Shown here in pieces: positions 1-63,203 of a DNA stretch of 63,203 nucleotides. A program made the position numbers and the translations under genes. Below the pieces are notes generated by a model. It did not search any database, was not told the DNA's origin, and was given only the letters and a program-made list of their open reading frames with translations. Source of the DNA: a virus; IMG/VR virus record IMGVR_UViG_3300036781_000090, positions 1-63,203 of that record, one strand, 5' to 3'. How positions within the stretch are numbered: position 1 is the first letter of the stretch; every line of letters starts with the position of its first letter.

Positions 1-127
1 GAAAAGCGAACATAAACCCAACGGAGAACCAACACGATGATACGTGCGACCGTCATCGCGGTAGTCACCGCCGCTGTCTGTATGCTCGGCTTCTCGCCAG
101 CCCAAGCTAAACCAAAGCGTTACCACC
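1..127. repeat. Terminal redundancy, copy 1
   Basis: These bases are identical to 63077-63203, which places the same gene start at both ends. The unique length is therefore about 63,076 bp and the molecule is circular or circularly permuted. An exact 127-base overlap is also what a short-read assembler leaves on a circular contig, so it should not be read as a physical direct terminal repeat without other evidence. Confidence 0.95.
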
Positions 128-567
128 ACATTAATGCGCAACAGGTTAAAGTCGTTCCGATTGATGTAGCCGCAAGACCGGCCTACGAAACGCAAGAGAC
201 GCGCCACTACCCTGCGCCTATGGGCCGTAGGCTAATTGCCCCATCGAACGGGTGGAGCATGGCCGAAGGGGTTATAGGCAGTCGTCCAAGCGGATGCCCA
301 CATGCCTATTGTGGCTGTGGCGCACGACTTTATCTCGGCCTATCGGACGTTCGTCTCAATCTCGCATGGAATTGGACTAAATATTACCACGGATCGACGC
401 CAGTAGCCGTTTGGCGACACCATATAGCGATTATCGAACGTATGACGGGACCACAGACGGCGGTTCTCAGAGACTACAATTCAGGTCGAGGGTTATCCCG
501 GATTCATGAGCGCTCAATACGCGGCGCTCGCATTGTTGGTTCTGTTCATTACGCGAGCAACCCATGA
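37..567 (+). CDS. Secreted NlpC/P60-like Cys-His protein
   Basis: A 176-residue protein with a clear Sec signal peptide (positively charged start, hydrophobic core, AQA cleavage site near residue 24). The mature part has a Cys-rich segment (GCPHAYCGCGARLYLG, about 86-101) and a later RHHIAII motif (about 127-133). This Cys...His order matches NlpC/P60 or CHAP-type papain-fold proteins, and I remember close relatives in Rhizobiales genomes. It probably acts in the periplasm on cell-wall peptides, but catalysis is inference. Its stop overlaps the next start by ATGA. The start is supported by an upstream CGGAGAA ribosome site. It looks like a host-derived accessory gene at the end of the lysis-side unit. 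Confidence 0.75.
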   Translation: MIRATVIAVVTAAVCMLGFSPAQAKPKRYHHINAQQVKVVPIDVAARPAYETQETRHYPAPMGRRLIAPSNGWSMAEGVIGSRPSGCPHAYCGCGARLYLGLSDVRLNLAWNWTKYYHGSTPVAVWRHHIAIIERMTGPQTAVLRDYNSGRGLSRIHERSIRGARIVGSVHYASNP

Positions 568-668
568 AACTCCTAACCGCAATCATTCTCTGCATCGCTC
601 TATCCGGCTGCGTTGATGGACAAACGGGAAAGCTGTTCATCTGCGGCGTTACGGTGACTTGCAAATGA
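564..668 (+). CDS. 34-residue lipoprotein
   Basis: A tiny protein starting MKLLTAIILCIALSGC, a textbook type II signal peptide with lipobox LSGC at residue 16, followed by only 18 residues with two more Cys. It overlaps both neighbours by ATGA, so it is translationally coupled. Its size and lipobox would fit a minimal outer-membrane spanin (Rz1-like) or an accessory entry-exclusion lipoprotein. Neither role can be proven from sequence. Confidence 0.7.
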   Translation: MKLLTAIILCIALSGCVDGQTGKLFICGVTVTCK

Positions 669-793
669 GCGTCATCCAACAAGAAGTAAACTTGGCACCG
701 CTGATTTTCACCGCCTCAGTAGCTCTATTGTTGGGCGGTTTCGTTATTTTTGATGAGGAACTGAAACGGCTGTGGCCGTGGTGGCGGGATTAG
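665..793 (+). CDS. 42-residue single-span membrane protein
   Basis: Starts inside the ATGA overlap with the lipoprotein gene. It has one hydrophobic segment (about residues 11-30, LAPLIFTASVALLLGGFVIF) followed by a short charged, Trp-rich tail ending WPWWRD. It is probably an inner-membrane protein of the lysis or exclusion type. Its last four bases overlap the end of the convergent gene at 790-912. Confidence 0.65.
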   Translation: MSVIQQEVNLAPLIFTASVALLLGGFVIFDEELKRLWPWWRD

Positions 794-912
794 CCGTTGA
801 CGTGAAAGTACATCCGTAGCCCGTCAGCAAAAGCGGTTGGATCAGTGTAAACAACATACCCGATACCAATTAGACATGCCGTTATTAAACCGTATAGCGC
901 CACATTCTGCAT
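790..912 (-). CDS. 40-residue membrane protein
   Basis: Last gene of the long leftward operon. The first 20 residues form a hydrophobic segment (ALYGLITACLIGIGYVVY). A GAGGT ribosome site sits before the ATG. Function unknown. Confidence 0.6.
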   Translation of the reverse strand: MQNVALYGLITACLIGIGYVVYTDPTAFADGLRMYFHVNG

Positions 913-936
913 ATTAACCTCAATGCTTATAAGACA

Positions 937-1188
937 TTAACCACGCGCGTTAGTGGCGCGCGCCTTTAGCAATTCCCGCGCTGTCACCATCCATTGTGGC
1001 AGATGGCCTAGCTTCTTCTCGACTTCATGAGAATCGAACCAGACAACTGCATCGCGCAGAATGTTGTAACCATCCACAATCCGCAACAGAGGATTGTGGA
1101 TGCGCCCCGACTCTGCGCTTTCGGTGGCCCCACAGACCGGGCATGGGTCACTCGTGATAGTCACACCTCCTACGCATTTTCCGTCCAT
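937..1188 (-). CDS. Small protein with a CPVCG knuckle
   Basis: 83 residues, with a single Cys pair (CPVCG, about residues 16-20) near the N terminus, preceded by C5; this could be half of a zinc site. The rest is helical and basic at the C terminus. A strong GGAGAGGAG ribosome site fixes the start. Family not recognised. Confidence 0.65.
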   Translation of the reverse strand: MDGKCVGGVTITSDPCPVCGATESAESGRIHNPLLRIVDGYNILRDAVVWFDSHEVEKKLGHLPQWMVTARELLKARATNARG

Positions 1189-1223
1189 CGTCTCCTCTCC
1201 TATTCCTTTACGCGCGTCAGGCG

Positions 1224-1415
1224 CTATTTGGGCTTTGCGTAGAGCGGTGCTAGTGCCAAGTCGCGACTGACTTCATGGAAGCATCCACAGGGCCATTCGG
1301 CGCAGGTGTCGTCCACTGGCAAATCGTCCCAATCCCAGCACCAATGCTTATGGTTTCCGGTGAGAACCTTGCCGCGCCACTTCATGCAATCTCGAATCCA
1401 ATCTTCCGAGGGCAT
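1224..1415 (-). CDS. Trp/Cys-rich small protein
   Basis: 63 residues starting MPSEDW; this start is preferred to the longer frame because AGGAG lies just upstream of it. It contains HKHWCWDWDD and EWPCGCFHE, so four Cys/His-rich positions could bind zinc. Family not recognised. Confidence 0.6.
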   Translation of the reverse strand: MPSEDWIRDCMKWRGKVLTGNHKHWCWDWDDLPVDDTCAEWPCGCFHEVSRDLALAPLYAKPK

Positions 1416-1449
1416 CGCCGTCTCCTGTCGGTCCAGCATTAACGTGTGC

Positions 1450-1614
1450 TTAGTGAGGCATTCTCATTAGAGCGCCTAACGCGATGTCCATTACACAACC
1501 AATCAGGCCAACGGCCCAAAGCGGCTGCCACTTTGATTTTTCATCCTTTAGCCGCACAACGGCAGACATTATAAAACATCCGAGTGCCATTATAGATAAT
1601 GGGCTAATGTTCAT
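1450..1614 (-). CDS. 54-residue two-span membrane protein
   Basis: Two hydrophobic segments (about residues 3-20 and 31-50) separated by a charged KDEKSKW turn. It is preceded by the recurrent leader AACAAACAAGGATAAAAA. Probably a small inner-membrane protein of unknown role. Confidence 0.65.
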   Translation of the reverse strand: MNISPLSIMALGCFIMSAVVRLKDEKSKWQPLWAVGLIGCVMDIALGALMRMPH

Positions 1615-1649
1615 TTTTTATCCTTGTTTGTTGATCAGTCGTCATCAAT

Positions 1650-1853
1650 TCAGTCGGTGCTAAGGAGTGCTTTTTTGAAAGCGTCCAAGCGCTCTTTCAC
1701 GATGGGCACAACGCGCTGGTTGATCTGGTCAAGCTCAAGAGCGCTTTCGACCGCCTGGATAAGATTGATGCCCTGCGCAAGCGTGTTGTCGAGCGAGTCG
1801 TAAAAGTCATGCTTGATAGCGAAGAGCGGTTTTAGGTCTTTCTTTTTTGCCAT
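1650..1853 (-). CDS. Helical small hypothetical protein
   Basis: 67 residues, starts MAKKKD, predicted mostly helical, no Cys. Family not recognised. It sits in the leftward operon between a membrane protein and a Cys/His protein. Confidence 0.6.
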   Translation of the reverse strand: MAKKKDLKPLFAIKHDFYDSLDNTLAQGINLIQAVESALELDQINQRVVPIVKERLDAFKKALLSTD

Positions 1854-1892
1854 CTCAGATCCCCGTGGCTTTATTGTTCTGTCATGAATAAT

Positions 1893-2072
1893 CTACGCGG
1901 CTACCTTGGCTTTCTCGCGCATCTTCGCTTTGACCATGTCGATATAATGCTCACTGTTTTGCGGCGTCGGCGTTAGGTGAAACGGGTGAGTGCAGGTTTC
2001 GACCTCACCCTCGACTTGAACTGACGGATGAAGATGCGGTTCGGGACTTTCGCAACGCGGGCAGTTGTCCAT
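1893..2072 (-). CDS. Small Cys/His protein
   Basis: 59 residues. CPRC (4-7) is followed by CTHPFH (27-32), a spacing compatible with one zinc site. The C terminus is basic and helical. A GGGAGATTTGAA ribosome site precedes the ATG. Family not recognised. Confidence 0.65.
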   Translation of the reverse strand: MDNCPRCESPEPHLHPSVQVEGEVETCTHPFHLTPTPQNSEHYIDMVKAKMREKAKVAA

Positions 2073-2101
2073 TTCAAATCTCCCTGATTATTGAAGCCGT
2101 G

Positions 2102-2326
2102 TTAGTGTTTGGCGCAGGCTGGGCAGGCCCATCCTTGTTTGACGCGCTTCCAGCCATGCTTTCTTGCGTCACTGCACAAGTCGGTGATCGCAATAGCTAC
2201 GCCCGACTTTGTTCTCCGCATCGAGCCTTGGTTATTTCCGCTCAGGTCAACGCATGCGTGGTCAACTCCATTCGGAGCCAGCCCAGGTACTTTAAGATCG
2301 CAGTGCAATTCTATCCAAAAGCCCAT
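2102..2326 (-). CDS. Zinc-ribbon-like small protein
   Basis: 74 residues that open MGFWIELHCDLK and close GWACPACAKH. The early Cys plus terminal CPAC pair is the pattern of a common family of short phage zinc-ribbon proteins. It probably binds nucleic acid or protein; the role is unknown. Confidence 0.65.
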   Translation of the reverse strand: MGFWIELHCDLKVPGLAPNGVDHACVDLSGNNQGSMRRTKSGVAIAITDLCSDARKHGWKRVKQGWACPACAKH

Positions 2327-2361
2327 CTGCTAAATCCACTCGCGTTGATGATGTCCCGTGA

Positions 2362-2532
2362 CTAAGCTTTTGGCTTCGGTTTGACGTATGGCTTCAACTT
2401 GCGGGCAATGACATTGTCATTCAGCCCGGTGCGGTAGCACCAACCGCAAGGGACGGTTTCGCCACTGCGAACGTAGGTCGTGTCGCAAATCCACCCTTTG
2501 CCGTTGCAGCTTGGGCACTTCGACGACGCCAT
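2362..2532 (-). CDS. DnaJ-type zinc-finger microprotein
   Basis: 56 residues from the ATG that follows GGAG (an in-frame upstream extension is rejected because it lacks a ribosome site). It has CPSCNGKGW (6-14) and CGWCYRTG (29-36), the CxxCxGxG repeats of the DnaJ central domain. Usually a zinc-binding protein-protein module; role in this phage unknown. Confidence 0.7.
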   Translation of the reverse strand: MASSKCPSCNGKGWICDTTYVRSGETVPCGWCYRTGLNDNVIARKLKPYVKPKPKA

Positions 2533-2563
2533 TTTCAAACTCCTGCTGATTATTAACTCGCGC

Positions 2564-2839
2564 TTAATGCGATTTTGAACATGACCCATCACAACCAGTT
2601 TCGCGGATAAGCGCCGTTCTGGCCGTAGCAGCAGCTTTCCATGCCTCATCGGATAAATCGCGGGCGCGCGCTAAGGCTTCTATGATATGAGAAACCTTAT
2701 TACGATCCTCATTATATCGAGCAGCACCCGTTAGATCAGTTAGTATTTCATGTAGATGCCGCGCACCTTCCGTAAGAAGGTTATGCACCCGAAACATTCG
2801 TTCATGCGTTTCTTCTACGCTTCTAAGATTTATGGTCAT
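2564..2839 (-). CDS. Helical hypothetical protein
   Basis: 91 residues, almost entirely amphipathic helix, with a Cys/His tail (GCDGSCSKSH). An AGGTAAG site lies upstream of the ATG. Family not recognised. Confidence 0.6.
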   Translation of the reverse strand: MTINLRSVEETHERMFRVHNLLTEGARHLHEILTDLTGAARYNEDRNKVSHIIEALARARDLSDEAWKAAATARTALIRETGCDGSCSKSH

Positions 2840-2856
2840 TGTTTACTTACCTGTGA

Positions 2857-3258
2857 TTAATCGACATTCCTTGTGCCGAGAACAACCTTCTCTGGCGTGG
2901 CTGTAAACGAAATAATCGCATCGCCGCAACATCCATATGGAGCCCGCCAAAGAGGCGTCTCTGGACCCATTACAAAGTCGCCGCCTTTGTAACCTTCGTA
3001 GGTTTGGCCAAGACTGCCACGACAGATAGCTAGAAGCTCTTTGGCCGAAATAGCGGCTCCATTGGCAAACGAAAGGTCGCTATAATAGCCCCGATAGCTA
3101 TGTGGCTCTCTTGGTGAGCCTCCGTCTGAAAACTCAACAGGACAATCATATTCAAGTTTCTCAAGCTCGGTAATGAGCGAGCCAAGCGTAAGGTGATACC
3201 TTGATCTATCGCGACGTGAAACATCGCTCATAGTGTCGAAGAGTTTTTGAATGTCCAT
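2857..3258 (-). CDS. Conserved-looking phage hypothetical protein
   Basis: 133 residues starting MDIQKLF; the longer in-frame extension upstream has no ribosome site and overlaps the neighbouring gene, while the leader AACAAGAGAATAAAA fits this start. The middle contains SYRGYYSDLSF and KGGDFVMGPETPLW, a pattern I associate with a small family of phage proteins without known function. Two adjacent Cys occur in YGCCGD near the end. Confidence 0.65.
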   Translation of the reverse strand: MDIQKLFDTMSDVSRRDRSRYHLTLGSLITELEKLEYDCPVEFSDGGSPREPHSYRGYYSDLSFANGAAISAKELLAICRGSLGQTYEGYKGGDFVMGPETPLWRAPYGCCGDAIISFTATPEKVVLGTRNVD

Positions 3259-3286
3259 TTTTATTCTCTTGTTCGTTGACTGTGAA

Positions 3287-3796
3287 CTAATGAGCAGCCG
3301 CAAGGCGCTCTTGTGAATGTTTAATCTCAGTTTTCCAGAACTGAGCCATATGTGTCTTATATTGCTGCCCGGGTTCGAGAATTTCACCGCACGCCAGATC
3401 GAAACATTCTTGTGGGTCAATCCCCATGGCCGAGAAGTTAAAGTCCATTAACATTGAGTCGCCATCCCAAACACTTGAATGCAAGTCGGAAGTGATGATT
3501 CTCCATGCCTTATTGGGGATCGCTCTCTCTGCAACAGCGAGGTTAAAGTTTACGAGCCAATGGCAAGCCGAATGCTTCGTGTAGTCCCAAAACGCTGGTT
3601 GGCGTCCGCGCCTCGCCGTGGAATATCTCCAATCACAGCTTTCAAACTCGGTCGGTAAATCTCCGTGCGAGAATTTCTGCCTCCATCGGCCCCAGGTGAA
3701 CCTATTGAAATCGCGCACTAGGATGCCCTGAACATCGTTCCTTTGAACGATGTTCCGTACTATTCTCCAGTTCTTTTGAATGTCGTAGTATTTCAT
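3287..3796 (-). CDS. Conserved phage/host hypothetical protein
   Basis: 169 residues from ATG at 3796, whose start overlaps the previous stop (ATGA). It contains AFWDYTKHSACHWLVNFN and WRIITSDLHSSVWDG, highly conserved-looking blocks that I remember from uncharacterised proteins in many proteobacteria and their phages. Several His/Asp/Trp could form an active site, but no known catalytic motif is evident. Confidence 0.7.
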   Translation of the reverse strand: MKYYDIQKNWRIVRNIVQRNDVQGILVRDFNRFTWGRWRQKFSHGDLPTEFESCDWRYSTARRGRQPAFWDYTKHSACHWLVNFNLAVAERAIPNKAWRIITSDLHSSVWDGDSMLMDFNFSAMGIDPQECFDLACGEILEPGQQYKTHMAQFWKTEIKHSQERLAAAH

Positions 3797-3972
3797 TTGG
3801 GGCTCAAACAACCTTGAACGGCACGGCGCGTATCCAGCGCCATATGTAGCTGACGCTCGACGTAGAACTCTGGACGGCTCAGCAACTTGCCAATGATCCA
3901 AGTATCCTGTTTCTGATCCCACAATTTCAGGATCGCCGCGCGCTCGTCTGACGTGCCTAGACCTATGAGCAT
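3793..3972 (-). CDS. Small HTH-like protein
   Basis: 59 residues, missed by length cut-offs. The segment SDERAAILKLWDQKQDTWIIGKLLSRPEFYVERQ (split here only for description, residues 8-41) reads as a helix-turn-helix of the GcrA/sigma-like kind. AAGGGGATAAA precedes the ATG. It is translationally coupled (ATGA) to the next gene. It is the first gene downstream of the promoter/operator at 4132-4161, a plausible place for a regulator. Confidence 0.6.
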   Translation of the reverse strand: MLIGLGTSDERAAILKLWDQKQDTWIIGKLLSRPEFYVERQLHMALDTRRAVQGCLSPK

Positions 3973-4131
3973 TTTATCCCCTTATAAACTTGGTAGCCAT
4001 CCGGCGTCCGAATCCATATCAGACCTTGCCTCATGGTTTAACCGGTGTACCATGAGTAACCGGACGGCCCGGTTGAGTGACTTGTATGGCTTGCGACCAT
4101 CGCTCCTGTTGTCTCAACCGTTTGTCAGGCG

Positions 4132-4161
4132 ACTATACCGGTTATTTTGACAGCCTGTCAA
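4132..4161 (-). promoter_or_regulatory. Promoter with palindromic operator (site A)
   Basis: TTGACAGCCTGTCAA at 4147-4161 is a perfect 7-1-7 palindrome. On the minus strand its TTGACA forms a -35 box, followed after 18 bases by TATAGT at 4137-4132. It would drive the genes from 3972 leftward. The same palindrome is found at three other promoters. Confidence 0.7.
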
Positions 4162-4514
4162 CCCTTATTTCTGACTATTTCCTGCATCTTTTGCAGGTTA
4201 TGCCGGGCGTCCCAAAGGGCCTTGGCAATGGGCAGCGGATCAATGCCCTTGGATTGCCACCACGCATATTCCCCGCGATTGTGAGCCGCGTCAGGCCCTA
4301 GACGATGCTCGCGGGGGCAAATTGGCAAGCACCACCGATGATCACGACCATTGAGTTTCTTGTATCTAGCATCGCTGAATCTGAGATGGCTTGCCTCGGC
4401 TTGGTCGCCACAAAGCAAACACGGGCATTGGCGAATGTGACGCAGGAATAAGCCAAACTCGTCTGGCTTGCGTTCCTTCTTAGACCGCGATCTGGTCTTT
4501 TCCAGAAACATCAC
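4158..4514 (-). CDS. HNH-like recombination nuclease (DUF968-type)
   Basis: 118 residues with CPCLLCG (about 31-37), ASHLRF, the DHRWCLPICPREHR block and a C-terminal GIDPLPIAKALWDARH. This is the pattern of the DUF968 / phage recombination-nuclease family, a zinc-bound HNH-type fold. It lies directly beside NinB and ERF, so a role in processing recombination intermediates of phage DNA is likely. Coupled by ATGA to the upstream membrane gene. Confidence 0.75.
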   Translation of the reverse strand: MMFLEKTRSRSKKERKPDEFGLFLRHIRQCPCLLCGDQAEASHLRFSDARYKKLNGRDHRWCLPICPREHRLGPDAAHNRGEYAWWQSKGIDPLPIAKALWDARHNLQKMQEIVRNKG

Positions 4515-4888
4515 TTCAGCAGCCAGACCATCGTTAGGCCAAGCGTAAAATAGTGAATTAGCTGATCAAAACCAATCATCACATAGAAATAGTGACGATG
4601 ATTTTCATAAAGCCGAGAGGTAATTCGGCTCGTGATATAATCTGTTACGAAATGGGCAGCGGCATTGATTAGCAACCAGACGCTGAGCATTGGCGTCCAG
4701 TACGGCAACCCAAGTATAATCCCCAATGGGATTGCAGCGCCCATCATGGCGAACGTATAAACTGCAACATGGAGAGAAAGAGCACGGTTTGACTTGCTTT
4801 TATTGAGTGCCATCTTGTCGGATTGTAAAACAAAATCGGCAACCCAATGCGCGAACAATAACCAAATAAGTCCGTAAAAATATTGCAC
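4511..4888 (-). CDS. DUF3307-type membrane protein
   Basis: 125 residues with about four hydrophobic segments. The N-terminal motif LLFAHWVADFVLQSDKMALNK and the later DYITSR...HYFYVMIGFDQLIHY are the signature of the DUF3307 family. Function of the family is unknown to me. It is odd inside a recombination cluster and may be a host-derived or superinfection-related membrane gene. Confidence 0.75.
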   Translation of the reverse strand: MQYFYGLIWLLFAHWVADFVLQSDKMALNKSKSNRALSLHVAVYTFAMMGAAIPLGIILGLPYWTPMLSVWLLINAAAHFVTDYITSRITSRLYENHRHYFYVMIGFDQLIHYFTLGLTMVWLLK

Positions 4889-4918
4889 AGAGTTTTCCTG
4901 TTGTTCGTTGTGGTCTTG

Positions 4919-5308
4919 TTAATGCTTAATCGCATCGTTGAATTGGACGCCATGTTCTGTACCGAAGGCCATCATGATTTCCATAACCGATGTCATTTCT
5001 TCTTTCGATAGGTCCGATGATCGGCGGAGACTTACAAGGCCATTTCCATCCAGGTTCGGCACTGTACGAATCTCTCCCTTCAGAGCATCCAAGAATATTA
5101 GACGCCAATCGTCAGGGGTTAGCTTCTGTCCGTGCCACGGTAACTGCCGCGCAATCTCAGTCAGCATAGCCCAGAAGCGAGAGTTTTGATCGAGCGTCCG
5201 CTTTGCTGCCTTTATCTCAACCCTAGACCCAGAGGGAGCCGCAGCGATAATGCTGGCTGCATTCGCGCGGTCCCCTTTAGAGTTCAAGACTACCGTGTAC
5301 CGGCTCAT
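4919..5308 (-). CDS. ninB: NinB / Orf-type recombination mediator
   Basis: 129 residues matching the NinB (lambda Orf) family: RTLDQNSRFWAMLTEIA (about 37-53), PWHGQKLTPDDWRLIFLDALKGE and a C-terminal MMAFGTEHGVQF. Lambda Orf binds SSB-coated single-stranded DNA and helps load the annealing protein. Here the gene overlaps the ERF gene by four bases, the classic pairing of mediator and annealase. Confidence 0.9.
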   Translation of the reverse strand: MSRYTVVLNSKGDRANAASIIAAAPSGSRVEIKAAKRTLDQNSRFWAMLTEIARQLPWHGQKLTPDDWRLIFLDALKGEIRTVPNLDGNGLVSLRRSSDLSKEEMTSVMEIMMAFGTEHGVQFNDAIKH

Positions 5309-6159
5309 TTTTTAATGGACTTCAGGTGGGTGAGTTGTCCCCGATATACGTCCCGAAGAAACTCCTGCCAATCATAAGGAAGTGTGGCAACGCGGTTGGC
5401 GTTGGTGTCACCCCAGGTTTTAAGCGCGGCCTCGGTCACTATGGCCCTGATTTCTGACTGCATTGCTGCAAATTCTGGCTTCGCCATTGCCTTGGACAAA
5501 CGAGTTACTTCAGGATCGCCAAGAGGGATATTGTTGATTGGGTTGCCCTGCTCGTCCTGCTCGATAGGCTCGATAACGTCAGACGGCTCCGTGACGTGCG
5601 GGTTCTGTCTCTTGCCCTTGCGGGCGTCATCATCGGCGGCTGCGGAAAGCCCAAGGGCGGCTTTGAGGGTATAACGCTGCAAATACGTGATGGTTGACCC
5701 TACGGCCTGAATTTTGTTCTTGCTCCCGCTCACGTCATGAGCACCAGTCAGGCTGTTTTCCTCGGCGTGGCCGTCGCGGTGGGAGATAATGCAGGTAACC
5801 GTTACGGTCGTATTGTCCGATAGAGTACGGAAACGATAGGATAGGCCAACTGATGCTAGAATAGGGTCAATCGTGCGAGAGATTTCAGCCAAATCCTCAT
5901 GAGAGTAATTGGTGTTCCCGTAATTGACCTGACGATTCTTGAATATAACCGGGATTGAGGCTTTGGCGCTCGCCATAGCATTATCAAATGACTTGCGAGC
6001 TTCGTTCTTTTCAAACCGTTCTTGAAGCGTCATAAGCCTCTCAGCAAGCTCAATATTGCCATTGGCAACCGCCTGATTAAGCAAGCTCATTGGCGTGATG
6101 GCCGTGCTAGCGGCTGGCGGGATAACCTGGATTTCCTGTTTCTCTGCGGCGTTGCTCAT
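5305..6159 (-). CDS. erf: ERF family single-strand annealing protein
   Basis: 284 residues from the ATG preceded by AGGA. The core (about 45-190) holds FDNAMASAKASIPVIFKNR, YSHEDLAEISRTIDPILASVGLS and GSTITYLQRYTLKAALGLS, the ERF superfamily signature of P22 Erf. It would coat and anneal single-stranded phage DNA for recombination and concatemer formation in the cytoplasm. The C-terminal third is variable, as in relatives. It is coupled to NinB downstream. Confidence 0.93.
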   Translation of the reverse strand: MSNAAEKQEIQVIPPAASTAITPMSLLNQAVANGNIELAERLMTLQERFEKNEARKSFDNAMASAKASIPVIFKNRQVNYGNTNYSHEDLAEISRTIDPILASVGLSYRFRTLSDNTTVTVTCIISHRDGHAEENSLTGAHDVSGSKNKIQAVGSTITYLQRYTLKAALGLSAAADDDARKGKRQNPHVTEPSDVIEPIEQDEQGNPINNIPLGDPEVTRLSKAMAKPEFAAMQSEIRAIVTEAALKTWGDTNANRVATLPYDWQEFLRDVYRGQLTHLKSIKK

Positions 6160-6161
6160 GT

Positions 6162-6422
6162 TCAATTCCTGTGTTTCTTGATTTGCTCTTGCGCAATCCT
6201 GACAACCAGAAGCGCGGCGGCTAGAGTGGTTGCGGCATTCTTTAGCGCCTCGTCTATTTCGGTGTCATAGATCGGCGTATCGGCCAGAATTTGCATGTAG
6301 TGCTGCAAATCGGCAGCATTCTTAGTCATCTTGTTGGTATGCAGTTCGATGCCATCCAGTGCGATAGATCGCAGATTGTTGTCTGGAAAGGCGACAAATA
6401 CCGGAATTTCTGTATCAGCCAT
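6162..6422 (-). CDS. Hypothetical protein upstream of ERF
   Basis: 86 residues from MADTEIP; AGGAGG lies just upstream of this ATG. Acidic N-terminal half, helical Ala-rich C-terminal half. It could be an ERF accessory factor by position only. Confidence 0.6.
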   Translation of the reverse strand: MADTEIPVFVAFPDNNLRSIALDGIELHTNKMTKNAADLQHYMQILADTPIYDTEIDEALKNAATTLAAALLVVRIAQEQIKKHRN

Positions 6423-6423
6423 T

Positions 6424-6582
6424 TCAGCCTCCTGACTTTGGTTCTTCACCTGACCCACCACAACGGTCACAGGTTATCCGGCCACCGTTGGCATAGACAT
6501 ACCTACCCCATCCACCGCAGCGTCTACAGGCGAGCTTAAAATAATCCGACTTTGGTACTTCTTTGATGGTCTTAACCGCCAT
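6424..6582 (-). CDS. DnaJ-type zinc-finger microprotein
   Basis: 52 residues starting MAVKTIKE after TTTAGGAGC. It has CRRCGGWGRY (about 19-28) and CDRCGGSGEEP, two CxxCGGxG knuckles forming one zinc site. It resembles the gene at 2362-2532 in type. Probably a zinc-binding adaptor of unknown role. Confidence 0.7.
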   Translation of the reverse strand: MAVKTIKEVPKSDYFKLACRRCGGWGRYVYANGGRITCDRCGGSGEEPKSGG

Positions 6583-6604
6583 TGTGCTTGCTCCTAAATT
6601 TACT

Positions 6605-6646
6605 GCCCGGACGGGTTCGGAATGGGGGTAACAAACCCATCCGGGC
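6605..6646. other. Long intergenic hairpin
   Basis: GCCCGGACGGGTT (6605-6617) pairs with AACCCATCCGGGC (6634-6646) with one mismatch, loop 16 bases. It lies between two leftward genes, before the ribosome site of the gene at 6582. It has no U-tract, so it is more likely an mRNA processing or attenuation structure than a terminator. Confidence 0.55.
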
Positions 6647-6698
6647 TTCGCTGCGGCACCGTGGCGGGTGCGCTGCAAACTTGTGCGCATTGAAACTG

Positions 6699-6881
6699 TT
6701 AATGCTGTGGCGGATCAGGCAAAGGCATCCAGTGTGTCGGAGGGGCCTCTTTGGTAAACGACCAACTATGAGTTGGGTCACACCAATCTAGATTGTGCCA
6801 AAGTACGTGATGTACTCCATCGCGATAGACAAGAATTTCGGTACCATCCTTGGGCGCAGATTCAATAGATTGCCAACTCAT
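6699..6881 (-). CDS. DUF551-type protein
   Basis: 60 residues: MSWQSIESAPKDGTEILVY at the start and THWMPLPDPP at the end are hallmarks of DUF551-like phage proteins of unknown function. The start overlaps the preceding stop by ATGA. Confidence 0.75.
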   Translation of the reverse strand: MSWQSIESAPKDGTEILVYRDGVHHVLWHNLDWCDPTHSWSFTKEAPPTHWMPLPDPPQH

Positions 6882-7039
6882 TTCGCCTTCTCCCGCTTCC
6901 GTTCCTCTTTCATTTCGGCCTTGATCTGCATGGTCCGCACCTTGGACAACTTGTTCACGAGAATGGCCGTCGATTGCCGGTTATCGACCTTGATAAGGAT
7001 TGCGCCCTTGATGTCAGCTATTTTTGCTTCGTAATCCAT
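6878..7039 (-). CDS. Small basic helical protein
   Basis: 53 residues from MDYEAKIADIKG, ending in a Lys/Glu/Arg-rich helix. The ATG lies immediately after the stop of the upstream gene, so reinitiation is likely. Family not recognised. Confidence 0.6.
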   Translation of the reverse strand: MDYEAKIADIKGAILIKVDNRQSTAILVNKLSKVRTMQIKAEMKEERKREKAK

Positions 7040-7040
7040 T

Positions 7041-7442
7041 TTATGCAGCTTTCTCAATCGCAAATGCCGGGAGCTTTTCCTTGAGCTTTGTAAGAGCCTC
7101 AGGAATGTTAAGGCGGGACTTATCACCATCAATTGCTGCGGTGATATCTCTTTCAGATAGGATACCCATTTGACAGGCGCGCATAACGCCCATCATTTTG
7201 TTAATGTCTTGGCCGCAAACATCTTTGTAGAACATCCAAATGCGCGGGCCATAGCAATCTAGATTATCAAGAGAAAATATTGGACCCATCGCACCTAATG
7301 CGCTGTCTGGATCGATCTTCTCGGCATTGGCAAAAAGCTGGGCCAAAACGCTGGCGGCACCAGGATTTCCCTCGGAAAAATCTACAAGAATTTCCATTGG
7401 GCTGATCGAAAGAGATTTAATTCGCGGCTTATTGTAGCTCAT
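7041..7442 (-). CDS. Phage hypothetical protein
   Basis: 133 residues with SEGNPGAASVLAQLF and GPRIWMFYKDVCGQD, blocks I associate with a conserved phage protein of unknown function. The leader ATGGGAAGTTAA lies upstream of the ATG. Soluble and globular in composition. Confidence 0.65.
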   Translation of the reverse strand: MSYNKPRIKSLSISPMEILVDFSEGNPGAASVLAQLFANAEKIDPDSALGAMGPIFSLDNLDCYGPRIWMFYKDVCGQDINKMMGVMRACQMGILSERDITAAIDGDKSRLNIPEALTKLKEKLPAFAIEKAA

Positions 7443-7475
7443 TTAACTTCCCATTTGTTGGTGATTGATCCGCAG

Positions 7476-7634
7476 TTAGCGAGTAACTTCAGCAATAACC
7501 GATCCGACTAGTATCATCATCGTTATCGTTATGAAGTATCCCCTGAGGGGTATTGCAAATTGATCGCCTTGGTAGGAGGCATATATTAGTGACCCCAAAG
7601 CCATACAAACCAACGTTGTTCCTAGGGTGTGCAT
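7476..7634 (-). CDS. 52-residue two-span membrane protein
   Basis: Starts MHTLGTT after GGGGAATAAA. Two hydrophobic segments (about 3-18 and 27-46). Downstream of another tiny membrane gene; together they could be an inner-membrane pair of unknown role. Confidence 0.6.
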   Translation of the reverse strand: MHTLGTTLVCMALGSLIYASYQGDQFAIPLRGYFITITMMILVGSVIAEVTR

Positions 7635-7635
7635 T

Positions 7636-7779
7636 TTATTCCCCGCTCCTACAGTCAACCGACTTAAACCCGCACGCATCCACTTTGGGCGATATAGCCC
7701 AGACAACGAACAAGATGCTCAGGCCCACAATGCCAGCGCCGACAAGGCGGAAGGATTCGGTGATGTATGCGCGGATCAT
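7636..7779 (-). CDS. 47-residue single-span membrane protein
   Basis: Starts by ATGA overlap with the upstream gene. One hydrophobic segment (about 11-29), then a short tail with two Cys (VDACGFKSVDC), suggesting a periplasmic disulfide. Function unknown. Confidence 0.6.
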   Translation of the reverse strand: MIRAYITESFRLVGAGIVGLSILFVVWAISPKVDACGFKSVDCRSGE

Positions 7780-8072
7780 TTGGTACCTTTGGCTAGCTTA
7801 AGAACGGCGCGTACAGCCGGTTCTAGTTCGTCGGCTAGACCGTATGTGTGAATCATTTCCAGGACATGAAGCATTCGGGGTGCCGCAGCGATTAATCTGG
7901 CGTCGGCCTCCGAATGAATATGCTGGGCAATTCGTGACCAATTTGTGTTGGTATCTTCCGGTCCGTCTGGACCTTCATCGTTGCGCCAAATGTGATGGGA
8001 AGTGCCGTTTTTGCCAGCGGGAGACTTGCTGATCTGCCACGGTCCCGGTGTGTGTTTTTGTTCGTTGTCCAT
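7776..8072 (-). CDS. HTPGPW/DARLIAAAP phage protein
   Basis: 98 residues. HTPGPWQI near the start and ADARLIAAAP (about 54-63) are a pattern shared by a very common family of phage and prophage proteins whose function is unknown. Coupled by ATGA to the downstream membrane gene. Confidence 0.75.
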   Translation of the reverse strand: MDNEQKHTPGPWQISKSPAGKNGTSHHIWRNDEGPDGPEDTNTNWSRIAQHIHSEADARLIAAAPRMLHVLEMIHTYGLADELEPAVRAVLKLAKGTK

Positions 8073-8082
8073 TAAGCACCCG

Positions 8083-8289
8083 TTAATGCGATTTCTTCCA
8101 ACGGCCAGTCCCGTTGAAAATCATGGCAGACGACATGAGCATTGATATTGGCCACGTCAGGCCTATTAAGAATATCAAGAAGAACGAAGATGGTGTGTTG
8201 TATTGCTTATCCATCGCTTGGCAGACATTGGCCCACCAAAATCCAGCGTATGAATATATAATAGCGCTCCACATATAGTCGCTAAACAT
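8083..8289 (-). CDS. Small two-span membrane protein
   Basis: 68 residues from MFSDYMW. Two hydrophobic segments (about 6-22 and 35-58) and a basic C-terminal GRWKKSH. Ribosome site is weak (GGTG directly before). Role unknown; holin-like topology is possible but the early position argues against it. Confidence 0.55.
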   Translation of the reverse strand: MFSDYMWSAIIYSYAGFWWANVCQAMDKQYNTPSSFFLIFLIGLTWPISMLMSSAMIFNGTGRWKKSH

Positions 8290-8316
8290 CACCAAATCCC
8301 CTATGCTTCCTGAACT

Positions 8317-8631
8317 CTACCGTGATAGCCGCGCGTCGTGCTTATCAGCCGCGCCAGCGAATAGCTGTTCGTCGATGAAGTTGCGAAGGAAAGACGGAAC
8401 CTGCTCGCTCTGGCTTTCCAGAAGGTCCAGAGCTGCCAGCGCGATCTCTTCGGTCACGTCGCAGCAGGAGCATTCATCCTCGCGAACCTCTAGGACGCGA
8501 ACCACCTTTTCCCATTCCCCGTGGGCAACGCCAGCCACTACGGAGGCTAGCGAGTTGGTGTTACGGTCGGTTTCCACGAAGGCTCGGTTGCGGTTAGGAA
8601 ATTCCACTTCGACAAAATACAGCGGTTCCAT
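8317..8631 (-). CDS. Hypothetical protein under operator site B
   Basis: 104 residues starting MEPLYFVEVEF after GGGGAGACACAA. Contains an ECSCCDVTEE segment, possibly metal-binding. It is the first gene after the palindromic promoter at 8657-8685. Confidence 0.65.
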   Translation of the reverse strand: MEPLYFVEVEFPNRNRAFVETDRNTNSLASVVAGVAHGEWEKVVRVLEVREDECSCCDVTEEIALAALDLLESQSEQVPSFLRNFIDEQLFAGAADKHDARLSR

Positions 8632-8656
8632 TTGTGTCTCCCCATCTGATGCAGAG

Positions 8657-8685
8657 AACCTAAACCAGTTTTGACAGGCTGTCAA
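8657..8685 (-). promoter_or_regulatory. Promoter with palindromic operator (site B)
   Basis: The palindrome TTGACAGGCTGTCAA occupies 8671-8685. On the minus strand TTGACA is followed after 17 bases by TAGGTT (8662-8657). It would drive the gene starting at 8631. Confidence 0.7.
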
Positions 8686-8703
8686 CTGTCTCTTGTGGAT
8701 TAT

Positions 8704-8922
8704 TTATCCGCGCTGATGGTTGCACCGACTATGCGCCAATTTGAGATTTGATTCCTCATTCGTGCCACCCTCCCGAACGCGGACCAGATGCTCAAACGTC
8801 GCGAAGTTAGGATCGCCCGGAGCATTATCGATCATGGGATAGCTGCACCAATGGCACAAACCGCGCTGCGCAAAGAACATTTTAGGCTTTAGCTTTAGTC
8901 TCTTCCGGGTACTTATCCCCAT
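8704..8922 (-). CDS. HNH endonuclease
   Basis: 72 residues: CHWCSYPM (23-30), then TFEHLVRVREGGTNEESNLKLAH and SRCNHQRG form a compact zinc-bound HNH nuclease (two CxxC-type pairs with the H in FEHLV and N in ESNL). The N terminus overlaps the upstream gene by 41 bases in another frame; the ATG at 8880 is an alternative start. Likely a free-standing nicking or homing-type enzyme. Confidence 0.75.
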   Translation of the reverse strand: MGISTRKRLKLKPKMFFAQRGLCHWCSYPMIDNAPGDPNFATFEHLVRVREGGTNEESNLKLAHSRCNHQRG

Positions 8923-9172
8923 TCAGGCCTCTTTTTAGTTTACGAGCTTCGACTTTCCCTGCCTTCGTTAGGAAAACAATATCTCTATTACTAGGCCCAG
9001 TGTCATCGCCGTCCAGCAAGCTCAATTCATAAAGCTCAGTCAGAATATCAGGTTTGAACATTTCGCCGCCTGTCTGATCCCAGAACGGAGACAAAAGTTC
9101 ATCATTGGTGTCTAATTCCTTCTCATCAAAGAGCAGCAAAAGAAGGTCCTGTTGACGTTGCGTTAGGCTCAT
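8882..9172 (-). CDS. Winged-helix-like hypothetical protein
   Basis: 96 residues. MSLTQRQQDLLLLLFDEKEL and a later FLTKAGKVEARKLKRG resemble the first and last parts of a winged-helix domain (the final motif is typical of the wing/helix end in small transcription regulators). Assignment is weak. Confidence 0.55.
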   Translation of the reverse strand: MSLTQRQQDLLLLLFDEKELDTNDELLSPFWDQTGGEMFKPDILTELYELSLLDGDDTGPSNRDIVFLTKAGKVEARKLKRGLNGDKYPEETKAKA

Positions 9173-9193
9173 GTGGTGTCCATTAAGAGGCTG

Positions 9194-9493
9194 TTAACGA
9201 GGCATATTTTCTACGTCTTTCACGAGGATTTCGTGCCATCCGTCTTTGCTGATATTTTTGTAATAGCGGTCGTATGAACGCTTCAGGCGATGCCAGAAAG
9301 CCTCGTTGCCGTTTCTTTCTGACTCTTCGATATTAGACTCGTATTCCGCTTTGGTGACCTCTTCGCCATCGCCAATAGGTGTGATGTGCCCCCTCTCTCG
9401 ATGGGAGAAAACAGAGCGCTTTTTGAAATATCGGTATTCGGCCTCACCGTGGGCGACTTTGTATTCTGCGGCGATTCTCTCTAGCAACGTCAT
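9194..9493 (-). CDS. Hypothetical protein
   Basis: 99 residues, charged, Tyr/Lys-rich (RSYDRYYKNISKDG). No motif recognised. Near the start of the leftward operon, so expressed early if transcription begins in 9802-9993. Confidence 0.6.
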   Translation of the reverse strand: MTLLERIAAEYKVAHGEAEYRYFKKRSVFSHRERGHITPIGDGEEVTKAEYESNIEESERNGNEAFWHRLKRSYDRYYKNISKDGWHEILVKDVENMPR

Positions 9494-9516
9494 GTTATTT
9501 GCCCGTTAAGGATACG

Positions 9517-9801
9517 TTAATCATCAAGCCGGTCTTTGCGATCAACGCAGTTTGCTACTACCGCATTGATTAGAGAGCGCATGGAACGTGGACTTGTTAC
9601 GCCATGCTCCATGAAGGTACTTACGATATTCCAACCATGTTCATGCACGACTAGCCGTTGCTCTGGCGTGAGGGCATCAATTCGCGCCATGCGGCGTTCA
9701 ATCTTAGGGCGTACCTCTTCTGTAGTCTTGCGTTGGCGTGGCAAAGGTTCATCATCGTTAAACTCGATGAAAACTCCACCAATATTAACACCATCTTTCA
9801 T
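9517..9801 (-). CDS. First gene of the leftward operon
   Basis: 94 residues. MKDGVNIGGVFIEFNDDE then RKTTEEVRPKIERRMARIDALTPEQR, a helical domain that could bind DNA, but no family is recognised. It is the first gene after the divergent control region. Confidence 0.6.
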   Translation of the reverse strand: MKDGVNIGGVFIEFNDDEPLPRQRKTTEEVRPKIERRMARIDALTPEQRLVVHEHGWNIVSTFMEHGVTSPRSMRSLINAVVANCVDRKDRLDD

Positions 9802-9839
9802 CTGTGGCTCTCAGCGGATATCAATCATAAACGATGAAT

Positions 9840-9910
9840 TGGCGGCCCACCTAGGAATCGAACCTAAGAAGTTGCGGTAACGTTACCTCCGCACCCCACC
9901 CAGTCAGGCC
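9840..9910 (-). other. tRNA-like 3' half
   Basis: On the minus strand, the T-arm TTAGG-TTCGATT-CCTAG (9867-9851), the acceptor 3' strand GTGGGCC (9850-9844), a discriminator G and an encoded CCA (9842-9840) look like the 3' half of a tRNA. Upstream, TGCGG/CCGCA pairs around an 11-base loop instead of 7, and no proper D-arm or matching 5' acceptor is found. It is best read as a degenerate tRNA or tRNA mimic, not a functional tRNA. Confidence 0.45.
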
Positions 9911-9934
9911 ATTACGAATGTTCTACCATACACC

Positions 9935-9963
9935 TTGACAGCCGTGCAACAAAATAATACAAT
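9935..9963 (+). promoter_or_regulatory. Strong sigma70-type promoter (site E)
   Basis: TTGACA (9935-9940), a 17-base spacer and TACAAT (9958-9963) form a near-consensus promoter 30 bases before the ATG at 9994. The -35 region TTGACAGCCGTGCAA is a degenerate copy of the palindromic operator found intact elsewhere. It should start the rightward GcrA-GapR-DnaA operon. Confidence 0.75.
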
Positions 9964-9993
9964 TTTTCCTTTGAAGCAAAATAAGGCTTGTTC

Positions 9994-10236
9994 ATGAAGA
10001 TTGATGCGCGCGATTTGCTCAACCATGCCGAAGTCGAAAGGCTTTTGGCGGAAATACACCGGGCGGCCAAATGGCTACAGCGTTCCCCTGGTGGACTAAC
10101 GGCAGAGCTAGTTGGCAACGGTCGAATCCCTGAGCGCCTAGAGGCTGGCGGCTCTGTGCTGCATTCCACGGCGAAGAAATTGCGCGCGCTTATGGACAAG
10201 CGGATCAAGAAGCTAATTGAGGCGGATAAGAAGTGA
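9994..10236 (+). CDS. First gene of the rightward operon
   Basis: 80 residues from the ATG preceded by AAGG. Helical and basic (KLRALMDKRIKKLIEADKK at the end). No family recognised. It overlaps the GcrA-like gene by GTGA, so the two are co-translated and may work together. Confidence 0.65.
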   Translation: MKIDARDLLNHAEVERLLAEIHRAAKWLQRSPGGLTAELVGNGRIPERLEAGGSVLHSTAKKLRALMDKRIKKLIEADKK

Positions 10237-10661
10237 CTTTCTGGACTGAAGATCGGATCGAGTGGTTGCGCCGGAACATCCATAACGGCCTATCGTCGGG
10301 TGTCACGGCATATCAGATTGGCTGCACACGAAACGCTGCAATAGGCAAAGCTAATCGGATGGGACTGCATTTCAAGTCTAAGGAAGGCCACAAGAGAAAG
10401 CCTATGGGTGGCAAACGAGTGCGTAAAAAGCCCATATTTATTGAACAAATCTACCCTTATCAGGAGGCGACCGTGGTTCCAGAACCAGTTTACGAGCCGC
10501 TACATCTGAGCTTTGGCCAGCTAAAGGATAGCCCGAAAATCTCGCAGTGCCGGTTTATCACATGCGATGGACCAACACGCTACTGCGGTCAACCCGTGAT
10601 CGCGGATTCGTCATGGTGCAAGCATTGCGCAAAGATCGTCTATCACCAGCGCGCGGCTTAG
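10233..10661 (+). CDS. GcrA-like cell-cycle regulator
   Basis: 142 residues, GTG start in a GTGA overlap. The N-terminal WTEDRIEWLRRNIHNGLS...CTRNAAIGKANRMGLHFKSK (about 4-49) matches the GcrA helix-turn-helix, in which the TRNAVIGKxxRLGL motif is diagnostic. The C-terminal CRFITC..TRYCGQPVIADSSWCKHCAKIVY (about 106-136) matches the conserved Cys/Gly end of GcrA that contacts sigma70. In alphaproteobacteria GcrA activates promoters carrying CcrM-methylated GANTC. A phage copy could redirect host RNA polymerase or read methylated phage promoters. The middle linker is basic and proline-containing as in relatives. Confidence 0.85.
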   Translation: MTFWTEDRIEWLRRNIHNGLSSGVTAYQIGCTRNAAIGKANRMGLHFKSKEGHKRKPMGGKRVRKKPIFIEQIYPYQEATVVPEPVYEPLHLSFGQLKDSPKISQCRFITCDGPTRYCGQPVIADSSWCKHCAKIVYHQRAA

Positions 10662-10693
10662 CGTTAACAATAGGTTAATGGACAGGAAATAAA

Positions 10694-11107
10694 ATGGGAC
10701 AAGCAGGAATTGGTGCGATGCTACACTACTTAGGCGGCGGTTCTAAGCACGATCCTAAGGAATATTACGGGCAAACGATTTTGGCCGCTGATATAGCCGA
10801 CGACAAACTAAGCCTAAAGCTTGATGGTGGGAAAACCATTGAAATTTGGGATAATGGCCAATCCTGCTGCGAGAACCGCTACATGCGGACGGATGACGAT
10901 CTCTCATCTTTAGTTGGCAATACTCTAGTTCGCATTGAAGCCAAGGATGGCCCTGACATTGGCGATAACGATTATGATGTTCATGAACAAGTGTTTGTGG
11001 AGGTCGGGACCGACAAGGGTTTTATCACCATCGCCAATCACAATGAACACAACGGCTATTACGGCGGCTTTGGTCTGACCATCACCGAGTCCGACGAACA
11101 GCGTTAA
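10694..11107 (+). CDS. DUF7448-like phage protein
   Basis: 137 residues. The block GQSCCENRYMRTDDDLSSLVG and the end NEHNGYYGGFGLTI are typical of a widespread phage protein family (I recall it as DUF7448) with no known activity. The start has AGGAAATAAA upstream. Confidence 0.75.
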   Translation: MGQAGIGAMLHYLGGGSKHDPKEYYGQTILAADIADDKLSLKLDGGKTIEIWDNGQSCCENRYMRTDDDLSSLVGNTLVRIEAKDGPDIGDNDYDVHEQVFVEVGTDKGFITIANHNEHNGYYGGFGLTITESDEQR

Positions 11108-11135
11108 GTATCCAACAATGAACAAGGAGAGTTAA

Positions 11136-11439
11136 ATGCTCTATGATCCGAAGTGGGAAAAGATTGAAACAAAGGCCGATCCGCACAGCGTTGCTGGGAT
11201 TGATTGTTTGGTTGGAGAATCAACCAGCAGATAAAATATATTGCTATGAGGACAGTGGCCGGTGTTTGGCTGCTCAATATCGGGCGGCTATTGGCGAAAA
11301 ATACATTCCTCCGGGCGCAGATTTGTCGATATTGCGCCTTCCGAAATCTGAATGGCCATTTACCGATATTCTGGAGGATGTTGCGGTTAAAAAACCGCGT
11401 ACTTTTGGTGCTGCTCTAAAACGTGCTCGTTCATTGTAG
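11136..11439 (+). pseudogene. Frameshifted gene
   Basis: The natural start is ATG at 11136, with AGGAG five bases upstream; this frame reads MLYDPKWEKIETKADPHSVAG and stops at 11232-11234. The rest of a coherent protein (WLENQPADKIYCYEDSGRCLAAQY onward to 11439) lies in the +1 frame. The join falls near GCTGGGATTG at about 11197-11206, where one extra G would explain the shift. I remember a Rhizobiales phage family that reads through this region as one protein. It is a pseudogene, a programmed frameshift or a sequencing error. Confidence 0.65.
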
Positions 11440-11457
11440 TGCAGTGTGGAGACAAAG

Positions 11458-11676
11458 ATGTCTGAAACCGAAGCGGAAGCAGCTTTCGCCGCACTGAGAG
11501 TCGCGGAACAAGAATGTTGGTCGATCAATTGCCAAAATTACCCTACGGGCGGTGGAGATGCTGAAGTCGGTTGGGAAGTTATCAGCCATTGGCAGGCTGA
11601 GCCACGCGAACGAGTAGAAGGGTATGGAAGAACTCCTCTTGAGGCCCTTAAGGAAGCTATCGCAAAAAATCGCTGA
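11458..11676 (+). CDS. Hypothetical protein
   Basis: 72 residues starting MSETEAEA after GGAGACAAAG. The segment GDAEVGWEVISHW and the terminal GRTPLEALKEAIAKN suggest a small alpha/beta fold. Family not recognised. Confidence 0.6.
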   Translation: MSETEAEAAFAALRVAEQECWSINCQNYPTGGGDAEVGWEVISHWQAEPRERVEGYGRTPLEALKEAIAKNR

Positions 11677-11707
11677 TATCACTGAACAACAAACAACGGG
11701 AGATTTT

Positions 11708-11845
11708 ATGCCAGACATGCACCTGATGGATTACTACTTCCACAAGATGGTTACTGCGGTTGGGCCAGAATGGCGCATTGCTCGCCGCCGTGCCTATCAG
11801 CACGGCTTCAATAGCGGGTGGACAAACCTTAAGGAGCCGGTCTGA
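11708..11845 (+). CDS. 45-residue hypothetical protein
   Basis: Starts MPDMHLMDYYF after GGGAGATTTT. Helical, with ARRRAYQHGFNSGW. Stop overlaps the next start (TGATG). Family not recognised. Confidence 0.55.
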   Translation: MPDMHLMDYYFHKMVTAVGPEWRIARRRAYQHGFNSGWTNLKEPV

Positions 11846-12030
11846 TGAAAACGGGCGACCCCGACATGCCTGACTTGAGCTTGTGCAGCTTCGAATATCT
11901 TGCCGCCGAAATGAGGAAGCGTGGTGCGACCGTTACGCCTGCGCCTCACGGTGGTGACTTTGAAAGCCCGATGCAGCACATCGCTGACGACATTCGCGAT
12001 GGCGTTTTCCCGCGCAAGTCGCCGCGTTAA
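11845..12030 (+). CDS. 61-residue hypothetical protein
   Basis: Shares one base with the upstream stop and has AAGGAG in the upstream gene. No motif recognised. Confidence 0.55.
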   Translation: MKTGDPDMPDLSLCSFEYLAAEMRKRGATVTPAPHGGDFESPMQHIADDIRDGVFPRKSPR

Positions 12031-12054
12031 CACCCTGTAAGCATTGAGGACGCT

Positions 12055-12291
12055 ATGTCTGACAGAGACGCGCATATCGCTATCATGGTTGCTGCCGCCA
12101 GAGGCGTCGGCTTGCGTCTGTCTGCTGATGAAGTCTGGGCGCTATCTCAGGATGAAGCCATCGTAGCAGCCGCTACAAATGGTCTCGACGAGATCGACTG
12201 GCCAGGTCACGCCGATGCTAAATCTTACGTCCGATGGGAAAAGATTAAGCGTTATCGCAAAGGGCGCATCGGTAAGAATTTCGCGGTTTAA
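12055..12291 (+). CDS. 78-residue hypothetical protein
   Basis: ATG follows TGAGGACGCT. The segment LSADEVWALSQDEAIVAAA is an acidic helix pair; the C terminus is basic (KIKRYRKGRIGK). Family not recognised. Confidence 0.55.
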   Translation: MSDRDAHIAIMVAAARGVGLRLSADEVWALSQDEAIVAAATNGLDEIDWPGHADAKSYVRWEKIKRYRKGRIGKNFAV

Positions 12292-12331
12292 CTGTTAACG
12301 GCCCGTCAATGAACAACAAACAGGAGAGAAC

Positions 12332-12634
12332 ATGAAAGAGGGAAATAATAGCACAGCCGAGCGCAACGAATATGGGGCTCGTATCAACAATCTACATAAT
12401 CAAAAAGACGATATCGATCAGGATATCAAAGACATTTACCTTGAGGCAAAGAGCAAAGGAATTGAAGTTCCGGTTCTTAAGCGCGCGGTGAAACTGCTGC
12501 GCGAAGATGAGGAAAAGAAACGCAAGCGTTTGGAAATTGAAGAGGAAGCCGAATTGGTGGCGAAGTCCTTGGGAGAATATCTCAATACGCCTTTGGGCCA
12601 AGCCGCCGTCCGTAATGTTCTAGTGGCAGGTTGA
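12332..12634 (+). CDS. GapR-like (DUF2312) nucleoid protein
   Basis: 100 residues. INNLHNQKDDIDQDIKDIYLEAKSKGIEVPVLKRAVKLLREDEEKKRKRLEIEE (about 18-70) follows the DUF2312/GapR pattern of coiled coil, DIKEVYAEAK helix and ILRKVI-type helix. GapR in Caulobacter is an essential nucleoid-associated protein that clamps overtwisted DNA ahead of forks and promotes topoisomerase action. The phage version extends further at the C terminus (about 30 residues). Leader ATGAACAACAAACAGGAG precedes the start. It sits immediately before a DnaA-domain-IV gene. Confidence 0.8.
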   Translation: MKEGNNSTAERNEYGARINNLHNQKDDIDQDIKDIYLEAKSKGIEVPVLKRAVKLLREDEEKKRKRLEIEEEAELVAKSLGEYLNTPLGQAAVRNVLVAG

Positions 12635-12637
12635 GTC

Positions 12638-13204
12638 ATGAGCCTGTACGAGTATCAACCAACTACGTCAGAATTGAAATTCTATCGAGACAGACAGCGC
12701 GCGCGGGCTAATATGGAAGCCCGCGCCAAGCCAATTAAGCATACCATCAAGTTTAATCTACCGGAGCGCGGCTCCTTCGATTTCTGGGAAATGCCAAGCC
12801 CATGTCAAGGATTTGAAATCAAAACTATTAATGCGGACCGACAGTTATCCCATGTATTTTATACGATTCGAGAAATCCAGGAAATGGTCTGCCTACTTGG
12901 CCACGTTACCTTGAACGATCTTATTTCAGCCCATCGGCATCAAAACATCTGTAATGCGCGCCATGTTGCGGTGGCCCTTTGTCGGGTTTTTACTAGTCGG
13001 TCAATGCCAGAAATAGGCCGTATGTTTGGTGGAAAGGATCATTCAACTATCCATAATTCTATTACCAAAATGAAACCTGTAGTTGCGGAAATTGAATGGT
13101 CATTCAATGCTCAATCTCTGGAGTACATTGTGCGCTCTGCGCTTGATGTGTGTTGGCGTCTATATCCGCCTGCAAAATATTCGCGACATGGCGCTAGGCC
13201 ATAA
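12638..13204 (+). CDS. DnaA domain IV-like DNA-binding protein
   Basis: 188 residues with no ATPase domain. Residues about 90-147 match DnaA domain IV: VTLNDLISAHR, then ARHVAVALCRVFTSRSMPEIG and FGGKDHSTIHN (130-140), the last being the DnaA-box-binding signature (usual form FGGRDHTTVxH). The N-terminal 85 residues are basic and unrelated. It would bind DnaA boxes without loading helicase, so it could compete with host DnaA or act as an origin-recognition factor for the phage. It lies three bases after the GapR-like gene. Confidence 0.87.
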   Translation: MSLYEYQPTTSELKFYRDRQRARANMEARAKPIKHTIKFNLPERGSFDFWEMPSPCQGFEIKTINADRQLSHVFYTIREIQEMVCLLGHVTLNDLISAHRHQNICNARHVAVALCRVFTSRSMPEIGRMFGGKDHSTIHNSITKMKPVVAEIEWSFNAQSLEYIVRSALDVCWRLYPPAKYSRHGARP

Positions 13205-13206
13205 AA

Positions 13207-13761
13207 ATGAAGAAAAGATATAGACTTCCATCTCAGGAACTTCTCAAATCTCGTTTAAATTACAATCCAGACACTGGGATATTTACGTGGATAATAAAAC
13301 CGGCTTGGGGAACTTACATAGGTGATATAGCTGGCGGCCCGCGAAGAAAATCCCACGGAACTTATTTAGCCATTAAGATTTTGGACTACGGTCAAATTGA
13401 CTCTCATCGACTTGCTTGGATTTACGTCCACGGCTCGATTCCAGACGGCATGGAAATTGACCACAAAGACCGGAACCCATCCAATAACCGTCTATCGAAT
13501 CTTCGGCTAGCCACTTCCTCAGAGCAAAAACGCAACAAAGGTGTTCAGTCAAATAATCGTTGCGGACTTAAGGGCGCTTTTTACCACAATAGGCATGAGG
13601 GGAAACCAAACTACGCCTCTTGCAAGAATTGGCGATCACAGATCAAAGCGCCGGATAAAAAGCTGATCTTCCTCGGGTATTTCCATACGCCAGAAGATGC
13701 CCATGAAGCCTACAAGGCGGCGGCTGTTAAATATTATGGCGAATGGGCTTGCTTAGGATAG
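13207..13761 (+). CDS. HNH homing endonuclease with AP2 domain
   Basis: 184 residues. The HNH core DSHRLAWIYVHGSIPDGMEIDHKDRNPSNNRLSNLR (about 61-96, key residues H, D-H and N) is followed by an AP2-like DNA-binding domain ending FLGYFHTPEDAHEAYKAAAVKYYGE (about 154-178). Free-standing enzymes of this type cut phage DNA and spread by homing. It is inserted between the DnaA-IV gene and promoter site C. Confidence 0.9.
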   Translation: MKKRYRLPSQELLKSRLNYNPDTGIFTWIIKPAWGTYIGDIAGGPRRKSHGTYLAIKILDYGQIDSHRLAWIYVHGSIPDGMEIDHKDRNPSNNRLSNLRLATSSEQKRNKGVQSNNRCGLKGAFYHNRHEGKPNYASCKNWRSQIKAPDKKLIFLGYFHTPEDAHEAYKAAAVKYYGEWACLG

Positions 13762-13786
13762 CCTTATTTTTCTGCATATTTAGCAG

Positions 13787-13814
13787 TTGACAGCCTGTCA
13801 AAATAGGCTATGGT
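13787..13814 (+). promoter_or_regulatory. Promoter with palindromic operator (site C)
   Basis: TTGACAGCCTGTCAA at 13787-13801 is a perfect palindrome. TTGACA followed by a 16-base spacer and TATGGT (13809-13814) would drive the plus-strand genes from 13848. Confidence 0.7.
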
Positions 13815-13847
13815 GTATCTATGATGCACACGGATGGGGAAGACAAA

Positions 13848-14042
13848 ATGTCCTACAAAATCGAAGGTTCGACGGAATGGGGCGCTGGAATTGGTCCGAA
13901 CGGAACCGGAAAGCGCAAAATGGTCTGTGGTTTCTATGTAGTGTCTCCAGAAGGCCGGAAGGTTCGTGCCTTTACCGGGATGAATGCAGAGGCTGATGCT
14001 GGAAAATGGGCCGCTTTCTGCAATGAGAATTTACTCAAATAA
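13848..14042 (+). CDS. Hypothetical protein under site C
   Basis: 64 residues from ATG preceded by GGGGAAGACAAA. It contains KMVCGFYVVSPEGRKVRAF, a small beta-rich fold. First gene after operator site C. Family not recognised. Confidence 0.6.
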   Translation: MSYKIEGSTEWGAGIGPNGTGKRKMVCGFYVVSPEGRKVRAFTGMNAEADAGKWAAFCNENLLK

Positions 14043-14047
14043 TGGCT

Positions 14048-14082
14048 TGTGTGGCCACACAGGAACGCCGGGCGGGGCGTTC
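14048..14082. other. Double hairpin after site C gene
   Basis: TGTGTGGCCACACA (14048-14061) is a perfect palindrome and GAACGCC/GGCGTTC (14063-14069, 14076-14082) forms a second stem. There is no U-tract. It may be an mRNA end or processing site between two genes. Confidence 0.45.
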
Positions 14083-14143
14083 GCCAAAATACCGCCCACT
14101 AATTTCTCGCTAACGACAACTCAATGAACAAAGGGGAAATAAA

Positions 14144-14602
14144 ATGAGCTTGGACGTTTATCTTACCGCCGATGTGCCGCCCACCGCGCCTACTGATGGG
14201 AGCGGCATCTTTGTGCGCCGAAATGGGCAGACTGTTGAAATGTCGCGCGCCGAATGGGATCGCGCATTTCCGGGACAGGAGCCAGTCGTTCTCACTGCTG
14301 AAGCTGATGTTGATCGAGGCGTCTATTCGGCCAACATTACACACAATCTCGGCAAGATGGCTGACGCAGCGGGTATCTATAAGCATCTGTGGCGACCTGA
14401 GGAAATTGGCATCAAGACGGCCAACGAATTGATAGAGCCTCTGGCGGCGGGTGTTGCGCGACTTAGGGCTGATCCTGCCAAGTTTGAACAGTTCAACGCT
14501 TCAAATGGCTGGGGTCTATACGAACATTTTGTTCCGTTCGTTGAAGAATATCTTCGCGCCTGCAAGCAGTATCCTAACGCACTTGTCAGTGTTTCGCGTT
14601 AA
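14144..14602 (+). CDS. Widespread phage hypothetical protein
   Basis: 152 residues. The start MSLDVYLT and blocks VYSANITHNLGKMADAAGIY and NGWGLYEHFVPFVEEYLRAC are shared by a very common phage family of unknown function. Leader ATGAACAAAGGGGAAAT lies before the ATG. Confidence 0.8.
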   Translation: MSLDVYLTADVPPTAPTDGSGIFVRRNGQTVEMSRAEWDRAFPGQEPVVLTAEADVDRGVYSANITHNLGKMADAAGIYKHLWRPEEIGIKTANELIEPLAAGVARLRADPAKFEQFNASNGWGLYEHFVPFVEEYLRACKQYPNALVSVSR

Positions 14603-14612
14603 GGAGCGGTTA

Positions 14613-14840
14613 ATGCTGGAGCGTTTCAAAGAACGAACCGAAAGCGGCGGCATCGTGATCCACGCAGGTGGGTTGGATGGGAACGACTACACGCTTTGCG
14701 GCTACGCCGAGGAAGGTCATGCGATGGGGAGCGAGGACACATCGCTTGAGCCGGTGACGCGCGGGAAGGTGAGCTGCGAAAACTGCATCGCTATCATCCG
14801 GTTCGGCAAGAAATTTCCAGCGAGACTGCTGGCGAGCTGA
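14613..14840 (+). CDS. Hypothetical protein with Cys pair
   Basis: 75 residues from the ATG after AAGGAGCGGTTA. VSCENCIAIIRFGK near the end gives one CxxC; C30 (TLCGY) could complete a metal site. Family not recognised. Confidence 0.65.
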   Translation: MLERFKERTESGGIVIHAGGLDGNDYTLCGYAEEGHAMGSEDTSLEPVTRGKVSCENCIAIIRFGKKFPARLLAS

Positions 14841-14870
14841 TGGAACGTTAATAAAACAGGAGTTCTGAGG

Positions 14871-15056
14871 ATGAAGCACTCTCTCGAAAGAACATCGCCA
14901 AAAGGTAAGCCGTTTATCGGCACCTGCACTCTTTGCGGCGTGGCAAATCTCACGCCAAATGCCGCCCTGCAGGATTGTGAGAATGTGCGCGGACTTTCTC
15001 AGGACGAAGCACTCATCGAAGCGATTGTCGGCCCCGCCTCACGCGTGAAGGCATAG
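14871..15056 (+). CDS. Small Cys-containing phage protein
   Basis: 61 residues. GKPFIGTCTLCGVANLT (12-28) and the terminal LSQDEALIEAIVG are features of a small family I remember from Rhizobiales phages and prophages. One CxxC and one later Cys may bind zinc. Function unknown. Confidence 0.7.
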   Translation: MKHSLERTSPKGKPFIGTCTLCGVANLTPNAALQDCENVRGLSQDEALIEAIVGPASRVKA

Positions 15057-15065
15057 GAGGAGACG

Positions 15066-15236
15066 ATGGCGAAGCGACGGAAAGCAGCAAAGCGCAGACC
15101 TAAAATGTTGGATATCCGCGTCTTGCTGCCACGCGTGAAAGGCAGTGTGCGACTCTATCGCGTGATTGGCATTGGAGAGGACCAGCGTCTCTACGAACTT
15201 CAAGTCGCAACAATGTCCGCCCCGGCGCAACGCTAA
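15066..15236 (+). CDS. Basic 56-residue protein
   Basis: ATG follows GGAGGAGACG. The first 13 residues are strongly basic (MAKRRKAAKRRPK), followed by a short beta-rich part. It may bind nucleic acid. Family not recognised. Confidence 0.6.
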   Translation: MAKRRKAAKRRPKMLDIRVLLPRVKGSVRLYRVIGIGEDQRLYELQVATMSAPAQR

Positions 15237-15263
15237 CGCGTGCTGAATAAGCAGGAGGTTTGA

Positions 15264-15557
15264 ATGGCGAATGATTGCATCATCCTGAACGGCCCACAGA
15301 TGTCCGAGCGCCGTGCCATTCTATACGGTCGTTCCGCGTTGGTTTACTTCGATGGCAAGTGGCTTTCTTATGATCGCGCGCCGGATGATGTCGAAGCGCA
15401 CATAGGCCCGGCGTTGGTAGTGGTCGGCACCACTCATGCAGCGATGGATGAAAACGCGGGCGTGATCTTCGCTCACCCCGAACACCAGCCGACCTTTCTC
15501 GACTATCGCACTTCTACCTTGCACCCGTGCGAGTTTAGCAAAGAGGCAGACCACTAA
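15264..15557 (+). CDS. Hypothetical protein
   Basis: 97 residues after GCAGGAGGTTTGA. Beta-rich composition. No motif recognised. Confidence 0.6.
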   Translation: MANDCIILNGPQMSERRAILYGRSALVYFDGKWLSYDRAPDDVEAHIGPALVVVGTTHAAMDENAGVIFAHPEHQPTFLDYRTSTLHPCEFSKEADH

Positions 15558-15563
15558 TAACGG

Positions 15564-15779
15564 ATGACAATCATGGTCGAGACAATTTCAAAAGAGACCT
15601 TCATCGGCCTAACCGAGCAGATGTTGCGCTTCGGCGGCGCGTGGACGATGTCGCTGAGCAAAGACGGATGCACGCTTTTATATGACGGCAAGACCCACAA
15701 CATTACCGAGCAGATGGCGGATGTCATGTTTAAGTGCATCCCGCGCAAGTGCAAAGACTCACCAGGACCCACCCCATGA
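15564..15779 (+). CDS. Hypothetical protein
   Basis: 71 residues; a second in-frame ATG at 15573 is an alternative start. FGGAWTMSLSKDGCTLLYDG is a beta hairpin. The stop overlaps the next start by ATGA. Confidence 0.6.
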   Translation: MTIMVETISKETFIGLTEQMLRFGGAWTMSLSKDGCTLLYDGKTHNITEQMADVMFKCIPRKCKDSPGPTP

Positions 15780-16924
15780 CCGACACAGCAGCACAGGGAT
15801 TGAGTGAGCGTTCGCCCGGTGACGTAGACCGAGTTATCACACACGACGAGGCGCAGGAGTCAGCGCAACGGCTTATCAATAGCCATTTCCACAAAGAGCC
15901 ACACGCGCGCATCGGTATTCCCGCGCGTCCCGGCTACGACGACGACCTAGTGATCTGCCAATACATTCGCCAGCAAGTCGCCCTCGCCTCCCCGGTGCCA
16001 GCACAAGCGGAAGGGAGGGCATGGGTTGGCAATTCGTATATGCAAGGAGATAAAGTCCTCGGCTTCATAGAGTATTCTGACACGACCGGCTGGCATTGGT
16101 TTGTGCCAAGCGCGTTTGGCGAATTAGGCCAATCTTGGAAGGCTAACGATGCAGCGCAAGCTCGTGAAGCCGTGGTCGCCGCCCTCTCCCCGCAGCCCGG
16201 CGCATCCGACAGCACGCGGGCGGGGTTGAGTGAGGCTGGACGCCAGCTGGTTGCAGACGCCATCGCGGATATGGAAACGAACATCACCCTGTTCAGCCAT
16301 CACAAGGCGCTTTGGCTTAAACTCGGTAAGGAGCGCCTCACCGCCGCTCCCCACGCGCAGCAAGCAACGGTCGGAAATATGACTGTCGGTATCTGCGAAA
16401 GTTTTGCATCAATCGGCATAGACATTTCGGAGGATCAGCTACGCCAGTTCGAGAAGTCGCTGTTCGAGCGTGGTTTAAACTTCGCCCTCCGTACCCCACC
16501 ATCGCCGGGTGAGCATCCCGATGAAAAACCTTTGATTATTCGAGCGGCTGAAAGTGACGCACGCGCCCTGATCGAGCGGATGCTTATTCGTCGCGGTGAC
16601 GTAGAAGGTGTTGCACAAGGTCGAGCAATCGCCATTGCCGAGGCACTGTTGCGCGGTGGCATGTTAGCGCCGCGTGAGCAGAACAGCGCAGAGAAGGCGA
16701 TGTCGCCGGAGGATTGGCAATTCCTAGACCGTCTTAGGCGCGACAACACCTATGACGGATCCCGCTTTGTGATCGAGAGCGAGCCCGATTTCTCCCAAGC
16801 GTTCCGTCTCTCTGACGAAGGCTATATAGGAATAGATCAGCGCGGCACAGGCATCATTTGCCACATCAGCCGAAAGGGACTGAAAGCCCTCAACGCCTCT
16901 CCCTCGAACGCCAAGGCAGATTAG
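15776..16924 (+). CDS. Mosaic hypothetical protein
   Basis: 382 residues from the ATGA-overlapping ATG. It looks like several short modules joined by linkers (a DDDLVICQYIRQQ helix near 55-70, a Trp-rich GWHWFVPSAFG patch near 110-120, a C-terminal SPEDWQFLDRLRR helix). I recall similar patchwork proteins in Rhizobiales phages where modules are exchanged between neighbouring genes. Function unknown. Confidence 0.6.
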   Translation: MTDTAAQGLSERSPGDVDRVITHDEAQESAQRLINSHFHKEPHARIGIPARPGYDDDLVICQYIRQQVALASPVPAQAEGRAWVGNSYMQGDKVLGFIEYSDTTGWHWFVPSAFGELGQSWKANDAAQAREAVVAALSPQPGASDSTRAGLSEAGRQLVADAIADMETNITLFSHHKALWLKLGKERLTAAPHAQQATVGNMTVGICESFASIGIDISEDQLRQFEKSLFERGLNFALRTPPSPGEHPDEKPLIIRAAESDARALIERMLIRRGDVEGVAQGRAIAIAEALLRGGMLAPREQNSAEKAMSPEDWQFLDRLRRDNTYDGSRFVIESEPDFSQAFRLSDEGYIGIDQRGTGIICHISRKGLKALNASPSNAKAD

Positions 16925-16954
16925 TTCTACGCCCTCACCAATCTGGAGATTTAG

Positions 16955-17212
16955 ATGGCCGAATATCCGAAAGAGATGACCCCGGCATTGCGCGAAGTCC
17001 TCGGCATGATGTGTTTCGAGTTCATCAAGCTTGTGCAGGGCTTCCGCGCTGCTGGATACGAAATCAAGACGCGCGCCGAGGATGAGCAGGCGTTCATGCT
17101 GCACTGGCTCATTCCCTTCGCGCTGGAGCATGGCGACAATTGGCGTCAGGCTGCTGGCGTAGAACTCAGTAAAATCTACGAGCAAGCCAAGGCTAAAGAG
17201 AAGGTCGCCTAG
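16955..17212 (+). CDS. Phage hypothetical protein
   Basis: 85 residues, helical: LREVLGMMCFEFIKLVQGFRAAG and FMLHWLIPFALEHGDNWR. The pattern is known to me from Rhizobiales phages without function. Leader TGGAGATTTAG precedes the ATG. Confidence 0.65.
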   Translation: MAEYPKEMTPALREVLGMMCFEFIKLVQGFRAAGYEIKTRAEDEQAFMLHWLIPFALEHGDNWRQAAGVELSKIYEQAKAKEKVA

Positions 17213-17248
17213 CTTATTCATGCGCCATCAACAACACAGGAGACTAAA

Positions 17249-17491
17249 ATGAAAAGCAGAGACTTCGCATTCTGGCTACAGGGTTTCTTTGAACTTGGCG
17301 GCGGCGCGGATGGCCTCAACGCGCAACAGGTTGCCATGGTCAAACAACATCTTGGTTTTGTCTTTCAGCATGACCCCGACATTGCGGCCAAACCTCATGT
17401 CACGCTCGGTCAACCCGCAAGAACCCTATTCCCGAGTCCGCTAACATCGGTCCACGTTCCAACCGACACATCGGCAACGATGATTTGTTGA
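17249..17491 (+). CDS. Conserved Rhizobiales-phage small protein
   Basis: 80 residues. MKSRDFAFWLQGFFELG and LNAQQVAMVKQHLGFVFQH form a helical domain common in phage and prophage proteins of this host group. Function unknown. Preceded by ACAGGAGACTAAA. Confidence 0.7.
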   Translation: MKSRDFAFWLQGFFELGGGADGLNAQQVAMVKQHLGFVFQHDPDIAAKPHVTLGQPARTLFPSPLTSVHVPTDTSATMIC

Positions 17492-17517
17492 TGGCTAGTC
17501 ACTGATGGAGAATTGGA

Positions 17518-17802
17518 ATGGCCTTTGAAGAAGAAATCGCACAGATCAAGCTCGAACATTTCGAGAAACTAAAGTCGCGGCGGCTCATCATTCTTGTCGA
17601 AGCTGACTATGGCTTTGATGTGGAGCAATGGATGCCTGACGGCGTTGCGCCAACATCGTCCTACGATACAGCTCAAGAAGCTGCGGCTCGCGTCCTGCAA
17701 TTGCTGAAATTGAAGGACCCCGTGACGCCGCAGAACTGGCCAGAGGTCGTTGGCATCGGCTCAACCGGCGGCCCACCGGAGCCGCAGCCAAAGATCGTTT
17801 AG
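17518..17802 (+). CDS. Hypothetical protein
   Basis: 94 residues starting MAFEEEIAQIKLEHFEKLKS; acidic helix then alpha/beta, proline-rich tail. Ribosome site TGGAGAATTGGA. Family not recognised. Confidence 0.6.
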   Translation: MAFEEEIAQIKLEHFEKLKSRRLIILVEADYGFDVEQWMPDGVAPTSSYDTAQEAAARVLQLLKLKDPVTPQNWPEVVGIGSTGGPPEPQPKIV

Positions 17803-17833
17803 CGGTTACGTGTCGTCAACAATTGAGGAAACG

Positions 17834-18108
17834 ATGAAACGTAAGGCACATAGGCACGAAGCGACGGCATGGATGGAAGCCCATGTTTCTTACGCGGGCA
17901 GCGAATGCCTGCCGTGGCCTTTCAGCGGAAATTGGAACGGCTACGGCCATCTAGGCGTAGACGGAAAGTTGATAATGATAAGCTCGAACAGATTTGCTCC
18001 CTAAAGGGGAAACTGAACCAGCGCGAAATTGGGGCATTGTTTGGTATTTCGTACCAGCACGTGAGCGTTATCCAGAATAAGAAACTGCGCCGTCAGCAAG
18101 CCGCCTGA
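17834..18108 (+). pseudogene. Decayed HNH endonuclease
   Basis: The frame from ATG 17834 starts MKRKAHRHEATAWMEAH and reads ECLPWPFSGNWNGYGHLGV, the N-terminal beta part of a common phage HNH endonuclease family, then stops at 18001-18003. The last part in another frame (DKLEQICSLKGKLNQREIG, then FGISYQHVSVIQNKK, to 18108) is the family's usual C-terminal helix-turn-helix. The HNH core that should lie between them is missing. The gene has therefore lost its catalytic middle by deletion with a frameshift. Confidence 0.75.
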
Positions 18109-18158
18109 GTAAATTGGTGTCATCACATAAATGTTAATTAGAAATAAGTGAACAGAAC

Positions 18159-18365
18159 ATGGCACATATCACGATCCAAGACCTAGAGCGTCGAGCTAAC
18201 CTTCAGCGTCTCATTGACCGTAAGGATGCTGCTAGAGGACGCCCGCTTACTGATGCTGAGAAGGCCGCAAATCTGATGCGCGCCATGACGCATTGTTGGG
18301 AGTGTGAAGGATATGTTGGTTGGAGCGCTGAAACTTGTAGCCACTGTGGCAAACAACTAGTTTAG
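18159..18365 (+). CDS. Small zinc-ribbon protein
   Basis: 68 residues. A basic helical N-terminal half is followed by CWECEGYVGWSAETCSHCG (46-64), two CxxC pairs forming a zinc ribbon. Function unknown. Confidence 0.65.
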   Translation: MAHITIQDLERRANLQRLIDRKDAARGRPLTDAEKAANLMRAMTHCWECEGYVGWSAETCSHCGKQLV

Positions 18366-18383
18366 TTCATTAATCATAAATGA

Positions 18384-18632
18384 ATGAACATGAATTATAG
18401 AATCCCAAAGTCTACGCCGCTGGCGCTTAAGCGCCTGAATGCACGGGTTGACCGAAACCGCAAGGCTCGCGAAGATGCAGCGAACAAAGAACCAGAAGAT
18501 GCCTTTGGCACGATGATGACGCAAATTGATTGTCCAGCATGCGATGATACTTTTGATATGGAAGGCGACCGTGACGGTGAGATAATCAATTGCCAGAATT
18601 GCAATACGCCTCTTCGTATCCGCCGAATGTAG
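18384..18632 (+). CDS. Small zinc-ribbon protein
   Basis: 82 residues (second ATG at 18390 possible). CPACDDTFDM (about 50-59) and CQNCNTPLRI (about 70-79) form a zinc ribbon after a basic N-terminal helix. Adjacent to another zinc-ribbon gene. Confidence 0.65.
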   Translation: MNMNYRIPKSTPLALKRLNARVDRNRKAREDAANKEPEDAFGTMMTQIDCPACDDTFDMEGDRDGEIINCQNCNTPLRIRRM

Positions 18633-18672
18633 CTCACTAACGAGTTGTTAATCACCAATACGGCAGGAAACA

Positions 18673-18945
18673 ATGGATATTCTGGAGGCACTGAACAAAG
18701 GTGTTAAAATCCGCACTGTTGATGGTGTCGATATTTGGTATCATGAAAACTACCCAATCGATGACCTTATAGAAGAAGCTGCCGAAGAAATCTCTATTCT
18801 TCGTAAGCACTTGAAAAAAATTATTGGAGAAAAAGATATCGCAGATATTCTTTGGTCCGACCTTCCAGACACAGAGCTTGTAACGGTATCAATTCGACTA
18901 AAAGAATATCGGGATATGAGCAAGTATCTAAAATCTTCTCGTTAA
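18673..18945 (+). CDS. Hypothetical protein
   Basis: 90 residues, acidic and helical. The ATG follows CAGGAAACA. No motif recognised. Confidence 0.6.
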   Translation: MDILEALNKGVKIRTVDGVDIWYHENYPIDDLIEEAAEEISILRKHLKKIIGEKDIADILWSDLPDTELVTVSIRLKEYRDMSKYLKSSR

Positions 18946-18963
18946 CTGGTTATAAGCGCTAAC

Positions 18964-19056
18964 GGAGGGAGCTAGTCGGATATTGGCCAATGGAACAACG
19001 GTTTACTCCGCGATCTAACGAACCCAGCCCGAGTCGGGGAAACTCGACCTCCCTCC
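18964..19056. other. Structured intergenic RNA candidate
   Basis: GGAGGGAG (18964-18971) pairs exactly with CTCCCTCC (19049-19056), closing a 93-base unit that contains a second stem, CGAGT-CGGGGAA-ACTCG (19030-19046). An alternative reading with GGGAGCT/ACCTCCC and a trailing CCA looks tRNA-like, but no T-loop or anticodon arm fits. The rest of 18946-19280 holds promoter site F and nothing else that I recognise. Confidence 0.45.
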
Positions 19057-19092
19057 ACCCTCTCTCTAACTAGATATAAGTGCGCAATTCAG

Positions 19093-19120
19093 TTGACAGC
19101 CCGGCAATAATCTCTAAATT
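19093..19120 (+). promoter_or_regulatory. Putative promoter (site F)
   Basis: TTGACAGCCCGGCAA (19093-19107) matches the phage operator at 13 of 15 positions and keeps the TTGACA box; TAAATT follows after 16 bases. It would drive the genes from 19281. Confidence 0.5.
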
Positions 19121-19280
19121 CAATGCAGGCCGAATGCTAAGCCGGTCTGTCACTTGCGGCTATGTCTTTGACAATCGTCAACGATAACTTCCCCATCGGA
19201 CAGCGTAGCCTCGCGGCTTAGTTGTTCGGAGTTTTCGGCCCTTGTACTTGGCAACAGAAACAAGGGCCACTTAGCACTCC

Positions 19281-19520
19281 ATGACCCACGAAGACCTAAT
19301 CATCACAAATCACGCCATTGAGCGTTACCAGGAACGTATCGCCTACGTTAGCCGGGAAGACGCTGTTGTGGCCATTCGAATTGGGATAGCTGCCGCCAAG
19401 GATAAGCATCTAGAACCTCATAGGCTGGCCAAGCGGACGTTCTACATTCCCACAGGTGAAATGACCCTCATTGGATCAAACAATCGCATAGTGACCGTCC
19501 TACGGTCTTCTGGCGATTAA
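19281..19520 (+). CDS. Small phage protein (ITNHAIERYQER motif)
   Basis: 79 residues. IITNHAIERYQERI near the start resembles small RelE/DUF4258-like proteins (xxHAxERxxER), which include toxin-like RNases, but the assignment is weak. No antitoxin partner is visible beside it. The reading frame continues without stop after its TAA (see next entry). Confidence 0.6.
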   Translation: MTHEDLIITNHAIERYQERIAYVSREDAVVAIRIGIAAAKDKHLEPHRLAKRTFYIPTGEMTLIGSNNRIVTVLRSSGD

Positions 19521-19529
19521 CCCCCGTCC

Positions 19530-19691
19530 TTGGTCTGCGAGGGCTTTACTCGTCCAGAATGCAAGCCGTGCCTTAGTCCGGACGTTCTGGAGGTGGATTA
19601 TCTTTGCATGGGCATTCCAGAGACTAAGATGCTATGTACCCTGTGCGCCTCCCGCATTTTCACGTGCGAACCCATTGGTTGGGCAGCATAA
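19530..19691 (+). CDS. Possible zinc-binding ORF
   Basis: In the same frame as the upstream gene and separated from it by one TAA and three codons. It encodes CEGFTRPECKPC and later CTLCASRIFTC, six to seven Cys in a zinc-finger-like array. It has only a TTG start candidate and no clear ribosome site, so expression may depend on readthrough or reinitiation. It ends inside the first arm of the structured region. Confidence 0.35.
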   Translation: MVCEGFTRPECKPCLSPDVLEVDYLCMGIPETKMLCTLCASRIFTCEPIGWAA

Positions 19692-20112
19692 GGCGAGCCG
19701 CTGTTTTGTCAGCCCTCTTCCGCCAGCCAGAAAGAGGGTGAATCTGCCGTGAGGTAAGGTTTGGACGGCGGCTCACCTTATGTTCATTGTCCATCCGTCA
19801 ACGAACAAAAAGAAACCGGCCCCTTTCGGGACCGGGCGCTAGCCGAAGCTAGCTCGGGGCGAAGCTCTTTCCATTTCTGGATATTTTCCCGCGCGGGAAA
19901 ACCATTTTCATGGTGGCGCTGGCTATCTAACGCCCGGGTCCAGCGATCTGATGGTTAGATAGCATGGCGTCATGAAACTTGCACGGCTTTCTGGCATTTG
20001 CTAGATTGTAATGGAGGCACCTGGGGTAGCTCCCCGGATGCTGGGCGGGTGCTTGGCTGGTGACTTTCACACCATTCAACCCCGCCCGCCCTCTAACCCG
20101 ATGAAAGCGGGG
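19687..20112. ncRNA. Highly structured noncoding region
   Basis: No gene is evident in 19692-20116, but stems follow one another: 15-base arms 19687-19701/19768-19782 (14 paired) with an inner CCCTCTT/AAGAGGG; 19816-19822/19828-19835; GCTAGC-CGAA-GCTAGC (19838-19853); TTTTCCC-GCGC-GGGAAAA (19884-19901); GCTATCTAAC/GTTAGATAGC (19922-19931/19954-19963), which competes with CGCTGG/CCAGCG (19917-19922/19940-19945); GGGG/CCCC near 20023-20035; and CCCCGC/GCGGGG (20080-20085/20107-20112) that hides the ribosome site of the gene at 20117. It may be a regulatory leader, an RNA gene or a replication origin. Confidence 0.55.
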
Positions 20113-20116
20113 TAAA

Positions 20117-20722
20117 ATGCAGTATCTCTACGTCCGTAATTGGGCGACATTTCAGCACTACAAATATCGCAATCCGCCGTGGATTAAACTCCACCGGGAA
20201 ATTCTCACAAGCACCGATTGGGTTTCCGTAGATGATGCTAGCAAGCTGCTAGCAATCGTCTGCATGATCGTGGGCGCTAAGGATCAGGGCCGCGTGCCTA
20301 ATGATCCGGCGTTCCTTAAGCGGATAGCCTATCTAGATAAGCTTCCAAATCTTAAACCATTGATTGAATGTGGGTTTCTCACAGAAACGCTAGCAGATGC
20401 TAGCAAACGGGAGCAACTGCGTACAAATGCTCCGACAGAGTCCAGAGTCCAGAGTTCAGATACAGATTTAGAAAGTAAGAAAGTTGATGATGATGTTAAG
20501 AAAAACGGAAAGGGGGATAAAAAAACAAAACCCCAGCATCTTCAGCAAACCCGTGACGGCAAGCGGCTGTGGTGCGACCAAGGGACTTCCGAATGGGTAG
20601 CCTATCTGAATGATTTCAAAGCTGCGCACTCAGGGGTAGACCCAAAGATCGAATGGAATGGCGCTGGCGCATGGTTTAATACGGAAGGGGAAATTAGGAT
20701 GGCTAAGGCTGTTCCAAAATAG
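20117..20722 (+). CDS. Replication-initiation-type protein
   Basis: 201 residues. The N-terminal block NWATFQHYKYRNPPWIKLHREILTS...LIECGFL (about 8-88) matches a winged-helix domain found at the start of many alphaproteobacterial phage replication proteins (O-protein/DnaD-like role). The middle is a charged linker (KKNGKGDKKTKPQ), and the end holds DGKRLWCDQGTSEW. Such proteins bind the origin and bring in the host helicase. The start codon is preceded by GCGGGG inside a hairpin, so translation may be controlled by RNA folding. Confidence 0.65.
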   Translation: MQYLYVRNWATFQHYKYRNPPWIKLHREILTSTDWVSVDDASKLLAIVCMIVGAKDQGRVPNDPAFLKRIAYLDKLPNLKPLIECGFLTETLADASKREQLRTNAPTESRVQSSDTDLESKKVDDDVKKNGKGDKKTKPQHLQQTRDGKRLWCDQGTSEWVAYLNDFKAAHSGVDPKIEWNGAGAWFNTEGEIRMAKAVPK

Positions 20723-20927
20723 TTTTCTTATACTTTCGCAGGAATTTTTTAATTACCTTGCGAGCATCCTCTAGCGCCCAAAGAGAGCCTTCAACAAATT
20801 TCAGATATTCTTTCGGGTCATCGGTGCAGGCGTCGTCAGAAATCCAGGCATCAGACATTGGGCCTTCAACTTTGAGGAAAAGTTCATTGCAAATCTCTTG
20901 GGCTTTTCCCTCTCGGCGCATACCCAT
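20703..20927 (-). CDS. Hypothetical protein, last of minus cluster
   Basis: 74 residues from ATG 20927 (a TTG three codons earlier is also open). Contains DDACTDDPKEYLKFVEGSLW and a Lys-rich end. It converges on and slightly overlaps the end of the replication-type gene. Confidence 0.55.
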   Translation of the reverse strand: MGMRREGKAQEICNELFLKVEGPMSDAWISDDACTDDPKEYLKFVEGSLWALEDARKVIKKFLRKYKKTILEQP

Positions 20928-20928
20928 T

Positions 20929-21222
20929 TTAATCAAACCCGTACATGGTCATACGGGCTCTTTGAAACTCTTCGTTCCATTCCCAATCCGATCCATCGCC
21001 CAAGGCCGTTCCGAAAAGCATCTCCTCTTTGCCGTCAGCAATTCGGTTACTTACACGGTGGCGCTGTTTTTCGGTCATATCTTTGAATGCCAAGGTAATC
21101 GCGTCTAAATGACGTGGAGCGGCCACATAAACCCGGTCCCGGAACAAAACAGCGTTGTGCCGTTGTTCTGGCGAGTAAATAAAGAAATCAGCGGCGATTG
21201 GACAAATTACAGGGTTTTTCAT
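20929..21222 (-). CDS. Hypothetical protein
   Basis: 97 residues. MKNPVICPIAADFFIYSPEQR then a helical middle; the end WEWNEEFQRARMTMYGFD is acidic/aromatic. Family not recognised. Confidence 0.6.
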   Translation of the reverse strand: MKNPVICPIAADFFIYSPEQRHNAVLFRDRVYVAAPRHLDAITLAFKDMTEKQRHRVSNRIADGKEEMLFGTALGDGSDWEWNEEFQRARMTMYGFD

Positions 21223-21252
21223 GTGGATTTTAATCCATAATAGGTAGAAGGA

Positions 21253-21423
21253 TCAGCGCGTTATACAATCAAACGGCCTATCCAAATCTCCCGTCCAAAC
21301 AACAGCTTTAGTGAGAGGACATTCGGAGAGTAGGGCCATGCGAGGAGCGGGTTTTGGCTGGGAGGCCAGTGCCATAAGCGCCAAGATCGATCCGATAGCA
21401 ATGATAGCGCGGTAGTAGATCAT
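21253..21423 (-). CDS. Small exported or membrane-anchored protein
   Basis: 56 residues, below usual length cut-offs. One hydrophobic N-terminal segment (AIIAIGSILALMALA, 6-20) resembles a signal peptide; the remaining 35 residues carry two Cys. TGAGGGGCGACC precedes the ATG. Confidence 0.55.
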   Translation of the reverse strand: MIYYRAIIAIGSILALMALASQPKPAPRMALLSECPLTKAVVWTGDLDRPFDCITR

Positions 21424-21468
21424 GGTCGCCCCTCAGCGTTGATTCAGCCACAGTAAACAATGGGTTAG

Positions 21469-21648
21469 CTACGACCCGACAAATTCAATATTGTCCTTGT
21501 ATCGGTAGGCAAGGTCATTTCGATATTGGTCAACTTCAATAAAATCGCCAGTTTGGCGATCCCTTACGACCCAACGCGAATTCATAGAGTTTCCGTTAGG
21601 AGTAGTTCCGTTTTCACGAGCCGCGATAAACTTGGTTAGTTTTTCCAT
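21469..21648 (-). CDS. Hypothetical protein
   Basis: 59 residues from MEKLTKFIAAREN; an upstream in-frame ATG would add 15 residues without a better ribosome site. Contains WVVRDRQTGDFIEVDQY. Family not recognised. Confidence 0.55.
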   Translation of the reverse strand: MEKLTKFIAARENGTTPNGNSMNSRWVVRDRQTGDFIEVDQYRNDLAYRYKDNIEFVGS

Positions 21649-21713
21649 AGAATGGCACTCTAGGTTCTTAGCCAAATGGCCCGTATTCTTCATTAGAGCG
21701 GTTTCTGTGCGTT

Positions 21714-21884
21714 TTAGTCCGCTTCAAGTACCTGATAGCCCCAAGCCTTACATACAGTCGTCTGCGAGGCTGCGTCGTTGGCTTGTTCTTCGGTTTTGAA
21801 CTCGGAAACGTCTCCTTCGTCATTATCGACGATGGTAATTAGTTTCTGGGTGCTCGGATTGCGCGTGACGATAATGAAGGTCAT
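21714..21884 (-). CDS. 56-residue hypothetical protein
   Basis: MTFIIVTRNP then a beta-alpha arrangement ending WGYQVLEAD, similar in layout to small DUF-type sequence-tag proteins. ATG overlaps the upstream stop by ATGA. Confidence 0.6.
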   Translation of the reverse strand: MTFIIVTRNPSTQKLITIVDNDEGDVSEFKTEEQANDAASQTTVCKAWGYQVLEAD

Positions 21885-22249
21885 TTGCCGTCCTGTGCAA
21901 GCTTGAGGGCTGCGCGGGCAATCCCACCGCCATCACGGGTTACGTCGAAAAGGTACGCACTCCCGTTCGAGAATTTGTCGTCGGCGTCGTTGCGCTGATT
22001 AGCCCCCTCATGCCGCTTAGGATCGGCGTAGAATTCCAATGCAGCAATTAGCATTGTGTGCGAATTAACAGCAAGAGCCATCGAATGAAGATTCGTCTTG
22101 AACTCAGGCGTAACTGGACCGGCTGGCGCGATCAGCATTAGAACACTGACATTACCTGCTTCGTCGGCTGACATGATCGAAAAATCTAACCCATCACCGC
22201 TGCGGCAATCGTGCGGTTGTTCATGAACTTCCCACTTATCGTTTTTCAT
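21881..22249 (-). CDS. Phage hypothetical protein
   Basis: 122 residues. LIAALEFYADPKRHEGAN and a terminal GGGIARAALKLAQDGK resemble a widespread phage family related to the DARLIAAAP proteins (compare the gene at 7776-8072). Leader TGAACAAGAGGTTAGG lies before the ATG. Confidence 0.65.
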   Translation of the reverse strand: MKNDKWEVHEQPHDCRSGDGLDFSIMSADEAGNVSVLMLIAPAGPVTPEFKTNLHSMALAVNSHTMLIAALEFYADPKRHEGANQRNDADDKFSNGSAYLFDVTRDGGGIARAALKLAQDGK

Positions 22250-22285
22250 CCTAACCTCTTGTTCACATATGGCTATTCAGCGCTG

Positions 22286-22456
22286 TTAATTATTGCCAAG
22301 TAGCTTATTGAGGCGGTCGAGCCAATATTGGCTCTTTTCGTATAGTTTGTTTGCCTTCGCCTTTTCTCCGCGCTCAGAAGCTTCATTGGCATCGCCAAGA
22401 TATCGCGCGCTATTCATGTCAGCGTCTGCTATCTTCTGTGCGAGCGTTTTGGCCAT
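22286..22456 (-). CDS. Hypothetical protein under site D
   Basis: 56 residues from MAKTLAQKIADAD after CAGGGGA. Entirely helical, charged. First gene after operator site D, which makes it a candidate regulator, but no DNA-binding motif is visible. Confidence 0.6.
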   Translation of the reverse strand: MAKTLAQKIADADMNSARYLGDANEASERGEKAKANKLYEKSQYWLDRLNKLLGNN

Positions 22457-22481
22457 GTCATTCCCCTGATCTGATATAGCC

Positions 22482-22510
22482 ACCCTACCCACGATTTGAC
22501 AGGCTGTCAA
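22482..22510 (-). promoter_or_regulatory. Promoter with palindromic operator (site D)
   Basis: TTGACAGGCTGTCAA at 22496-22510; on the minus strand TTGACA is followed after 17 bases by TAGGGT (22487-22482), 26 bases before the ATG at 22456. The neighbouring 22515-22582 contains two TTGACGGA copies that may belong to an opposite promoter for 22583. Confidence 0.7.
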
Positions 22511-22582
22511 CTGGTTTATTGACGGATTGTGCAGAAATATTACGGGATTGACGGAATAGATAAACCATGAAATATATTAGAA

Positions 22583-22981
22583 ATGCCAGCTAAGAAATCA
22601 ATTAAGCCAGCGCAACCAACTATAACATTTCCCGCGCCTCAGGAAATGAAAGACTGGGTTCGCGCCCAAGCTGATGCGGATAGGCGTACTTCTAGCGCAT
22701 GGATGCGGTTGGTCGTGGAACGAATGATGGTTGGTGAGGGCCATTTTTCTGTTGAAACTCAGCCTAATCAAGAGCAGTATGTACAGGAAGATCAATCAGA
22801 TAGCACTGTAAGTCCGGATGATCTGGTTGCCGCCGCGCTTCAGACGGCAGAACAGCAAGGGGCTACGGAACCACAATACGAGGAAGTTCCGCAGCCACAA
22901 GGCGTCCGCAGTCTTCGCAAGCCAGTCAGCCGCCTATCTCCGGGAAATCACGGACAAATCGAAAGGTTCTTGGGGCGATGA
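22583..22981 (+). CDS. Ribbon-helix-helix-like protein
   Basis: 132 residues. The N-terminal ITFPAPQEMKDWVRAQADADRRTSSAWMRLVVERMM (about 14-49) has the beta-strand plus two-helix layout of RHH DNA-binding domains. The rest is acidic, Gln-rich and disordered, ending SPGNHGQIERFLGR. It could be a regulator of the rightward late region, where it is the first gene. Its stop overlaps the nuclease start by ATGA. Confidence 0.6.
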   Translation: MPAKKSIKPAQPTITFPAPQEMKDWVRAQADADRRTSSAWMRLVVERMMVGEGHFSVETQPNQEQYVQEDQSDSTVSPDDLVAAALQTAEQQGATEPQYEEVPQPQGVRSLRKPVSRLSPGNHGQIERFLGR

Positions 22982-23358
22982 ATATTCTCTGTGGTATACT
23001 GTTCGCGTGCAGCCTAAGTGGGCCTGCATTGACCGTAGACGGCGACACAATTCGAGTATCAGGACAATCTGTGCGTCTTTTCGGGGTGGATAGCGAAGAA
23101 CTATCGGAGCCCAATGGCTATGCGGCCAAAGCCGCGATGGTTAAAATCGTTAGCGGCCATACGATTTCCTGTGAGCCGAGCGGCAAGTCCTACAATCGCG
23201 TAGTCGCGACATGCAAAACCGAACAAGGCATTGATATTAACGCGGAAATCATTAAAGTAGGCGCTGCGCTTGATTGCGCTCGATACTCAAAGGGCAAATA
23301 CCGTCAGTTTGAACCCGAAGGCGCAAGGGCGCGGCTCATTCAGAAGGGGTATTGCTGA
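22978..23358 (+). CDS. SNase-like nuclease
   Basis: 126 residues. VDGDTIRVSGQSVRLFGVDSEEL (about 20-42) contains the staphylococcal-nuclease-fold calcium/active-site motif (DGDT and the Arg of RLFGVD). CEPSGKSYNRVVATC matches the YGRxVAxC part, and the end is the usual Glu-rich helix. The first 17 residues are hydrophobic and may act as a signal peptide. Exported nucleases of this kind degrade DNA outside the cytoplasm; role for the phage unknown. Confidence 0.8.
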   Translation: MNILCGILFACSLSGPALTVDGDTIRVSGQSVRLFGVDSEELSEPNGYAAKAAMVKIVSGHTISCEPSGKSYNRVVATCKTEQGIDINAEIIKVGAALDCARYSKGKYRQFEPEGARARLIQKGYC

Positions 23359-23511
23359 TGGACCGTCGAGGATTTTCGATTGGGGTGGTAGCTACAACTG
23401 CCGCTCTCATGGTGCCGTCTCTTTTCAAGAGGGTATCGGTAGAGTTTGACTATATTGATGGTGAGTGGATGTACCTCGTGGCGGGAGACTATCATACTGG
23501 CCAGAAAGACA

Positions 23512-23519
23512 AAAACTAT
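23512..23519. repeat. Target-site duplication, left copy
   Basis: AAAACTAT, identical to 25680-25687 on the other side of the element. The 8-base length is usual for the IS1595 family. Confidence 0.93.
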
Positions 23520-23542
23520 GGGACCTATATACGTGAGTGACC

Positions 23543-23591
23543 CACTCAAAAATACCCCACAGGATCAACCTGTTGCATCAACCCTGTGGGG
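23543..23591 (-). terminator. Terminator of the IS operon
   Basis: CCCCACAGG (23555-23563) pairs with CCTGTGGGG (23583-23591). On the minus strand the stem is followed by TATTTTTG. It lies between the cargo genes and the left end. Confidence 0.65.
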
Positions 23592-23607
23592 TTCTCATTC
23601 CTTGCCT

Positions 23608-23694
23608 CTACTGAGGTTTGGAACGCCAGTGCGCGCGCACCTTATGGATGCGTCCGTACGGGCTGATACGTCGGTACTCGGCAATGAAAATCAT
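23608..23694 (-). CDS. Possible 28-residue cargo peptide
   Basis: A tiny basic peptide starting MIFIAEYRRISPYGR and ending VRAHWRSKPQ, with AGAAAGG upstream. I recall short proteins with a VRxHxR end near other transposons but cannot assign a family. Upstream of it, GCACGCTCGCAGA (23714-23726) and TCTGCGAGCGTGC (23779-23791) form a perfect 13-base inverted repeat. Confidence 0.35.
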   Translation of the reverse strand: MIFIAEYRRISPYGRIHKVRAHWRSKPQ

Positions 23695-23921
23695 TGCGGG
23701 TGCCTTTCTGTAGGCACGCTCGCAGATGGATTAGGTGGTTCTCACGGTCCGGCTAGGAACAAGAAGAAACATCCAACCTCTGCGAGCGTGCGCAGATGTG
23801 AAGGTTTCCTCGATTGCTCCGTTGCTGACGGGCGTATTCGAGGCCTTGCGCCACACAGGCAGAGTGTGGCGACTCGTGACCCCAGAAATCTAGGCGAAAG
23901 CCTGACCCAAGGCAATGGGGA

Positions 23922-24236
23922 TCATGCTGCGGGGTGCTTCCCCTCAAATGCGTCCATCAAAGCTAGGGCGGCCGCTTCCGTGGCGGGGCGAATGTATGGG
24001 TGCCATACGTACACCCCAAAGAACGATACCAGGATCAGGAATGCGCCGAAATACGTGAGCGCGCCGCCTCCAAAGGAGTGGCTGATTTCTGCGGCTACGA
24101 AGTTCGAGAAGGCCAAAGCTGCGACTGGGAAGCTGGCCCAAATCATCGCCACTCCGAGCATTATCCAGATGGAGCCAATTCCCTTTCCGGCACTAAGCAG
24201 GATTTGGTGAGCGCGATGCAGCCAGTCTCTAGCCAT
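23922..24236 (-). CDS. IS cargo: two-span membrane protein
   Basis: 104 residues from MARDWLHRAHQILL. Two hydrophobic segments (about 24-46 and 55-76). It lies 55 bases after the preceding cargo gene, on the same strand as the transposase and within the element. Function unknown; a longer in-frame start exists but overlaps the neighbour. Confidence 0.6.
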   Translation of the reverse strand: MARDWLHRAHQILLSAGKGIGSIWIMLGVAMIWASFPVAALAFSNFVAAEISHSFGGGALTYFGAFLILVSFFGVYVWHPYIRPATEAAALALMDAFEGKHPAA

Positions 24237-24291
24237 TCCGAAAACGTGCCTCTGCTGCAATGGCGCTTGGTGCCCCCGCCAATTATGGTCC

Positions 24292-24543
24292 TTAAGCCGT
24301 TCCCTTTGGTGGTTCCGACTCAAATTTTTGAAGAATTTGTCGCTGCCGTGCGCGTTCTGGATCGCGGACGCCATCAATCAAGATATTTAAAACTACTGCG
24401 GCATCTATTCTACCGGCAGAGAGATGCCCGTCGCGCTGAAATTCAAGCGGTCTTAGCAAATCTGATTGATGAGCACCGGAAGCAAGGAAAACTTCCATGA
24501 CGGTAGCTAGGGCGTCCAGCAAGCCAATCTCGGTATCGGTCAT
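24292..24543 (-). CDS. IS cargo: 83-residue acidic protein
   Basis: MTDTEIGLLDALATVMEVFLASG, a helical region, then ILIDGVRDPERAR and a PPKGTA end. It overlaps the 52-residue gene by ATGA. I recall similar proteins beside IS1595-type transposases in alphaproteobacteria. Function unknown. Confidence 0.7.
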   Translation of the reverse strand: MTDTEIGLLDALATVMEVFLASGAHQSDLLRPLEFQRDGHLSAGRIDAAVVLNILIDGVRDPERARQRQILQKFESEPPKGTA

Positions 24544-24698
24544 TTTATCTTCCGTTTTGGCGGACGCTTTTTCTGTTTGGCCTTCTCAATGCTCCGCTCA
24601 ACCTCTTTCGGCTTGGTTTGAACAAACCGTTCAAGAGCTTCGGCAAACGGCATGTCGATCTTTAGCTTGGGCTCTAGCTTCTTACCCTTGGCGTTCAT
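24540..24698 (-). CDS. IS cargo: 52-residue basic protein
   Basis: Starts in the ATGA overlap with the transposase stop. FAEALERFVQTKPKEVERSIEK followed by a very basic tail (AKQKKRPPKRKIK). It could bind DNA or the transposase. Its tight coupling suggests a role in transposition control. Confidence 0.7.
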   Translation of the reverse strand: MNAKGKKLEPKLKIDMPFAEALERFVQTKPKEVERSIEKAKQKKRPPKRKIK

Positions 24699-25609
24699 GC
24701 GATCAGCGCCTTGTAGGTCAAGCGGCCTTCGATCTGAGAGAACAGACCGTTCATCCGTTCCGTGACGGTAAGGCCGCGCCGATTAAAGCGGAAGGTCATT
24801 TCCTGAACGTAGCGGTCCAGATGCTTGGGCGAAACCCAGTGATGAATGCCCGTAATCTGCCGTTTCAGAAGCGCCCAAACGCTTTCGATGCTGTTCGTGT
24901 GGGCATCGCCCTTACGCCATTCGCCCTTGGCGTGATTTACGACCTGATGCTGCGGATAGCCTTCAAGTCCGGCATAGGCCGGATGTGCGTCGGTCGAAAG
25001 CAATTCAGCCTTGGGCGACACAACGGCGTGGATGAAGCCCTGCAATTGGGGCTGGCCAGCAACATGAATAACGCGCGCGATCAGGTTGCCCTTACGCTCG
25101 ACGGCCCCAATAACGGCAGTTTTGCCAACCGAGCCACCGCCCGTTCCGCTTCGGCGACCGTGTTTGTTCTTGGCTTTCCCTCCCACGTAAGTCTCATCAA
25201 CCTCGACTTTGCCACGCAGCTTATTGGTGGAATTAAACGACTTGGTGCGGGCGGCATGTCGCAGGCGGTGCAGGACAAACCATGCGGTCTTTTGGGTGAT
25301 TTTCAGGTCCTTAGCCAAGGTGGTGGAGGCGATGCCCTTGGGGTGGTTCGTAATGAGCCAGATCGCCATGAACCACTTACGGAGGGGAAGTTTGCTGTCC
25401 TCGAAAATGGTGCCGACCTTGATGGAGAAACGGGACCGGCAATCCGCACACTTGAAGGTAGTTTTGTCGGAGAACGAATAGACGCGGGTCCCGCCACAGT
25501 GCGGGCAGAAAGAGCCATCAGCCCAACGGATGGATTTGAGATGCTCAACGCAGGCGACTTCGTCGGGGAAGGCCTTCATCAGATCGAACAGGCTGTCGAA
25601 GTTCATCAT
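24695..25609 (-). CDS. IS1595-family transposase
   Basis: 304 residues. The N-terminal zinc ribbon CPHCGGTRVYSFSDKTTFKCADCR (about 36-59) is followed by the DDE-type ISXO2-like domain: VEVDETYVGGK (first Asp), LLSTDAHPAYAG (second Asp) and HTNSIESVWALLKR (final acidic residue). This zinc-ribbon plus ISXO2 order defines the IS1595 family. All catalytic residues are present. Start chosen at the ATG after GGAGCGGACC. Confidence 0.93.
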   Translation of the reverse strand: MMNFDSLFDLMKAFPDEVACVEHLKSIRWADGSFCPHCGGTRVYSFSDKTTFKCADCRSRFSIKVGTIFEDSKLPLRKWFMAIWLITNHPKGIASTTLAKDLKITQKTAWFVLHRLRHAARTKSFNSTNKLRGKVEVDETYVGGKAKNKHGRRSGTGGGSVGKTAVIGAVERKGNLIARVIHVAGQPQLQGFIHAVVSPKAELLSTDAHPAYAGLEGYPQHQVVNHAKGEWRKGDAHTNSIESVWALLKRQITGIHHWVSPKHLDRYVQEMTFRFNRRGLTVTERMNGLFSQIEGRLTYKALIA

Positions 25610-25679
25610 GGTCCGCTCCATCAGTGTGGAGAAACCGTACTCTCAAAATCAGGCTGGGTCAAGCATGTATATAGGTCCC

Positions 25680-25687
25680 AAAACTAT
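25680..25687. repeat. Target-site duplication, right copy
   Basis: AAAACTAT, the partner of 23512-23519; it starts the 3' remnant of the broken gene. Confidence 0.93.
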
Positions 25688-25810
25688 CTTAGGTATTGTG
25701 AGGCTATATCTGCTGGCCGAAAGGCGCATGAGCAGCACGTTTCCGCAACCAAAATGACAGTGAGTATTTGAATGGTTCTGCTCATTCACAAACCGTATTG
25801 TTGAGGACAA

Positions 25811-26074
25811 GTGTTGGATATCAGCAAAGAGTACAAAGCCTTGGCCACACCAACATATGTCATAGTTTCGTATGATGAAAATGGCGATCTAATTTGGCCT
25901 GAGCCGCCATATCACGTTCCGAAAGCCGAGTTTGATATTGCGGTTAGGTCTGGCTATCTCATTCGAGATTTAACGGATAAGTTTCACGGTTGGCCAACAT
26001 TCGCGGCAGAGCAGAAACGAAGTTTTGGATGCGATGATGAGGTTTCCCATGCACAGCATTTATCTTCGGTGTGA
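25811..26074 (+). CDS. Hypothetical protein
   Basis: 87 residues, GTG start (25811; TTG at 25814 possible) after TGAGGACAA. Contains VIVSYDENGDLIWPEPPYHVPKAEFD (about 17-42), an alpha/beta layout. No family recognised. Confidence 0.55.
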   Translation: MLDISKEYKALATPTYVIVSYDENGDLIWPEPPYHVPKAEFDIAVRSGYLIRDLTDKFHGWPTFAAEQKRSFGCDDEVSHAQHLSSV

Positions 26075-26366
26075 TTGTTCTGCTTGCGAGGCTGTAGTGG
26101 ATCGTCGTGCCGTAGACGATTTTGGAGGGACTTACCGAAAGTCGGAATCTCGCGGCACGTTTGCGGTAGGCGAAGATCGAGAGCTATTGGCTTATGCTGA
26201 AAGCCTAGGGTGGGATGTATCAGGTGGAACTCACAGATGCCCAGAGCACGCTAGTCTAGATTTTACCATGCGGTTTCCCAAAAACAGTATCAAGGGCATG
26301 TATGTGGTGCCTGATGCCAATAGACATGATCGAAGGGTTGCTGAGCGCGAATGGCGGCTGAAATGA
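26049..26366 (+). CDS. Hypothetical protein with metal-site Cys
   Basis: 105 residues from the ATG that follows GAGGTTTCCC; upstream ATGs in frame are less well placed. CDCSACEA near the start and THRCPEH later could form a zinc site. It overlaps both neighbours. Confidence 0.6.
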   Translation: MHSIYLRCDCSACEAVVDRRAVDDFGGTYRKSESRGTFAVGEDRELLAYAESLGWDVSGGTHRCPEHASLDFTMRFPKNSIKGMYVVPDANRHDRRVAEREWRLK

Positions 26367-26593
26367 GCAAAGCCGTGCTATGGACAATAGCGGTTCTAAG
26401 TTTAGGCCTAAGTGCGGTCAATACATACCAATTGTCTCGCAAGTCCAATGACTTAGACCTATCTAAATGCACGGTATATGGAATGATGGTATCTTGTCCT
26501 GTAGTGGCGATTAGATATTTCAAACCGAAATCAAATCAATCAATGTTAATGGAAAAACAATCAAAGGCTACCAGATGCCCCGTGGTGGCGTAA
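26363..26593 (+). CDS. Small membrane-anchored protein
   Basis: 76 residues from the ATGA overlap. One hydrophobic segment (AVLWTIAVLSLGLSAV, 4-19), then a polar tail. It overlaps the small terminase gene by 19 bases. Confidence 0.55.
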   Translation: MSKAVLWTIAVLSLGLSAVNTYQLSRKSNDLDLSKCTVYGMMVSCPVVAIRYFKPKSNQSMLMEKQSKATRCPVVA

Positions 26594-26886
26594 GGGAAGG
26601 CTCAGGGCGCAAGAAAGGCCAGCCGAACAAAAGGACGGCTGAATTGCTTCAGGCTGTCTCAGAGAGCGGCCTAACGCCTTTGGAATACATGCTGACTGTC
26701 ATGCGCGACAAAACCCAAGAATGGGCGCGCAGGGACGATATGGCTAAGGCTGCCGCGCCTTACGTGCATTCCAAGCTCGCGAGTGTTGAACATTCAGGTA
26801 AAATCGATATGGGCCTAGGCGATAGGCTATCTGGCGCTATTCAGCGGGTAGACGAGGACCAGCCGGTTGTCGAAACCCAGCACTGA
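26575..26886 (+). CDS. terS: Terminase small subunit (probable)
   Basis: 103 residues. A basic, glycine-rich start (GGVREGSGRKKGQPNKR) and the block GLTPLEYMLTVMRDK...AKAAAPYVHSKLAS (about 32-68) match small terminase proteins of podoviruses and related phages. It would recognise the packaging site and pass DNA to the large subunit, whose gene overlaps by 20 bases. Confidence 0.8.
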   Translation: MPRGGVREGSGRKKGQPNKRTAELLQAVSESGLTPLEYMLTVMRDKTQEWARRDDMAKAAAPYVHSKLASVEHSGKIDMGLGDRLSGAIQRVDEDQPVVETQH

Positions 26887-28384
26887 GCCGGATCACGAGC
26901 AAAGGCTGTTCGATGAGATAGCCAAATGCTCGAAAGACCCATTGCGGTTTGTCCTATTCGCGTTTGACTGGGGTAAGGGCGATCTAAAGGATTCGGATGG
27001 CCCTGACGAGTGGCAACGCGGCGTTCTGGTGGCTATTCGGGATGGGCTGAGTCTGGATAGCGCTCTCCGGCTGGCGATGGCGTCTGGTCACGGTATTGGA
27101 AAATCCTGCCTCGTCTCATGGCTCATCCTTTGGGCGATGTCTACTAAGGTCGATACGCGCGGTGTAGTCACAGCCAATACCGCAGTGCAGCTAAAGACCA
27201 AGACATGGGCTGAACTCAGTAAATGGCATCGGCTTTGCATCTGTGGCTATTGGTTTGAGCTAACAGCCACTGCGATTTACGCCAAGGACCCGAAGCACGA
27301 GAAGACGTGGCGTATCGATAGCATTCCGTGGTCTGAGAACAACACTGAAGCCTTCGCCGGTATGCACAACGCCGGAAAGCGCATTATTGTGCTGTTCGAT
27401 GAGGGGTCGGCTATCGCGGATGTGATCTATGAGGTTACGGAAGGCGCACTGACGGACAAGGATACCGAGATTATTTGGGGAGTGTTTGGCAACCCTACGC
27501 GCAATACTGGGCGGTTCCGGGAGTGTTTTGCCGGGGGTAGGTTTCACCATCGGTGGTTGGCTAAACAGATCGATAGCCGAGATGCGAGGATCACGAATAA
27601 GGCTGAGATTGCCGAGTGGGTCGCGGACTATGGCGAAGACAGCGATTTCGTGCGCGTCCGTGTTAAAGGGGTATTTCCTAGAGCCGGATCGACGCAGTTT
27701 ATCTCGGGCGACCTTGTAACCGCTGCCGCAAGTCCTGACCGTGATCCAGAAGTTACCTTGTATGACCCACTGGTTATGGGGGTGGATGTAGCTCGATACG
27801 GTGACGACAAGACGGTTTTCCGGTTTAGACGGGGCCGGGACGGTCGTTCGATTAAGCCCATGAAATTCCGTGGTCTAGACACAATGCAAGTAGCTGCCAG
27901 GATCGCGGAGGCTTACGAGCGCTATAAACCGGATGCTATTTTTATCGACAATGGTAGTTTCGGCGCGGGTGTGGTAGATCGATGTAACTACTTGAAATTG
28001 CCCGTGCTTGGAATCGATTTTGGTTCCGAACCAGATAAAGATATTCAGGGGCGAGACGGGCAGATAGCCTATTACAACAAGCGCGCGGAGATGTGGGGAC
28101 GGATGAGGGATTGGCTACCTGGTGGGATGATAGATGACGACATGGAGCTAGCGTCCGATCTCCCTGCGGTGGAATATGGCTTCGCGATGAAGAGTGGCCG
28201 GGATTGCATTCTCTTGGAAAAGAAAGAACACATGAAAAAGCGTGGTCTTGCCAGCCCAGACGATGGGGACGCTCTTGCGCTTACATTCGCACATCCGGTT
28301 GCCCCTACGGACCAGCGCTACAAGTACGGGCATCAGGCGGGCTCGGGTTACACAGCGGAATACGACCCATTGGCGATGTCATGA
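26867..28384 (+). CDS. terL: Terminase large subunit
   Basis: 505 residues from a TTG start (the only plausible one; the next in-frame ATG is beyond the Walker motif region). Walker A SGHGIGKS (73-80) and Walker B RIIVLFDEG (172-180) form the packaging ATPase; IIWGVFGNPTRNTG follows as the coupling region. The C-terminal half holds the RNase H-like nuclease, with VMGVDVARYGDD carrying the first catalytic Asp. It powers DNA entry through the portal and cuts the concatemer. Confidence 0.95.
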   Translation: MSKPSTEPDHEQRLFDEIAKCSKDPLRFVLFAFDWGKGDLKDSDGPDEWQRGVLVAIRDGLSLDSALRLAMASGHGIGKSCLVSWLILWAMSTKVDTRGVVTANTAVQLKTKTWAELSKWHRLCICGYWFELTATAIYAKDPKHEKTWRIDSIPWSENNTEAFAGMHNAGKRIIVLFDEGSAIADVIYEVTEGALTDKDTEIIWGVFGNPTRNTGRFRECFAGGRFHHRWLAKQIDSRDARITNKAEIAEWVADYGEDSDFVRVRVKGVFPRAGSTQFISGDLVTAAASPDRDPEVTLYDPLVMGVDVARYGDDKTVFRFRRGRDGRSIKPMKFRGLDTMQVAARIAEAYERYKPDAIFIDNGSFGAGVVDRCNYLKLPVLGIDFGSEPDKDIQGRDGQIAYYNKRAEMWGRMRDWLPGGMIDDDMELASDLPAVEYGFAMKSGRDCILLEKKEHMKKRGLASPDDGDALALTFAHPVAPTDQRYKYGHQAGSGYTAEYDPLAMS

Positions 28385-28593
28385 CCGAAATAGATGAAGA
28401 CTCAGAAATCTGGCGGTTGATCGACCATGGCGGCGGTCAGACCTGCAACGTTCGCGGCGTGTTGCGTGCGTTGGAAGAGGCTGGCTATGTTATAATCCAT
28501 TTGGATGATTTGGCGGAAAGGCACTGTGACGCATTCGATGACGGTGTAGAAATGGCCATGCTCGATATAGGTCCAGTGGCGGGCAGCGCATGA
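28381..28593 (+). CDS. Hypothetical protein
   Basis: 70 residues, ATGA overlap with terminase. Acidic; RGVLRALEEAGYVII is a helix-strand. First of eight small genes placed between terminase and portal. Confidence 0.6.
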   Translation: MTEIDEDSEIWRLIDHGGGQTCNVRGVLRALEEAGYVIIHLDDLAERHCDAFDDGVEMAMLDIGPVAGSA

Positions 28594-28781
28594 CGAGTTT
28601 TGTTGGTATCGAAGACTGGTTGCTAGGCCATGTTGCGGCTTGGCAATTCAAGAATAGACGCTTGATTAGAGAAGGATGGACTCTAACGACTTGTTACATG
28701 GTCAACGGTGACATTGAGCACTATGCTGAGAAGGACGGAGAACGAGTAGACAATAACCCCTCAGAGGCCTTCAGTCTGTGA
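28590..28781 (+). CDS. Hypothetical protein
   Basis: 63 residues, ATGA overlap on both sides (GTGA at its end). Contains two Trp near the N terminus. Family not recognised. Confidence 0.55.
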   Translation: MTSFVGIEDWLLGHVAAWQFKNRRLIREGWTLTTCYMVNGDIEHYAEKDGERVDNNPSEAFSL

Positions 28782-29059
28782 CCCGCTGCCTCTACAACCC
28801 CAACCGTGAACGCTTCCAGCCCGGCAATGGTGCGCCGCAAGGCCATCACAAAGCCGCACAGGATGCTCGGCAACAGTTGGGTGAATTTCTAGACGCTAAT
28901 CTAACGCGCCCGCTGCACAACACCGCTTCTCAAAACGACGCTCGTGTAGAGCGCGAACTAAATGGCATGTCGCAGGCCGCGAGGGTATTTGCTGAACTTG
29001 AAATGCAGGATAGGACTAAGGCTGTACATTCGTGGCAGTATGATCCACTGGCGAGGTAA
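28778..29059 (+). CDS. Hypothetical protein
   Basis: 93 residues, GTG start in a GTGA overlap. Polar, His/Gln-rich, QAARVFAELEMQDRTKAV near the end. Family not recognised. Confidence 0.55.
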   Translation: MTRCLYNPNRERFQPGNGAPQGHHKAAQDARQQLGEFLDANLTRPLHNTASQNDARVERELNGMSQAARVFAELEMQDRTKAVHSWQYDPLAR

Positions 29060-29061
29060 TC

Positions 29062-29262
29062 ATGGAAGAACACCGAAAACGATGGCGTGAATTTGAGAGT
29101 GGATGCCGTAGAGGCGTATGGCAGAAGCATGAGGCCATAAAGAACAAGGAAATCGATCAGAATATTCGTCGTATGATGATCGAGTCATTGATATATCCGC
29201 CAGTGTGCGCCTTTAAATATTCAAAAGAAGGCCACGAGGCTATAATTTATAGGCCAATTTAA
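29062..29262 (+). CDS. Basic hypothetical protein
   Basis: 66 residues. Charged helix at the start (EEHRKRWREFESGCRRG). Stop and next start share TAATG. Confidence 0.55.
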   Translation: MEEHRKRWREFESGCRRGVWQKHEAIKNKEIDQNIRRMMIESLIYPPVCAFKYSKEGHEAIIYRPI

Positions 29263-29501
29263 TGAACGAACGAATCCTAGGCGCTCAGATCAACGGTGCG
29301 CTATACCTAGCCTCTGTGACGTGGATCGGGTGGCAGACCACGCATCTCATGGCAACATATCTGGCCATCGCGGCATTTGGCGTGACCTATCTCGCGTATC
29401 TGGTCCAGATCGCGCTGCCGTACAGCACGAAGATCGGCAATAGCCTTGTTGCGGTATCTGTGCTATTGGGCGCTAGCGCTGGTATTATGCTTTTGATTTA
29501 G
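29262..29501 (+). CDS. Three-span membrane protein
   Basis: 79 residues with three hydrophobic segments (about 11-27, 30-52, 60-78) and almost no soluble part. Topology is holin-like, but it is far from the endolysin, so the call remains generic. Confidence 0.6.
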   Translation: MNERILGAQINGALYLASVTWIGWQTTHLMATYLAIAAFGVTYLAYLVQIALPYSTKIGNSLVAVSVLLGASAGIMLLI

Positions 29502-29510
29502 GACAATATC

Positions 29511-29732
29511 ATGGGTCTTTTCTCGGCTCCTACGCCTCCTGCTGCCCCACCTCCGCCTCCCTTGCCGCCCGCAGCTAATCCTCAGACGCTCGCCAGCGCG
29601 GAAGTTCAAAAGACCGGGCAGAACAAGTCTAAGCCTGGATTTGGTGGAACCGACCTTACATCGGGCGACGTGACGGGTGGAAGCAAGACGCCAACAGCTA
29701 AAGCTCAGCTTTTGGGCGAGACAGCTAGTTGA
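29511..29732 (+). CDS. Proline-rich small protein near portal
   Basis: 73 residues. MGLFSAPTPPAAPPPPPLPP then a Gly/Ser/Thr-rich tail. Proline-rich proteins of this size are frequent just before the portal in podoviruses and may be minor virion components. Confidence 0.65.
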   Translation: MGLFSAPTPPAAPPPPPLPPAANPQTLASAEVQKTGQNKSKPGFGGTDLTSGDVTGGSKTPTAKAQLLGETAS

Positions 29733-29914
29733 ACCAACTAACCGCATTCGAGCAGTTTGAGCGCATCCTGCGGCACGTCAGTAAATCCTTAGCAGAACGA
29801 GATTGGGAAACGCCAGCAATGCAGATTTTGGATGAGTTGGCGGAAGAGTTCAGGCTCGCGGTTTTGGCTAAGGCGGATAACGAAGTCGCGGCTGCGTTGA
29901 GCTTTGGAGCATGA
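29729..29914 (+). CDS. Hypothetical protein
   Basis: 61 residues, TTG start in a TTGA overlap. Helical, acidic. Followed by another ATGA overlap. Confidence 0.5.
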   Translation: MNQLTAFEQFERILRHVSKSLAERDWETPAMQILDELAEEFRLAVLAKADNEVAAALSFGA

Positions 29915-30117
29915 CTCACCCTCTTAAAATCGTACCGTCTAAGACGGACGTTGAAGCCGCAGCAGAGATTAAGGATCGCTTTATCCAATCTGCGCAGCCT
30001 TTGATTGCGTGTATCGAAGACGCAAAAAACCTTGGGTTTGATGTCCATTTTCATCTTGAGCCTGGGCCACTAGGCAACATAGCAATCACAGTTCTTAAGG
30101 TGACCAAGGAATTTTGA
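29911..30117 (+). CDS. Hypothetical protein
   Basis: 68 residues, ATGA overlap. Ends one base into the portal start (TGATG). Family not recognised. Confidence 0.55.
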   Translation: MTHPLKIVPSKTDVEAAAEIKDRFIQSAQPLIACIEDAKNLGFDVHFHLEPGPLGNIAITVLKVTKEF

Positions 30118-31961
30118 TGCTTCAGGATTCTTCAGTCCATTACGAGGAAATGTCGCCATCCCTATTGGCCGAAACTCCTGCTATGCCGAAGCAAGAGTGG
30201 TACGCACAGGACCCTAAGTGGGAAGACCTCCGGCTACAATTAGAACAACGGCTATACGGACTTCGCAACTGGAGGTTGTCATGGCTCGACCACTGGCGAC
30301 GATTGGCTGAGGCGATACTTCCCCGGCGTCTACATTATTTGATCACCCCGAACACCATGGTGAGGGGGTCTGCGATCAATGGCGCTATCAAAGACCCTAC
30401 AGGCACTCAAGCCGTTCGCGTCTGCACTGCCGGTCTACGTTCCGGCATCATGTCATCTTCGCGGCCATGGTTCAAGATTAAATCAGGACTAAAGAACTTT
30501 AAGCCAGACCGCGAAGCAGACTTATGGTTTGAGAACGTCCAGGACAGGATTTACCGAGTATTCAGCGGTAGCAATTACTATCAAACTGCTACGCAGATGT
30601 TCGAGGACCTAACAGTCTATGGAACTGCCCCCAAGCTAATGCTGGAAGACAGACAAACAGTCATCCGTTGTTACAATCCGTGCGCTGGCGAATACTATCT
30701 TGGTGCTGGCGCTGACCAGCGGATAAATTCGTTCTACCGAACCTATGTGATGACCGTTATTCAGGTCGTTGAGATGTTCGGGCTTTCAAATGTTGGCCCT
30801 GAGGTTCAATCCTTGTGGGAAAATAAGGGCTCGTCGTTGGAGACTGAGGTTATCGTTGCTCATGCGATTGAGCCTAATTTCTCTCTTGAGATGCCCGGAA
30901 TGCCGCCGAAGTTGGGTAAAATCCCCGGCAATTTTGCGTATCGGGAATACTATTGGCTGTGGGGTAGATCAACGCCCGGTCCATTATCCGCTCGTGGCTT
31001 CCGTGAAAAGCCGTTTATCGCGCCGCGCTGGGCTACGACTTCGAACGATGCCTATGGCCGCTCTCCGGGCATGGATGCCCTGCCGGATATTCTACAGCTT
31101 CATCTCATGACCGTTCGGCAGGCCGAAGCCATCGAGAAGATGGTGCGCCCCCCGATGCTCGCTAGCCTGGCCCTTAAGAACCAGCCTAGTTCCATCCTTC
31201 CGGGCCGCGTGACCTACGTGGAAGACGTGGCTAAGGGCATGCGCTCGATCTACGAAATCAACATGGACATTCAGCATATGTCCGCGTTGATCGAAAAGAT
31301 TGAGAAGCGTGTGGAGAAATGGTTTTTCAACGATCTATTCCAGATGATGGAAAACCTTGAGGGTGTTCAGCCTCGCAATGAAATGGAAATCGCGGAACGG
31401 CGCGGTGAGAAACTTCAGGTTCTAGGACCTATTGTCGAAGGCATTGAGAATGAACTGGCCGACGATCTGAGGCGCACGATCTCGATCATGAAGCGCCGTG
31501 GGTTGCTGCCGCCCATGCCTGCCAGTTTGCGGGGTGTTCCGTTGGAGATTGAGTTCGATTCCATGGTTGCCGTTGCTCAGCGCGCGGCTGAGACGGCAAG
31601 CATGGAAAGGGGTATAACCGTCATTACTAGCCTGAAACAGACGTTTCCAGATAAGAATCTGGATGATAATGTGAACATGGATAACTGGGTTCGTGATTAT
31701 CTTGGTAAGTCTAACTTCCCAACCAAGGATATGAATGGTGAGGATGAAGTCAAACAAATCCGCGCTGGTCGTCAGGCTGCGTTGAAACAGGCCGCTGACC
31801 AAGCTAAACAAGCTCAGGCGCTAACGCATACCGTTCCTGCCGTTGCTGGAGCCGCGAAGAGCGCTGCGGATGCGGGCCTAGACGTTGGCGGCGCTTTAAA
31901 CGCGGTTCAGGTAGCACAAGGCTGGACGCCAGCTAACCAAGCTTCAGTGCCACAAGGATAG
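30117..31961 (+). CDS. Portal (head-to-tail connector) protein
   Basis: 614 residues. The order LEQRLYGLRNWRLSWLDHWRRLAEAILP (about 40-67), then CTAGLRSGIMSSSRPWFKIK and FREKPFIAPRWATTSNDAYGRSPGMDALPD, is the signature of the podovirus head-to-tail connector family. It forms the dodecameric ring through which DNA is packaged and ejected. AAGGA precedes the ATG. The Gln/Ala-rich C terminus is the usual variable tail. Confidence 0.95.
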   Translation: MLQDSSVHYEEMSPSLLAETPAMPKQEWYAQDPKWEDLRLQLEQRLYGLRNWRLSWLDHWRRLAEAILPRRLHYLITPNTMVRGSAINGAIKDPTGTQAVRVCTAGLRSGIMSSSRPWFKIKSGLKNFKPDREADLWFENVQDRIYRVFSGSNYYQTATQMFEDLTVYGTAPKLMLEDRQTVIRCYNPCAGEYYLGAGADQRINSFYRTYVMTVIQVVEMFGLSNVGPEVQSLWENKGSSLETEVIVAHAIEPNFSLEMPGMPPKLGKIPGNFAYREYYWLWGRSTPGPLSARGFREKPFIAPRWATTSNDAYGRSPGMDALPDILQLHLMTVRQAEAIEKMVRPPMLASLALKNQPSSILPGRVTYVEDVAKGMRSIYEINMDIQHMSALIEKIEKRVEKWFFNDLFQMMENLEGVQPRNEMEIAERRGEKLQVLGPIVEGIENELADDLRRTISIMKRRGLLPPMPASLRGVPLEIEFDSMVAVAQRAAETASMERGITVITSLKQTFPDKNLDDNVNMDNWVRDYLGKSNFPTKDMNGEDEVKQIRAGRQAALKQAADQAKQAQALTHTVPAVAGAAKSAADAGLDVGGALNAVQVAQGWTPANQASVPQG

Positions 31962-31963
31962 CC

Positions 31964-32497
31964 ATGACTGACGGTCCAATTCTCCTAGACGGCAAGCCGG
32001 TTCCTGACAAAGAGGAAATCAAAGGCATCCAGGTTGACGCCAATGGCGAACCTGTCCTCCAAGGGACAAGGATGACCGAGAAAGAAAGTCTGGAGCGGGT
32101 CATAGAGGGCCTGAAGATGGTTTCCGACGCCTGCGCTCATCTAATCCATCATGAACCACTTAAGGCTGACCATTGGCGGCAGTTTAAGACTAGGTTTGAT
32201 AAGTCGCGCCGAATTTGTGTTCAATATGCCGGTGGAATGGGTTCGGGCCAGAAAGAAACACAAGAGGTTCGTGATCCCATGCCTTGGCGGTTGTGTCGCC
32301 AGCGCTTTCTTGAGGGTGTGGAGCAGGCCGCTGGTGGATGTCGCCAATTATCTACGTGTTTTCGCGGTGATTTGTGGTGGTCGCAGATGGCAACTACGTT
32401 GGAGGACATGGCGCGGAAGCTTCAGACAATGCGCAGGATGGCCGCTAAGCAAGCCCTATCTCCTTTGATTATTCCTGAAGGATATTCGAGGCACTAA
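31964..32497 (+). CDS. Hypothetical protein after portal
   Basis: 177 residues. The middle, RVIEGLKMVSDACAHLIHHEP followed by WRQFKTRFDKSRRICVQYAGG, is helical and repeated in style with KQALSPLI at the end. Similar proteins occur after the portal in some Rhizobiales podoviruses; role unknown. Confidence 0.6.
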   Translation: MTDGPILLDGKPVPDKEEIKGIQVDANGEPVLQGTRMTEKESLERVIEGLKMVSDACAHLIHHEPLKADHWRQFKTRFDKSRRICVQYAGGMGSGQKETQEVRDPMPWRLCRQRFLEGVEQAAGGCRQLSTCFRGDLWWSQMATTLEDMARKLQTMRRMAAKQALSPLIIPEGYSRH

Positions 32498-32737
32498 ATG
32501 AAATCTGCGGACAGCAACACGCAGGGGTACAAAGCTAAAGCGGAGCCAGGCGATGATGCCTACAAGGCTCAAGTCGCAGAGCCTATGATGAATGCTATCG
32601 ACGCAATGCCTAAGAGTTACCGAGAATTGGTGCATTTGTTTGGATATGTTGATGTCTTCCGGGCATGGCGTAAGGGATGGTCGGTAGATGCAATTAAAGC
32701 CAAGGCCGCTAAGAATGGCGGTTATTTTGAACTGTGA
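32498..32737 (+). CDS. Hypothetical protein
   Basis: 79 residues, starts immediately after the previous stop. Helical end YVDVFRAWRKGWSVDAIKAKAA. Family not recognised. Confidence 0.6.
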   Translation: MKSADSNTQGYKAKAEPGDDAYKAQVAEPMMNAIDAMPKSYRELVHLFGYVDVFRAWRKGWSVDAIKAKAAKNGGYFEL

Positions 32738-32740
32738 ATA

Positions 32741-32842
32741 CCCCGCAGCAATGGGGCTAGTCGCGATGGAGAGCTTCCATCGTCCACCGGGTGGAGTCGA
32801 AAGATTTCCCCTGTTATTCGTGACCGGGCGTTGCTGACCGGT
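32741..32842. other. Hairpin cluster in capsid operon
   Basis: Four short stems in a row: CCCC/GGGG (32741-32756), CGATGGA-GAGCT-TCCATCG (32764-32782), TCCAC/GTGGA (32783-32795) and ACCGG/CCGGT (32823-32842). There is no gene here. It may control the downstream gene or be an RNA element. Confidence 0.45.
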
Positions 32843-32860
32843 GCGACGATGGGAGACAGA

Positions 32861-33097
32861 ATGTTAAAAGTTCTTGCGATACTGATGCTTATGATTGTGC
32901 CCGCTCTGGCTCAACAGCCACGGGAGTACACGATCAAACTGCCTGCCGATATGCTCAATCAAGTAGGTGCTGGGCTGGATGAATTACCGGGTCATATCCG
33001 CAGGCCGATTATCGATGCCATCTCAAAGCAGATAGCCGAGCAAAACGCCGCGATGGCCGAGAAGGAAAAGGCCGAGGCCAAGAAACCCAATGAATGA
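32861..33097 (+). CDS. Secreted small protein
   Basis: 78 residues from ATG after GGGAGACAGA. Clear signal peptide (MLKVLAILMLMIVPALAQQ). Mature part is helical, ending in a Lys/Glu-rich tail. A periplasmic protein coded between portal and capsid genes is unusual. Confidence 0.65.
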   Translation: MLKVLAILMLMIVPALAQQPREYTIKLPADMLNQVGAGLDELPGHIRRPIIDAISKQIAEQNAAMAEKEKAEAKKPNE

Positions 33098-33452
33098 ACC
33101 GTTTCCGACGCTGAGAAGCGGAGATGGGATAATCTGGGTGAGCGCCAAGACCGATCAGGCTTTTCGGAAGGCTTTGATGGACGGGGTTCCTCCGTCTCTC
33201 AGACCAAAGATGGCTGACGCATTGGCTGAACTGCCTCAGTCCGACGCTATGGAGTTCTCTGTTAAATACTTCGGCAAAGAACTGGCTGATATTAAAAACC
33301 AGATTGCGCCGTTGTTGATTTCTCTCAATAAGTATTTGAAAGAACAGAGGAATTTGGATGGCTTGTTTGAATGGCTAGATGTGACAAACATGGGAAATAG
33401 CCAAAAGCTGATTAGCGTTCTCAAAGAATGGTCGGAGATGAAGAATGCTTGA
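33090..33452 (+). CDS. Hypothetical protein
   Basis: 120 residues, overlapping the previous gene by 8 bases. Helical C-terminal half with a possible short coiled coil. Family not recognised. Confidence 0.6.
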   Translation: MNEPFPTLRSGDGIIWVSAKTDQAFRKALMDGVPPSLRPKMADALAELPQSDAMEFSVKYFGKELADIKNQIAPLLISLNKYLKEQRNLDGLFEWLDVTNMGNSQKLISVLKEWSEMKNA

Positions 33453-33714
33453 AATAAAAATAGAATTTCAAAAGAAGACCGAAACAGGATGGGAAAAAAT
33501 TTGGTCGCTGCCAGAGTCTGCTACATGGGAGAGCGATATTGAGGTTCATATGGCGAAAGCCCTTCTTAACGCACCCCGTCTGCGCGGTGGCGAATGGCGA
33601 TTTGTCATGAACCGATTTGCCCAAATGCTTCTTATGGGACAAATAGCGGTCAATAAATTTGGGAATTATAGATATCCACATATTGTGAATATTGTCACAG
33701 AGATAGTGGATTAA
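33445..33714 (+). CDS. Hypothetical protein
   Basis: 89 residues, overlaps the previous gene by 8 bases. Beta-strand start (LEIKIEFQKKTETGWEKIW) and a helical end. Stop is followed directly by the next ATG. Confidence 0.55.
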   Translation: MLEIKIEFQKKTETGWEKIWSLPESATWESDIEVHMAKALLNAPRLRGGEWRFVMNRFAQMLLMGQIAVNKFGNYRYPHIVNIVTEIVD

Positions 33715-34200
33715 ATGGCTACTTTGGCTGAAGAACCACTAGCGGCCTACGCCGCAGACGATCCGGTAGCAGAGAATAACCAGCGCCGAGAAGCCGCTCG
33801 CGTTAGCCGTGAAGACGCCGATGTTATGCGGTACATCATGGCCACAAAGCCGGGGCGCGCGTGGCTTTTCCGGTTTCTGGCCAAGTGCAATATCATGGGG
33901 GATTCATTTGTCCCCGGTCAGGCGGATTCGACGGCATTCCGGTTAGGTCAGGAAAACATCGGAAAACAAGTTTGGCTATCTGCTCAGAGCGCGTCAATTG
34001 ACGATTATCTCACGATGATTAAAGAACAGCAGGCCGAGGAAAAACGGCTTGAGGGGGTTCGTCAAAGGGAAGAACAATCTCGCAGGAACGAAGATGAAGG
34101 CACTAGCGATAGCCCGTTTATGCCTGACCTGCCCCCACCGGCTGGGTATCCCGGAGGGCCGGACTTGCCAAAGGATAAAAATAAAGGTAAAGCAAAATAA
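33715..34200 (+). CDS. Bbp19-like virion-module protein
   Basis: 161 residues. EDADVMRYIMATKPGRAWLFRFLAKCNIMGDSF...STAFRLGQENIGKQVWLSA (about 33-88) follows the Bbp19 family pattern of BPP-1-like phages, in which a small helical protein lies just before the scaffold. Exact role unknown. Pro-rich tail; stop shares TAATG with the scaffold gene. Confidence 0.75.
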   Translation: MATLAEEPLAAYAADDPVAENNQRREAARVSREDADVMRYIMATKPGRAWLFRFLAKCNIMGDSFVPGQADSTAFRLGQENIGKQVWLSAQSASIDDYLTMIKEQQAEEKRLEGVRQREEQSRRNEDEGTSDSPFMPDLPPPAGYPGGPDLPKDKNKGKAK

Positions 34201-35054
34201 TGGCCGACGAAGTTTCTATTCCGGTACCTGATACGGGCGCGCAAGCCCCGGTTGCCGATGCCGTCGCCCCTGCGGTAAATGCTGATGTAGCAGAAGTAAA
34301 AATTGAATCCCAGCCAACTCTTCTTGAGGCGGCTGCCGGTAAACCAGAAACCAAGACCGAAGAGGTTAAGGTAGAGGTTAGCCCGGAACCGGCCCCGGCT
34401 GAAGCCGATAAGGGTGAGGTTAAGGAAGCCAAGGCAGACGGTGAAAAACCAGAAGCTAAAGCGGAAGAACCAAAGCCTGACGCGGATAAAGCGACTGACC
34501 CGGTAAAAGAAGCCACGGCTGAACTTCAGCCCCCGGCCCCTGTGAAGTACGAAGCGTTCAAGGTTCCTGACGGGATTAAACTCGACGACAAAGAACTAGG
34601 TAAATTCACCGAAGTTCTTGGCTCTGCTCAAGTAAAACAGGAAGACGTGCAAAAGCTCGTCGATCTGTATACGGCGGAACGGCAGCGCGATTTCGAGACG
34701 GCCCGAACTGAACAGCGTGAGCACTGGAATAAACTCAACGACACTTGGAAAACCGACACCCGCAAGGATGAAAAGCTTGGCGGAAATCGGCTTGAAACGT
34801 CTCTCTCGATGGCTAAGGCATTTATCGAGGAATATGGCGGTTCAAAAGAACAAGTTCGCGAATTGATGGCTCATCTCAATAACAACGGGATGGGCAATTT
34901 TATTGGGTTTATTCGCCTTGCTCATAATGCTGCGACTGCCTTGAACATCTTCGAAGATTCTGTCGTATCGGCCAACCCATCCACGCCAAAGGAAGAGCGC
35001 GGACCGGGCAAGCGCGGCTGGTACGGCAACATGGGTAACGGGCAGGCCACCTAA
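34200..35054 (+). CDS. Scaffolding protein
   Basis: 284 residues, very acidic and Ala/Lys/Glu-rich for the first 110 (low complexity), then helical domain DKELGKFTEVLGSAQVKQEDVQKLVDLYTAERQRD and a C-terminal helical part. Composition, length and position directly before the capsid gene fit a podovirus scaffold that assembles the procapsid and leaves before maturation. Confidence 0.85.
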   Translation: MADEVSIPVPDTGAQAPVADAVAPAVNADVAEVKIESQPTLLEAAAGKPETKTEEVKVEVSPEPAPAEADKGEVKEAKADGEKPEAKAEEPKPDADKATDPVKEATAELQPPAPVKYEAFKVPDGIKLDDKELGKFTEVLGSAQVKQEDVQKLVDLYTAERQRDFETARTEQREHWNKLNDTWKTDTRKDEKLGGNRLETSLSMAKAFIEEYGGSKEQVRELMAHLNNNGMGNFIGFIRLAHNAATALNIFEDSVVSANPSTPKEERGPGKRGWYGNMGNGQAT

Positions 35055-35146
35055 GTTTCCGGCCAATTCAAACTGCTGCGGCAACGGCAGAAAGTCACGA
35101 TTTCTAATCACGACGCCGAGCGCGCGTGAAATAGGAGTCGATGAAT

Positions 35147-36181
35147 ATGTTCCTAACTTTGGCCGATATTGGTCGCCGTATGGACCCCGAAGGCAAAATT
35201 GCCGACATGGCAGAGTTGCTTTCTCAGTGTAATGAGATGGTTGATGACATGCCGATGGTGGAGGCCAATGGCCTTACCACGCACGTTACGACCGTCCGCA
35301 CTTCGCTGCCCAAGGGCTCTTACATTCGGTACTACCAGGGCACGCAGTACACAAAGTCTAACGCGGCTCAGGTTGAATTTGGCATGTCGCTGCTCCGCGA
35401 TTACAGCCAGATCGACAAAGAGCTTTGCAAGCTCGGTGGTCAGGAAAGCGTCCAGCGCGAAAAAGAAGATGTTGCGCACATGGAAGGTCTTTCCCAGCAG
35501 CAGTCCACGACGCTGGTGTACGGAAACACTTTCACATCGCCGGAACAGTTTACCGGCTGGTCGCCGTTCTTCAACACGGTATCCACGACCACGGCTCAGA
35601 ACGCGGTTAACGTGTTCGACTGCGGCGGCACGGGCGGCTCGAACGCTTCTATCTGGCTCATCGGTTGGGGCGAATCGACGGCCTACGGCATTTACCCGAA
35701 GGGCTCCAAGGGCGGGTTGGTGTTCGAAGACAAGGGCGATGTTGTCCCCGGCTTCGATGCTTCAAACCTGCGCTTTGAAGCCTACACGTCGATGTTCCAG
35801 TGGCAGCTTGGTCTAGCCATCGAAGACTGGCGCTATACCGTCCGTCTCTGCAATATCGATACGACCACGGCTGGCCTGCTTGGTCCGACGCCGCCCGATC
35901 TGTTCGCGATCCTCTCGCGTGCGGTTGTCCGACTTCCTACGGCTGGCCGTACTGTATCGGGCATTACCAAGACCGACGCGCCGGACAAGATGGCACCGGC
36001 CATCCGTCTCAAGCTCTATATGAACCGTACAGTCCGAGCGGCCTGCGATATTCAGGCCATTCGAGACAAGAACGTCCTGCTTTCTCCGACCGATTATGCA
36101 GGCAGGCCTATCGTCAATTTCAGAAATATTCCGCTGGGGGTGCAAGATTCGATGCTTTCCAGTGAAAGCCGCGTTGTTTAA
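35147..36181 (+). CDS. Major capsid protein
   Basis: 344 residues from ATG 35147, nine bases after AGGAG; ATG 35141 is only three bases from it and less likely. PMVEANGLTTHVTTVRTSLP, YGNTFTSPEQFTGWSPFFNT and DKNVLLSPTDYAGRPIVNFRNIP match the BPP-1 (Bbp17)-type HK97-fold capsid family. It forms the icosahedral shell. Terminated after the next gene by a strong hairpin. Confidence 0.93.
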   Translation: MFLTLADIGRRMDPEGKIADMAELLSQCNEMVDDMPMVEANGLTTHVTTVRTSLPKGSYIRYYQGTQYTKSNAAQVEFGMSLLRDYSQIDKELCKLGGQESVQREKEDVAHMEGLSQQQSTTLVYGNTFTSPEQFTGWSPFFNTVSTTTAQNAVNVFDCGGTGGSNASIWLIGWGESTAYGIYPKGSKGGLVFEDKGDVVPGFDASNLRFEAYTSMFQWQLGLAIEDWRYTVRLCNIDTTTAGLLGPTPPDLFAILSRAVVRLPTAGRTVSGITKTDAPDKMAPAIRLKLYMNRTVRAACDIQAIRDKNVLLSPTDYAGRPIVNFRNIPLGVQDSMLSSESRVV

Positions 36182-36205
36182 TCGGTCAGAGCAAAGGAAA
36201 CACAC

Positions 36206-36751
36206 ATGCTTAACGACCAGAATCTAGTCCTTTCGAGCGCTCAGGCCGTAACTGCCACGGCTGCATCGACCAACACGTATGATATCGAAATCGGTAACAC
36301 GGTAACGACTACGTTCACGCCAGCTCCGGCTCAGATTATCGGTAACGCGACTTACTTCGGTGAAGACCTTGGTATGGGTCGCGGTGTCGGTACTCCGACT
36401 GTTCAGGTGTTCAGCGGTTCGGGCACTCCTGCGGTTGCTACGTCTCTGCAAATCTCGTTGCAGGGCGCTCCGATGAACAACACGGCGTTTGGTACGGGTA
36501 ACGTCTCGGACCTCGTGTTCGTGCCGTACATCCAGACCCGCGCTATTCCGCTGGCGAGCATTCTTGCTTCGATCCAGCTTGCGGAATTTTCTCTGCCGCG
36601 CCGTGAAGTCGGTCAGGTTCTCCCGCGTTTCTACAACCTGAACTACATCGTGGCTGGTTCGAACTTTACTGGCCTTACGCTGACTTCGTACATCAACCTT
36701 GGTGATACGAGCGCTCAGAGTACGCTTGGCCAGTATCCCAGTAATTATTGA
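36206..36751 (+). CDS. Bbp16-like capsid decoration protein
   Basis: 181 residues, beta-rich, with GNTVTTTFTPAPAQIIGNATYFGEDLGMGRG near the start and LPRFYNLNYIVAGSNFTGLTLTSYINLG at the end. Length, composition and position after the capsid gene match the Bbp16 cement protein of BPP-1, which stabilises the shell. Confidence 0.8.
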   Translation: MLNDQNLVLSSAQAVTATAASTNTYDIEIGNTVTTTFTPAPAQIIGNATYFGEDLGMGRGVGTPTVQVFSGSGTPAVATSLQISLQGAPMNNTAFGTGNVSDLVFVPYIQTRAIPLASILASIQLAEFSLPRREVGQVLPRFYNLNYIVAGSNFTGLTLTSYINLGDTSAQSTLGQYPSNY

Positions 36752-36764
36752 AAATATTCCTAAG

Positions 36765-36787
36765 CGCGGGCTACGGCCCGCGTTTTT
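36765..36787 (+). terminator. Rho-independent terminator
   Basis: CGCGGGC-TACG-GCCCGCG followed by TTTTT. It follows the capsid and decoration genes and would favour their high expression over downstream tail genes. Confidence 0.9.
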
Positions 36788-36810
36788 AAACAGCAACAAA
36801 GGAAATATAC

Positions 36811-37446
36811 ATGGGCCGTCCCCGCAATCCGCCGACTGAACCTGAAGAAATCTTGCTTGAACAGCATGGTTTCGGTGATCTTCCCGAAGTGTTTGCCATG
36901 CGCGCCGATGATAATTCGATCATTCAGGAGCATGAACCTTGCTATGAATGCACTGCCGATGGTTTTTACGGCAAGGGTATTGATGGCACCTATTATCCTG
37001 AAGGGTCTATCATCGTAACCTCAGAAACTCCGAATGATTACATGAAGCCACTCAATAAGGCTTCTGGTTTGAGGTTCGTTCAGTGGATGCAATCTCTCCC
37101 ACAAAATCGCGCTCAGATCGATATTGGCGATATGTCGGAAGCGGCCCAAATGCTGGCCAAAGACCCGAATGTTACGGCGCTGGCCCCGCTCGAATATCAG
37201 AAAGCTCTTATCAAGCTTTGTGAAGAACTGAAAATCCGTCGCAATGGTGGCGTGGCCCCACAGGCTCCGCACATTCAGCATAACTTTACTCCTCAGTCTG
37301 GTGGCAATGCGCCTCCGATCTTGGGTGCCAAGGTGGCTGATTTGAGTCAGCGTGCTCCGGGCTCAACGAATGCCAAAACAACTATTCCGCATGGCCATGT
37401 TCAGTCGGCTCGACTAGCGGCTTTGGGTGGAATGCCTCCTCGCTAA
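36811..37446 (+). CDS. Hypothetical virion-module protein
   Basis: 211 residues. Contains EPCYECTADGFYGKGIDGTYYPEGSIIV (about 42-69), where two Cys and a YPEGS turn are typical of a small phage structural family, and an extended Gly/Pro-rich C terminus. Preceded by AAAGGAAATATAC. Confidence 0.6.
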   Translation: MGRPRNPPTEPEEILLEQHGFGDLPEVFAMRADDNSIIQEHEPCYECTADGFYGKGIDGTYYPEGSIIVTSETPNDYMKPLNKASGLRFVQWMQSLPQNRAQIDIGDMSEAAQMLAKDPNVTALAPLEYQKALIKLCEELKIRRNGGVAPQAPHIQHNFTPQSGGNAPPILGAKVADLSQRAPGSTNAKTTIPHGHVQSARLAALGGMPPR

Positions 37447-37473
37447 CAAGGGACGCCGAAGGGCGGTCAGATT

Positions 37474-38757
37474 ATGAAAATCTCTAAGTTTAAGATTGCT
37501 ATTCTGGCTGCTTTCGCTGCCGCAGCGGCAATGACCATGGGCCCTGTCCAGCGCACTGTTGCGCAGGGCATGGTCCAGCTCTTTACGTTGACCGGCACTG
37601 AGCAGATTTCGCTCAATTATCCCTGCACCGTATCGTGTTTTATTACGACCAACACACTGGCTGGGTACTCCCGTCAAAGTGCAGGCGGGGCCGGGTTTGT
37701 AAATTCCCTGATTGGTACGGACTACGGTCTTAACCCGTTCCAGCGCGGCACGACCAATGCTGCTGGCGTCCATATCTCTAATACTGCATCTTACACAGCC
37801 GATCAGACTTGGATGGTTGGCGGAGCTTCGTCGTCTATCGACTGGTCACAACAGACTGCGGCGGCAGATAGCCCGCCTAGGTTCGGTGGCTCGTTGCGTA
37901 TGCAGCGCACTGCGGCCAATACCGATACAGCTCCGGTTTGCTGGGGTCATACGCTCTCATCGGCTGAAACTTGGCGCTTTCAGAACCATACCGCGTTCTA
38001 CGAGGTATGGACCCTTAAGGGCGCTAACTATTCTGGCGGTGCGGTAACAGCAACGCTGGCTTATAGCACTGGTACGGATCAATCGACCGCTAACTTTGTA
38101 GCGGGAACTTGGACCGCGCAGGCGAACGCTTCGCCTGCAACGATTGTTCTTACCAATGGTTCAAGCGGCGCTTCCCCCACTACATTTACGCCAACTACAA
38201 CTTGGGCGCGTTCGGCTATCGCGTTTACCATTCCTGCGATGATTTCTACTTCGGACGTAACCCAGATCGGTATCAAGCTTTGTTGGACGCCATCTGGTAC
38301 GGCTGGCGCGAATGATTGGATCGAATTTACTGGCGAACAGCTTGAGGTAAACGATACTGGGACCCCCAGTTCTTACGATCATACTCCGAAGTCGGTAACG
38401 ACCGTTCGTGCTCAGAAGTTCTTGCAGTCCATTGCCGAGCCCGCTGCGGGTATCGGTGTAGGCATTGGTTCTTCGGCCTCTACCACGACTTGCTCCGTAA
38501 CCATTCCGCTCCAGAACGTCATGCGGATTGCGCCTACGCTGTCGTTCATCGGGACGGCCCTGAGTACGTCAACTTGGACTGTTACGCACGTAGTCACGGC
38601 TACAGCCCTTGCTACGCCGTTCCTTGCGGCTAATACGGGTCAGACAACCTTGGCCATCAATCTAACGGCCACTACGGCTGCGCTGACGGCAGGTCAAGCC
38701 TGCATCCTGACGGGTGCCGGTGGCGGCTCAAAGATTCTCGCATCATCGGAACTGTAA
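37474..38757 (+). CDS. Secreted fibre-like virion protein
   Basis: 427 residues with a full signal peptide (MKISKFKIAILAAFAAAAAM, cleavage near AQG at 30-32). The mature part is Thr/Ala/Ser-rich beta structure with DTAPVCWGHTLSSAETWRF and WIEFTGEQLEVNDTGTPSSY, the pattern of carbohydrate-binding phage tail/fibre proteins that align with adjacent structural genes. It may bind the host surface. An export signal on a virion protein is unexpected. Confidence 0.7.
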   Translation: MKISKFKIAILAAFAAAAAMTMGPVQRTVAQGMVQLFTLTGTEQISLNYPCTVSCFITTNTLAGYSRQSAGGAGFVNSLIGTDYGLNPFQRGTTNAAGVHISNTASYTADQTWMVGGASSSIDWSQQTAAADSPPRFGGSLRMQRTAANTDTAPVCWGHTLSSAETWRFQNHTAFYEVWTLKGANYSGGAVTATLAYSTGTDQSTANFVAGTWTAQANASPATIVLTNGSSGASPTTFTPTTTWARSAIAFTIPAMISTSDVTQIGIKLCWTPSGTAGANDWIEFTGEQLEVNDTGTPSSYDHTPKSVTTVRAQKFLQSIAEPAAGIGVGIGSSASTTTCSVTIPLQNVMRIAPTLSFIGTALSTSTWTVTHVVTATALATPFLAANTGQTTLAINLTATTAALTAGQACILTGAGGGSKILASSEL

Positions 38758-39065
38758 TGCGATGGCTGATCGCCATATCCATGTTGTGTTTTGCGCTTCC
38801 TGCTGAGGCGCAAAACATTACTGGTTTGGTGGTTTCGTCTTGTGGCGTAGTCCCTAGCCAATTCAAAGCGGGTAATCCCGGATCATTCACCGTCGATACA
38901 ACGGGAGCCTTATGTATGGGCTCTGGCGGGTCAGTAGTGGCTGGCCCCGTAAATGGGGTGGCTACTTCTACCGGACTAGTCGTTAGCACCTGCGGAAATC
39001 AGACATTCAAAGCAGGTAATCCAGGTCCTTATACGGTTGATCCTAACGGGAATATCTGCAAATGA
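38757..39065 (+). CDS. Secreted two-module repeat protein
   Basis: 102 residues: signal peptide (MRWLIAISMLCFALPAEA) then two copies of a module TGLVV..CG....FKAGNPG.(F/Y)TVD..G..C (about 22-55 and 72-102). The same module opens the next protein. Cys pairs suggest disulfide-stabilised periplasmic or surface modules. Confidence 0.7.
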   Translation: MRWLIAISMLCFALPAEAQNITGLVVSSCGVVPSQFKAGNPGSFTVDTTGALCMGSGGSVVAGPVNGVATSTGLVVSTCGNQTFKAGNPGPYTVDPNGNICK

Positions 39066-40009
39066 AGATCAAGATAGCCGCAGTTATTTTCTTCTGTCTG
39101 TTGCCATTTTCCGCCATGGCTCAGAATACAACCGGCCTTGTCGTTGCTGCGTGCGGCACTGTTTCTAGCGCATTCAAAGTAGGCAATCCCGGACCCTTCA
39201 CAGTTGATACTACGGGAAAACTTTGCACGGCTACATCAGGTGGAGGCGGGACTCCCGGTTCTCCAGTTAGCTCGCTTCAATACAATAATGCCGGTGCGTT
39301 TGGCGGTGTCTCAGGATGGACCAGCAACGGTACAACCGCACTCACAGGAGGAGCGTCAACAACGTTAGCTATCGGGGGGGCCACTATCGGCTCTAATGCT
39401 CTTGCCGTGACTGGTGCGGCCAATGTGAGTGGGAATGTTACGATAGGTGCTGGCTCTGCTATTACTTCTAGTGGTCCCGGTGGCGCTTTGGCTACTCCAG
39501 CATTTGCAGCGTTCGGCACAGCAGCAGGAACGGTTGCGCAGGGCGGTGTAATTACTGCCGGTGGGCCTACAGGATCGGCTACGGTCGTCCCTATTATTAC
39601 CTACAACGCGGCTGGCCAGCTTACAGCCGTAACTACAGCGACTGTTGCTAGCGCGGTAACATCAAAGGTCATTAACTCGACTTACGATCTAACGACCGCT
39701 TCCGGTACGCAGACAATAACATTCGCCTTTCCCCCATCCTCTTGCAACGTTTATGGGACAGTTGGTGGTGTAACAAACCAATACACGGTCTATAATGGGC
39801 AGATCGATAGTTCCGGTACGCAGTCTACGATGTATGCCCAAACAAACATAACGTACATCACCGGGTTCTTATTCAATGTTGTTGATGTAACCGGCAGCAA
39901 TTTTCAGAGCGGTGTTGGTTCCTTTAGCGGTAATTCCCTGATTATAACTTGGACTAAGGGCGGGATACCAACAGGTACATTCAACCAAAGCATCAAGTGC
40001 TTTAAGTGA
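39062..40009 (+). CDS. Secreted fibre-like protein
   Basis: 315 residues, ATGA overlap with the previous gene. Signal peptide (MKIKIAAVIFFCLLPFSAMA), one TGLVV...GNPGPFTVDTTG module (about 24-55), a Gly-rich hinge, then repetitive fibre sequence (SLQYNNAGAFGGVSGWTSN, a typical tail-fibre collar motif) and a beta-rich C-terminal domain with FAFPPSSCNVYG. Likely a tail fibre or receptor-binding protein. Confidence 0.75.
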   Translation: MKIKIAAVIFFCLLPFSAMAQNTTGLVVAACGTVSSAFKVGNPGPFTVDTTGKLCTATSGGGGTPGSPVSSLQYNNAGAFGGVSGWTSNGTTALTGGASTTLAIGGATIGSNALAVTGAANVSGNVTIGAGSAITSSGPGGALATPAFAAFGTAAGTVAQGGVITAGGPTGSATVVPIITYNAAGQLTAVTTATVASAVTSKVINSTYDLTTASGTQTITFAFPPSSCNVYGTVGGVTNQYTVYNGQIDSSGTQSTMYAQTNITYITGFLFNVVDVTGSNFQSGVGSFSGNSLIITWTKGGIPTGTFNQSIKCFK

Positions 40010-40016
40010 GGTTACA

Positions 40017-40172
40017 ATGCCTCCCGTAAGCGAGAAACAGCGCGCTTGGGCATGGGCCAACAAGGATAAAAAGACCAAAGAAGGCCGCGCTGCAAAGGAA
40101 TTTGCCGAAGCAGATAAAGGTGGTAAGTTACCTGAGAAGAAAAGCCGTTCTAGCAAATGGTACGGAAAATGA
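40017..40172 (+). CDS. Lys-rich WYG-type small protein
   Basis: 51 residues, below usual length cut-offs. MPPVSEKQRAWAWANKDKK resembles the N terminus of a known small phage family (SEKQRRxMxA). Ends SSKWYGK. Overlaps the next gene by ATGA. Confidence 0.65.
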   Translation: MPPVSEKQRAWAWANKDKKTKEGRAAKEFAEADKGGKLPEKKSRSSKWYGK

Positions 40173-40387
40173 AATCTCGTAAATGGATTCAGGGCGCGAT
40201 TAAGCCTGAGAACAAAGGAAAGTTCAAAGCTAAGGCAGAAGCCGCAGGCAAGACCACGCGCGAGTTTTCTGAAGAAAAGTCTAGCGCCCCCGGCAAGATT
40301 GGTCGTCAAGCGCGATTAGCGGAAACTTTGATGGGAATGCATAAGAAATCGCGCAATGCGCGCTGGTACGGCGACAAAAAGGACTGA
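40169..40387 (+). CDS. Lys-rich WYG-type small protein
   Basis: 72 residues from the ATGA overlap. MKSRKWIQGAIKPENKGKF is a pattern common in phages between capsid and tail genes. Ends ARWYGDKKD, similar to its neighbours. Confidence 0.7.
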   Translation: MKSRKWIQGAIKPENKGKFKAKAEAAGKTTREFSEEKSSAPGKIGRQARLAETLMGMHKKSRNARWYGDKKD

Positions 40388-40390
40388 GAA

Positions 40391-40756
40391 ATGGCTGAAA
40401 TGACCGAACGCAAACGCGACTGGTACGGAAAGTCGGGCAAGAAGTCTGAAAAGAAGGGTGATAAAAAGCCTGAGAAAAAGGCAGAGTCCAAATCCGACAA
40501 AAAGGAAGAGGACAAAAAAGAGGAAACCATGGCCGAGCGCCACGCGCGCGAGCGTATGGATGCCCACGGTCGCCACTCCGATTCACGCGAAAGCATGATG
40601 AAGTCGCATGAGGACGAGCTTGCAGAAATGGCCGAGCGTCATGCTTCGGAAATGACCGCGCAGAACGGCGAGGCTGGCGGCACTGCTGCGCCTCCGGGTT
40701 CTGAGGCCGGTCCTATGCCTGGTGCAATGGCTCCATCGCCGCAAGCTGCCGCATAA
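40391..40756 (+). CDS. Lys/Glu-rich small virion-module protein
   Basis: 121 residues. Starts MAEMTERKRDWYGKSGKK, continues as a highly charged Lys/Glu stretch and a helical His/Glu-rich segment, ends in an Ala/Pro tail. Third consecutive gene with a WYG motif. Confidence 0.65.
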   Translation: MAEMTERKRDWYGKSGKKSEKKGDKKPEKKAESKSDKKEEDKKEETMAERHARERMDAHGRHSDSRESMMKSHEDELAEMAERHASEMTAQNGEAGGTAAPPGSEAGPMPGAMAPSPQAAA

Positions 40757-40767
40757 GGATCGGTAAA

Positions 40768-41142
40768 ATGCTGAGCATGAAAGATATGGCGCGCAGCCCC
40801 GAAGACCTTAAAAAGGACCGGGATATCCCCATGCCGGTAGCGGCTAAGGCTATTGGCCCTGCCTATCCTTGGGGTCTTTCTTTGTGCCTCAATGACGAAA
40901 GCCTTGATAAGCTTGGCATTGACGGTGATCTGCCTGACGTTGGCGATGTAATTCATATCGCCGCCTTGTGCCGTGTTACTTGTGCTTCTGAGACGGAGAA
41001 CGCCACGGAGGATGGTGGAAAAGAAACCTGCCGTAGGATTGAATTGCAGGTAACTCATATGGCTGCGGAAGACGAAGACAGGGAAACCGAATCGCGTGGG
41101 AAGCGTTGGTATCAGCCCGAGGCTGAACCAAATGGAGAGTGA
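40768..41142 (+). CDS. Capsid-staple-like protein
   Basis: 124 residues. YPWGLSLCLNDESLDKLGIDGDLPDVGD (about 33-60) is a motif I associate with small capsid staple/accessory proteins in podovirus-like genomes. C terminus is acidic and disordered. Assignment moderate. Confidence 0.65.
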   Translation: MLSMKDMARSPEDLKKDRDIPMPVAAKAIGPAYPWGLSLCLNDESLDKLGIDGDLPDVGDVIHIAALCRVTCASETENATEDGGKETCRRIELQVTHMAAEDEDRETESRGKRWYQPEAEPNGE

Positions 41143-41143
41143 A

Positions 41144-41809
41144 ATGCAGACGCAGACCAATTCCCCGAAGACGGTTAAAGAATCTCCTAAAATTCAGGAA
41201 GACCGCACGGTAAAGCCGGATATTCGCTATTACCAGCTTACGACCAAGGCAGAAGTTAACGGAATCCTGCTTGAGCCCGGCTCCAGATTCACGTTGCCTG
41301 CCGGTGTAAAAGGACCGCATAGAACGGTCGTTGCCGGAACTCATGGTGCCAATATCGTGGGTAACAGCGAGCTATTGGATGTCCCGCTTTATGTGGAGCT
41401 GGACCCTGAGATTGAGCGCGAACGTGACGAAATGCGCGAGCGTCATCAGCAAGAACTAAACGAGCTTGATCCTGAATTGAAGCGTGAAGAATTGTTGGCG
41501 AAACAACGTGAGGAAAGCCGCGATCTTAGTCTACGAGCGCAGACACGTGAAATCCAAATTCGTCAGGATAAGGAAAAGCAGGAAATCGAGGCCCGTCATG
41601 AGGCTGAACGGCAGGCGTTCGCTAACCGCGCTCAAAACAATCCCCAGCGTGGTCCAGCGCCACCGCGCGAACTGACTGAGGAAGAACTGGTTGCCCGTCA
41701 CAAGGCCGAAAACGAGGCTTTGGAAGCGCGGCAAAAGACTGAACGCGACAATCTGGAAGCGCAGAAAGCCGCTACCAATCAAGCGGAACCTGGTGTATCG
41801 TCGGAGTAG
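41144..41809 (+). CDS. Coiled-coil virion-module protein
   Basis: 221 residues from ATG 41144. N-terminal beta part (YYQLTTKAEVNGILLEPGSRFTLP) then about 130 residues of Arg/Glu-rich coiled coil, with several short RHxxE(L/A) repeats. May be a scaffold-like or tape-like connector. Role unknown. Confidence 0.6.
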   Translation: MQTQTNSPKTVKESPKIQEDRTVKPDIRYYQLTTKAEVNGILLEPGSRFTLPAGVKGPHRTVVAGTHGANIVGNSELLDVPLYVELDPEIERERDEMRERHQQELNELDPELKREELLAKQREESRDLSLRAQTREIQIRQDKEKQEIEARHEAERQAFANRAQNNPQRGPAPPRELTEEELVARHKAENEALEARQKTERDNLEAQKAATNQAEPGVSSE

Positions 41810-41849
41810 GTTTAACTAGCGCCCGAACTTACGGGCATAAGGATGGCCC

Positions 41850-42671
41850 GTGACAAGCCCTGTTGATTTGGTGAACATCAGTTTAGACCAGATCACGGCC
41901 AGAACGAGCGTCACAGGTATCAATCCGGCTTCGCCGCCTAACAACCTTGCGGCTCAGGTGGCGAGCCGGAATTACCAGACCCAAGTAGACGCGATATTCA
42001 GGGCGGCGCATTGGAATAGTGCGCGTCTTCAGGCGAATCTGACCCTTCTCAGGGCGCAGATTGGTACGCCAGAAAACCCGTCTGGCGCTCTGCCGGTGCC
42101 TCCGGTTGGGTTTCTCTACGAGTATCTTTGGCCAAATGATTGTTTGCAGTTCCGGTTTATCATACCGATGCCGAACCTGCCTGCGGTTGGCTCATCTCCG
42201 ATCATGACGAATGTCGGAGTAACAAACCAACCATATATCAACACGGCCATGCCTTATGTCATTGGCATCGGCTTGGACAATGATGGCAATCAAATCAAAA
42301 CCGTTCTGACAAATGCGCCGCGCGCTATTGGTGTTTATACCGGACGAATTGATAACCCAGACCTATGGGATGTTGGTCTACAGAACGCAGTAATCGGAGC
42401 ACTTAGTTCATGGATGTGCATGCCGATCACTGGGGATAAAGTCCTAATGCAGCAAAGGGTAGGGATGGCCGTGGGGCTGATCCAAGCTGCCCGTATGCAG
42501 GATGGAAACGAAGGGGTTACATCAATGGACCATGACCCAGATTTTATGAGAATCCGAAATACGGGCTCCGGTTGGGGGTGGGGTGGTTATGGCGCGGTGG
42601 GCGGATACTATGGTGCGGGGGTTATTGGCGGGTGGAGTTCGTGGGGGGCTCCAGATGGTAATGCGTACTAG
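41850..42671 (+). CDS. Head-completion/tail adaptor protein
   Basis: 273 residues, GTG start after AAGGATGGCCC. N-terminal VDLVNISLDQITARTSVTG and FRAAHWNSARLQANLTLL, and mid-protein VGFLYEYLWPNDCLQFRFI, match the T7 gp11 / P22 gp4-type adaptor family that joins portal to nozzle. The C terminus is very Gly/Trp/Tyr-rich (GSGWGWGGYGAVGGYYGAG). Confidence 0.85.
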   Translation: MTSPVDLVNISLDQITARTSVTGINPASPPNNLAAQVASRNYQTQVDAIFRAAHWNSARLQANLTLLRAQIGTPENPSGALPVPPVGFLYEYLWPNDCLQFRFIIPMPNLPAVGSSPIMTNVGVTNQPYINTAMPYVIGIGLDNDGNQIKTVLTNAPRAIGVYTGRIDNPDLWDVGLQNAVIGALSSWMCMPITGDKVLMQQRVGMAVGLIQAARMQDGNEGVTSMDHDPDFMRIRNTGSGWGWGGYGAVGGYYGAGVIGGWSSWGAPDGNAY

Positions 42672-43336
42672 GCCATGTTAATCTCTTCCATGAAGGCTTT
42701 ACCATCGCGGGTACCTTTCTTGGAGTTACACAGCTTGCAAGCTGGAACGATATTGCTGGCGGCGTTTGAGCCACCGCGAGCAAGGGCTACAAAATGATCC
42801 CTAGTTATCGGATTTCCTTTTTTACCATGGCTACCGCAGTATTTACATTTCCCATCATGCGCAGCCAGTATCGCGCGCCACTCTTCGTTGGTATGATGTT
42901 CGGACAGGCCGAGAAGCCGGGCGCGTCTGCGCGCCGCGTGCACAACTCCCAACTCTTTAGTACGATCAGGGTTATCTGCCTTCCATTTTTTTATCCTGTT
43001 CCTTTCCCTTTCAGGGTTTTTCTCTCTAATTTTTCTCGATCTTTCTCTGCATCTTTCTGGGTTATTTTTAGCCCACAGCGCGGACCGAATTTTGGAGTCT
43101 TCTGGGTTTCTTGCGTAAGCTTCCTTACGTTTCTTTCGTTGCTCCACAATATTGTTATGGTAATATTCTTTTGCTTTGAGCCTCGATCTATCTCGGTTGG
43201 CTGCGCCCCAAGAACGCGCTTTCTCAGCAGCCATTGCCCTTTCCTCTGGAGTGAACTGTTTTCTTGCCCATCTGGCTCTGGCCAATTCATTGTTGCGAAG
43301 ACGTTGCTTTTCATTAAGTTTACCTTTGCGGGGCAT
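42668..43336 (-). CDS. HNH homing endonuclease, antisense in tail operon
   Basis: 222 residues from MPRKGKLNEKQ. A long basic N-terminal region (Arg/Lys/Glu-rich, repeats of the NPERxRxRxRK kind) precedes the HNH core CKYCGSHGKKGNPITRDHFVALARGGSN (about 162-189) and the CKLCNSKKGTRDG end. It lies against the direction of the tail genes and overlaps the adaptor stop by four bases, typical for a mobile free-standing endonuclease. Confidence 0.88.
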   Translation of the reverse strand: MPRKGKLNEKQRLRNNELARARWARKQFTPEERAMAAEKARSWGAANRDRSRLKAKEYYHNNIVEQRKKRKEAYARNPEDSKIRSALWAKNNPERCRERSRKIREKNPERERNRIKKWKADNPDRTKELGVVHAARRRARLLGLSEHHTNEEWRAILAAHDGKCKYCGSHGKKGNPITRDHFVALARGGSNAASNIVPACKLCNSKKGTRDGKAFMEEINMA

Positions 43337-43401
43337 GCAGAATCTCTTTTCCAAAAAACCTCTATAAGAGAACATAAGGATTTTCTGGAAGTGGTCAAGT
43401 C

Positions 43402-46400
43402 ATGACTGGGCCTATCAGTTTAATCCGACCCTCATTTGCGGCGGGAGAACTATCACCCAGTCTCTTTGGAAGAGTTGATCTTAGTTCATTCCAGATAGGG
43501 TCTTCTGTTCAAAGGAATGTCTTTGTTAATTATCGTGGCCCTGCGTCCTCTCGTGCAGGTACTGCCTTTGTATGCCAATCTTTGACGCCAGCGACAGAAT
43601 CGTCCTTGGCACCAAGGCTGGTAAAATTTCAGTTTTCGGTGTCCCAGTCTTATATCCTTGAGTTCGGGCAAGACGTTAATGGCCGATCCTACATGCGAGT
43701 CATCGCAAATGGCGCGGCTGTTACCGAGACGCCTATTGCTATCAGTGCGATTACTCAGGCCAACCCCGCAAACATAACCGCTCCGGGAAGCGCGTTCAGC
43801 GCAAACGATTGGGTGTTTGTATCTGACGTTGGAGGAATGACTGAGCTTAATTCTCGATCATTTGAAGTTCGCAATGTCGTTGGTGATGGGTTTAATATAT
43901 ACGATACATTTGGAAACCCGGTAAACTCAATTCTATTCGATGCTTATACATCTGGGGGGACGGTTGCGAGAATTTACACGAACTATAATCCGCCATATGC
44001 CCTTGCGGACCTTCCTTACCTGAAGGTTGTTCAATCAGCCGATGTCATGACGTTGTGCTGTGTCAATCAGGAAACCGGATCAGAATATCCACCAATTGAT
44101 CTTTCTCGATTGGCTGCGAACAATTGGCAGTTCGACGTAACGACTTTCTCATCGTCGATTGCTGCTCCAGCAAATTGCACAGCTACCACGAGTGTTACGG
44201 CCTCTCCCGCCACCCAATACGCCTATTGTGTAACGGCGGTTGATTCTGTTACTGGCGAAGAAAGCGTAGCCTCTAACGTAGCGTACATTACCAATTCAAA
44301 CAACATTGCGCTAACGGCTGGGTCGCATACTATTAGCTGGTCGCCCGTTGCCGGTGCTGCATATTACAACATATACCAAGCACCCCCGAGTTACGATACA
44401 CCGGTTCCAACTGGTTCCGTCTTTGGGTACTTGGGTCAATCTTTTGGGACTCAATTTGTAAACTCTAACATTCTCGCAGATCAGACTGTAACGCCGCCAC
44501 TGCATCTTAATCCTTTTGCGCGTGGCCAGATAATTGGCGTTAACATAACGAACCAAGGGGCCGGATATACTCAGTCCACGGTTTCTGCGACCGTTACCTC
44601 TGCTACTGGTTCTGGCGCAGTTCTTCTGCCTGTTGTTAATGGAGGTGCGGTTGTCGCCGTTATTGTCGAGAATGGGGGACAAGGATATCAATCTGGCGAT
44701 ACAGTCACTATCAATGGTCAAGGAACCGGTTCTGGCGCGACGGCAACTGCTCCAGCTACTCCGATTGTAACAGATGGTGGTACCGGCCTGTCGGCGGGCG
44801 GAAGCCTTGGACCTGTCAATCTGACTGCTGGCGGCTCTCAATATATAAGCCCCAGCGCGACGGTCCCAGCGTCCGGTGGTGGCGGCATACAAGCCACATT
44901 TTTCCCGCCCATTGTTCAGGGTGGCGTTATCACGGCAATCTATGTCGATAACCCCGGTGAGTTATATTCAGGTACACAGACACTAACTATAACGGACGTT
45001 GCTCCTGCTGGGTCTGGTGCTACGGCTACGTTACAGATAGGAGCGCAGACCGGGACTTATCCTAGTGTCCCTGCATATTTCCAATCGCGACGGGCCTACG
45101 CCAATACCTTGAACAACCCGGATACGTTGTATTTGTCGCAGACCGGGGCTTATCAGAACATGGACTCTGCTACGCCACCCATTGATAGCGATGCTATCGT
45201 TACCACTCCGTGGGGTCAGCAGGTTAATGGCATCCAATGGCTAGTTCCAATGCCGGGCGGTCTTATCGTCGCTACGGGTGCAAACGCATGGCAAATCGCG
45301 GGGGCATCGGGTGCTGGTTCTGCCTTAACTCCGTCTTCTCAAAGCGCACAGCCGCAAGAGTCAAACGGCTTCTCTCCGACCGTTCCTATCCTGAAGATCA
45401 ACTACGATCTACTTGACGTTCAATCGTTAGGGTACGTTGTTCGGGATATCCAATATAATTTCTACACGAACATCTATGCCGGTTCAGATATTTCTCTACT
45501 CTCAAATCATTTGTTTGAAGGGTTTCAGATCGTCCAATGGGCATGGGCGCAAGTCCCGTGGAAGATCATCTGGGCAACCAGAGACGATGGGAAATTCCTT
45601 TCTCTAACTTTTGATAAAGAAGAGAAACTTCAGGGTTGGGCGCGGCACGACACCAATGGTCTGGTTGTCGGTAATGAAGTCGCTACAGAGCCTCCGGTAG
45701 ATGCACCTTACTTTATCGTCAAACGATATATCATTGGATATAAAAAGTGGGCCTATTACATCGAGAGGATGGATAACCGTCTCTGGCAAGGGCCGGAAGA
45801 CCCGTGGTGCATAGATTCAGGTCTTGCTCTTACGCAACCAATGCCAGCCGCAACTCTTTCTGCGGCCTCTGCGGATGGTCCGGGAACAATTACGGGGGGG
45901 TATCTTGCTACGGGGGGATTTAGCTATACCGATCCGGTGGCTCAGATTATTGATCCGCTTGGGGACTTAGGTGGTAGTGGCGCTGTAATTACGTTCACAC
46001 AAACTGATGGCGTTGTGGATGGGTTTACCGTTGTAAGTCCGGGTTCAGGTTACTCACCTAGTACGCAAGTCAATATCATTGATAAAACTGGCGCAGGGGC
46101 TACGTTCGTTCCGTTCGTGTCTCAGAACGTATTCTTTTATACGGATAATCCGGTATTCAGCGCTGAAAATGTGGGAGACATCATTCGCGTTGGCGGCGGC
46201 GTTGCTTCAGTTACCAGCATGGTTTCAACTACGCAGGTGCAGGCGTCTATCGTTGTTCCTATCCTACAGACTATGCCAGATGATCCTTATAGGCTGCCCG
46301 TTCCTGCACCTCCTGGAATGTGGTCAATTACAACTCCGGTCAACTCTCTGACGAATCTTTATCACCTTGAAGGTATGACCGTTACTGGGCTTGCAGATGG

Positions 46401-46884
46401 CGCGGTTATAACTCCTGCCATTGTACAGAACGGCACGATAAATCTGGATACGCCAGCAAGTTCAATCAAGATTGGTTTGCCGTTCATCGCGCAGATTCAA
46501 AGCATGCCTGTAGAGGTTCAACAATTGGGCACTGTACAAGGCAAGCGTAAGGTAATTAATGGAGTTACTGTTCGTTTAGAGCGATCTAAAGGGGCGCAAG
46601 TTGGCGCTAACCAACCAGTCGCCTCTATGTTAGATTATCAGGAAGAGGTTCCGTGGACGAATCTCGGAGATTTGCCTGAAGTACCTAGGACGAATGTGCC
46701 TGATGCGCGTCTGCCACTTTTCACTGGAGACAAATATGTGAATGTGGATGACGATTGGCAATTCTGGGATGGATGGCAGTCGTCCTATGGGATGGTTTGC
46801 GTTCAACAGATACTTCCGCTTCCTTTGAACGTATTGGCGCTTGTTCCATCACTTAATATCGGAGATAGCGGTGGTGAGAAATGA
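43402..46884 (+). CDS. Tail nozzle protein with inserted beta repeats
   Basis: 1160 residues. The start SFAAGELSPSLFGRVDLSSFQIGSSVQRNVFVNYRGPASSRAGTAFV (about 10-56) and LVKFQFSVSQSYILEFGQ (about 73-90) are diagnostic of the podovirus nozzle/stabilisation family (T7 gp12-like role). It is longer than usual because of Gly-rich modules of the type N.G.GY...V.I....GSGA (near 375-410, 415-450, 470-555 and again near 830-905). These may project outward as receptor-facing domains. Overlaps the next gene by ATGA. Confidence 0.85.
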   Translation: MTGPISLIRPSFAAGELSPSLFGRVDLSSFQIGSSVQRNVFVNYRGPASSRAGTAFVCQSLTPATESSLAPRLVKFQFSVSQSYILEFGQDVNGRSYMRVIANGAAVTETPIAISAITQANPANITAPGSAFSANDWVFVSDVGGMTELNSRSFEVRNVVGDGFNIYDTFGNPVNSILFDAYTSGGTVARIYTNYNPPYALADLPYLKVVQSADVMTLCCVNQETGSEYPPIDLSRLAANNWQFDVTTFSSSIAAPANCTATTSVTASPATQYAYCVTAVDSVTGEESVASNVAYITNSNNIALTAGSHTISWSPVAGAAYYNIYQAPPSYDTPVPTGSVFGYLGQSFGTQFVNSNILADQTVTPPLHLNPFARGQIIGVNITNQGAGYTQSTVSATVTSATGSGAVLLPVVNGGAVVAVIVENGGQGYQSGDTVTINGQGTGSGATATAPATPIVTDGGTGLSAGGSLGPVNLTAGGSQYISPSATVPASGGGGIQATFFPPIVQGGVITAIYVDNPGELYSGTQTLTITDVAPAGSGATATLQIGAQTGTYPSVPAYFQSRRAYANTLNNPDTLYLSQTGAYQNMDSATPPIDSDAIVTTPWGQQVNGIQWLVPMPGGLIVATGANAWQIAGASGAGSALTPSSQSAQPQESNGFSPTVPILKINYDLLDVQSLGYVVRDIQYNFYTNIYAGSDISLLSNHLFEGFQIVQWAWAQVPWKIIWATRDDGKFLSLTFDKEEKLQGWARHDTNGLVVGNEVATEPPVDAPYFIVKRYIIGYKKWAYYIERMDNRLWQGPEDPWCIDSGLALTQPMPAATLSAASADGPGTITGGYLATGGFSYTDPVAQIIDPLGDLGGSGAVITFTQTDGVVDGFTVVSPGSGYSPSTQVNIIDKTGAGATFVPFVSQNVFFYTDNPVFSAENVGDIIRVGGGVASVTSMVSTTQVQASIVVPILQTMPDDPYRLPVPAPPGMWSITTPVNSLTNLYHLEGMTVTGLADGAVITPAIVQNGTINLDTPASSIKIGLPFIAQIQSMPVEVQQLGTVQGKRKVINGVTVRLERSKGAQVGANQPVASMLDYQEEVPWTNLGDLPEVPRTNVPDARLPLFTGDKYVNVDDDWQFWDGWQSSYGMVCVQQILPLPLNVLALVPSLNIGDSGGEK

Positions 46885-47360
46885 TCCCAGCGCTTGAACA
46901 TAATTCGCGCTGCATCGTCCGTCCGTCTGTTGTTGAGGACGTTTACCGTCTTGCCGCAGCCCTACGCCAGAATGACCGTGAGGAAGTTGAGGCTCTTGGT
47001 GTCGATCCGCGTATGGGTATCAGGCGATCTTTTCGGGACGGCACACTGAGGCGAACGTATTTTGTGGATGGTGAAATAGCCGCCATGTCCGGTCTATGTG
47101 GGGCTCTTCTAGGAGACATCGGGGAGCCATACTTGATGACCACGCCAGCGGCAGAAAGAGTGCCAATCACCCTTGTTCGTCAGGCTAAATTTGCCGTTGC
47201 TGACATGATGAGGCATAAACTTAGACTTGAGGGACATGCGGCGGCTCAATACACAGGTGCTTTGAGGCTTCTTGAGGTACTAGGATTTAAGTTGTATCCT
47301 CCCGCGCCGTTTGGCCCTAAAGGGGCTTTATTCGTTAAATATACGATGATGAGAGATTAA
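46881..47360 (+). CDS. Internal virion protein A-like / GNAT-like
   Basis: 159 residues. RPSVVEDVYRLAAALRQNDREEVEALGVDP and GALRLLEVLGFKLYPP resemble the small acetyltransferase-like protein that precedes the ejection proteins in T7-type podoviruses (gp13 position). Overlaps the nozzle gene by ATGA. Confidence 0.75.
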   Translation: MIPALEHNSRCIVRPSVVEDVYRLAAALRQNDREEVEALGVDPRMGIRRSFRDGTLRRTYFVDGEIAAMSGLCGALLGDIGEPYLMTTPAAERVPITLVRQAKFAVADMMRHKLRLEGHAAAQYTGALRLLEVLGFKLYPPAPFGPKGALFVKYTMMRD

Positions 47361-47361
47361 A

Positions 47362-47928
47362 ATGGGTGTAGCCGCTCTACCATTGGCTATCGGTGCAGGG
47401 GCGGCTGGCTCGATTGTTAGTGCCGCTGGACAGATGGAAGCGGGGGAAGCCTCTGCGGCGGCGAATGCCTATAAGGCTCAGGTAGCCACGAATAACGCAG
47501 AAATAGCCCGTAGAAATGCTATTTCTGATGCTCAGGCTGGCGATACAGCAGCGTTTAATCAAGGTTTGAAAACAAGGGCTAAGGTTGGGGCCGAAAAGGC
47601 TCAACAAGGCGCGTCTGGGATTGACGTAAACACGGGTTCTGCGGCAGACGTTCGGAAGGGTACGCAGCAACTAGGTATGCTTGACGCTCTTACCATCCGG
47701 TCCAACGCTGCTCGTAAGGCTTATGGCGATCTTGTGGAAAGTACCAGCGATACCGCTCAGTCTCAGTTGGATACAATGGCCGGTCAGCAGGCTAGTGAGG
47801 CTGGTGAAATCGGTGCTGTTGGGTCGCTCCTTTCTGGGGCTAGTTCACTTGCTGGAAACTGGGGAAAATACTCGCAGAGCTTCTCGCCGTCTTCTTCAGG
47901 ACGTGAGAGCGATAACGCTATTTACTAG
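47362..47928 (+). CDS. Internal virion protein B-like ejection protein
   Basis: 188 residues, Ala/Gly/Ser-rich. LPLAIGAGAAGSIVSAAGQ at the start, central ASGIDVNTGSAADVRKGT (about 82-99) and LDALTIRSNAARKAYGD match the gp14-type internal protein that enters the outer membrane at ejection. Confidence 0.85.
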   Translation: MGVAALPLAIGAGAAGSIVSAAGQMEAGEASAAANAYKAQVATNNAEIARRNAISDAQAGDTAAFNQGLKTRAKVGAEKAQQGASGIDVNTGSAADVRKGTQQLGMLDALTIRSNAARKAYGDLVESTSDTAQSQLDTMAGQQASEAGEIGAVGSLLSGASSLAGNWGKYSQSFSPSSSGRESDNAIY

Positions 47929-47936
47929 GGCACCCA

Positions 47937-50321
47937 ATGGCCTCCCACGCTATTGATTTTGACTCGGCACCTTCGGTTAACCCGACTGGTGGTTCTACAC
48001 CCGCAATGCGGATCGACGCTAATGCAGATCAGTTCGGTGGCGCTATCGCCCGTTCGCTTGGTAGTGTTGGACAGGGCCTAGAGAAAGCAGGGCAGGTTGG
48101 TTTCGATCTTGTCCAGCAACAGTCCATTTATGACTCTAAAACTCATGCCGCTGAATTGCATTCTTGGCAATCCGATCAGGTAACGGATGCGCAAGAACAG
48201 TTTTTGCAGTTGCGCGGTAAGGCCGCTCTTGAGGCGTTGCCTGATTTTAAAAAGAAAATATACGACATAAATTCACAGACAAGAAGTCAGGCTGGAAACC
48301 AGTTTACTTCGCAAATCGTGGATGCTGAAGGACGCAGGCTTACGGATACCGCTTATGCGGGTGCAGCAAGACATGCCGCTTCCCAGCGTTCTACGTGGGA
48401 AGCCACGACTGCCGCAAACTCCTCCGAAAGTTACGGCGATAGTGCCCACCTTGCGGCGGTTCAGTCTCCTGCTCAGAACGTGGCTGACGATCCTATCGTT
48501 AGCGACCGTCTGTTCAAATCAGATCAAGAGCGCCGAAACTTCTTCTCGTCTCAAGGGTATGATGGTGATGCCCTTGAACAGCAAGTCTCAAAGAATCGCG
48601 GTAAGAACGTCAATCAGATTGTTACGTCTTTAACTTCGGACGGCTCTCAGTCTGGCCTAAAGCGGGCGATTGATTTTTTCCATAACCAATATGACCAAAT
48701 CGATCCAGCAACTCGGGTAACGATTGAGAATAAGTTAAAGACACAATCGGCAAGCTATGACGGACGGACTGCTGCGGATACCTTCATGGGTCGTGCCCAG
48801 AATGTTCCTGCTGGTTATATTAATAGGACGTTCCAGATTGAGTCTGGCGGTAATGCGGCTGCGACTACTGGTAAATATAAAGGTCTGGGACAATTTAGCC
48901 CAGAGATGGAGGCGCGCTACGGTATTAACGATACGAACCGCGCTGACCCCAATGCGCAGTCGCGTGCCCTTTCCTTGGAAAATCAGGACAACCACGACGC
49001 TTTAACCAAGGCATTAGGTCACGAGCCCACTCCCGCAGATTATTATCTTGCCCATCAGCAAGGTATTGGCGGGGCTGTGGCTCATCTTTCCCAGCCTGAC
49101 TTACCGGCATGGAAGAACATGGCGTCTACCCTTGAAGGCCGGAGCAAAGGCGATGGCTGGGCTAAGCAGGCTATCTGGGGGAACCTAACTCCTCAGATGA
49201 AAGAGCAGTTTCCGGGTGGCGTCGATACCGTAACCAGCGGTGACTTTGCGCGAATGTGGGCGCAACGATTTAATAACCAGCCTATTCAGGCAAACGGAAT
49301 TGGCCCTGACGGGAATCCGGTTACAAAGTTCAGTGGTGCTCAGGTTTTAACGACCGAGAGCAAGGCTTCAGTTCTGACGCAAATTCAGAACGATCCCTAT
49401 TTAATAGACCATCCGCAAGCTATGAAAGCGGCGATTGAACACGCCAACAAGGTATTTGAGGCACAGAATGCCACTTATATAGATCAAGAACGGATGATTA
49501 AGGTTCAGAATGAGCAACGCAAAGTAGTCTCAGACGATACGGAAAATACCTACCTGAAAGACATATACAGCCCGCAGCCAAAGGCTAGCGTGACTTCAAT
49601 CGTTAATGATGATCGCCTTTCGCCCGAGGCGAAGAGACGTCTTATAAATATTGCTGGCGATCCTGGTCAAAAGGATTCCAAGACTTACGGCGCTGGCTTT
49701 GAACAAGCCTTTGCTGATATTCATGCGCCTCCGGGAAACCCTGACAGGATCACGGACCCTAATCAGTTGTATAATCGGCTTGGGCGAAACGCTGATCCGG
49801 CGAAGCAATTGACTATGGCTGGCGTTGAAAAGTTGCGTGAGGAAATTGAGCGGAGAAAGTCGCCTGAAGGCACTGCCGAATCTGAAATGAAAAAACAGTT
49901 TCTATCGAATGCCAAGGGGCAGATAAGCGGTTCGAATGAAGGGCTTCATATCAAAGACCCGAAGGGGGACGAACTTTACCTTAAGTTCTTGGCTCAGGCT
50001 TGGCCTTCCTATGATAAAGGCCGGAAGGACGGGAAAAGCCCTGAACAGCTTTTGAACCCTGACAGCGCAGATTATGTTGGTAAAATCATCCCGACATTCA
50101 AGCGCCCCATGAACCAATGGTTTTCGGATGTTATTCAGGATCAGCCGACAGTAGCACCCGGTGCGGGATTTGATGTGAAGTCTATCAAGACCCTTGATGA
50201 TGCGGTGAAAGCCTACCGTGGTGGTAAAATCACGAAACCGCAAGCCGAAGAATTGGCTATTCAAAATGGCTGGGCGCAACGTCGAGCGCAGGCTGCTCCG
50301 CTTATTCCGATGAGCCAATAA
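47937..50321 (+). CDS. Ejection protein with lytic transglycosylase domain
   Basis: 794 residues. FQIESGGNAAATTG...GLGQFSPEMEARYG (catalytic Glu at about residue 302) is a lysozyme-like/SLT fold that cuts peptidoglycan during DNA entry. The flanking helical regions (Gln/Ala-rich, SQAGNQFTSQI and KSPEQLLNP) are typical gp15-type tube proteins. The domain lies in the middle rather than at an end. Overlaps the next gene by one base (TAATG). Confidence 0.85.
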   Translation: MASHAIDFDSAPSVNPTGGSTPAMRIDANADQFGGAIARSLGSVGQGLEKAGQVGFDLVQQQSIYDSKTHAAELHSWQSDQVTDAQEQFLQLRGKAALEALPDFKKKIYDINSQTRSQAGNQFTSQIVDAEGRRLTDTAYAGAARHAASQRSTWEATTAANSSESYGDSAHLAAVQSPAQNVADDPIVSDRLFKSDQERRNFFSSQGYDGDALEQQVSKNRGKNVNQIVTSLTSDGSQSGLKRAIDFFHNQYDQIDPATRVTIENKLKTQSASYDGRTAADTFMGRAQNVPAGYINRTFQIESGGNAAATTGKYKGLGQFSPEMEARYGINDTNRADPNAQSRALSLENQDNHDALTKALGHEPTPADYYLAHQQGIGGAVAHLSQPDLPAWKNMASTLEGRSKGDGWAKQAIWGNLTPQMKEQFPGGVDTVTSGDFARMWAQRFNNQPIQANGIGPDGNPVTKFSGAQVLTTESKASVLTQIQNDPYLIDHPQAMKAAIEHANKVFEAQNATYIDQERMIKVQNEQRKVVSDDTENTYLKDIYSPQPKASVTSIVNDDRLSPEAKRRLINIAGDPGQKDSKTYGAGFEQAFADIHAPPGNPDRITDPNQLYNRLGRNADPAKQLTMAGVEKLREEIERRKSPEGTAESEMKKQFLSNAKGQISGSNEGLHIKDPKGDELYLKFLAQAWPSYDKGRKDGKSPEQLLNPDSADYVGKIIPTFKRPMNQWFSDVIQDQPTVAPGAGFDVKSIKTLDDAVKAYRGGKITKPQAEELAIQNGWAQRRAQAAPLIPMSQ

Positions 50322-53300
50322 TGGCCGATCCGCTTCCCGATGTAGATAGCTTATTTCCGTCTCAAAAACCGGATGTGGATACATTATTTCCGGCTAGCGT
50401 GGAGCGAGAGAGAACCCGCGCGTCTCTCGGTACATCTCCTGTCCAAGACCTTATTTTTGGCAATGCCGATGTAAGTCCTGTGGCTCGTATCATGAACCAT
50501 TTCGGACAAGGTTTTAAGCATGGATGGGGCGCTGAGCCGCTCGGTCTTTCAAATGAAAGTAACGAATACCTAAAGAAGAGCGGGGTGTTTAACGATTACG
50601 TCAGTGGGCACACATCGCTAGTTAAATCTGCGAACGAGGCTCTTATTCGTCCGGCTGCGGCTGGGCTGGATGCAGCTTGGCGTGGGACAATGGGGGCTTT
50701 TTCTGGCGCTCAAGAAGCGGTTGCTGCGACTGGTAAAGACATAGAAGACGCGAGCGGAGAAGGCACAAAGGTTCAGGTCGGAGATTTTACCGCCACGCGC
50801 GCCCCTATAGCTAAACAGATTGGCCTGAGCAGATTAGCTAGAGATGTAGCCGCATTACCTGAAGCTTTCCAAGGCTCTCCACACCCTACGGGTATTCCCG
50901 TAGTAAACTTGGATAAGGCCCGTTCGTTGGGCGTTATTGGTGAAGGCGAAGCTGGTTGGAAAGGCACTAAGGATATAACTCCAGAGCCTTCGGTCATTCC
51001 ACAGGCCGAAGCCGCAAAGGCTGAACGACCGGTAGAGAATACGCCTGTTACTGGCGAACCAGCGCCAACAGTTCCTGAAGTATCTCCGCAAGATGTGCAT
51101 TCGGTTGCTCGCACAATCGATCCTGCGACATTCACAAAATATGATGATTTGCAAAACCGGCAGCAAGTATTCCGGCGCTGGATGAATGAACTTGGCGAAG
51201 AACGAGAGAAACAGGCCGACGCCACCGCCCCCAATCGACAGGAAATTGCAGATACTATTGCAAAGATAAACGATCCAGACACCACCCCGCGTTTGAAGAA
51301 AAAGTATCAAACACGACTGGAGGATATGTCTGAGGAATACAACAAACATATGGACGATGCGCTATCCAAGGATACGCCGGATATGGCGCTTATCCGTAAG
51401 CGTTTGCAAGAAAATGACTATGCAATGCGTGATCTCGCTCCGAGCGTAGGAAAGGCATATCAAGAGGCGCGTACTCGGGTTCCTGAAACTATTCCTGAAC
51501 GCACGGTTGCGGAAGAGACTAGGACGATTGAGCCAGAAGCCACCGCAGAAAATTTCGCCCCTCCTCAGCCTGAACAGGTTACAGCAGAAGCCCCTGCGGA
51601 ACAGGCTAAGCCTGCACTTAAGCCTGTCGCGTCAGATGTTGCTGACAAACTTATCGCCGCTGGTCGCCCCGCCGAAGAAGCGCAAGCCGCCGCTCAGATT
51701 GTTTCAGAATACTGGAAGACTCGGGCCGAACGGTTCAAGGGAACCAAGGGCACCGCAGAAGAAATGTACCATGCCGAGTCGCCGTCTATTGTCGCTGGAA
51801 AGGGCGTAGAGCCTTCAGAAGGGACCAATAATAAACTTGCGGTTCCTGCGTCTTCGGCTGAATCTATTCAAGAAAAGACAGCCCAAACAGCTTGGGATGA
51901 ATTTATTGATGCGAGGCAGGGCAAAATAAGAAATACCCAAATTGCTACTGGGTTTAATGATTTTAGAACTCGCAGCGGAGCATCAAAGTTACGCGGTAGA
52001 TCATCCCAGAATTGGGTAGATGGCAATGTCGTTGATGTCGGATTTGTAAAGAATCTAGTTGTCGCTGGCAAAAACGAGGATGGTTCTTTCCGGCTATTGG
52101 CAAAGCCAAACGATGTTGGGGAAAGCCAACTTTATTCCTTTAAACAGCATGAAGGTCTTAGCAAGGATGGTAAAGTAAATTTTCTTGATTCTGTAAAGAA
52201 CATTGCGCCACAAGTTGAAGAAGAATTAGCTCAAGGTCGTCAAGGACGAATCCGTATTCGAGAGGATGGTCAGAATACCATCACACTCATGAAGAACGCG
52301 GATGCCTCAACCTTCATCCACGAAACCGGCCATGATTGGCTGGAACGTCTCATGAAGGATGGTAGGGATGATCTAGCTCCGACTGATCTCAAGGCGGATG
52401 TTGATGCAGTTAAAAAGTGGCTTGGTGTCACTGAGGATAAAATAAAGACCAGTCAGCACGAAAAATTTGCCCGTGGGTTTGAACGGTATCTCATGGAAGG
52501 AACAGCCCCATCCAAGGGATTGGCCAATGTCTTTGCCCAGTTCAAGGAATGGCTCACCAAGATTTATGAAACGGTAACTCGTTTAAAGTCGCCAATAACT
52601 GACGATATTCGGGATGTTTTCGACCGTCTGCTTTCCAGCAAGCCAGAGAAGACAGTTATCGCTCCAGAGGCAGAGTTGCGTAAGAACTTTGCCGATAAAC
52701 ATGAAGCTTTGGTCGATGCTGCAAAACCAGAGGAAGCACATAGCGCTGCGGAAACCGTACAGGCAGAGCGCGATAGAGCCGCTTTAAAGCTAAGTCCAGA
52801 GGATCAAAATGCCAGACTTGAAGGAATTGCAGAGCAAGCACCACGACGCGAGCCGCGAGGCGAGGAACTTGACAGTGATGGCAATGCGCCCGGACAACAG
52901 CCAGCAGACGGTGGAGTTAATAATGCACCTAGCGAGGTCAGCCCGCGCGGAGGCAAAGCTGAGAAAGAGAGCGCTGGATCACGGGAAGTAGAATCGCCAC
53001 ACGACCCACTTCCGGAACCGGAAACTCGCCTAATTGACAAGGCGGGTAATATCCGTCTGGATAATCTCAATCTACCTGAAGATGTTGCTACCGTATTGAG
53101 AGAGGCGGCGGATCGCAATGAAAATTTCATGGCCGCTCGCCGTGGCGTTATGTCTGACGCCCAAGCATTGGATTTAGCCGATGCTTTGGGTATGGATGCC
53201 TCTAATCTCAATATGCGGAAGATTGGCGAGGCGTTTAATGCAGAGGAAATCCTTGCCGCTCGTAAGTTGTTGATACAGTCGGCGCAGACTGTTCGTGACT

Positions 53301-55300
53301 CGATGGCTAAAGCTGCGTCTGGAACTGATGCAGATGTTATGGCCTATGGTGAGGCCAAATCTCGCCACCAGATGATTCAAGAACAGGTGGCTGGAATTAC
53401 TGCCGAAGCTGGCCGAGCTTTACGGGCATTTCGCTCCTTAGACGGAATGAAAGAAGCTCAAGAGCTAGGGGCTCTCCTTGAGCAATCCACAGGCAAAACT
53501 CTTTACCAGCTTCGCCGCGAAGCACAGCTTGGCATGGAGTTGGATACTCCTCAGAAGATTTCCAAGTTTGTTAACGATAGCAAGAGAGCTACGTTCAAAG
53601 ATATGGTTATGGAGTTCTGGATCAACGCTTTGTTGTCCGGTCCCATGACGCATGTAAAGAACATGATCGGCAACTTTGTTGTTGCTCTTAACAGCGTTGC
53701 AGAGACGGCTGGCGCTGCTGGCGTTGGTAAAATCAGACAAGTCATTGCTGGAGGTGAGGAAGGGGTAACAATTGGAGAGGCCAAGGCGCGGGCCTTTGGC
53801 CTTATGCAGGGCGCTCAGGATGGCATTATAGCTGCTAAAAATGCCTTCAAAAATGAGGAATCATTCACAACTGCTCAGACGATTGAACAGCGTAAGTTTC
53901 AGTCTATCCCGAGCTACAAAGTAAACCTATTTGGTAATGAGGTTGAAATTGGCGGAAAGCAGGTGCGCCTTCCAGGCCGGTTGCTGACGGCAGAAGACGA
54001 GTTTTTTAAGGCCATTGCCTCACGTCAGGAATTGAATGTTATCGCCTATCGAGAGGCGTCAAAGCTTGGTCTAGAGGGTGATGCATTTGCTGCAAAGGTT
54101 GCGGATATAGTTACAAATCCGACCGATGAGCAAATGCTCGCGGCAAAGAAAAATGCTGAGTATCAGACTTTTACTAAGGCTTTAGGGCCCGCTGGTCGAG
54201 CCGCCCAGAATTGGACAAATTCTCACGTTTTTTTCAAGTTCATAGTACCGTTTCTTAGGACGCCTATTAATCTTTTGAAATATGCCGGGGAGCGCTCCCC
54301 TTTCGGTTTACTTTCGGAGAAAGTCAGAGACAACATCTCTGGCAAGAACGGCGTGGTTGCTAAGGACACGCAAATAGCCCGATTGGCTATGGGGACCATG
54401 CTGACGGTGGCTATAGGTAAACTAGTTGCCGAAGGCATGGTTACGGGCGGCGGCCCCTCCGATCCAAAGCAAAGGGCTGCCCTTATGCTGACCGGCTGGC
54501 GACCGTACAGCATAAAGATTGGAGATATGTACCACAGCTATGACTGGGCTGACCCGTTTTCTACTAACATGGGTATTTCGGCTGATTTGATGGAAGCTTA
54601 CAAAGTTGCCGGAGAGGATGATGCGGAACTGAGCAAAATCGGTTCTGGCCTGCTTGCGTCGATTTCCAAGAATATCATGGGGAAAGCCTCTCTTCGCGGC
54701 GCGTCTGACATAATTCAGGCCGTTACAGACCCAGATAGATACGGTCCAAAGTACGTGCAAAATCTTGCTGGAACGGTCGTTCCATCGGTTGTGGCACAGA
54801 CCGCTAGAGCAATGGACCCAGTTCAGCGAGAAACGCGAACAGCCCTTGATTCCATCATTTCTAGGCTTCCATTTCTTCGCGAGAGGCTATTTCCCAAAAG
54901 GGATATCTGGGGTGAACCTATTGTGAGCGAAGGCAGCCTTGGTCCAGATATGATTAGCCCTATTCGCATAAGTACATTTAATAATGATCCGGTAAATAAA
55001 GCTCTTGTAGATTTACGAGTGGGGCCGTCAAAACTTGACCGTAAAATAAGAGGCGTTGATCTGACCGATCAACAGTACGATGACTTTTCTAGGGTGGCTG
55101 GGCGTATGGCAAAAATGCGGCTAAATGCCATCGTTGGTCAGCCCGGATTTGATAACGCTCCAGACAATATTCAGAAAAACTTAATCGAGACGACCATTAA
55201 AACGGCTCGGGAAACTGCTAGAACCATGATTATGATGCAAAACCCTAGCATTGTTAAAGATGCTATGGATGCAAAACTTGAGAAAATCCGGGGGAATTGA
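50321..55300 (+). CDS. Giant ejection protein with HExxH metalloprotease motif
   Basis: 1659 residues. It begins with two copies of DVD(S/T)LFP, continues as a Pro/Glu-rich linker to about 620, then has STFIHETGHDWLERL with HETGH at 667-671, a zincin-type protease motif. A second disordered stretch is followed by a long helical region (950-1650) with hydrophobic LSGPMTHVKNMIGNFVVALNS, as in gp16-like proteins that cross the cytoplasmic membrane. It probably forms the inner part of the ejection channel; the protease could process virion or host proteins. Confidence 0.8.
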   Translation: MADPLPDVDSLFPSQKPDVDTLFPASVERERTRASLGTSPVQDLIFGNADVSPVARIMNHFGQGFKHGWGAEPLGLSNESNEYLKKSGVFNDYVSGHTSLVKSANEALIRPAAAGLDAAWRGTMGAFSGAQEAVAATGKDIEDASGEGTKVQVGDFTATRAPIAKQIGLSRLARDVAALPEAFQGSPHPTGIPVVNLDKARSLGVIGEGEAGWKGTKDITPEPSVIPQAEAAKAERPVENTPVTGEPAPTVPEVSPQDVHSVARTIDPATFTKYDDLQNRQQVFRRWMNELGEEREKQADATAPNRQEIADTIAKINDPDTTPRLKKKYQTRLEDMSEEYNKHMDDALSKDTPDMALIRKRLQENDYAMRDLAPSVGKAYQEARTRVPETIPERTVAEETRTIEPEATAENFAPPQPEQVTAEAPAEQAKPALKPVASDVADKLIAAGRPAEEAQAAAQIVSEYWKTRAERFKGTKGTAEEMYHAESPSIVAGKGVEPSEGTNNKLAVPASSAESIQEKTAQTAWDEFIDARQGKIRNTQIATGFNDFRTRSGASKLRGRSSQNWVDGNVVDVGFVKNLVVAGKNEDGSFRLLAKPNDVGESQLYSFKQHEGLSKDGKVNFLDSVKNIAPQVEEELAQGRQGRIRIREDGQNTITLMKNADASTFIHETGHDWLERLMKDGRDDLAPTDLKADVDAVKKWLGVTEDKIKTSQHEKFARGFERYLMEGTAPSKGLANVFAQFKEWLTKIYETVTRLKSPITDDIRDVFDRLLSSKPEKTVIAPEAELRKNFADKHEALVDAAKPEEAHSAAETVQAERDRAALKLSPEDQNARLEGIAEQAPRREPRGEELDSDGNAPGQQPADGGVNNAPSEVSPRGGKAEKESAGSREVESPHDPLPEPETRLIDKAGNIRLDNLNLPEDVATVLREAADRNENFMAARRGVMSDAQALDLADALGMDASNLNMRKIGEAFNAEEILAARKLLIQSAQTVRDSMAKAASGTDADVMAYGEAKSRHQMIQEQVAGITAEAGRALRAFRSLDGMKEAQELGALLEQSTGKTLYQLRREAQLGMELDTPQKISKFVNDSKRATFKDMVMEFWINALLSGPMTHVKNMIGNFVVALNSVAETAGAAGVGKIRQVIAGGEEGVTIGEAKARAFGLMQGAQDGIIAAKNAFKNEESFTTAQTIEQRKFQSIPSYKVNLFGNEVEIGGKQVRLPGRLLTAEDEFFKAIASRQELNVIAYREASKLGLEGDAFAAKVADIVTNPTDEQMLAAKKNAEYQTFTKALGPAGRAAQNWTNSHVFFKFIVPFLRTPINLLKYAGERSPFGLLSEKVRDNISGKNGVVAKDTQIARLAMGTMLTVAIGKLVAEGMVTGGGPSDPKQRAALMLTGWRPYSIKIGDMYHSYDWADPFSTNMGISADLMEAYKVAGEDDAELSKIGSGLLASISKNIMGKASLRGASDIIQAVTDPDRYGPKYVQNLAGTVVPSVVAQTARAMDPVQRETRTALDSIISRLPFLRERLFPKRDIWGEPIVSEGSLGPDMISPIRISTFNNDPVNKALVDLRVGPSKLDRKIRGVDLTDQQYDDFSRVAGRMAKMRLNAIVGQPGFDNAPDNIQKNLIETTIKTARETARTMIMMQNPSIVKDAMDAKLEKIRGN

Positions 55301-55455
55301 TGGAGCCAAATCCTCCAAAACAGGCCAAATTTCCCGGACGAGCCAATAAGGCCAAAGACACGGCCACGCTGCGTCGTCCGAACGAAGAACTACATTTAGC
55401 AAAACCTCAGTTGCGTCCTGCCAAGGGTAGTAATTCCGAAAAATCTGAGGTATAG
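55300..55455 (+). CDS. 51-residue basic Pro-rich protein
   Basis: Starts in the ATG that shares one base with the previous stop. MEPNPPKQAKFPGRANKAKD, basic and disordered. Too short for most gene callers. Function unknown. Confidence 0.5.
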   Translation: MEPNPPKQAKFPGRANKAKDTATLRRPNEELHLAKPQLRPAKGSNSEKSEV

Positions 55456-55507
55456 GGAATAAAGCCGCTGCGGCAACGGCGGGGTCATGGCCCAAGCGGG
55501 GTCGTTA

Positions 55508-57190
55508 ATGAAGCGGGTTCTTGGCTGCCTGATTTTGATGATTGCGCTGGCTATGCCTGCGCATGGGACCGTCAATAATTCTGCGAACAAAACTACCGTT
55601 CCGGGCACCAGTATTGCCACTCAGTTCTCGTTCAATTTTATTGGCGTAGCTTCGGCTTATGTCAAAGTTCTGCTCACCGACAGTTCAGGCACCCAGACCT
55701 TACTCACGCAGGGCAACGGGGCCACGCAGTACCAGATTGTTCTGAACCAGCCCGTACAAGGGGCTATTTGGGGCATCGGCGGAACGGTTACTTACAACCC
55801 CTCTGGAACGCCAATTCCGGTTGGCTCAACACTCACCATCTATCGCGTTCTCCCACTTACGCAGGCGATAAACCTTCAAAATCTCTCGTCCATTGCGGTC
55901 TTAGGTAAAGGGTCCGAAACCGGCCTCGATACTGGAGTTATGCAGGGCCAGCAGATCAATGAGCAGATTTCCCGCGCTATCGTTGCGAACATAGCCAACT
56001 CGGCCCCGCCGCTTCCTCTTCCACCTGCGGCACAGATCGCCAATCAGGGAATTTGCGCGGACGGTACAGGGCTTAATCTAGTCGGCTGCGCTGTTCCTTC
56101 GTCTGGCGTTATTTCCACGGCTATGCAGCCCGTGGTGGATGCTGCCACGCTTGCTCTAGGTCGTCAGGCTTTCGGTCTTGGTGATATGGCCACCCACGGG
56201 ATTGGGTCTGGCCTTCAAGACGATGGTGGACTGTGCGGTTCGCCTAGCTGTGTGCGGGTAAATACTTCATCTCCTACGCAGGTTTCATCCAATCAATCTG
56301 TTGATTCGACTTTCAATCTCCAAAATTACATCACGACTGGCCCACTTACTTTCACACTACCGCGCGCCAATACGTTGTGGTCCGGTTTTGGCTTCTACGT
56401 TGCTAATCTTCCAACCGGCGGAACAGACACATTCGCCATTGATTCCAACGATAAATTTGTCGGCCTGTCGTCTGGTGTATCTCTCCAAATACCTACGGGC
56501 GCTACGGTATTTATTTATACCGACGCTGCGACAGCAGGAACTTGGTATGTAATGAATCTCGGCTTCTCGCCAGCCACAAGTTCAGTAACCCAAATTATAA
56601 CTCCTGGAAGCTCTTCATACAGCACGCCAACGAACTCAACAAAGATCGTTATCAAAGGTTGCGCTGGTGCTGGTGGTGGTGGTGGCTCGGGAAATCCTGG
56701 TGTAAGCGGGGGAGCAGGTGGCACCACTATATTTGGAAGTGTCCAGGTAGGCGGTGGCGCTGGCGGCCCCGGAAACACTAGCACTAGTGGTGGCCCTGGA
56801 GGCACGGGTGGAACGGGCGGAACAGGAACAGCGTCTATTCGCCATGCAGGCTCCAATGGCAGCGGCGGCGGCGGCGCTGCTGGACAGCAGGTCGGCAGCG
56901 GCGGCCACGGAGGCTCATCACCATTTGGTGGACAGGGTGGTGGCGGCCAAAACGGAATTGGCGGAACGGCTGGCAAAAGTTGTTCTGGCGGTGGCGGTGC
57001 AGGTTCTTCTGGTGCTGCGCTCGCCGCTGGCGGCGGTGGCGGTTCGGGAGAGTATTTTGAACTTGTCATTTATAACCCTGCTTCCAGTTATTCATACACT
57101 GTTGGATCAGGTGGTTCGGCAGGAACAGGCACTCTTGCTGGCGGGGCTGGCGGTCCAGGCGAGTTAGATATCGAAGCATTCTCTAACTGA
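55508..57190 (+). CDS. Tail fibre with signal peptide and glycine-rich tip
   Basis: 561 residues from ATG 55508 (an in-frame ATG at 55487 adds seven residues ahead of the signal peptide). Signal peptide MKRVLGCLILMIALAMPAHG; then a T7-type fibre N-terminal domain (GTSIATQFSFNFIGV...GTPIPVGSTLTIYRVLPLTQ, about 35-125) that attaches to the tail. The C-terminal 170 residues are Gly-rich (GGAGG, GGPGGTGGTGG, SGGGGAG), as in polyglycine-sandwich receptor-binding adhesins. It is probably the main host-recognition fibre. Confidence 0.85.
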   Translation: MKRVLGCLILMIALAMPAHGTVNNSANKTTVPGTSIATQFSFNFIGVASAYVKVLLTDSSGTQTLLTQGNGATQYQIVLNQPVQGAIWGIGGTVTYNPSGTPIPVGSTLTIYRVLPLTQAINLQNLSSIAVLGKGSETGLDTGVMQGQQINEQISRAIVANIANSAPPLPLPPAAQIANQGICADGTGLNLVGCAVPSSGVISTAMQPVVDAATLALGRQAFGLGDMATHGIGSGLQDDGGLCGSPSCVRVNTSSPTQVSSNQSVDSTFNLQNYITTGPLTFTLPRANTLWSGFGFYVANLPTGGTDTFAIDSNDKFVGLSSGVSLQIPTGATVFIYTDAATAGTWYVMNLGFSPATSSVTQIITPGSSSYSTPTNSTKIVIKGCAGAGGGGGSGNPGVSGGAGGTTIFGSVQVGGGAGGPGNTSTSGGPGGTGGTGGTGTASIRHAGSNGSGGGGAAGQQVGSGGHGGSSPFGGQGGGGQNGIGGTAGKSCSGGGGAGSSGAALAAGGGGGSGEYFELVIYNPASSYSYTVGSGGSAGTGTLAGGAGGPGELDIEAFSN

Positions 57191-57200
57191 GAAAATATTC

Positions 57201-57557
57201 ATGACTAACGCAAATATCGGTGCTCTTCTACTTAACCAACAAAACGCAATATCTCCTCCAATTAATGGAGGTACAGTTGGCGTTTCTCTGGGAACCGGTT
57301 CTACTCAAATTCTTCCGCAAAACACCCAAGTTCAGAAGGTTACATTCCATAATCCAGGCACGGTATCCGTTTATGTGTGTCAAGCAGAGGATGCTAATGG
57401 CAATGCTTTAACTGCCGGGCCAAACCCGGGTAATTTCCAGATTTTCCCCGGGGGCCTTCTGATTTTTACGGGTAACGGCGCAGGCGCAGCCTGGTTAGGG
57501 GCCGCAGCATCAGGAAGCGATAACCCATTCACTATGGCAGTGAGTCAGACACAGTGA
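57201..57557 (+). CDS. Fibre-associated beta protein
   Basis: 118 residues. Contains KVTFHNPGTVSVYVCQAEDANGNALTAG (about 49-76) and FQIFPGGLLIFTG, a small jelly-roll-like fold seen in phage structural cap proteins. It lies between two fibre genes and overlaps the second (GTGA). Confidence 0.65.
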   Translation: MTNANIGALLLNQQNAISPPINGGTVGVSLGTGSTQILPQNTQVQKVTFHNPGTVSVYVCQAEDANGNALTAGPNPGNFQIFPGGLLIFTGNGAGAAWLGAAASGSDNPFTMAVSQTQ

Positions 57558-59461
57558 AAAAACTGCTTTTCTCTGCGTTATTTTTCCTTGCTCTTTGTGC
57601 TCCTTCATTCTCTCAGGGGTGTGGGCCGAATAATGCAAATTGCATCGTCCCAACGGCCCCTCCTGGCACTAATAACAATCAGGCTGCTTCTACGGCGTTT
57701 GTTCAGCAAGCTATTAGCGGAGGCGGGTCCGCTATCACGGCCCTTACTGGCGATGTGACTGCCGTAGGTCCAGGGTCAGTGGCCGCTACACTGGCAACCG
57801 TAAATTCTAATGTTGGTTCTTTCGGCGGTGCAAACTCAATCCCATCGTTTACCGTTGATGCCAAGGGCCGCATTACTGCGGCTAGCAGCAATGTTCCTGC
57901 TATTCCGTTTACTGAAATTACAGGGACGCCATCTTGTTCCCAGATACAAACCTTTACTGGAGATATAACAAATTCTCTCTGCGTAATGACGCTGGCAACG
58001 GTCAACTCAAACGTTGGGACGTTTGGTGACTCAACCCACGCCGTTACGGTTACGGCAGATGGCAAGGGAAGAATTACTGCAATATCTCAAACGCCAATTG
58101 TCGCGGCTAGCTCTATATCAACCCCGGGCGGCAGATTAACCCCTGTCTCGGCAATGCCTGTCATCACCACAAGCGCTACGGCGGTAACGACATTATATTA
58201 TGCCCCTATTTCTGGGGTTTATCCAACTGTACCTATATATAATGGCACTTCTTTTGTGCCTACGTTGTTTGCATCAAGCGGCACTGACAAAGTCGGACTT
58301 ACGCACGTCCTAAGCCCAACCGCTCATAACAGCGATGCGGCTTATGACGAATTTGTCGGTCTTGACGGTTCAACGGTTCGGCTTGGTACTGGACCAAATT
58401 GGCAAAGCCTATCGGGGGTAATCAACGGGCCTTGCGGGCAAACGTCTTCTGGAGGCAGGGGCACGGGTGCCGGAACTACAGAACTTATAATGATGTTTGG
58501 TATTTGTGTGAATGCAAATACCATGACAGTTACCTACAATGACGGATCAAGTAGCGGGACGTTTAGTTGCCCCCAATATAGGTGCACTTATGTTGGCAGT
58601 GCATTCATCCCACAAGCGTCTACCACTCTCCGGGCAGCTATATCTTCAACTGGCGCGACTAGTATCAGCGTGACTGACCCTTGCGGGTCCGGTTGGACCT
58701 GTTTCCCTTATAGCGCCCCGACCAGCCCTCTATCTTTCTATATCAAGATTGATAGTGAAATTATGCTCGTTACTTCAGGGAATGAATGTACATTTGTCCC
58801 GGGAACTGGGTGTGGGACATACGCTGGAACTTGGACTGTAACCAGGGCTCAAAGAGGAACAACCGCTGCTACTCATCTTAACGGTGCTGCCGTTAATATG
58901 TCTCCAGGACAGACGCAATGTTCTCTGAAGCCAGCAAACGGTTCCGCTTCAGCAAACGGTGGTGATGCTTCTCTGTGTGCTATCTATAACGCATACAATC
59001 GAAGCCCTATGTCTATCTACTCCCGAGATAATGTCATTCAGTGGACGTACACGACGCCCAACGTATGGCATTCGTGCAATGGCTCCAATGCGAACCGTTT
59101 TGCATGGTTTGATGGACTAGGAACGATGGAGGTAGAGGCTAGAAACTACACCTCCATTTTAGGATTCGGGGACGGCGGGACGGGCATAGATTCGACCACC
59201 GCCCCACTAGGTCTTTTTTCTCTCAATTCTCTTTCTACTAATTCGGGATCGTCACCGAGTCTCGTCGCTGATGGTAGCGGAGTGGCAAATCTTAGCGGCA
59301 ACCAAACACTGCAAATGCCACCATCAGTCGCGACACAGCAATCTATCGGACGGCATTATGCCCAATGCCTCGAATATATCGATACCACCACTGTTGGCGG
59401 TCACAATATTGTTGGCAGCGGTCAGGGGTATCAGATGATTATTGGCGTCTTAAACAACTGA
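57554..59461 (+). CDS. Second tail fibre with signal peptide
   Basis: 635 residues, GTG start in a GTGA overlap. Signal peptide (MKKLLFSALFFLALCAPSFS), then N-terminal region with AASTAFVQQAI, then two copies of the fibre motif ATVNSNVG(S/T)FG..........DAKGRITA (about 75-110 and 145-180) common in collar/tail fibres, and a long beta-rich C-terminal part with several Cys. Likely a receptor-binding or side fibre. Confidence 0.8.
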   Translation: MKKLLFSALFFLALCAPSFSQGCGPNNANCIVPTAPPGTNNNQAASTAFVQQAISGGGSAITALTGDVTAVGPGSVAATLATVNSNVGSFGGANSIPSFTVDAKGRITAASSNVPAIPFTEITGTPSCSQIQTFTGDITNSLCVMTLATVNSNVGTFGDSTHAVTVTADGKGRITAISQTPIVAASSISTPGGRLTPVSAMPVITTSATAVTTLYYAPISGVYPTVPIYNGTSFVPTLFASSGTDKVGLTHVLSPTAHNSDAAYDEFVGLDGSTVRLGTGPNWQSLSGVINGPCGQTSSGGRGTGAGTTELIMMFGICVNANTMTVTYNDGSSSGTFSCPQYRCTYVGSAFIPQASTTLRAAISSTGATSISVTDPCGSGWTCFPYSAPTSPLSFYIKIDSEIMLVTSGNECTFVPGTGCGTYAGTWTVTRAQRGTTAATHLNGAAVNMSPGQTQCSLKPANGSASANGGDASLCAIYNAYNRSPMSIYSRDNVIQWTYTTPNVWHSCNGSNANRFAWFDGLGTMEVEARNYTSILGFGDGGTGIDSTTAPLGLFSLNSLSTNSGSSPSLVADGSGVANLSGNQTLQMPPSVATQQSIGRHYAQCLEYIDTTTVGGHNIVGSGQGYQMIIGVLNN

Positions 59462-59471
59462 GGTCGTATAG

Positions 59472-59981
59472 ATGCATTCCAGCTTTAAAGCATCTCTAAG
59501 ACTCGTCCTTAAAAGCGAGGGCGGCAATGATGATGACCCTTCTGACCATGGCGGCAGAACTTCTCGCGGTATTACTCAGGCGACATATGATGCATGGTGT
59601 CAGATAGAGAAAAAGCCAAAGGGTGACGTTTGGGAAGCCTCGGATGTGGATGTCTCCACGATCTACCTGGATAACTACTGGAACCCGTGGTGTGATAGTC
59701 TCCCTGTTGGGGTTGATTATATGTTCTTCGATATGTCCGTAAACGGCGGACACCATAGGGCTATTGTTCTGTTGCAAAAAGCTCTTGGTGTTGCCGCCGA
59801 TGGCGTAATGGGGCCGCAGACCAGATTATCAATATCCAAATCTGATCGTCAGGAATTGATAAAGAGATTCACTCAGGTAAAAAGGGATTGGTATATTTCA
59901 CTTCACCAGCCGAAATATACAAAAGGGTGGCTTAACAGGTGCGATAGTGTGCAAAAAGATGCTCTACAGATGATTTCCTGA
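59472..59981 (+). CDS. Endolysin, GH108 family
   Basis: 169 residues. SEGGNDDDPSDHGGRTSRGITQATYD (about 15-40) carries the catalytic Glu in EGGxxxDPxDxGGxTxxGIT, diagnostic of glycoside hydrolase family 108 (N-acetylmuramidase). VNGGHHRAIVLLQKALGVAADGVMGPQT (about 90-117) is the peptidoglycan-binding part that accompanies it. No signal peptide, so it needs a holin. It starts the lysis cassette. Confidence 0.93.
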   Translation: MHSSFKASLRLVLKSEGGNDDDPSDHGGRTSRGITQATYDAWCQIEKKPKGDVWEASDVDVSTIYLDNYWNPWCDSLPVGVDYMFFDMSVNGGHHRAIVLLQKALGVAADGVMGPQTRLSISKSDRQELIKRFTQVKRDWYISLHQPKYTKGWLNRCDSVQKDALQMIS

Positions 59982-59998
59982 AACAACATAGGTCAGAG

Positions 59999-60403
59999 AT
60001 GAATAAGCTTACTACAAGCCAGAAATTTCAAATCGCTCTTGGCGTCCTTGGTGTCCTTGTTGCTTCTACCGGTCAACTAACTGACTTGTTCGGCCCACAG
60101 GTTACAAAATATGTTGTTTCGGTAGCCGGTCTTGGAGTGGCTATGCTTTCGACCGTTGGTGCGATTGTCACGGGTCAAGGCAGCCAGATTCAAGACGTTC
60201 AAGATATGGCCCGCAACAACCCTAATTCAGATGCCGGTAAGGCGGTTGTCCAAACTGTGGTTGATTTTGCCAAGAACCCTACATCTCCGGTTCAGGGAAT
60301 CATCACTACGGCAACACCGGAAGGTAAAGCCTTGGCCGCGTCTATTCCAGGTCCAATTGTCACGGCTGGCTCTGATGCCGCTGTTGATATCGCAAAATCC
60401 TAG
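59999..60403 (+). CDS. Holin candidate
   Basis: 134 residues. Two hydrophobic segments (about 11-27 and 37-59) after a short polar N terminus, then a soluble tail. Position directly after the endolysin and topology fit a class II holin (or phage holin/superinfection protein). Confidence 0.65.
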   Translation: MNKLTTSQKFQIALGVLGVLVASTGQLTDLFGPQVTKYVVSVAGLGVAMLSTVGAIVTGQGSQIQDVQDMARNNPNSDAGKAVVQTVVDFAKNPTSPVQGIITTATPEGKALAASIPGPIVTAGSDAAVDIAKS

Positions 60404-60411
60404 AGGAACAT

Positions 60412-60819
60412 ATGAAAAAGATTACTTCTTTAATCGCCGCTGTATTTCTTGCCGTATCTTTGGCTGGGTGTGCAGGATTTGTTCAGAAAGTAGAGACGGC
60501 TGTTTCTGTCGTCACATCTGCATCTGTTACGCCGCAAGAGGCTTATATCGCAATCAATGCGTTTGATGCTGTTGAGGCGACGACCACGAATGTTCTTCGG
60601 GTTCCTTTGTGCAACGGAACTAGACCAGTCTGCCGTCCGTTGGGTGTAAGAGAGCAGATCAATAAGACCGTTCTAGCGGGTCGGGTAGCCCGTAACGAGG
60701 TCAAGGCTTATATGAGAGCCAACCCCGGCCAGAGCATTTCAATCCAGAGCTTCTCGGACCTGAAATCAGCCACCTCATCGCTTCAAGTCATCGTTTCAAC
60801 CTATCAGTCAGCGAGCTAA
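60412..60819 (+). CDS. Lipoprotein of the lysis region
   Basis: 135 residues. Lipobox LAGC at 17-20 (MKKITSLIAAVFLAVSLAGC). Mature part helical with a CNGTRPVCRP loop. An outer-membrane lipoprotein here may be a spanin component or accessory. Confidence 0.65.
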   Translation: MKKITSLIAAVFLAVSLAGCAGFVQKVETAVSVVTSASVTPQEAYIAINAFDAVEATTTNVLRVPLCNGTRPVCRPLGVREQINKTVLAGRVARNEVKAYMRANPGQSISIQSFSDLKSATSSLQVIVSTYQSAS

Positions 60820-60821
60820 CC

Positions 60822-61109
60822 ATGAACGTAGTCTTGACGCTTCTGCTTCAGATCATCTCGCAGATTTCTGGTAATGCGACGGTTGACCTTATAGCTAGGA
60901 TTATCAGCGCGCTAGAAATCCTCATTCCTCTGATAAAGGACGAGATTCAGACGCTATATCCCATTGTGCAGAACATAATCGCTGCACTCCGTGGGAACGG
61001 CGAAATCACTCAAGATCAAATGGATGCTCTTGATAAGGCTGAATCTGCGCTTGACGATCAATTCGATGCAGCTAATGCGGCAGCGATGGCTGAGGAGAAC
61101 AAGGGTTAG
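60822..61109 (+). CDS. Amphipathic helical protein
   Basis: 95 residues. Hydrophobic helices (MNVVLTLLLQIISQIS, LIARIISALEILIPLI) and an acidic tail. Possibly a membrane-associated lysis component. Confidence 0.55.
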   Translation: MNVVLTLLLQIISQISGNATVDLIARIISALEILIPLIKDEIQTLYPIVQNIIAALRGNGEITQDQMDALDKAESALDDQFDAANAAAMAEENKG

Positions 61110-61123
61110 CCGTATTCTCTAAG

Positions 61124-61354
61124 GTGTCCGAAAGCTTCAAATTCTTGTGGGATGCCTGCCAACAGGCGTCCCCAATCGTTTGTTTTCTAGAGACTATCGC
61201 CATCGTAGTTATCTGGCGTCAAATGAAGTTCGAACGTGTTGAGCATCGGAAGTCTGAGAATGGCTTTACATCAACGGTTCTTAAGCACGCAAAAGTTACG
61301 GATAAACTGGCAAATGCTCTCAATCGTCTATCTAACAAAAGCAGGCGGCAATGA
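61124..61354 (+). CDS. Small membrane protein
   Basis: 76 residues, GTG start. One hydrophobic segment (SPIVCFLETIAIVVIW, 16-31) then a basic helix. ATGA overlap with the next gene. Could be an i-spanin-type protein, but the coiled coil is short. Confidence 0.5.
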   Translation: MSESFKFLWDACQQASPIVCFLETIAIVVIWRQMKFERVEHRKSENGFTSTVLKHAKVTDKLANALNRLSNKSRRQ

Positions 61355-61587
61355 GCCTAGCCATGGAATCTGAACCACAAGGATGGTTTATCAGATGGTG
61401 GCGGGGATTATTTGCCCCCAACCCTTCTATTGAACTCATGAACCTGGATACTGCCACCAAGAGATTAGAAAGTGCTGCCATTAAGATTGAGGCAGCCGCA
61501 GCCAAACTTGAAGACCCTTGGGGCGCTATGAGTAGGCATATGAAGGAGCCTCGGCCTCGTAAAAAGCGCAAGGCTCCAAAGAAATGA
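61351..61587 (+). CDS. Hypothetical protein
   Basis: 78 residues, ATGA overlap. Amphipathic helix (TKRLESAAIKIEAAAAKLE) and very basic end (RPRKKRKAPKK). Family not recognised. Confidence 0.5.
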   Translation: MSLAMESEPQGWFIRWWRGLFAPNPSIELMNLDTATKRLESAAIKIEAAAAKLEDPWGAMSRHMKEPRPRKKRKAPKK

Positions 61588-62033
61588 ATGATCTTGGCTT
61601 GCTAATGTTCGGCGTCAGTAATGCCGTATTTTCTCCACAGCTAATCGAGTTTCTCAATGGATCAACATTTGTCCTCCATATTTCAATGGCATGGTTCTTT
61701 GGCGAATACACTCTATTGAGGTTTCACGATTACGGGTTTTCCAGAGAGACTTATGATAGGGTGGATGGCCCTCTATCAGTTACGATTGTGTCTATTGGTT
61801 GCGCTATTGTTCGCGGGTCATTTTGGCTTCTCCGATTTATGCAAAACCGGCACATGCCTACAGAGGCAATCGTTCCGTCCTTGTCGGTTCTGGTTATTAT
61901 CGGAGCAGCCATTACGGTAGCTGGTGGGGTTTGCGCGGTGCGCGTGTTCGCAAACCCTAAGTACGGGAAATATCCATGGGTGACAACGTTCATTGTCTCC
62001 ATGCTATTCGGAGCATTGGCTTTCTTGCATTGA
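61584..62033 (+). CDS. Four-span membrane protein
   Basis: 149 residues, ATGA overlap. Hydrophobic segments near 27-43, 65-83, 95-117 and 128-148. Typical of accessory membrane proteins of phage lysis regions. Function unknown. Confidence 0.6.
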   Translation: MNDLGLLMFGVSNAVFSPQLIEFLNGSTFVLHISMAWFFGEYTLLRFHDYGFSRETYDRVDGPLSVTIVSIGCAIVRGSFWLLRFMQNRHMPTEAIVPSLSVLVIIGAAITVAGGVCAVRVFANPKYGKYPWVTTFIVSMLFGALAFLH

Positions 62034-62058
62034 TTATAAACCTGAATTTGGGAAACAA

Positions 62059-62448
62059 ATGTCATCCCGCAACGGCAATGGTTGGACTAAGTACGCCACT
62101 ATCGGCGCTGCTGTAATTCCGGCTTTTGCCGCTTTTGTCACGGTCATAGTTCAATATTCCAATCAAGCCGCTGAAGTACGATTGCAGGCTACTCGAAATT
62201 CTGAATACGAACGCAGACTAGGAATATCTGAAGACACGGCCAGAAGGCAGGAGTTGCTAATGGCCAACCAAGCCCAAGCCTTGAATGAAATTGAAACGCA
62301 GTTTTGCGAAAGTGACCATCTTAGGAATTTGATGCACGCGGAAGACCTGAGAAAGTTATCCATGCTTTGGGAGAAGACGTTCGCTATAAAAATCCCTACC
62401 GACAATGCGTATTATCCCATTGTGTGTAATCGGAAAGCGCGTCAGTAA
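62059..62448 (+). CDS. Inner-membrane spanin candidate
   Basis: 129 residues from ATG 62059. One N-terminal span (IGAAVIPAFAAFVTVIVQY, 15-33) followed by about 60 residues of coiled coil (SNQAAEVRLQATRNSEYERR...LNEIETQF). This is Rz-like topology. Its outer-membrane partner could be one of the nearby lipoproteins. Confidence 0.55.
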   Translation: MSSRNGNGWTKYATIGAAVIPAFAAFVTVIVQYSNQAAEVRLQATRNSEYERRLGISEDTARRQELLMANQAQALNEIETQFCESDHLRNLMHAEDLRKLSMLWEKTFAIKIPTDNAYYPIVCNRKARQ

Positions 62449-62537
62449 CGATATGAATGTGAACAGTTTTCACAATAGGAAAGGTTAGTTTCATACCGCG
62501 CCAAACGGAATTTGGCATAGCAGAAGGAAGAAGCAGT

Positions 62538-62834
62538 ATGTTTACATTGAAGCTCTATAGAAATGGCCCGATTTCGCCCGGTGGAATGACCGTCATTGTG
62601 GAAACTTGTGGGTTATGGGTCGGTCACTGTGACAATGACATAAAACATGTGCAGGCCTTCAAAAAGAAGGTTGGCGTGATGGATGAAGAAGGAACGCCAG
62701 AGTTCTATGTTGGTGGCTCTTGGAAGCCTATTGCTGGCGCTGGCGATCTTCCTACAGCCATTAATGAGAGTAATTATTTTGATTGGGGTGTCCTTGAAAA
62801 CGCCCAAGGCAAAACAACGGAAATGTTTCGCTAA
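62538..62834 (+). CDS. Last gene of the late operon
   Basis: 98 residues. KLYRNGPISPGGMTVIVETCGLWVG then IKHVQAFKKKVGVMDEEG; beta-rich. Ends just before a terminator. Family not recognised. Confidence 0.6.
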   Translation: MFTLKLYRNGPISPGGMTVIVETCGLWVGHCDNDIKHVQAFKKKVGVMDEEGTPEFYVGGSWKPIAGAGDLPTAINESNYFDWGVLENAQGKTTEMFR

Positions 62835-62851
62835 GAGATAGCGTGATAAAT

Positions 62852-62890
62852 AACCCCGCTGTCAGAAATGATGGCGGGGTTTTGTTATTT
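62852..62890 (+). terminator. Rho-independent terminator, end of late operon
   Basis: AACCCCGC (62852-62859) pairs with GCGGGGTT (62874-62881), followed by TTGTTATTT. It closes the long rightward unit. Confidence 0.85.
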
Positions 62891-62909
62891 GACGGTTCCG
62901 TGACGGTAT

Positions 62910-63036
62910 GGCATAAGGTGAAGCGCAGTGGTTGGGAGAGCACCGACCCGTGAGGAAAGGTTTAGTCTGACCCGAAAGGGTAAATTACCGAAAGCGGGAA
63001 ACCGCATGCCTCTATTGTCAGGGTTAAGCGCCTGAC
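62910..63036. other. Structured leader with GAAA tetraloops
   Basis: GGCAT (62910-62914) pairs with ATGCC (63006-63010) around stems ACCC-GAAA-GGGT (62970-62981) and GCGG-GAAA-CCGC (62994-63005); GTCAGG/CCTGAC (63017-63022/63031-63036) follows. No gene lies in 62835-63112. Two GNRA tetraloops and an enclosing stem suggest a folded RNA, possibly the 5' leader of the gene at 63113 (= 37). A D-arm-like stretch occurs near 62921-62941 but no complete tRNA is found. Confidence 0.45.
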
Positions 63037-63076
63037 CTGCGCGCCAATTAACAAGATACGGTTTAGGAGGACCGGA

Positions 63077-63203
63077 GAAAAGCGAACATAAACCCAACGG
63101 AGAACCAACACGATGATACGTGCGACCGTCATCGCGGTAGTCACCGCCGCTGTCTGTATGCTCGGCTTCTCGCCAGCCCAAGCTAAACCAAAGCGTTACC
63201 ACC
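63077..63203. repeat. Terminal redundancy, copy 2
   Basis: Identical to bases 1-127. See the first entry. Confidence 0.95.
63113..63203 (+). CDS. Secreted NlpC/P60-like protein, start only
   Basis: Repeat of the first 91 bases of the gene at 37-567, cut by the window edge; it exists only because of the terminal redundancy. Confidence 0.9.
   Translation, partial: MIRATVIAVVTAAVCMLGFSPAQAKPKRYH

Follow-up and report, generated by a model that had tools for sequence, protein, structure and literature searches.

A covarying RNA fold, probably a stand-alone RNA gene, beside a podophage replication gene with putative internal iterons

Introduction

What does a gene-free, hairpin-rich stretch lying directly before a phage replication gene encode? 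The question is raised by a 63,203-base IMG/VR virus record, which was analysed over its whole length and is called the window here. The record comes from a podophage, and the nearest relatives of its portal-type protein (PF12236) are found in Salmonella epsilon15-like podophages, at 34-35% identity. A rhizobial-type host is plausible, since the nearest relatives of its replication gene (rep, 20117-20722, plus strand) in the genome collection belong to Rhizobium, Mesorhizobium and Sinorhizobium. The relatives of the phage found via its terminase have no counterpart of rep or of the gap that precedes it.

The initial annotation had offered three identities for this gap, namely a novel structured RNA, a translational switch for replication, or an origin. 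The first of these stands in an altered form: homologues with compensatory changes exist and no Rfam entry covers them, but the RNA lies on the minus strand, occupies 19806-19951 only and points away from rep. It is probable, in our judgement, that this segment encodes a stand-alone structured RNA of about 146 nt that belongs to a new family. The rightward rep gene would carry its probable origin independently of the RNA, as iterons in its own coding sequence.

The gap and its hairpins

The gap (19521-20116) contains no convincing gene, its sole open reading frame of at least 60 aa being a 65-aa frame with a TTG start. Over these 596 nt, the minimum free energy is -261.7 kcal/mol on the plus strand (z -5.5) and -244.8 kcal/mol on the minus strand (z -6.3), and on neither strand did any shuffle fold as low. 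The folding energy of 19687-20111 lies 33.6 kcal under that of its own shuffles, the mean for 90 stretches being -5.7 +/- 8.7; together with the overlapping stretch at 19601, it ranks as the most structured among the 90 sampled 425-nt stretches. The description of a gene-free, hairpin-dense region before rep is thus borne out by the ORF list, the shuffled-fold z-scores and this ranking.

The stems that had been named are also present in the sequence. A long imperfect stem with 18-nt arms matching at 89% (19687-19704/19765-19782), to which no strand is assigned, is among them. The perfect 18-bp palindrome TTTTCCCGCGCGGGAAAA lies at 19884-19901, and perfect 10-nt arms occupy 19922-19931 and 19954-19963; a pairing that excludes the latter, 19917-19922 with 19940-19945, can be read from the sequence. 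Nearest to rep, sequence and fold place a set of plus-strand stems at 20021-20111, the last of which (CCCG/CGGG, 20097-20111) does cover the ribosome site of rep. For the outer stems (19687-19782 and 20021-20111), this last one included, 194 loci yielded no homologue. An inverted repeat folds on either strand, and the transcribed strand was therefore invisible at the first reading.

Homologues and covariation

Searched by blastn against phages, plasmids and the 194 loci of rep or terminase relatives, the gap gave no match, and an exact pattern for the 10-nt arms found nothing in viral contigs. A search of 394 Rhizobiaceae genomes gave a match in one (G045), in two collinear blastn blocks, with a best E-value of 1.9e-7 per genome. 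In the alignment of the phage with this copy, all 32 proposed pairs are kept, seven of them with a double change. Blastn of the G045 copy then found a copy on the Methylobacterium aquaticum megaplasmid NZ_AP014705.1, a covariance model found one in a second Rhizobiaceae genome (G082), and a refined model found one in G1148, a member of the Hyphomicrobiales outside Rhizobiaceae. With the phage, these make up five full-length members (covariance model R2, 63.5 to 150.8 bits). The refined model also found another M. aquaticum plasmid copy (L251, 1501-1641, minus strand), which retains the 3' half, from GAGAGCUUCGCCCCGAG to the terminator, and has lost the 5' P1 part. Three weaker matches (L241, L253 and L254, the last two at 27-29 bits) were inspected, lacked the core motifs and were not counted; L244-L246, L248, L257 and L258 were left out on score alone.

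In the five-member alignment (A9), 94.7% of the cells are paired, and pairing falls below 50% when the partner is slid by one column. A double change that keeps the pairing is seen at 13 of 27 pairs, against 4.1 +/- 1.6 in shuffles, and none of 500 shuffles reaches 13. These figures come from five full-length sequences in an alignment fitted to the covariance model, and the E-values of the homologues are rough; with an alignment that was not fitted to the model, RNAalifold reports compensatory change at 16 of 43 pairs. The covariation that had been suggested as a check is therefore present, and it shows that 19806-19951 folds as an RNA.

This bears on the reading of the gap as debris, that is, piled-up terminator hairpins and a decayed insertion, without function. 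The outer stems without homologues would suit such an origin, as would GCTAGCTTCGGCTAGC, a hairpin often met in viral contigs that are unrelated. Against it stand conserved motifs in collinear order, together with compensatory changes among five distant members, and we consider it quite improbable. The hairpin GCTAGCTTCGGCTAGC itself occurs in 36 viral stretches (L196-L231), often followed by a T-rich stretch, and appears to be a common terminator-like element independent of the iterons. As a route to relatives of the RNA, the pattern was discarded, the hairpins in the 36 contigs being unrelated.

No Rfam 15 covariance model matched the window or L238 at gathering score, relaxed thresholds gave nothing relevant for the RNA members, and a literature search found no description of the core motif. 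The phage RNA and its relatives are a family absent from Rfam and previously undescribed.

Strand and architecture of the RNA

Over 19806-19951, the terminator and the loops favour the minus strand. The strongest intrinsic terminator is on that strand (19835-19816, then TTTCTTTTTG), and a U-G pair in its stem corresponds to C-A on the plus strand. Four hairpin loops read GAAA, GAAA, UUCG and GAAA on the minus strand, as against UUUC, UUUC, CGAA and UUUC on the plus strand. The minus fold is also the better one for the window and G045 copies. In the five-member alignment, G-U cells outnumber A-C cells by 10 to 6, a mild strand bias; in G082 and G1148, the reverse complement folds slightly better, and the terminator U-tracts of these two are weak.

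The RNA gene would be read leftward, away from rep, from near 19950 to the terminator at 19806-19835. Near its 5' end, stem P1 (19917-19945) joins CGCUGG (19940-19945) with CCAGCG (19917-19922) and is paired in all five members, with a U-A to C-G double change in G1148 and a G-C to G-U change in G045. GGGCG (19931-19935) and CGCCC (19857-19861) are identical in all five and thus offer no variation for a covariation test; their contact is either a pseudoknot or a portion of a longer closing stem. RNAalifold favours the long closing stem (GGGCGUG..AGC with GCUUCGCCCC) over P1 plus pseudoknot, in columns that hardly vary. Four hairpins follow. Hairpin A, ACCAU(GAAA)AUGGU at 19901-19914, has same-place hairpins in the relatives, with one double change (columns 48/62). 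The 18-bp palindrome forms hairpin B, UUUUCCC(GCGC)GGGAAAA at 19884-19901, and is replaced pair by pair in relatives by UCCCUGC/GCGGGGA and UCCCGGC/GCCGGGA, with a double change at 5 of 7 pairs. Hairpin C, UCCA(GAAA)UGGA at 19870-19881, has a stem that can be drawn in all five members; CCA/UGG in the phage stands against GGA/UCC in G045, around a GAAA loop common to both. Hairpin D, GCUAGC(UUCG)GCUAGC at 19838-19853, corresponds to GACCU/AGGUC, GACCG/CGGUC and GGCCG/CGGCC in relatives. The intrinsic terminator, CCGGUCCC(GAAA)GGGGCCGG-UUUCUUUUUG, was found by a terminator scan; its stem shows double changes and its GAAA loop is present in all five members. The near-invariant motifs of the family are CGCYGG..GGGCGU..AGCCRGYGCC and GAGCUKCGCCCCGAG.

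This architecture can be set against the proposal that the stems form a rightward 5' leader of rep and conceal the ribosome site in the manner of a translational switch or riboswitch. The position of the last stem over that site is in line with the proposal, and so is CTGGGG/CCCCGG near 20021, whose G-U pair is specific to the plus strand. The supposed riboswitch, however, depended on two exclusive pairings, and only 19917-19922/19940-19945, the P1 stem, is conserved throughout the five members; the alternative arm at 19954-19963 is confined to the window. The closing-stem alternative, a possible second exclusive fold, uses invariant columns. No riboswitch family matched at gathering score, the leader is absent in the relatives that were found, and the terminator and loops favour the minus strand over 19806-19951. 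For a riboswitch and a translational switch alike, it counts that the RNA is closed by a terminator of its own and that no conserved gene follows on its strand. A leader function for the gap is accordingly judged improbable, although the stems at 20021-20111 may be a leader of rep. A 34-codon plus-strand frame (20011-20115) can also be read there, with its stop one base ahead of the start codon of rep; it is possibly a coupled leader peptide, or a product of chance.

The replication gene and its iterons

The rep product matches phrog_26426 (replication protein; PHROGs E 1.8e-12), and its N-terminal domain is predicted with a mean pLDDT above 90 for residues 31-90. The best fold matches are weak and fall on RepA-type plasmid initiators (PDB 4pql, 4pt7, 4pta and 5kbj; Z about 5 (5.5)). 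The likeness would lie in an N-terminal winged-helix fold, at an E-value of 1.8 that is not significant, and there is no sequence relation. RepA-type plasmid initiators have iterons within the rep gene.

The hexamer GCTAGC occurs 18 times in the window, six of them between 19838 and 20404. Two pairs lie inside rep on the plus strand, one at 20237 and 20248 (+120/+131 of the gene; 20237-20253), the offsets most often occupied in relatives, and the other at 20389 and 20399 (+272/+282; 20389-20404). They are followed by a degenerate (AGAGAC)n-like tract (20434-20466), and hexamer tracts are found there in L002-L005 and L007-L009 as well. Across 114 rep loci, GCTAGC recurs at +120, +131, +152 and about +270 to +335. 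In 90 non-redundant rep genes, 240 copies were counted against 21 expected when codons were redrawn for the same proteins; the density is 6.7 per kb as against 0.11 elsewhere, the spacings are mostly 10, 11 and 21, and two reading frames are used. Such conservation reflects a constraint at the DNA level, as is expected for initiator binding sites, and the replication origin probably lies inside rep as iterons, in a lambda-O layout. The lambda origin lies within gene O (PMC6022878), and its iterons are bound by O (PMC3985674). A literature search for GCTAGC iterons found no description of them. The fixed-offset sites are present in most rep loci of L002-L195, a set that includes many viral contigs besides genomes such as those of Rhizobium and Massilia.

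An origin could also be sought in the gap itself, with the hairpins as structured DNA such as a single-strand origin. Dense inverted repeats do adjoin the replication gene, and another GCTAGC pair lies at 19838-19853. This pair was rejected as an iteron; the T/A that flanks the intragenic sites is missing from it, and hairpin D accounts for its presence. The conserved iterons are inside 20117-20722, with GCTAGC sites within the gene in 73 of 90 relatives, and GC skew makes no clear turn at the gap. In the closest rep relatives, an ORF of about 480 aa abuts rep without a gap, and hence the hairpin gap is not needed for an intragenic origin. Covariation in relatives without rep points instead to an RNA fold, and a hairpin origin appears very improbable.

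There is a small but real chance that the RNA is tied to the origin in the manner of lambda OOP, as a leftward transcript that opens the origin or acts as antisense on readthrough mRNA into rep. The activity of pO is important for the lambda ori to function (PMC3985674). The predicted RNA resembles OOP/pO in being a short leftward transcript with a terminator, placed and oriented just upstream of an O-type gene with internal iterons. Unlike OOP, it is longer, strongly structured and also found without rep, and it has no shown sequence or cII-type antisense relation; the gene upstream stops at 19520, some 285 nt past the terminator, and an OOP-type antisense to its 3' end would thus not be formed. 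The RNA is conserved where no rep gene is nearby and is absent beside rep in the rep relatives. Both of its ends also lie upstream of the iterons, which the transcript would therefore not cross. A further comparison is offered by mycobacterial prophages, where non-coding RNA origins are known and phages without a Rep protein need the RNA to replicate (PMC7157519). The likeness is that of a phage non-coding RNA close to replication functions, whereas the present phage has a Rep gene with iterons, and its RNA is found at other sites that lack rep.

Distribution, neighbours and possible role

Returning to the stand-alone RNA, the family is rare and patchily spread in Hyphomicrobiales, the relatives of the phage copy occurring in bacteria that live in soil or with plants. 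Strong members number at least two among the 394 Rhizobiaceae genomes and at least one more (G1148) among 397 Hyphomicrobiales genomes; among 40 genomes from its family, G1148 alone is a strong one, and none beyond G045 was found among 385 Alphaproteobacteria. These large searches scored 8 candidates per genome, and the counts are therefore lower bounds. Core-motif patterns gave no further viral member in viral contigs.

The RNA is flanked in G045 by NnrS and by a C5 DNA methylase with a DUF4011/MTES_1575 helicase-nuclease, in G082 by a histidine kinase, and in G1148 by tRNA-Gly and tRNA-Tyr. The phage RNA has no neighbour in common with any other member; neighbours are common only to G1148 and the partial plasmid copy. 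In both the window and G045, the downstream gene is on the other strand. Since neighbours are not common, the RNA is read as stand-alone and trans-acting, and because those of the phage RNA differ from the others', action in trans is the most likely one, as a regulatory RNA or a protein-holding RNA. The RNA shares its size, terminator, intergenic position and variable neighbours with stand-alone bacterial sRNAs, including the alphaproteobacterial ones in Rfam; it differs from them in matching no Rfam entry and in having its own invariant GGGCG/CGCCC contact and GAGCUUCGCCCCGAG core.

We infer from the sequence that the RNA is transcribed, with the 5' end given above, acts in trans and is carried as cargo between two phage genes, in a cassette resembling a 'moron'. 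Its terminator and insertion context fit those of phage morons. The promoter-like site, GTGCAA-16-CTATCT (19957-19985, minus strand), is weak, with 8 of 12 matches and 56 of 500 shuffles equalling it; by this test, no convincing promoter was found upstream of the RNA in the window. One may speculate further, at low probability, that it is a mobile regulatory or counter-defence RNA of a new class, exchanged among phages, megaplasmids and chromosomal islands of Hyphomicrobiales. A target search found 11 complementary 11-mers elsewhere in the phage, some overlapping, a number not clearly above chance. A 23-nt stretch at 55532-55554 (plus), near the start of the gene 55487-57190, matches plus-strand 19904-19926 at 87% and is complementary to the minus-strand RNA, with an E-value of 0.11 at which chance is possible.

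What the analysis contributes is a clearly covarying RNA family without an Rfam entry, present in phage, megaplasmid and bacterial genomes; it opens to study an RNA that seemingly moves between elements. The rep family, in turn, keeps origin-like repeats in its genes, in prophages from Rhizobium through to Massilia, and predictions of origins in many uncultured phages can thereby be put to the test.

A few other features of the record were observed. The single DnaA-box-like site of the window is at 59948, far from the gap, and a protein with a DnaA C-terminal DNA-binding domain (PF08299, E 3.5e-20) is encoded at 12638-13204 (plus). An IS1595-type transposase gene (PF12762 and PF12760; 24695-25621, minus) is probably part of an inserted element, and the large plus-strand frames opposite it look spurious. 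An HNH/endonuclease VII-type gene (42668-43375, minus) lies on the opposite strand inside the structural module.
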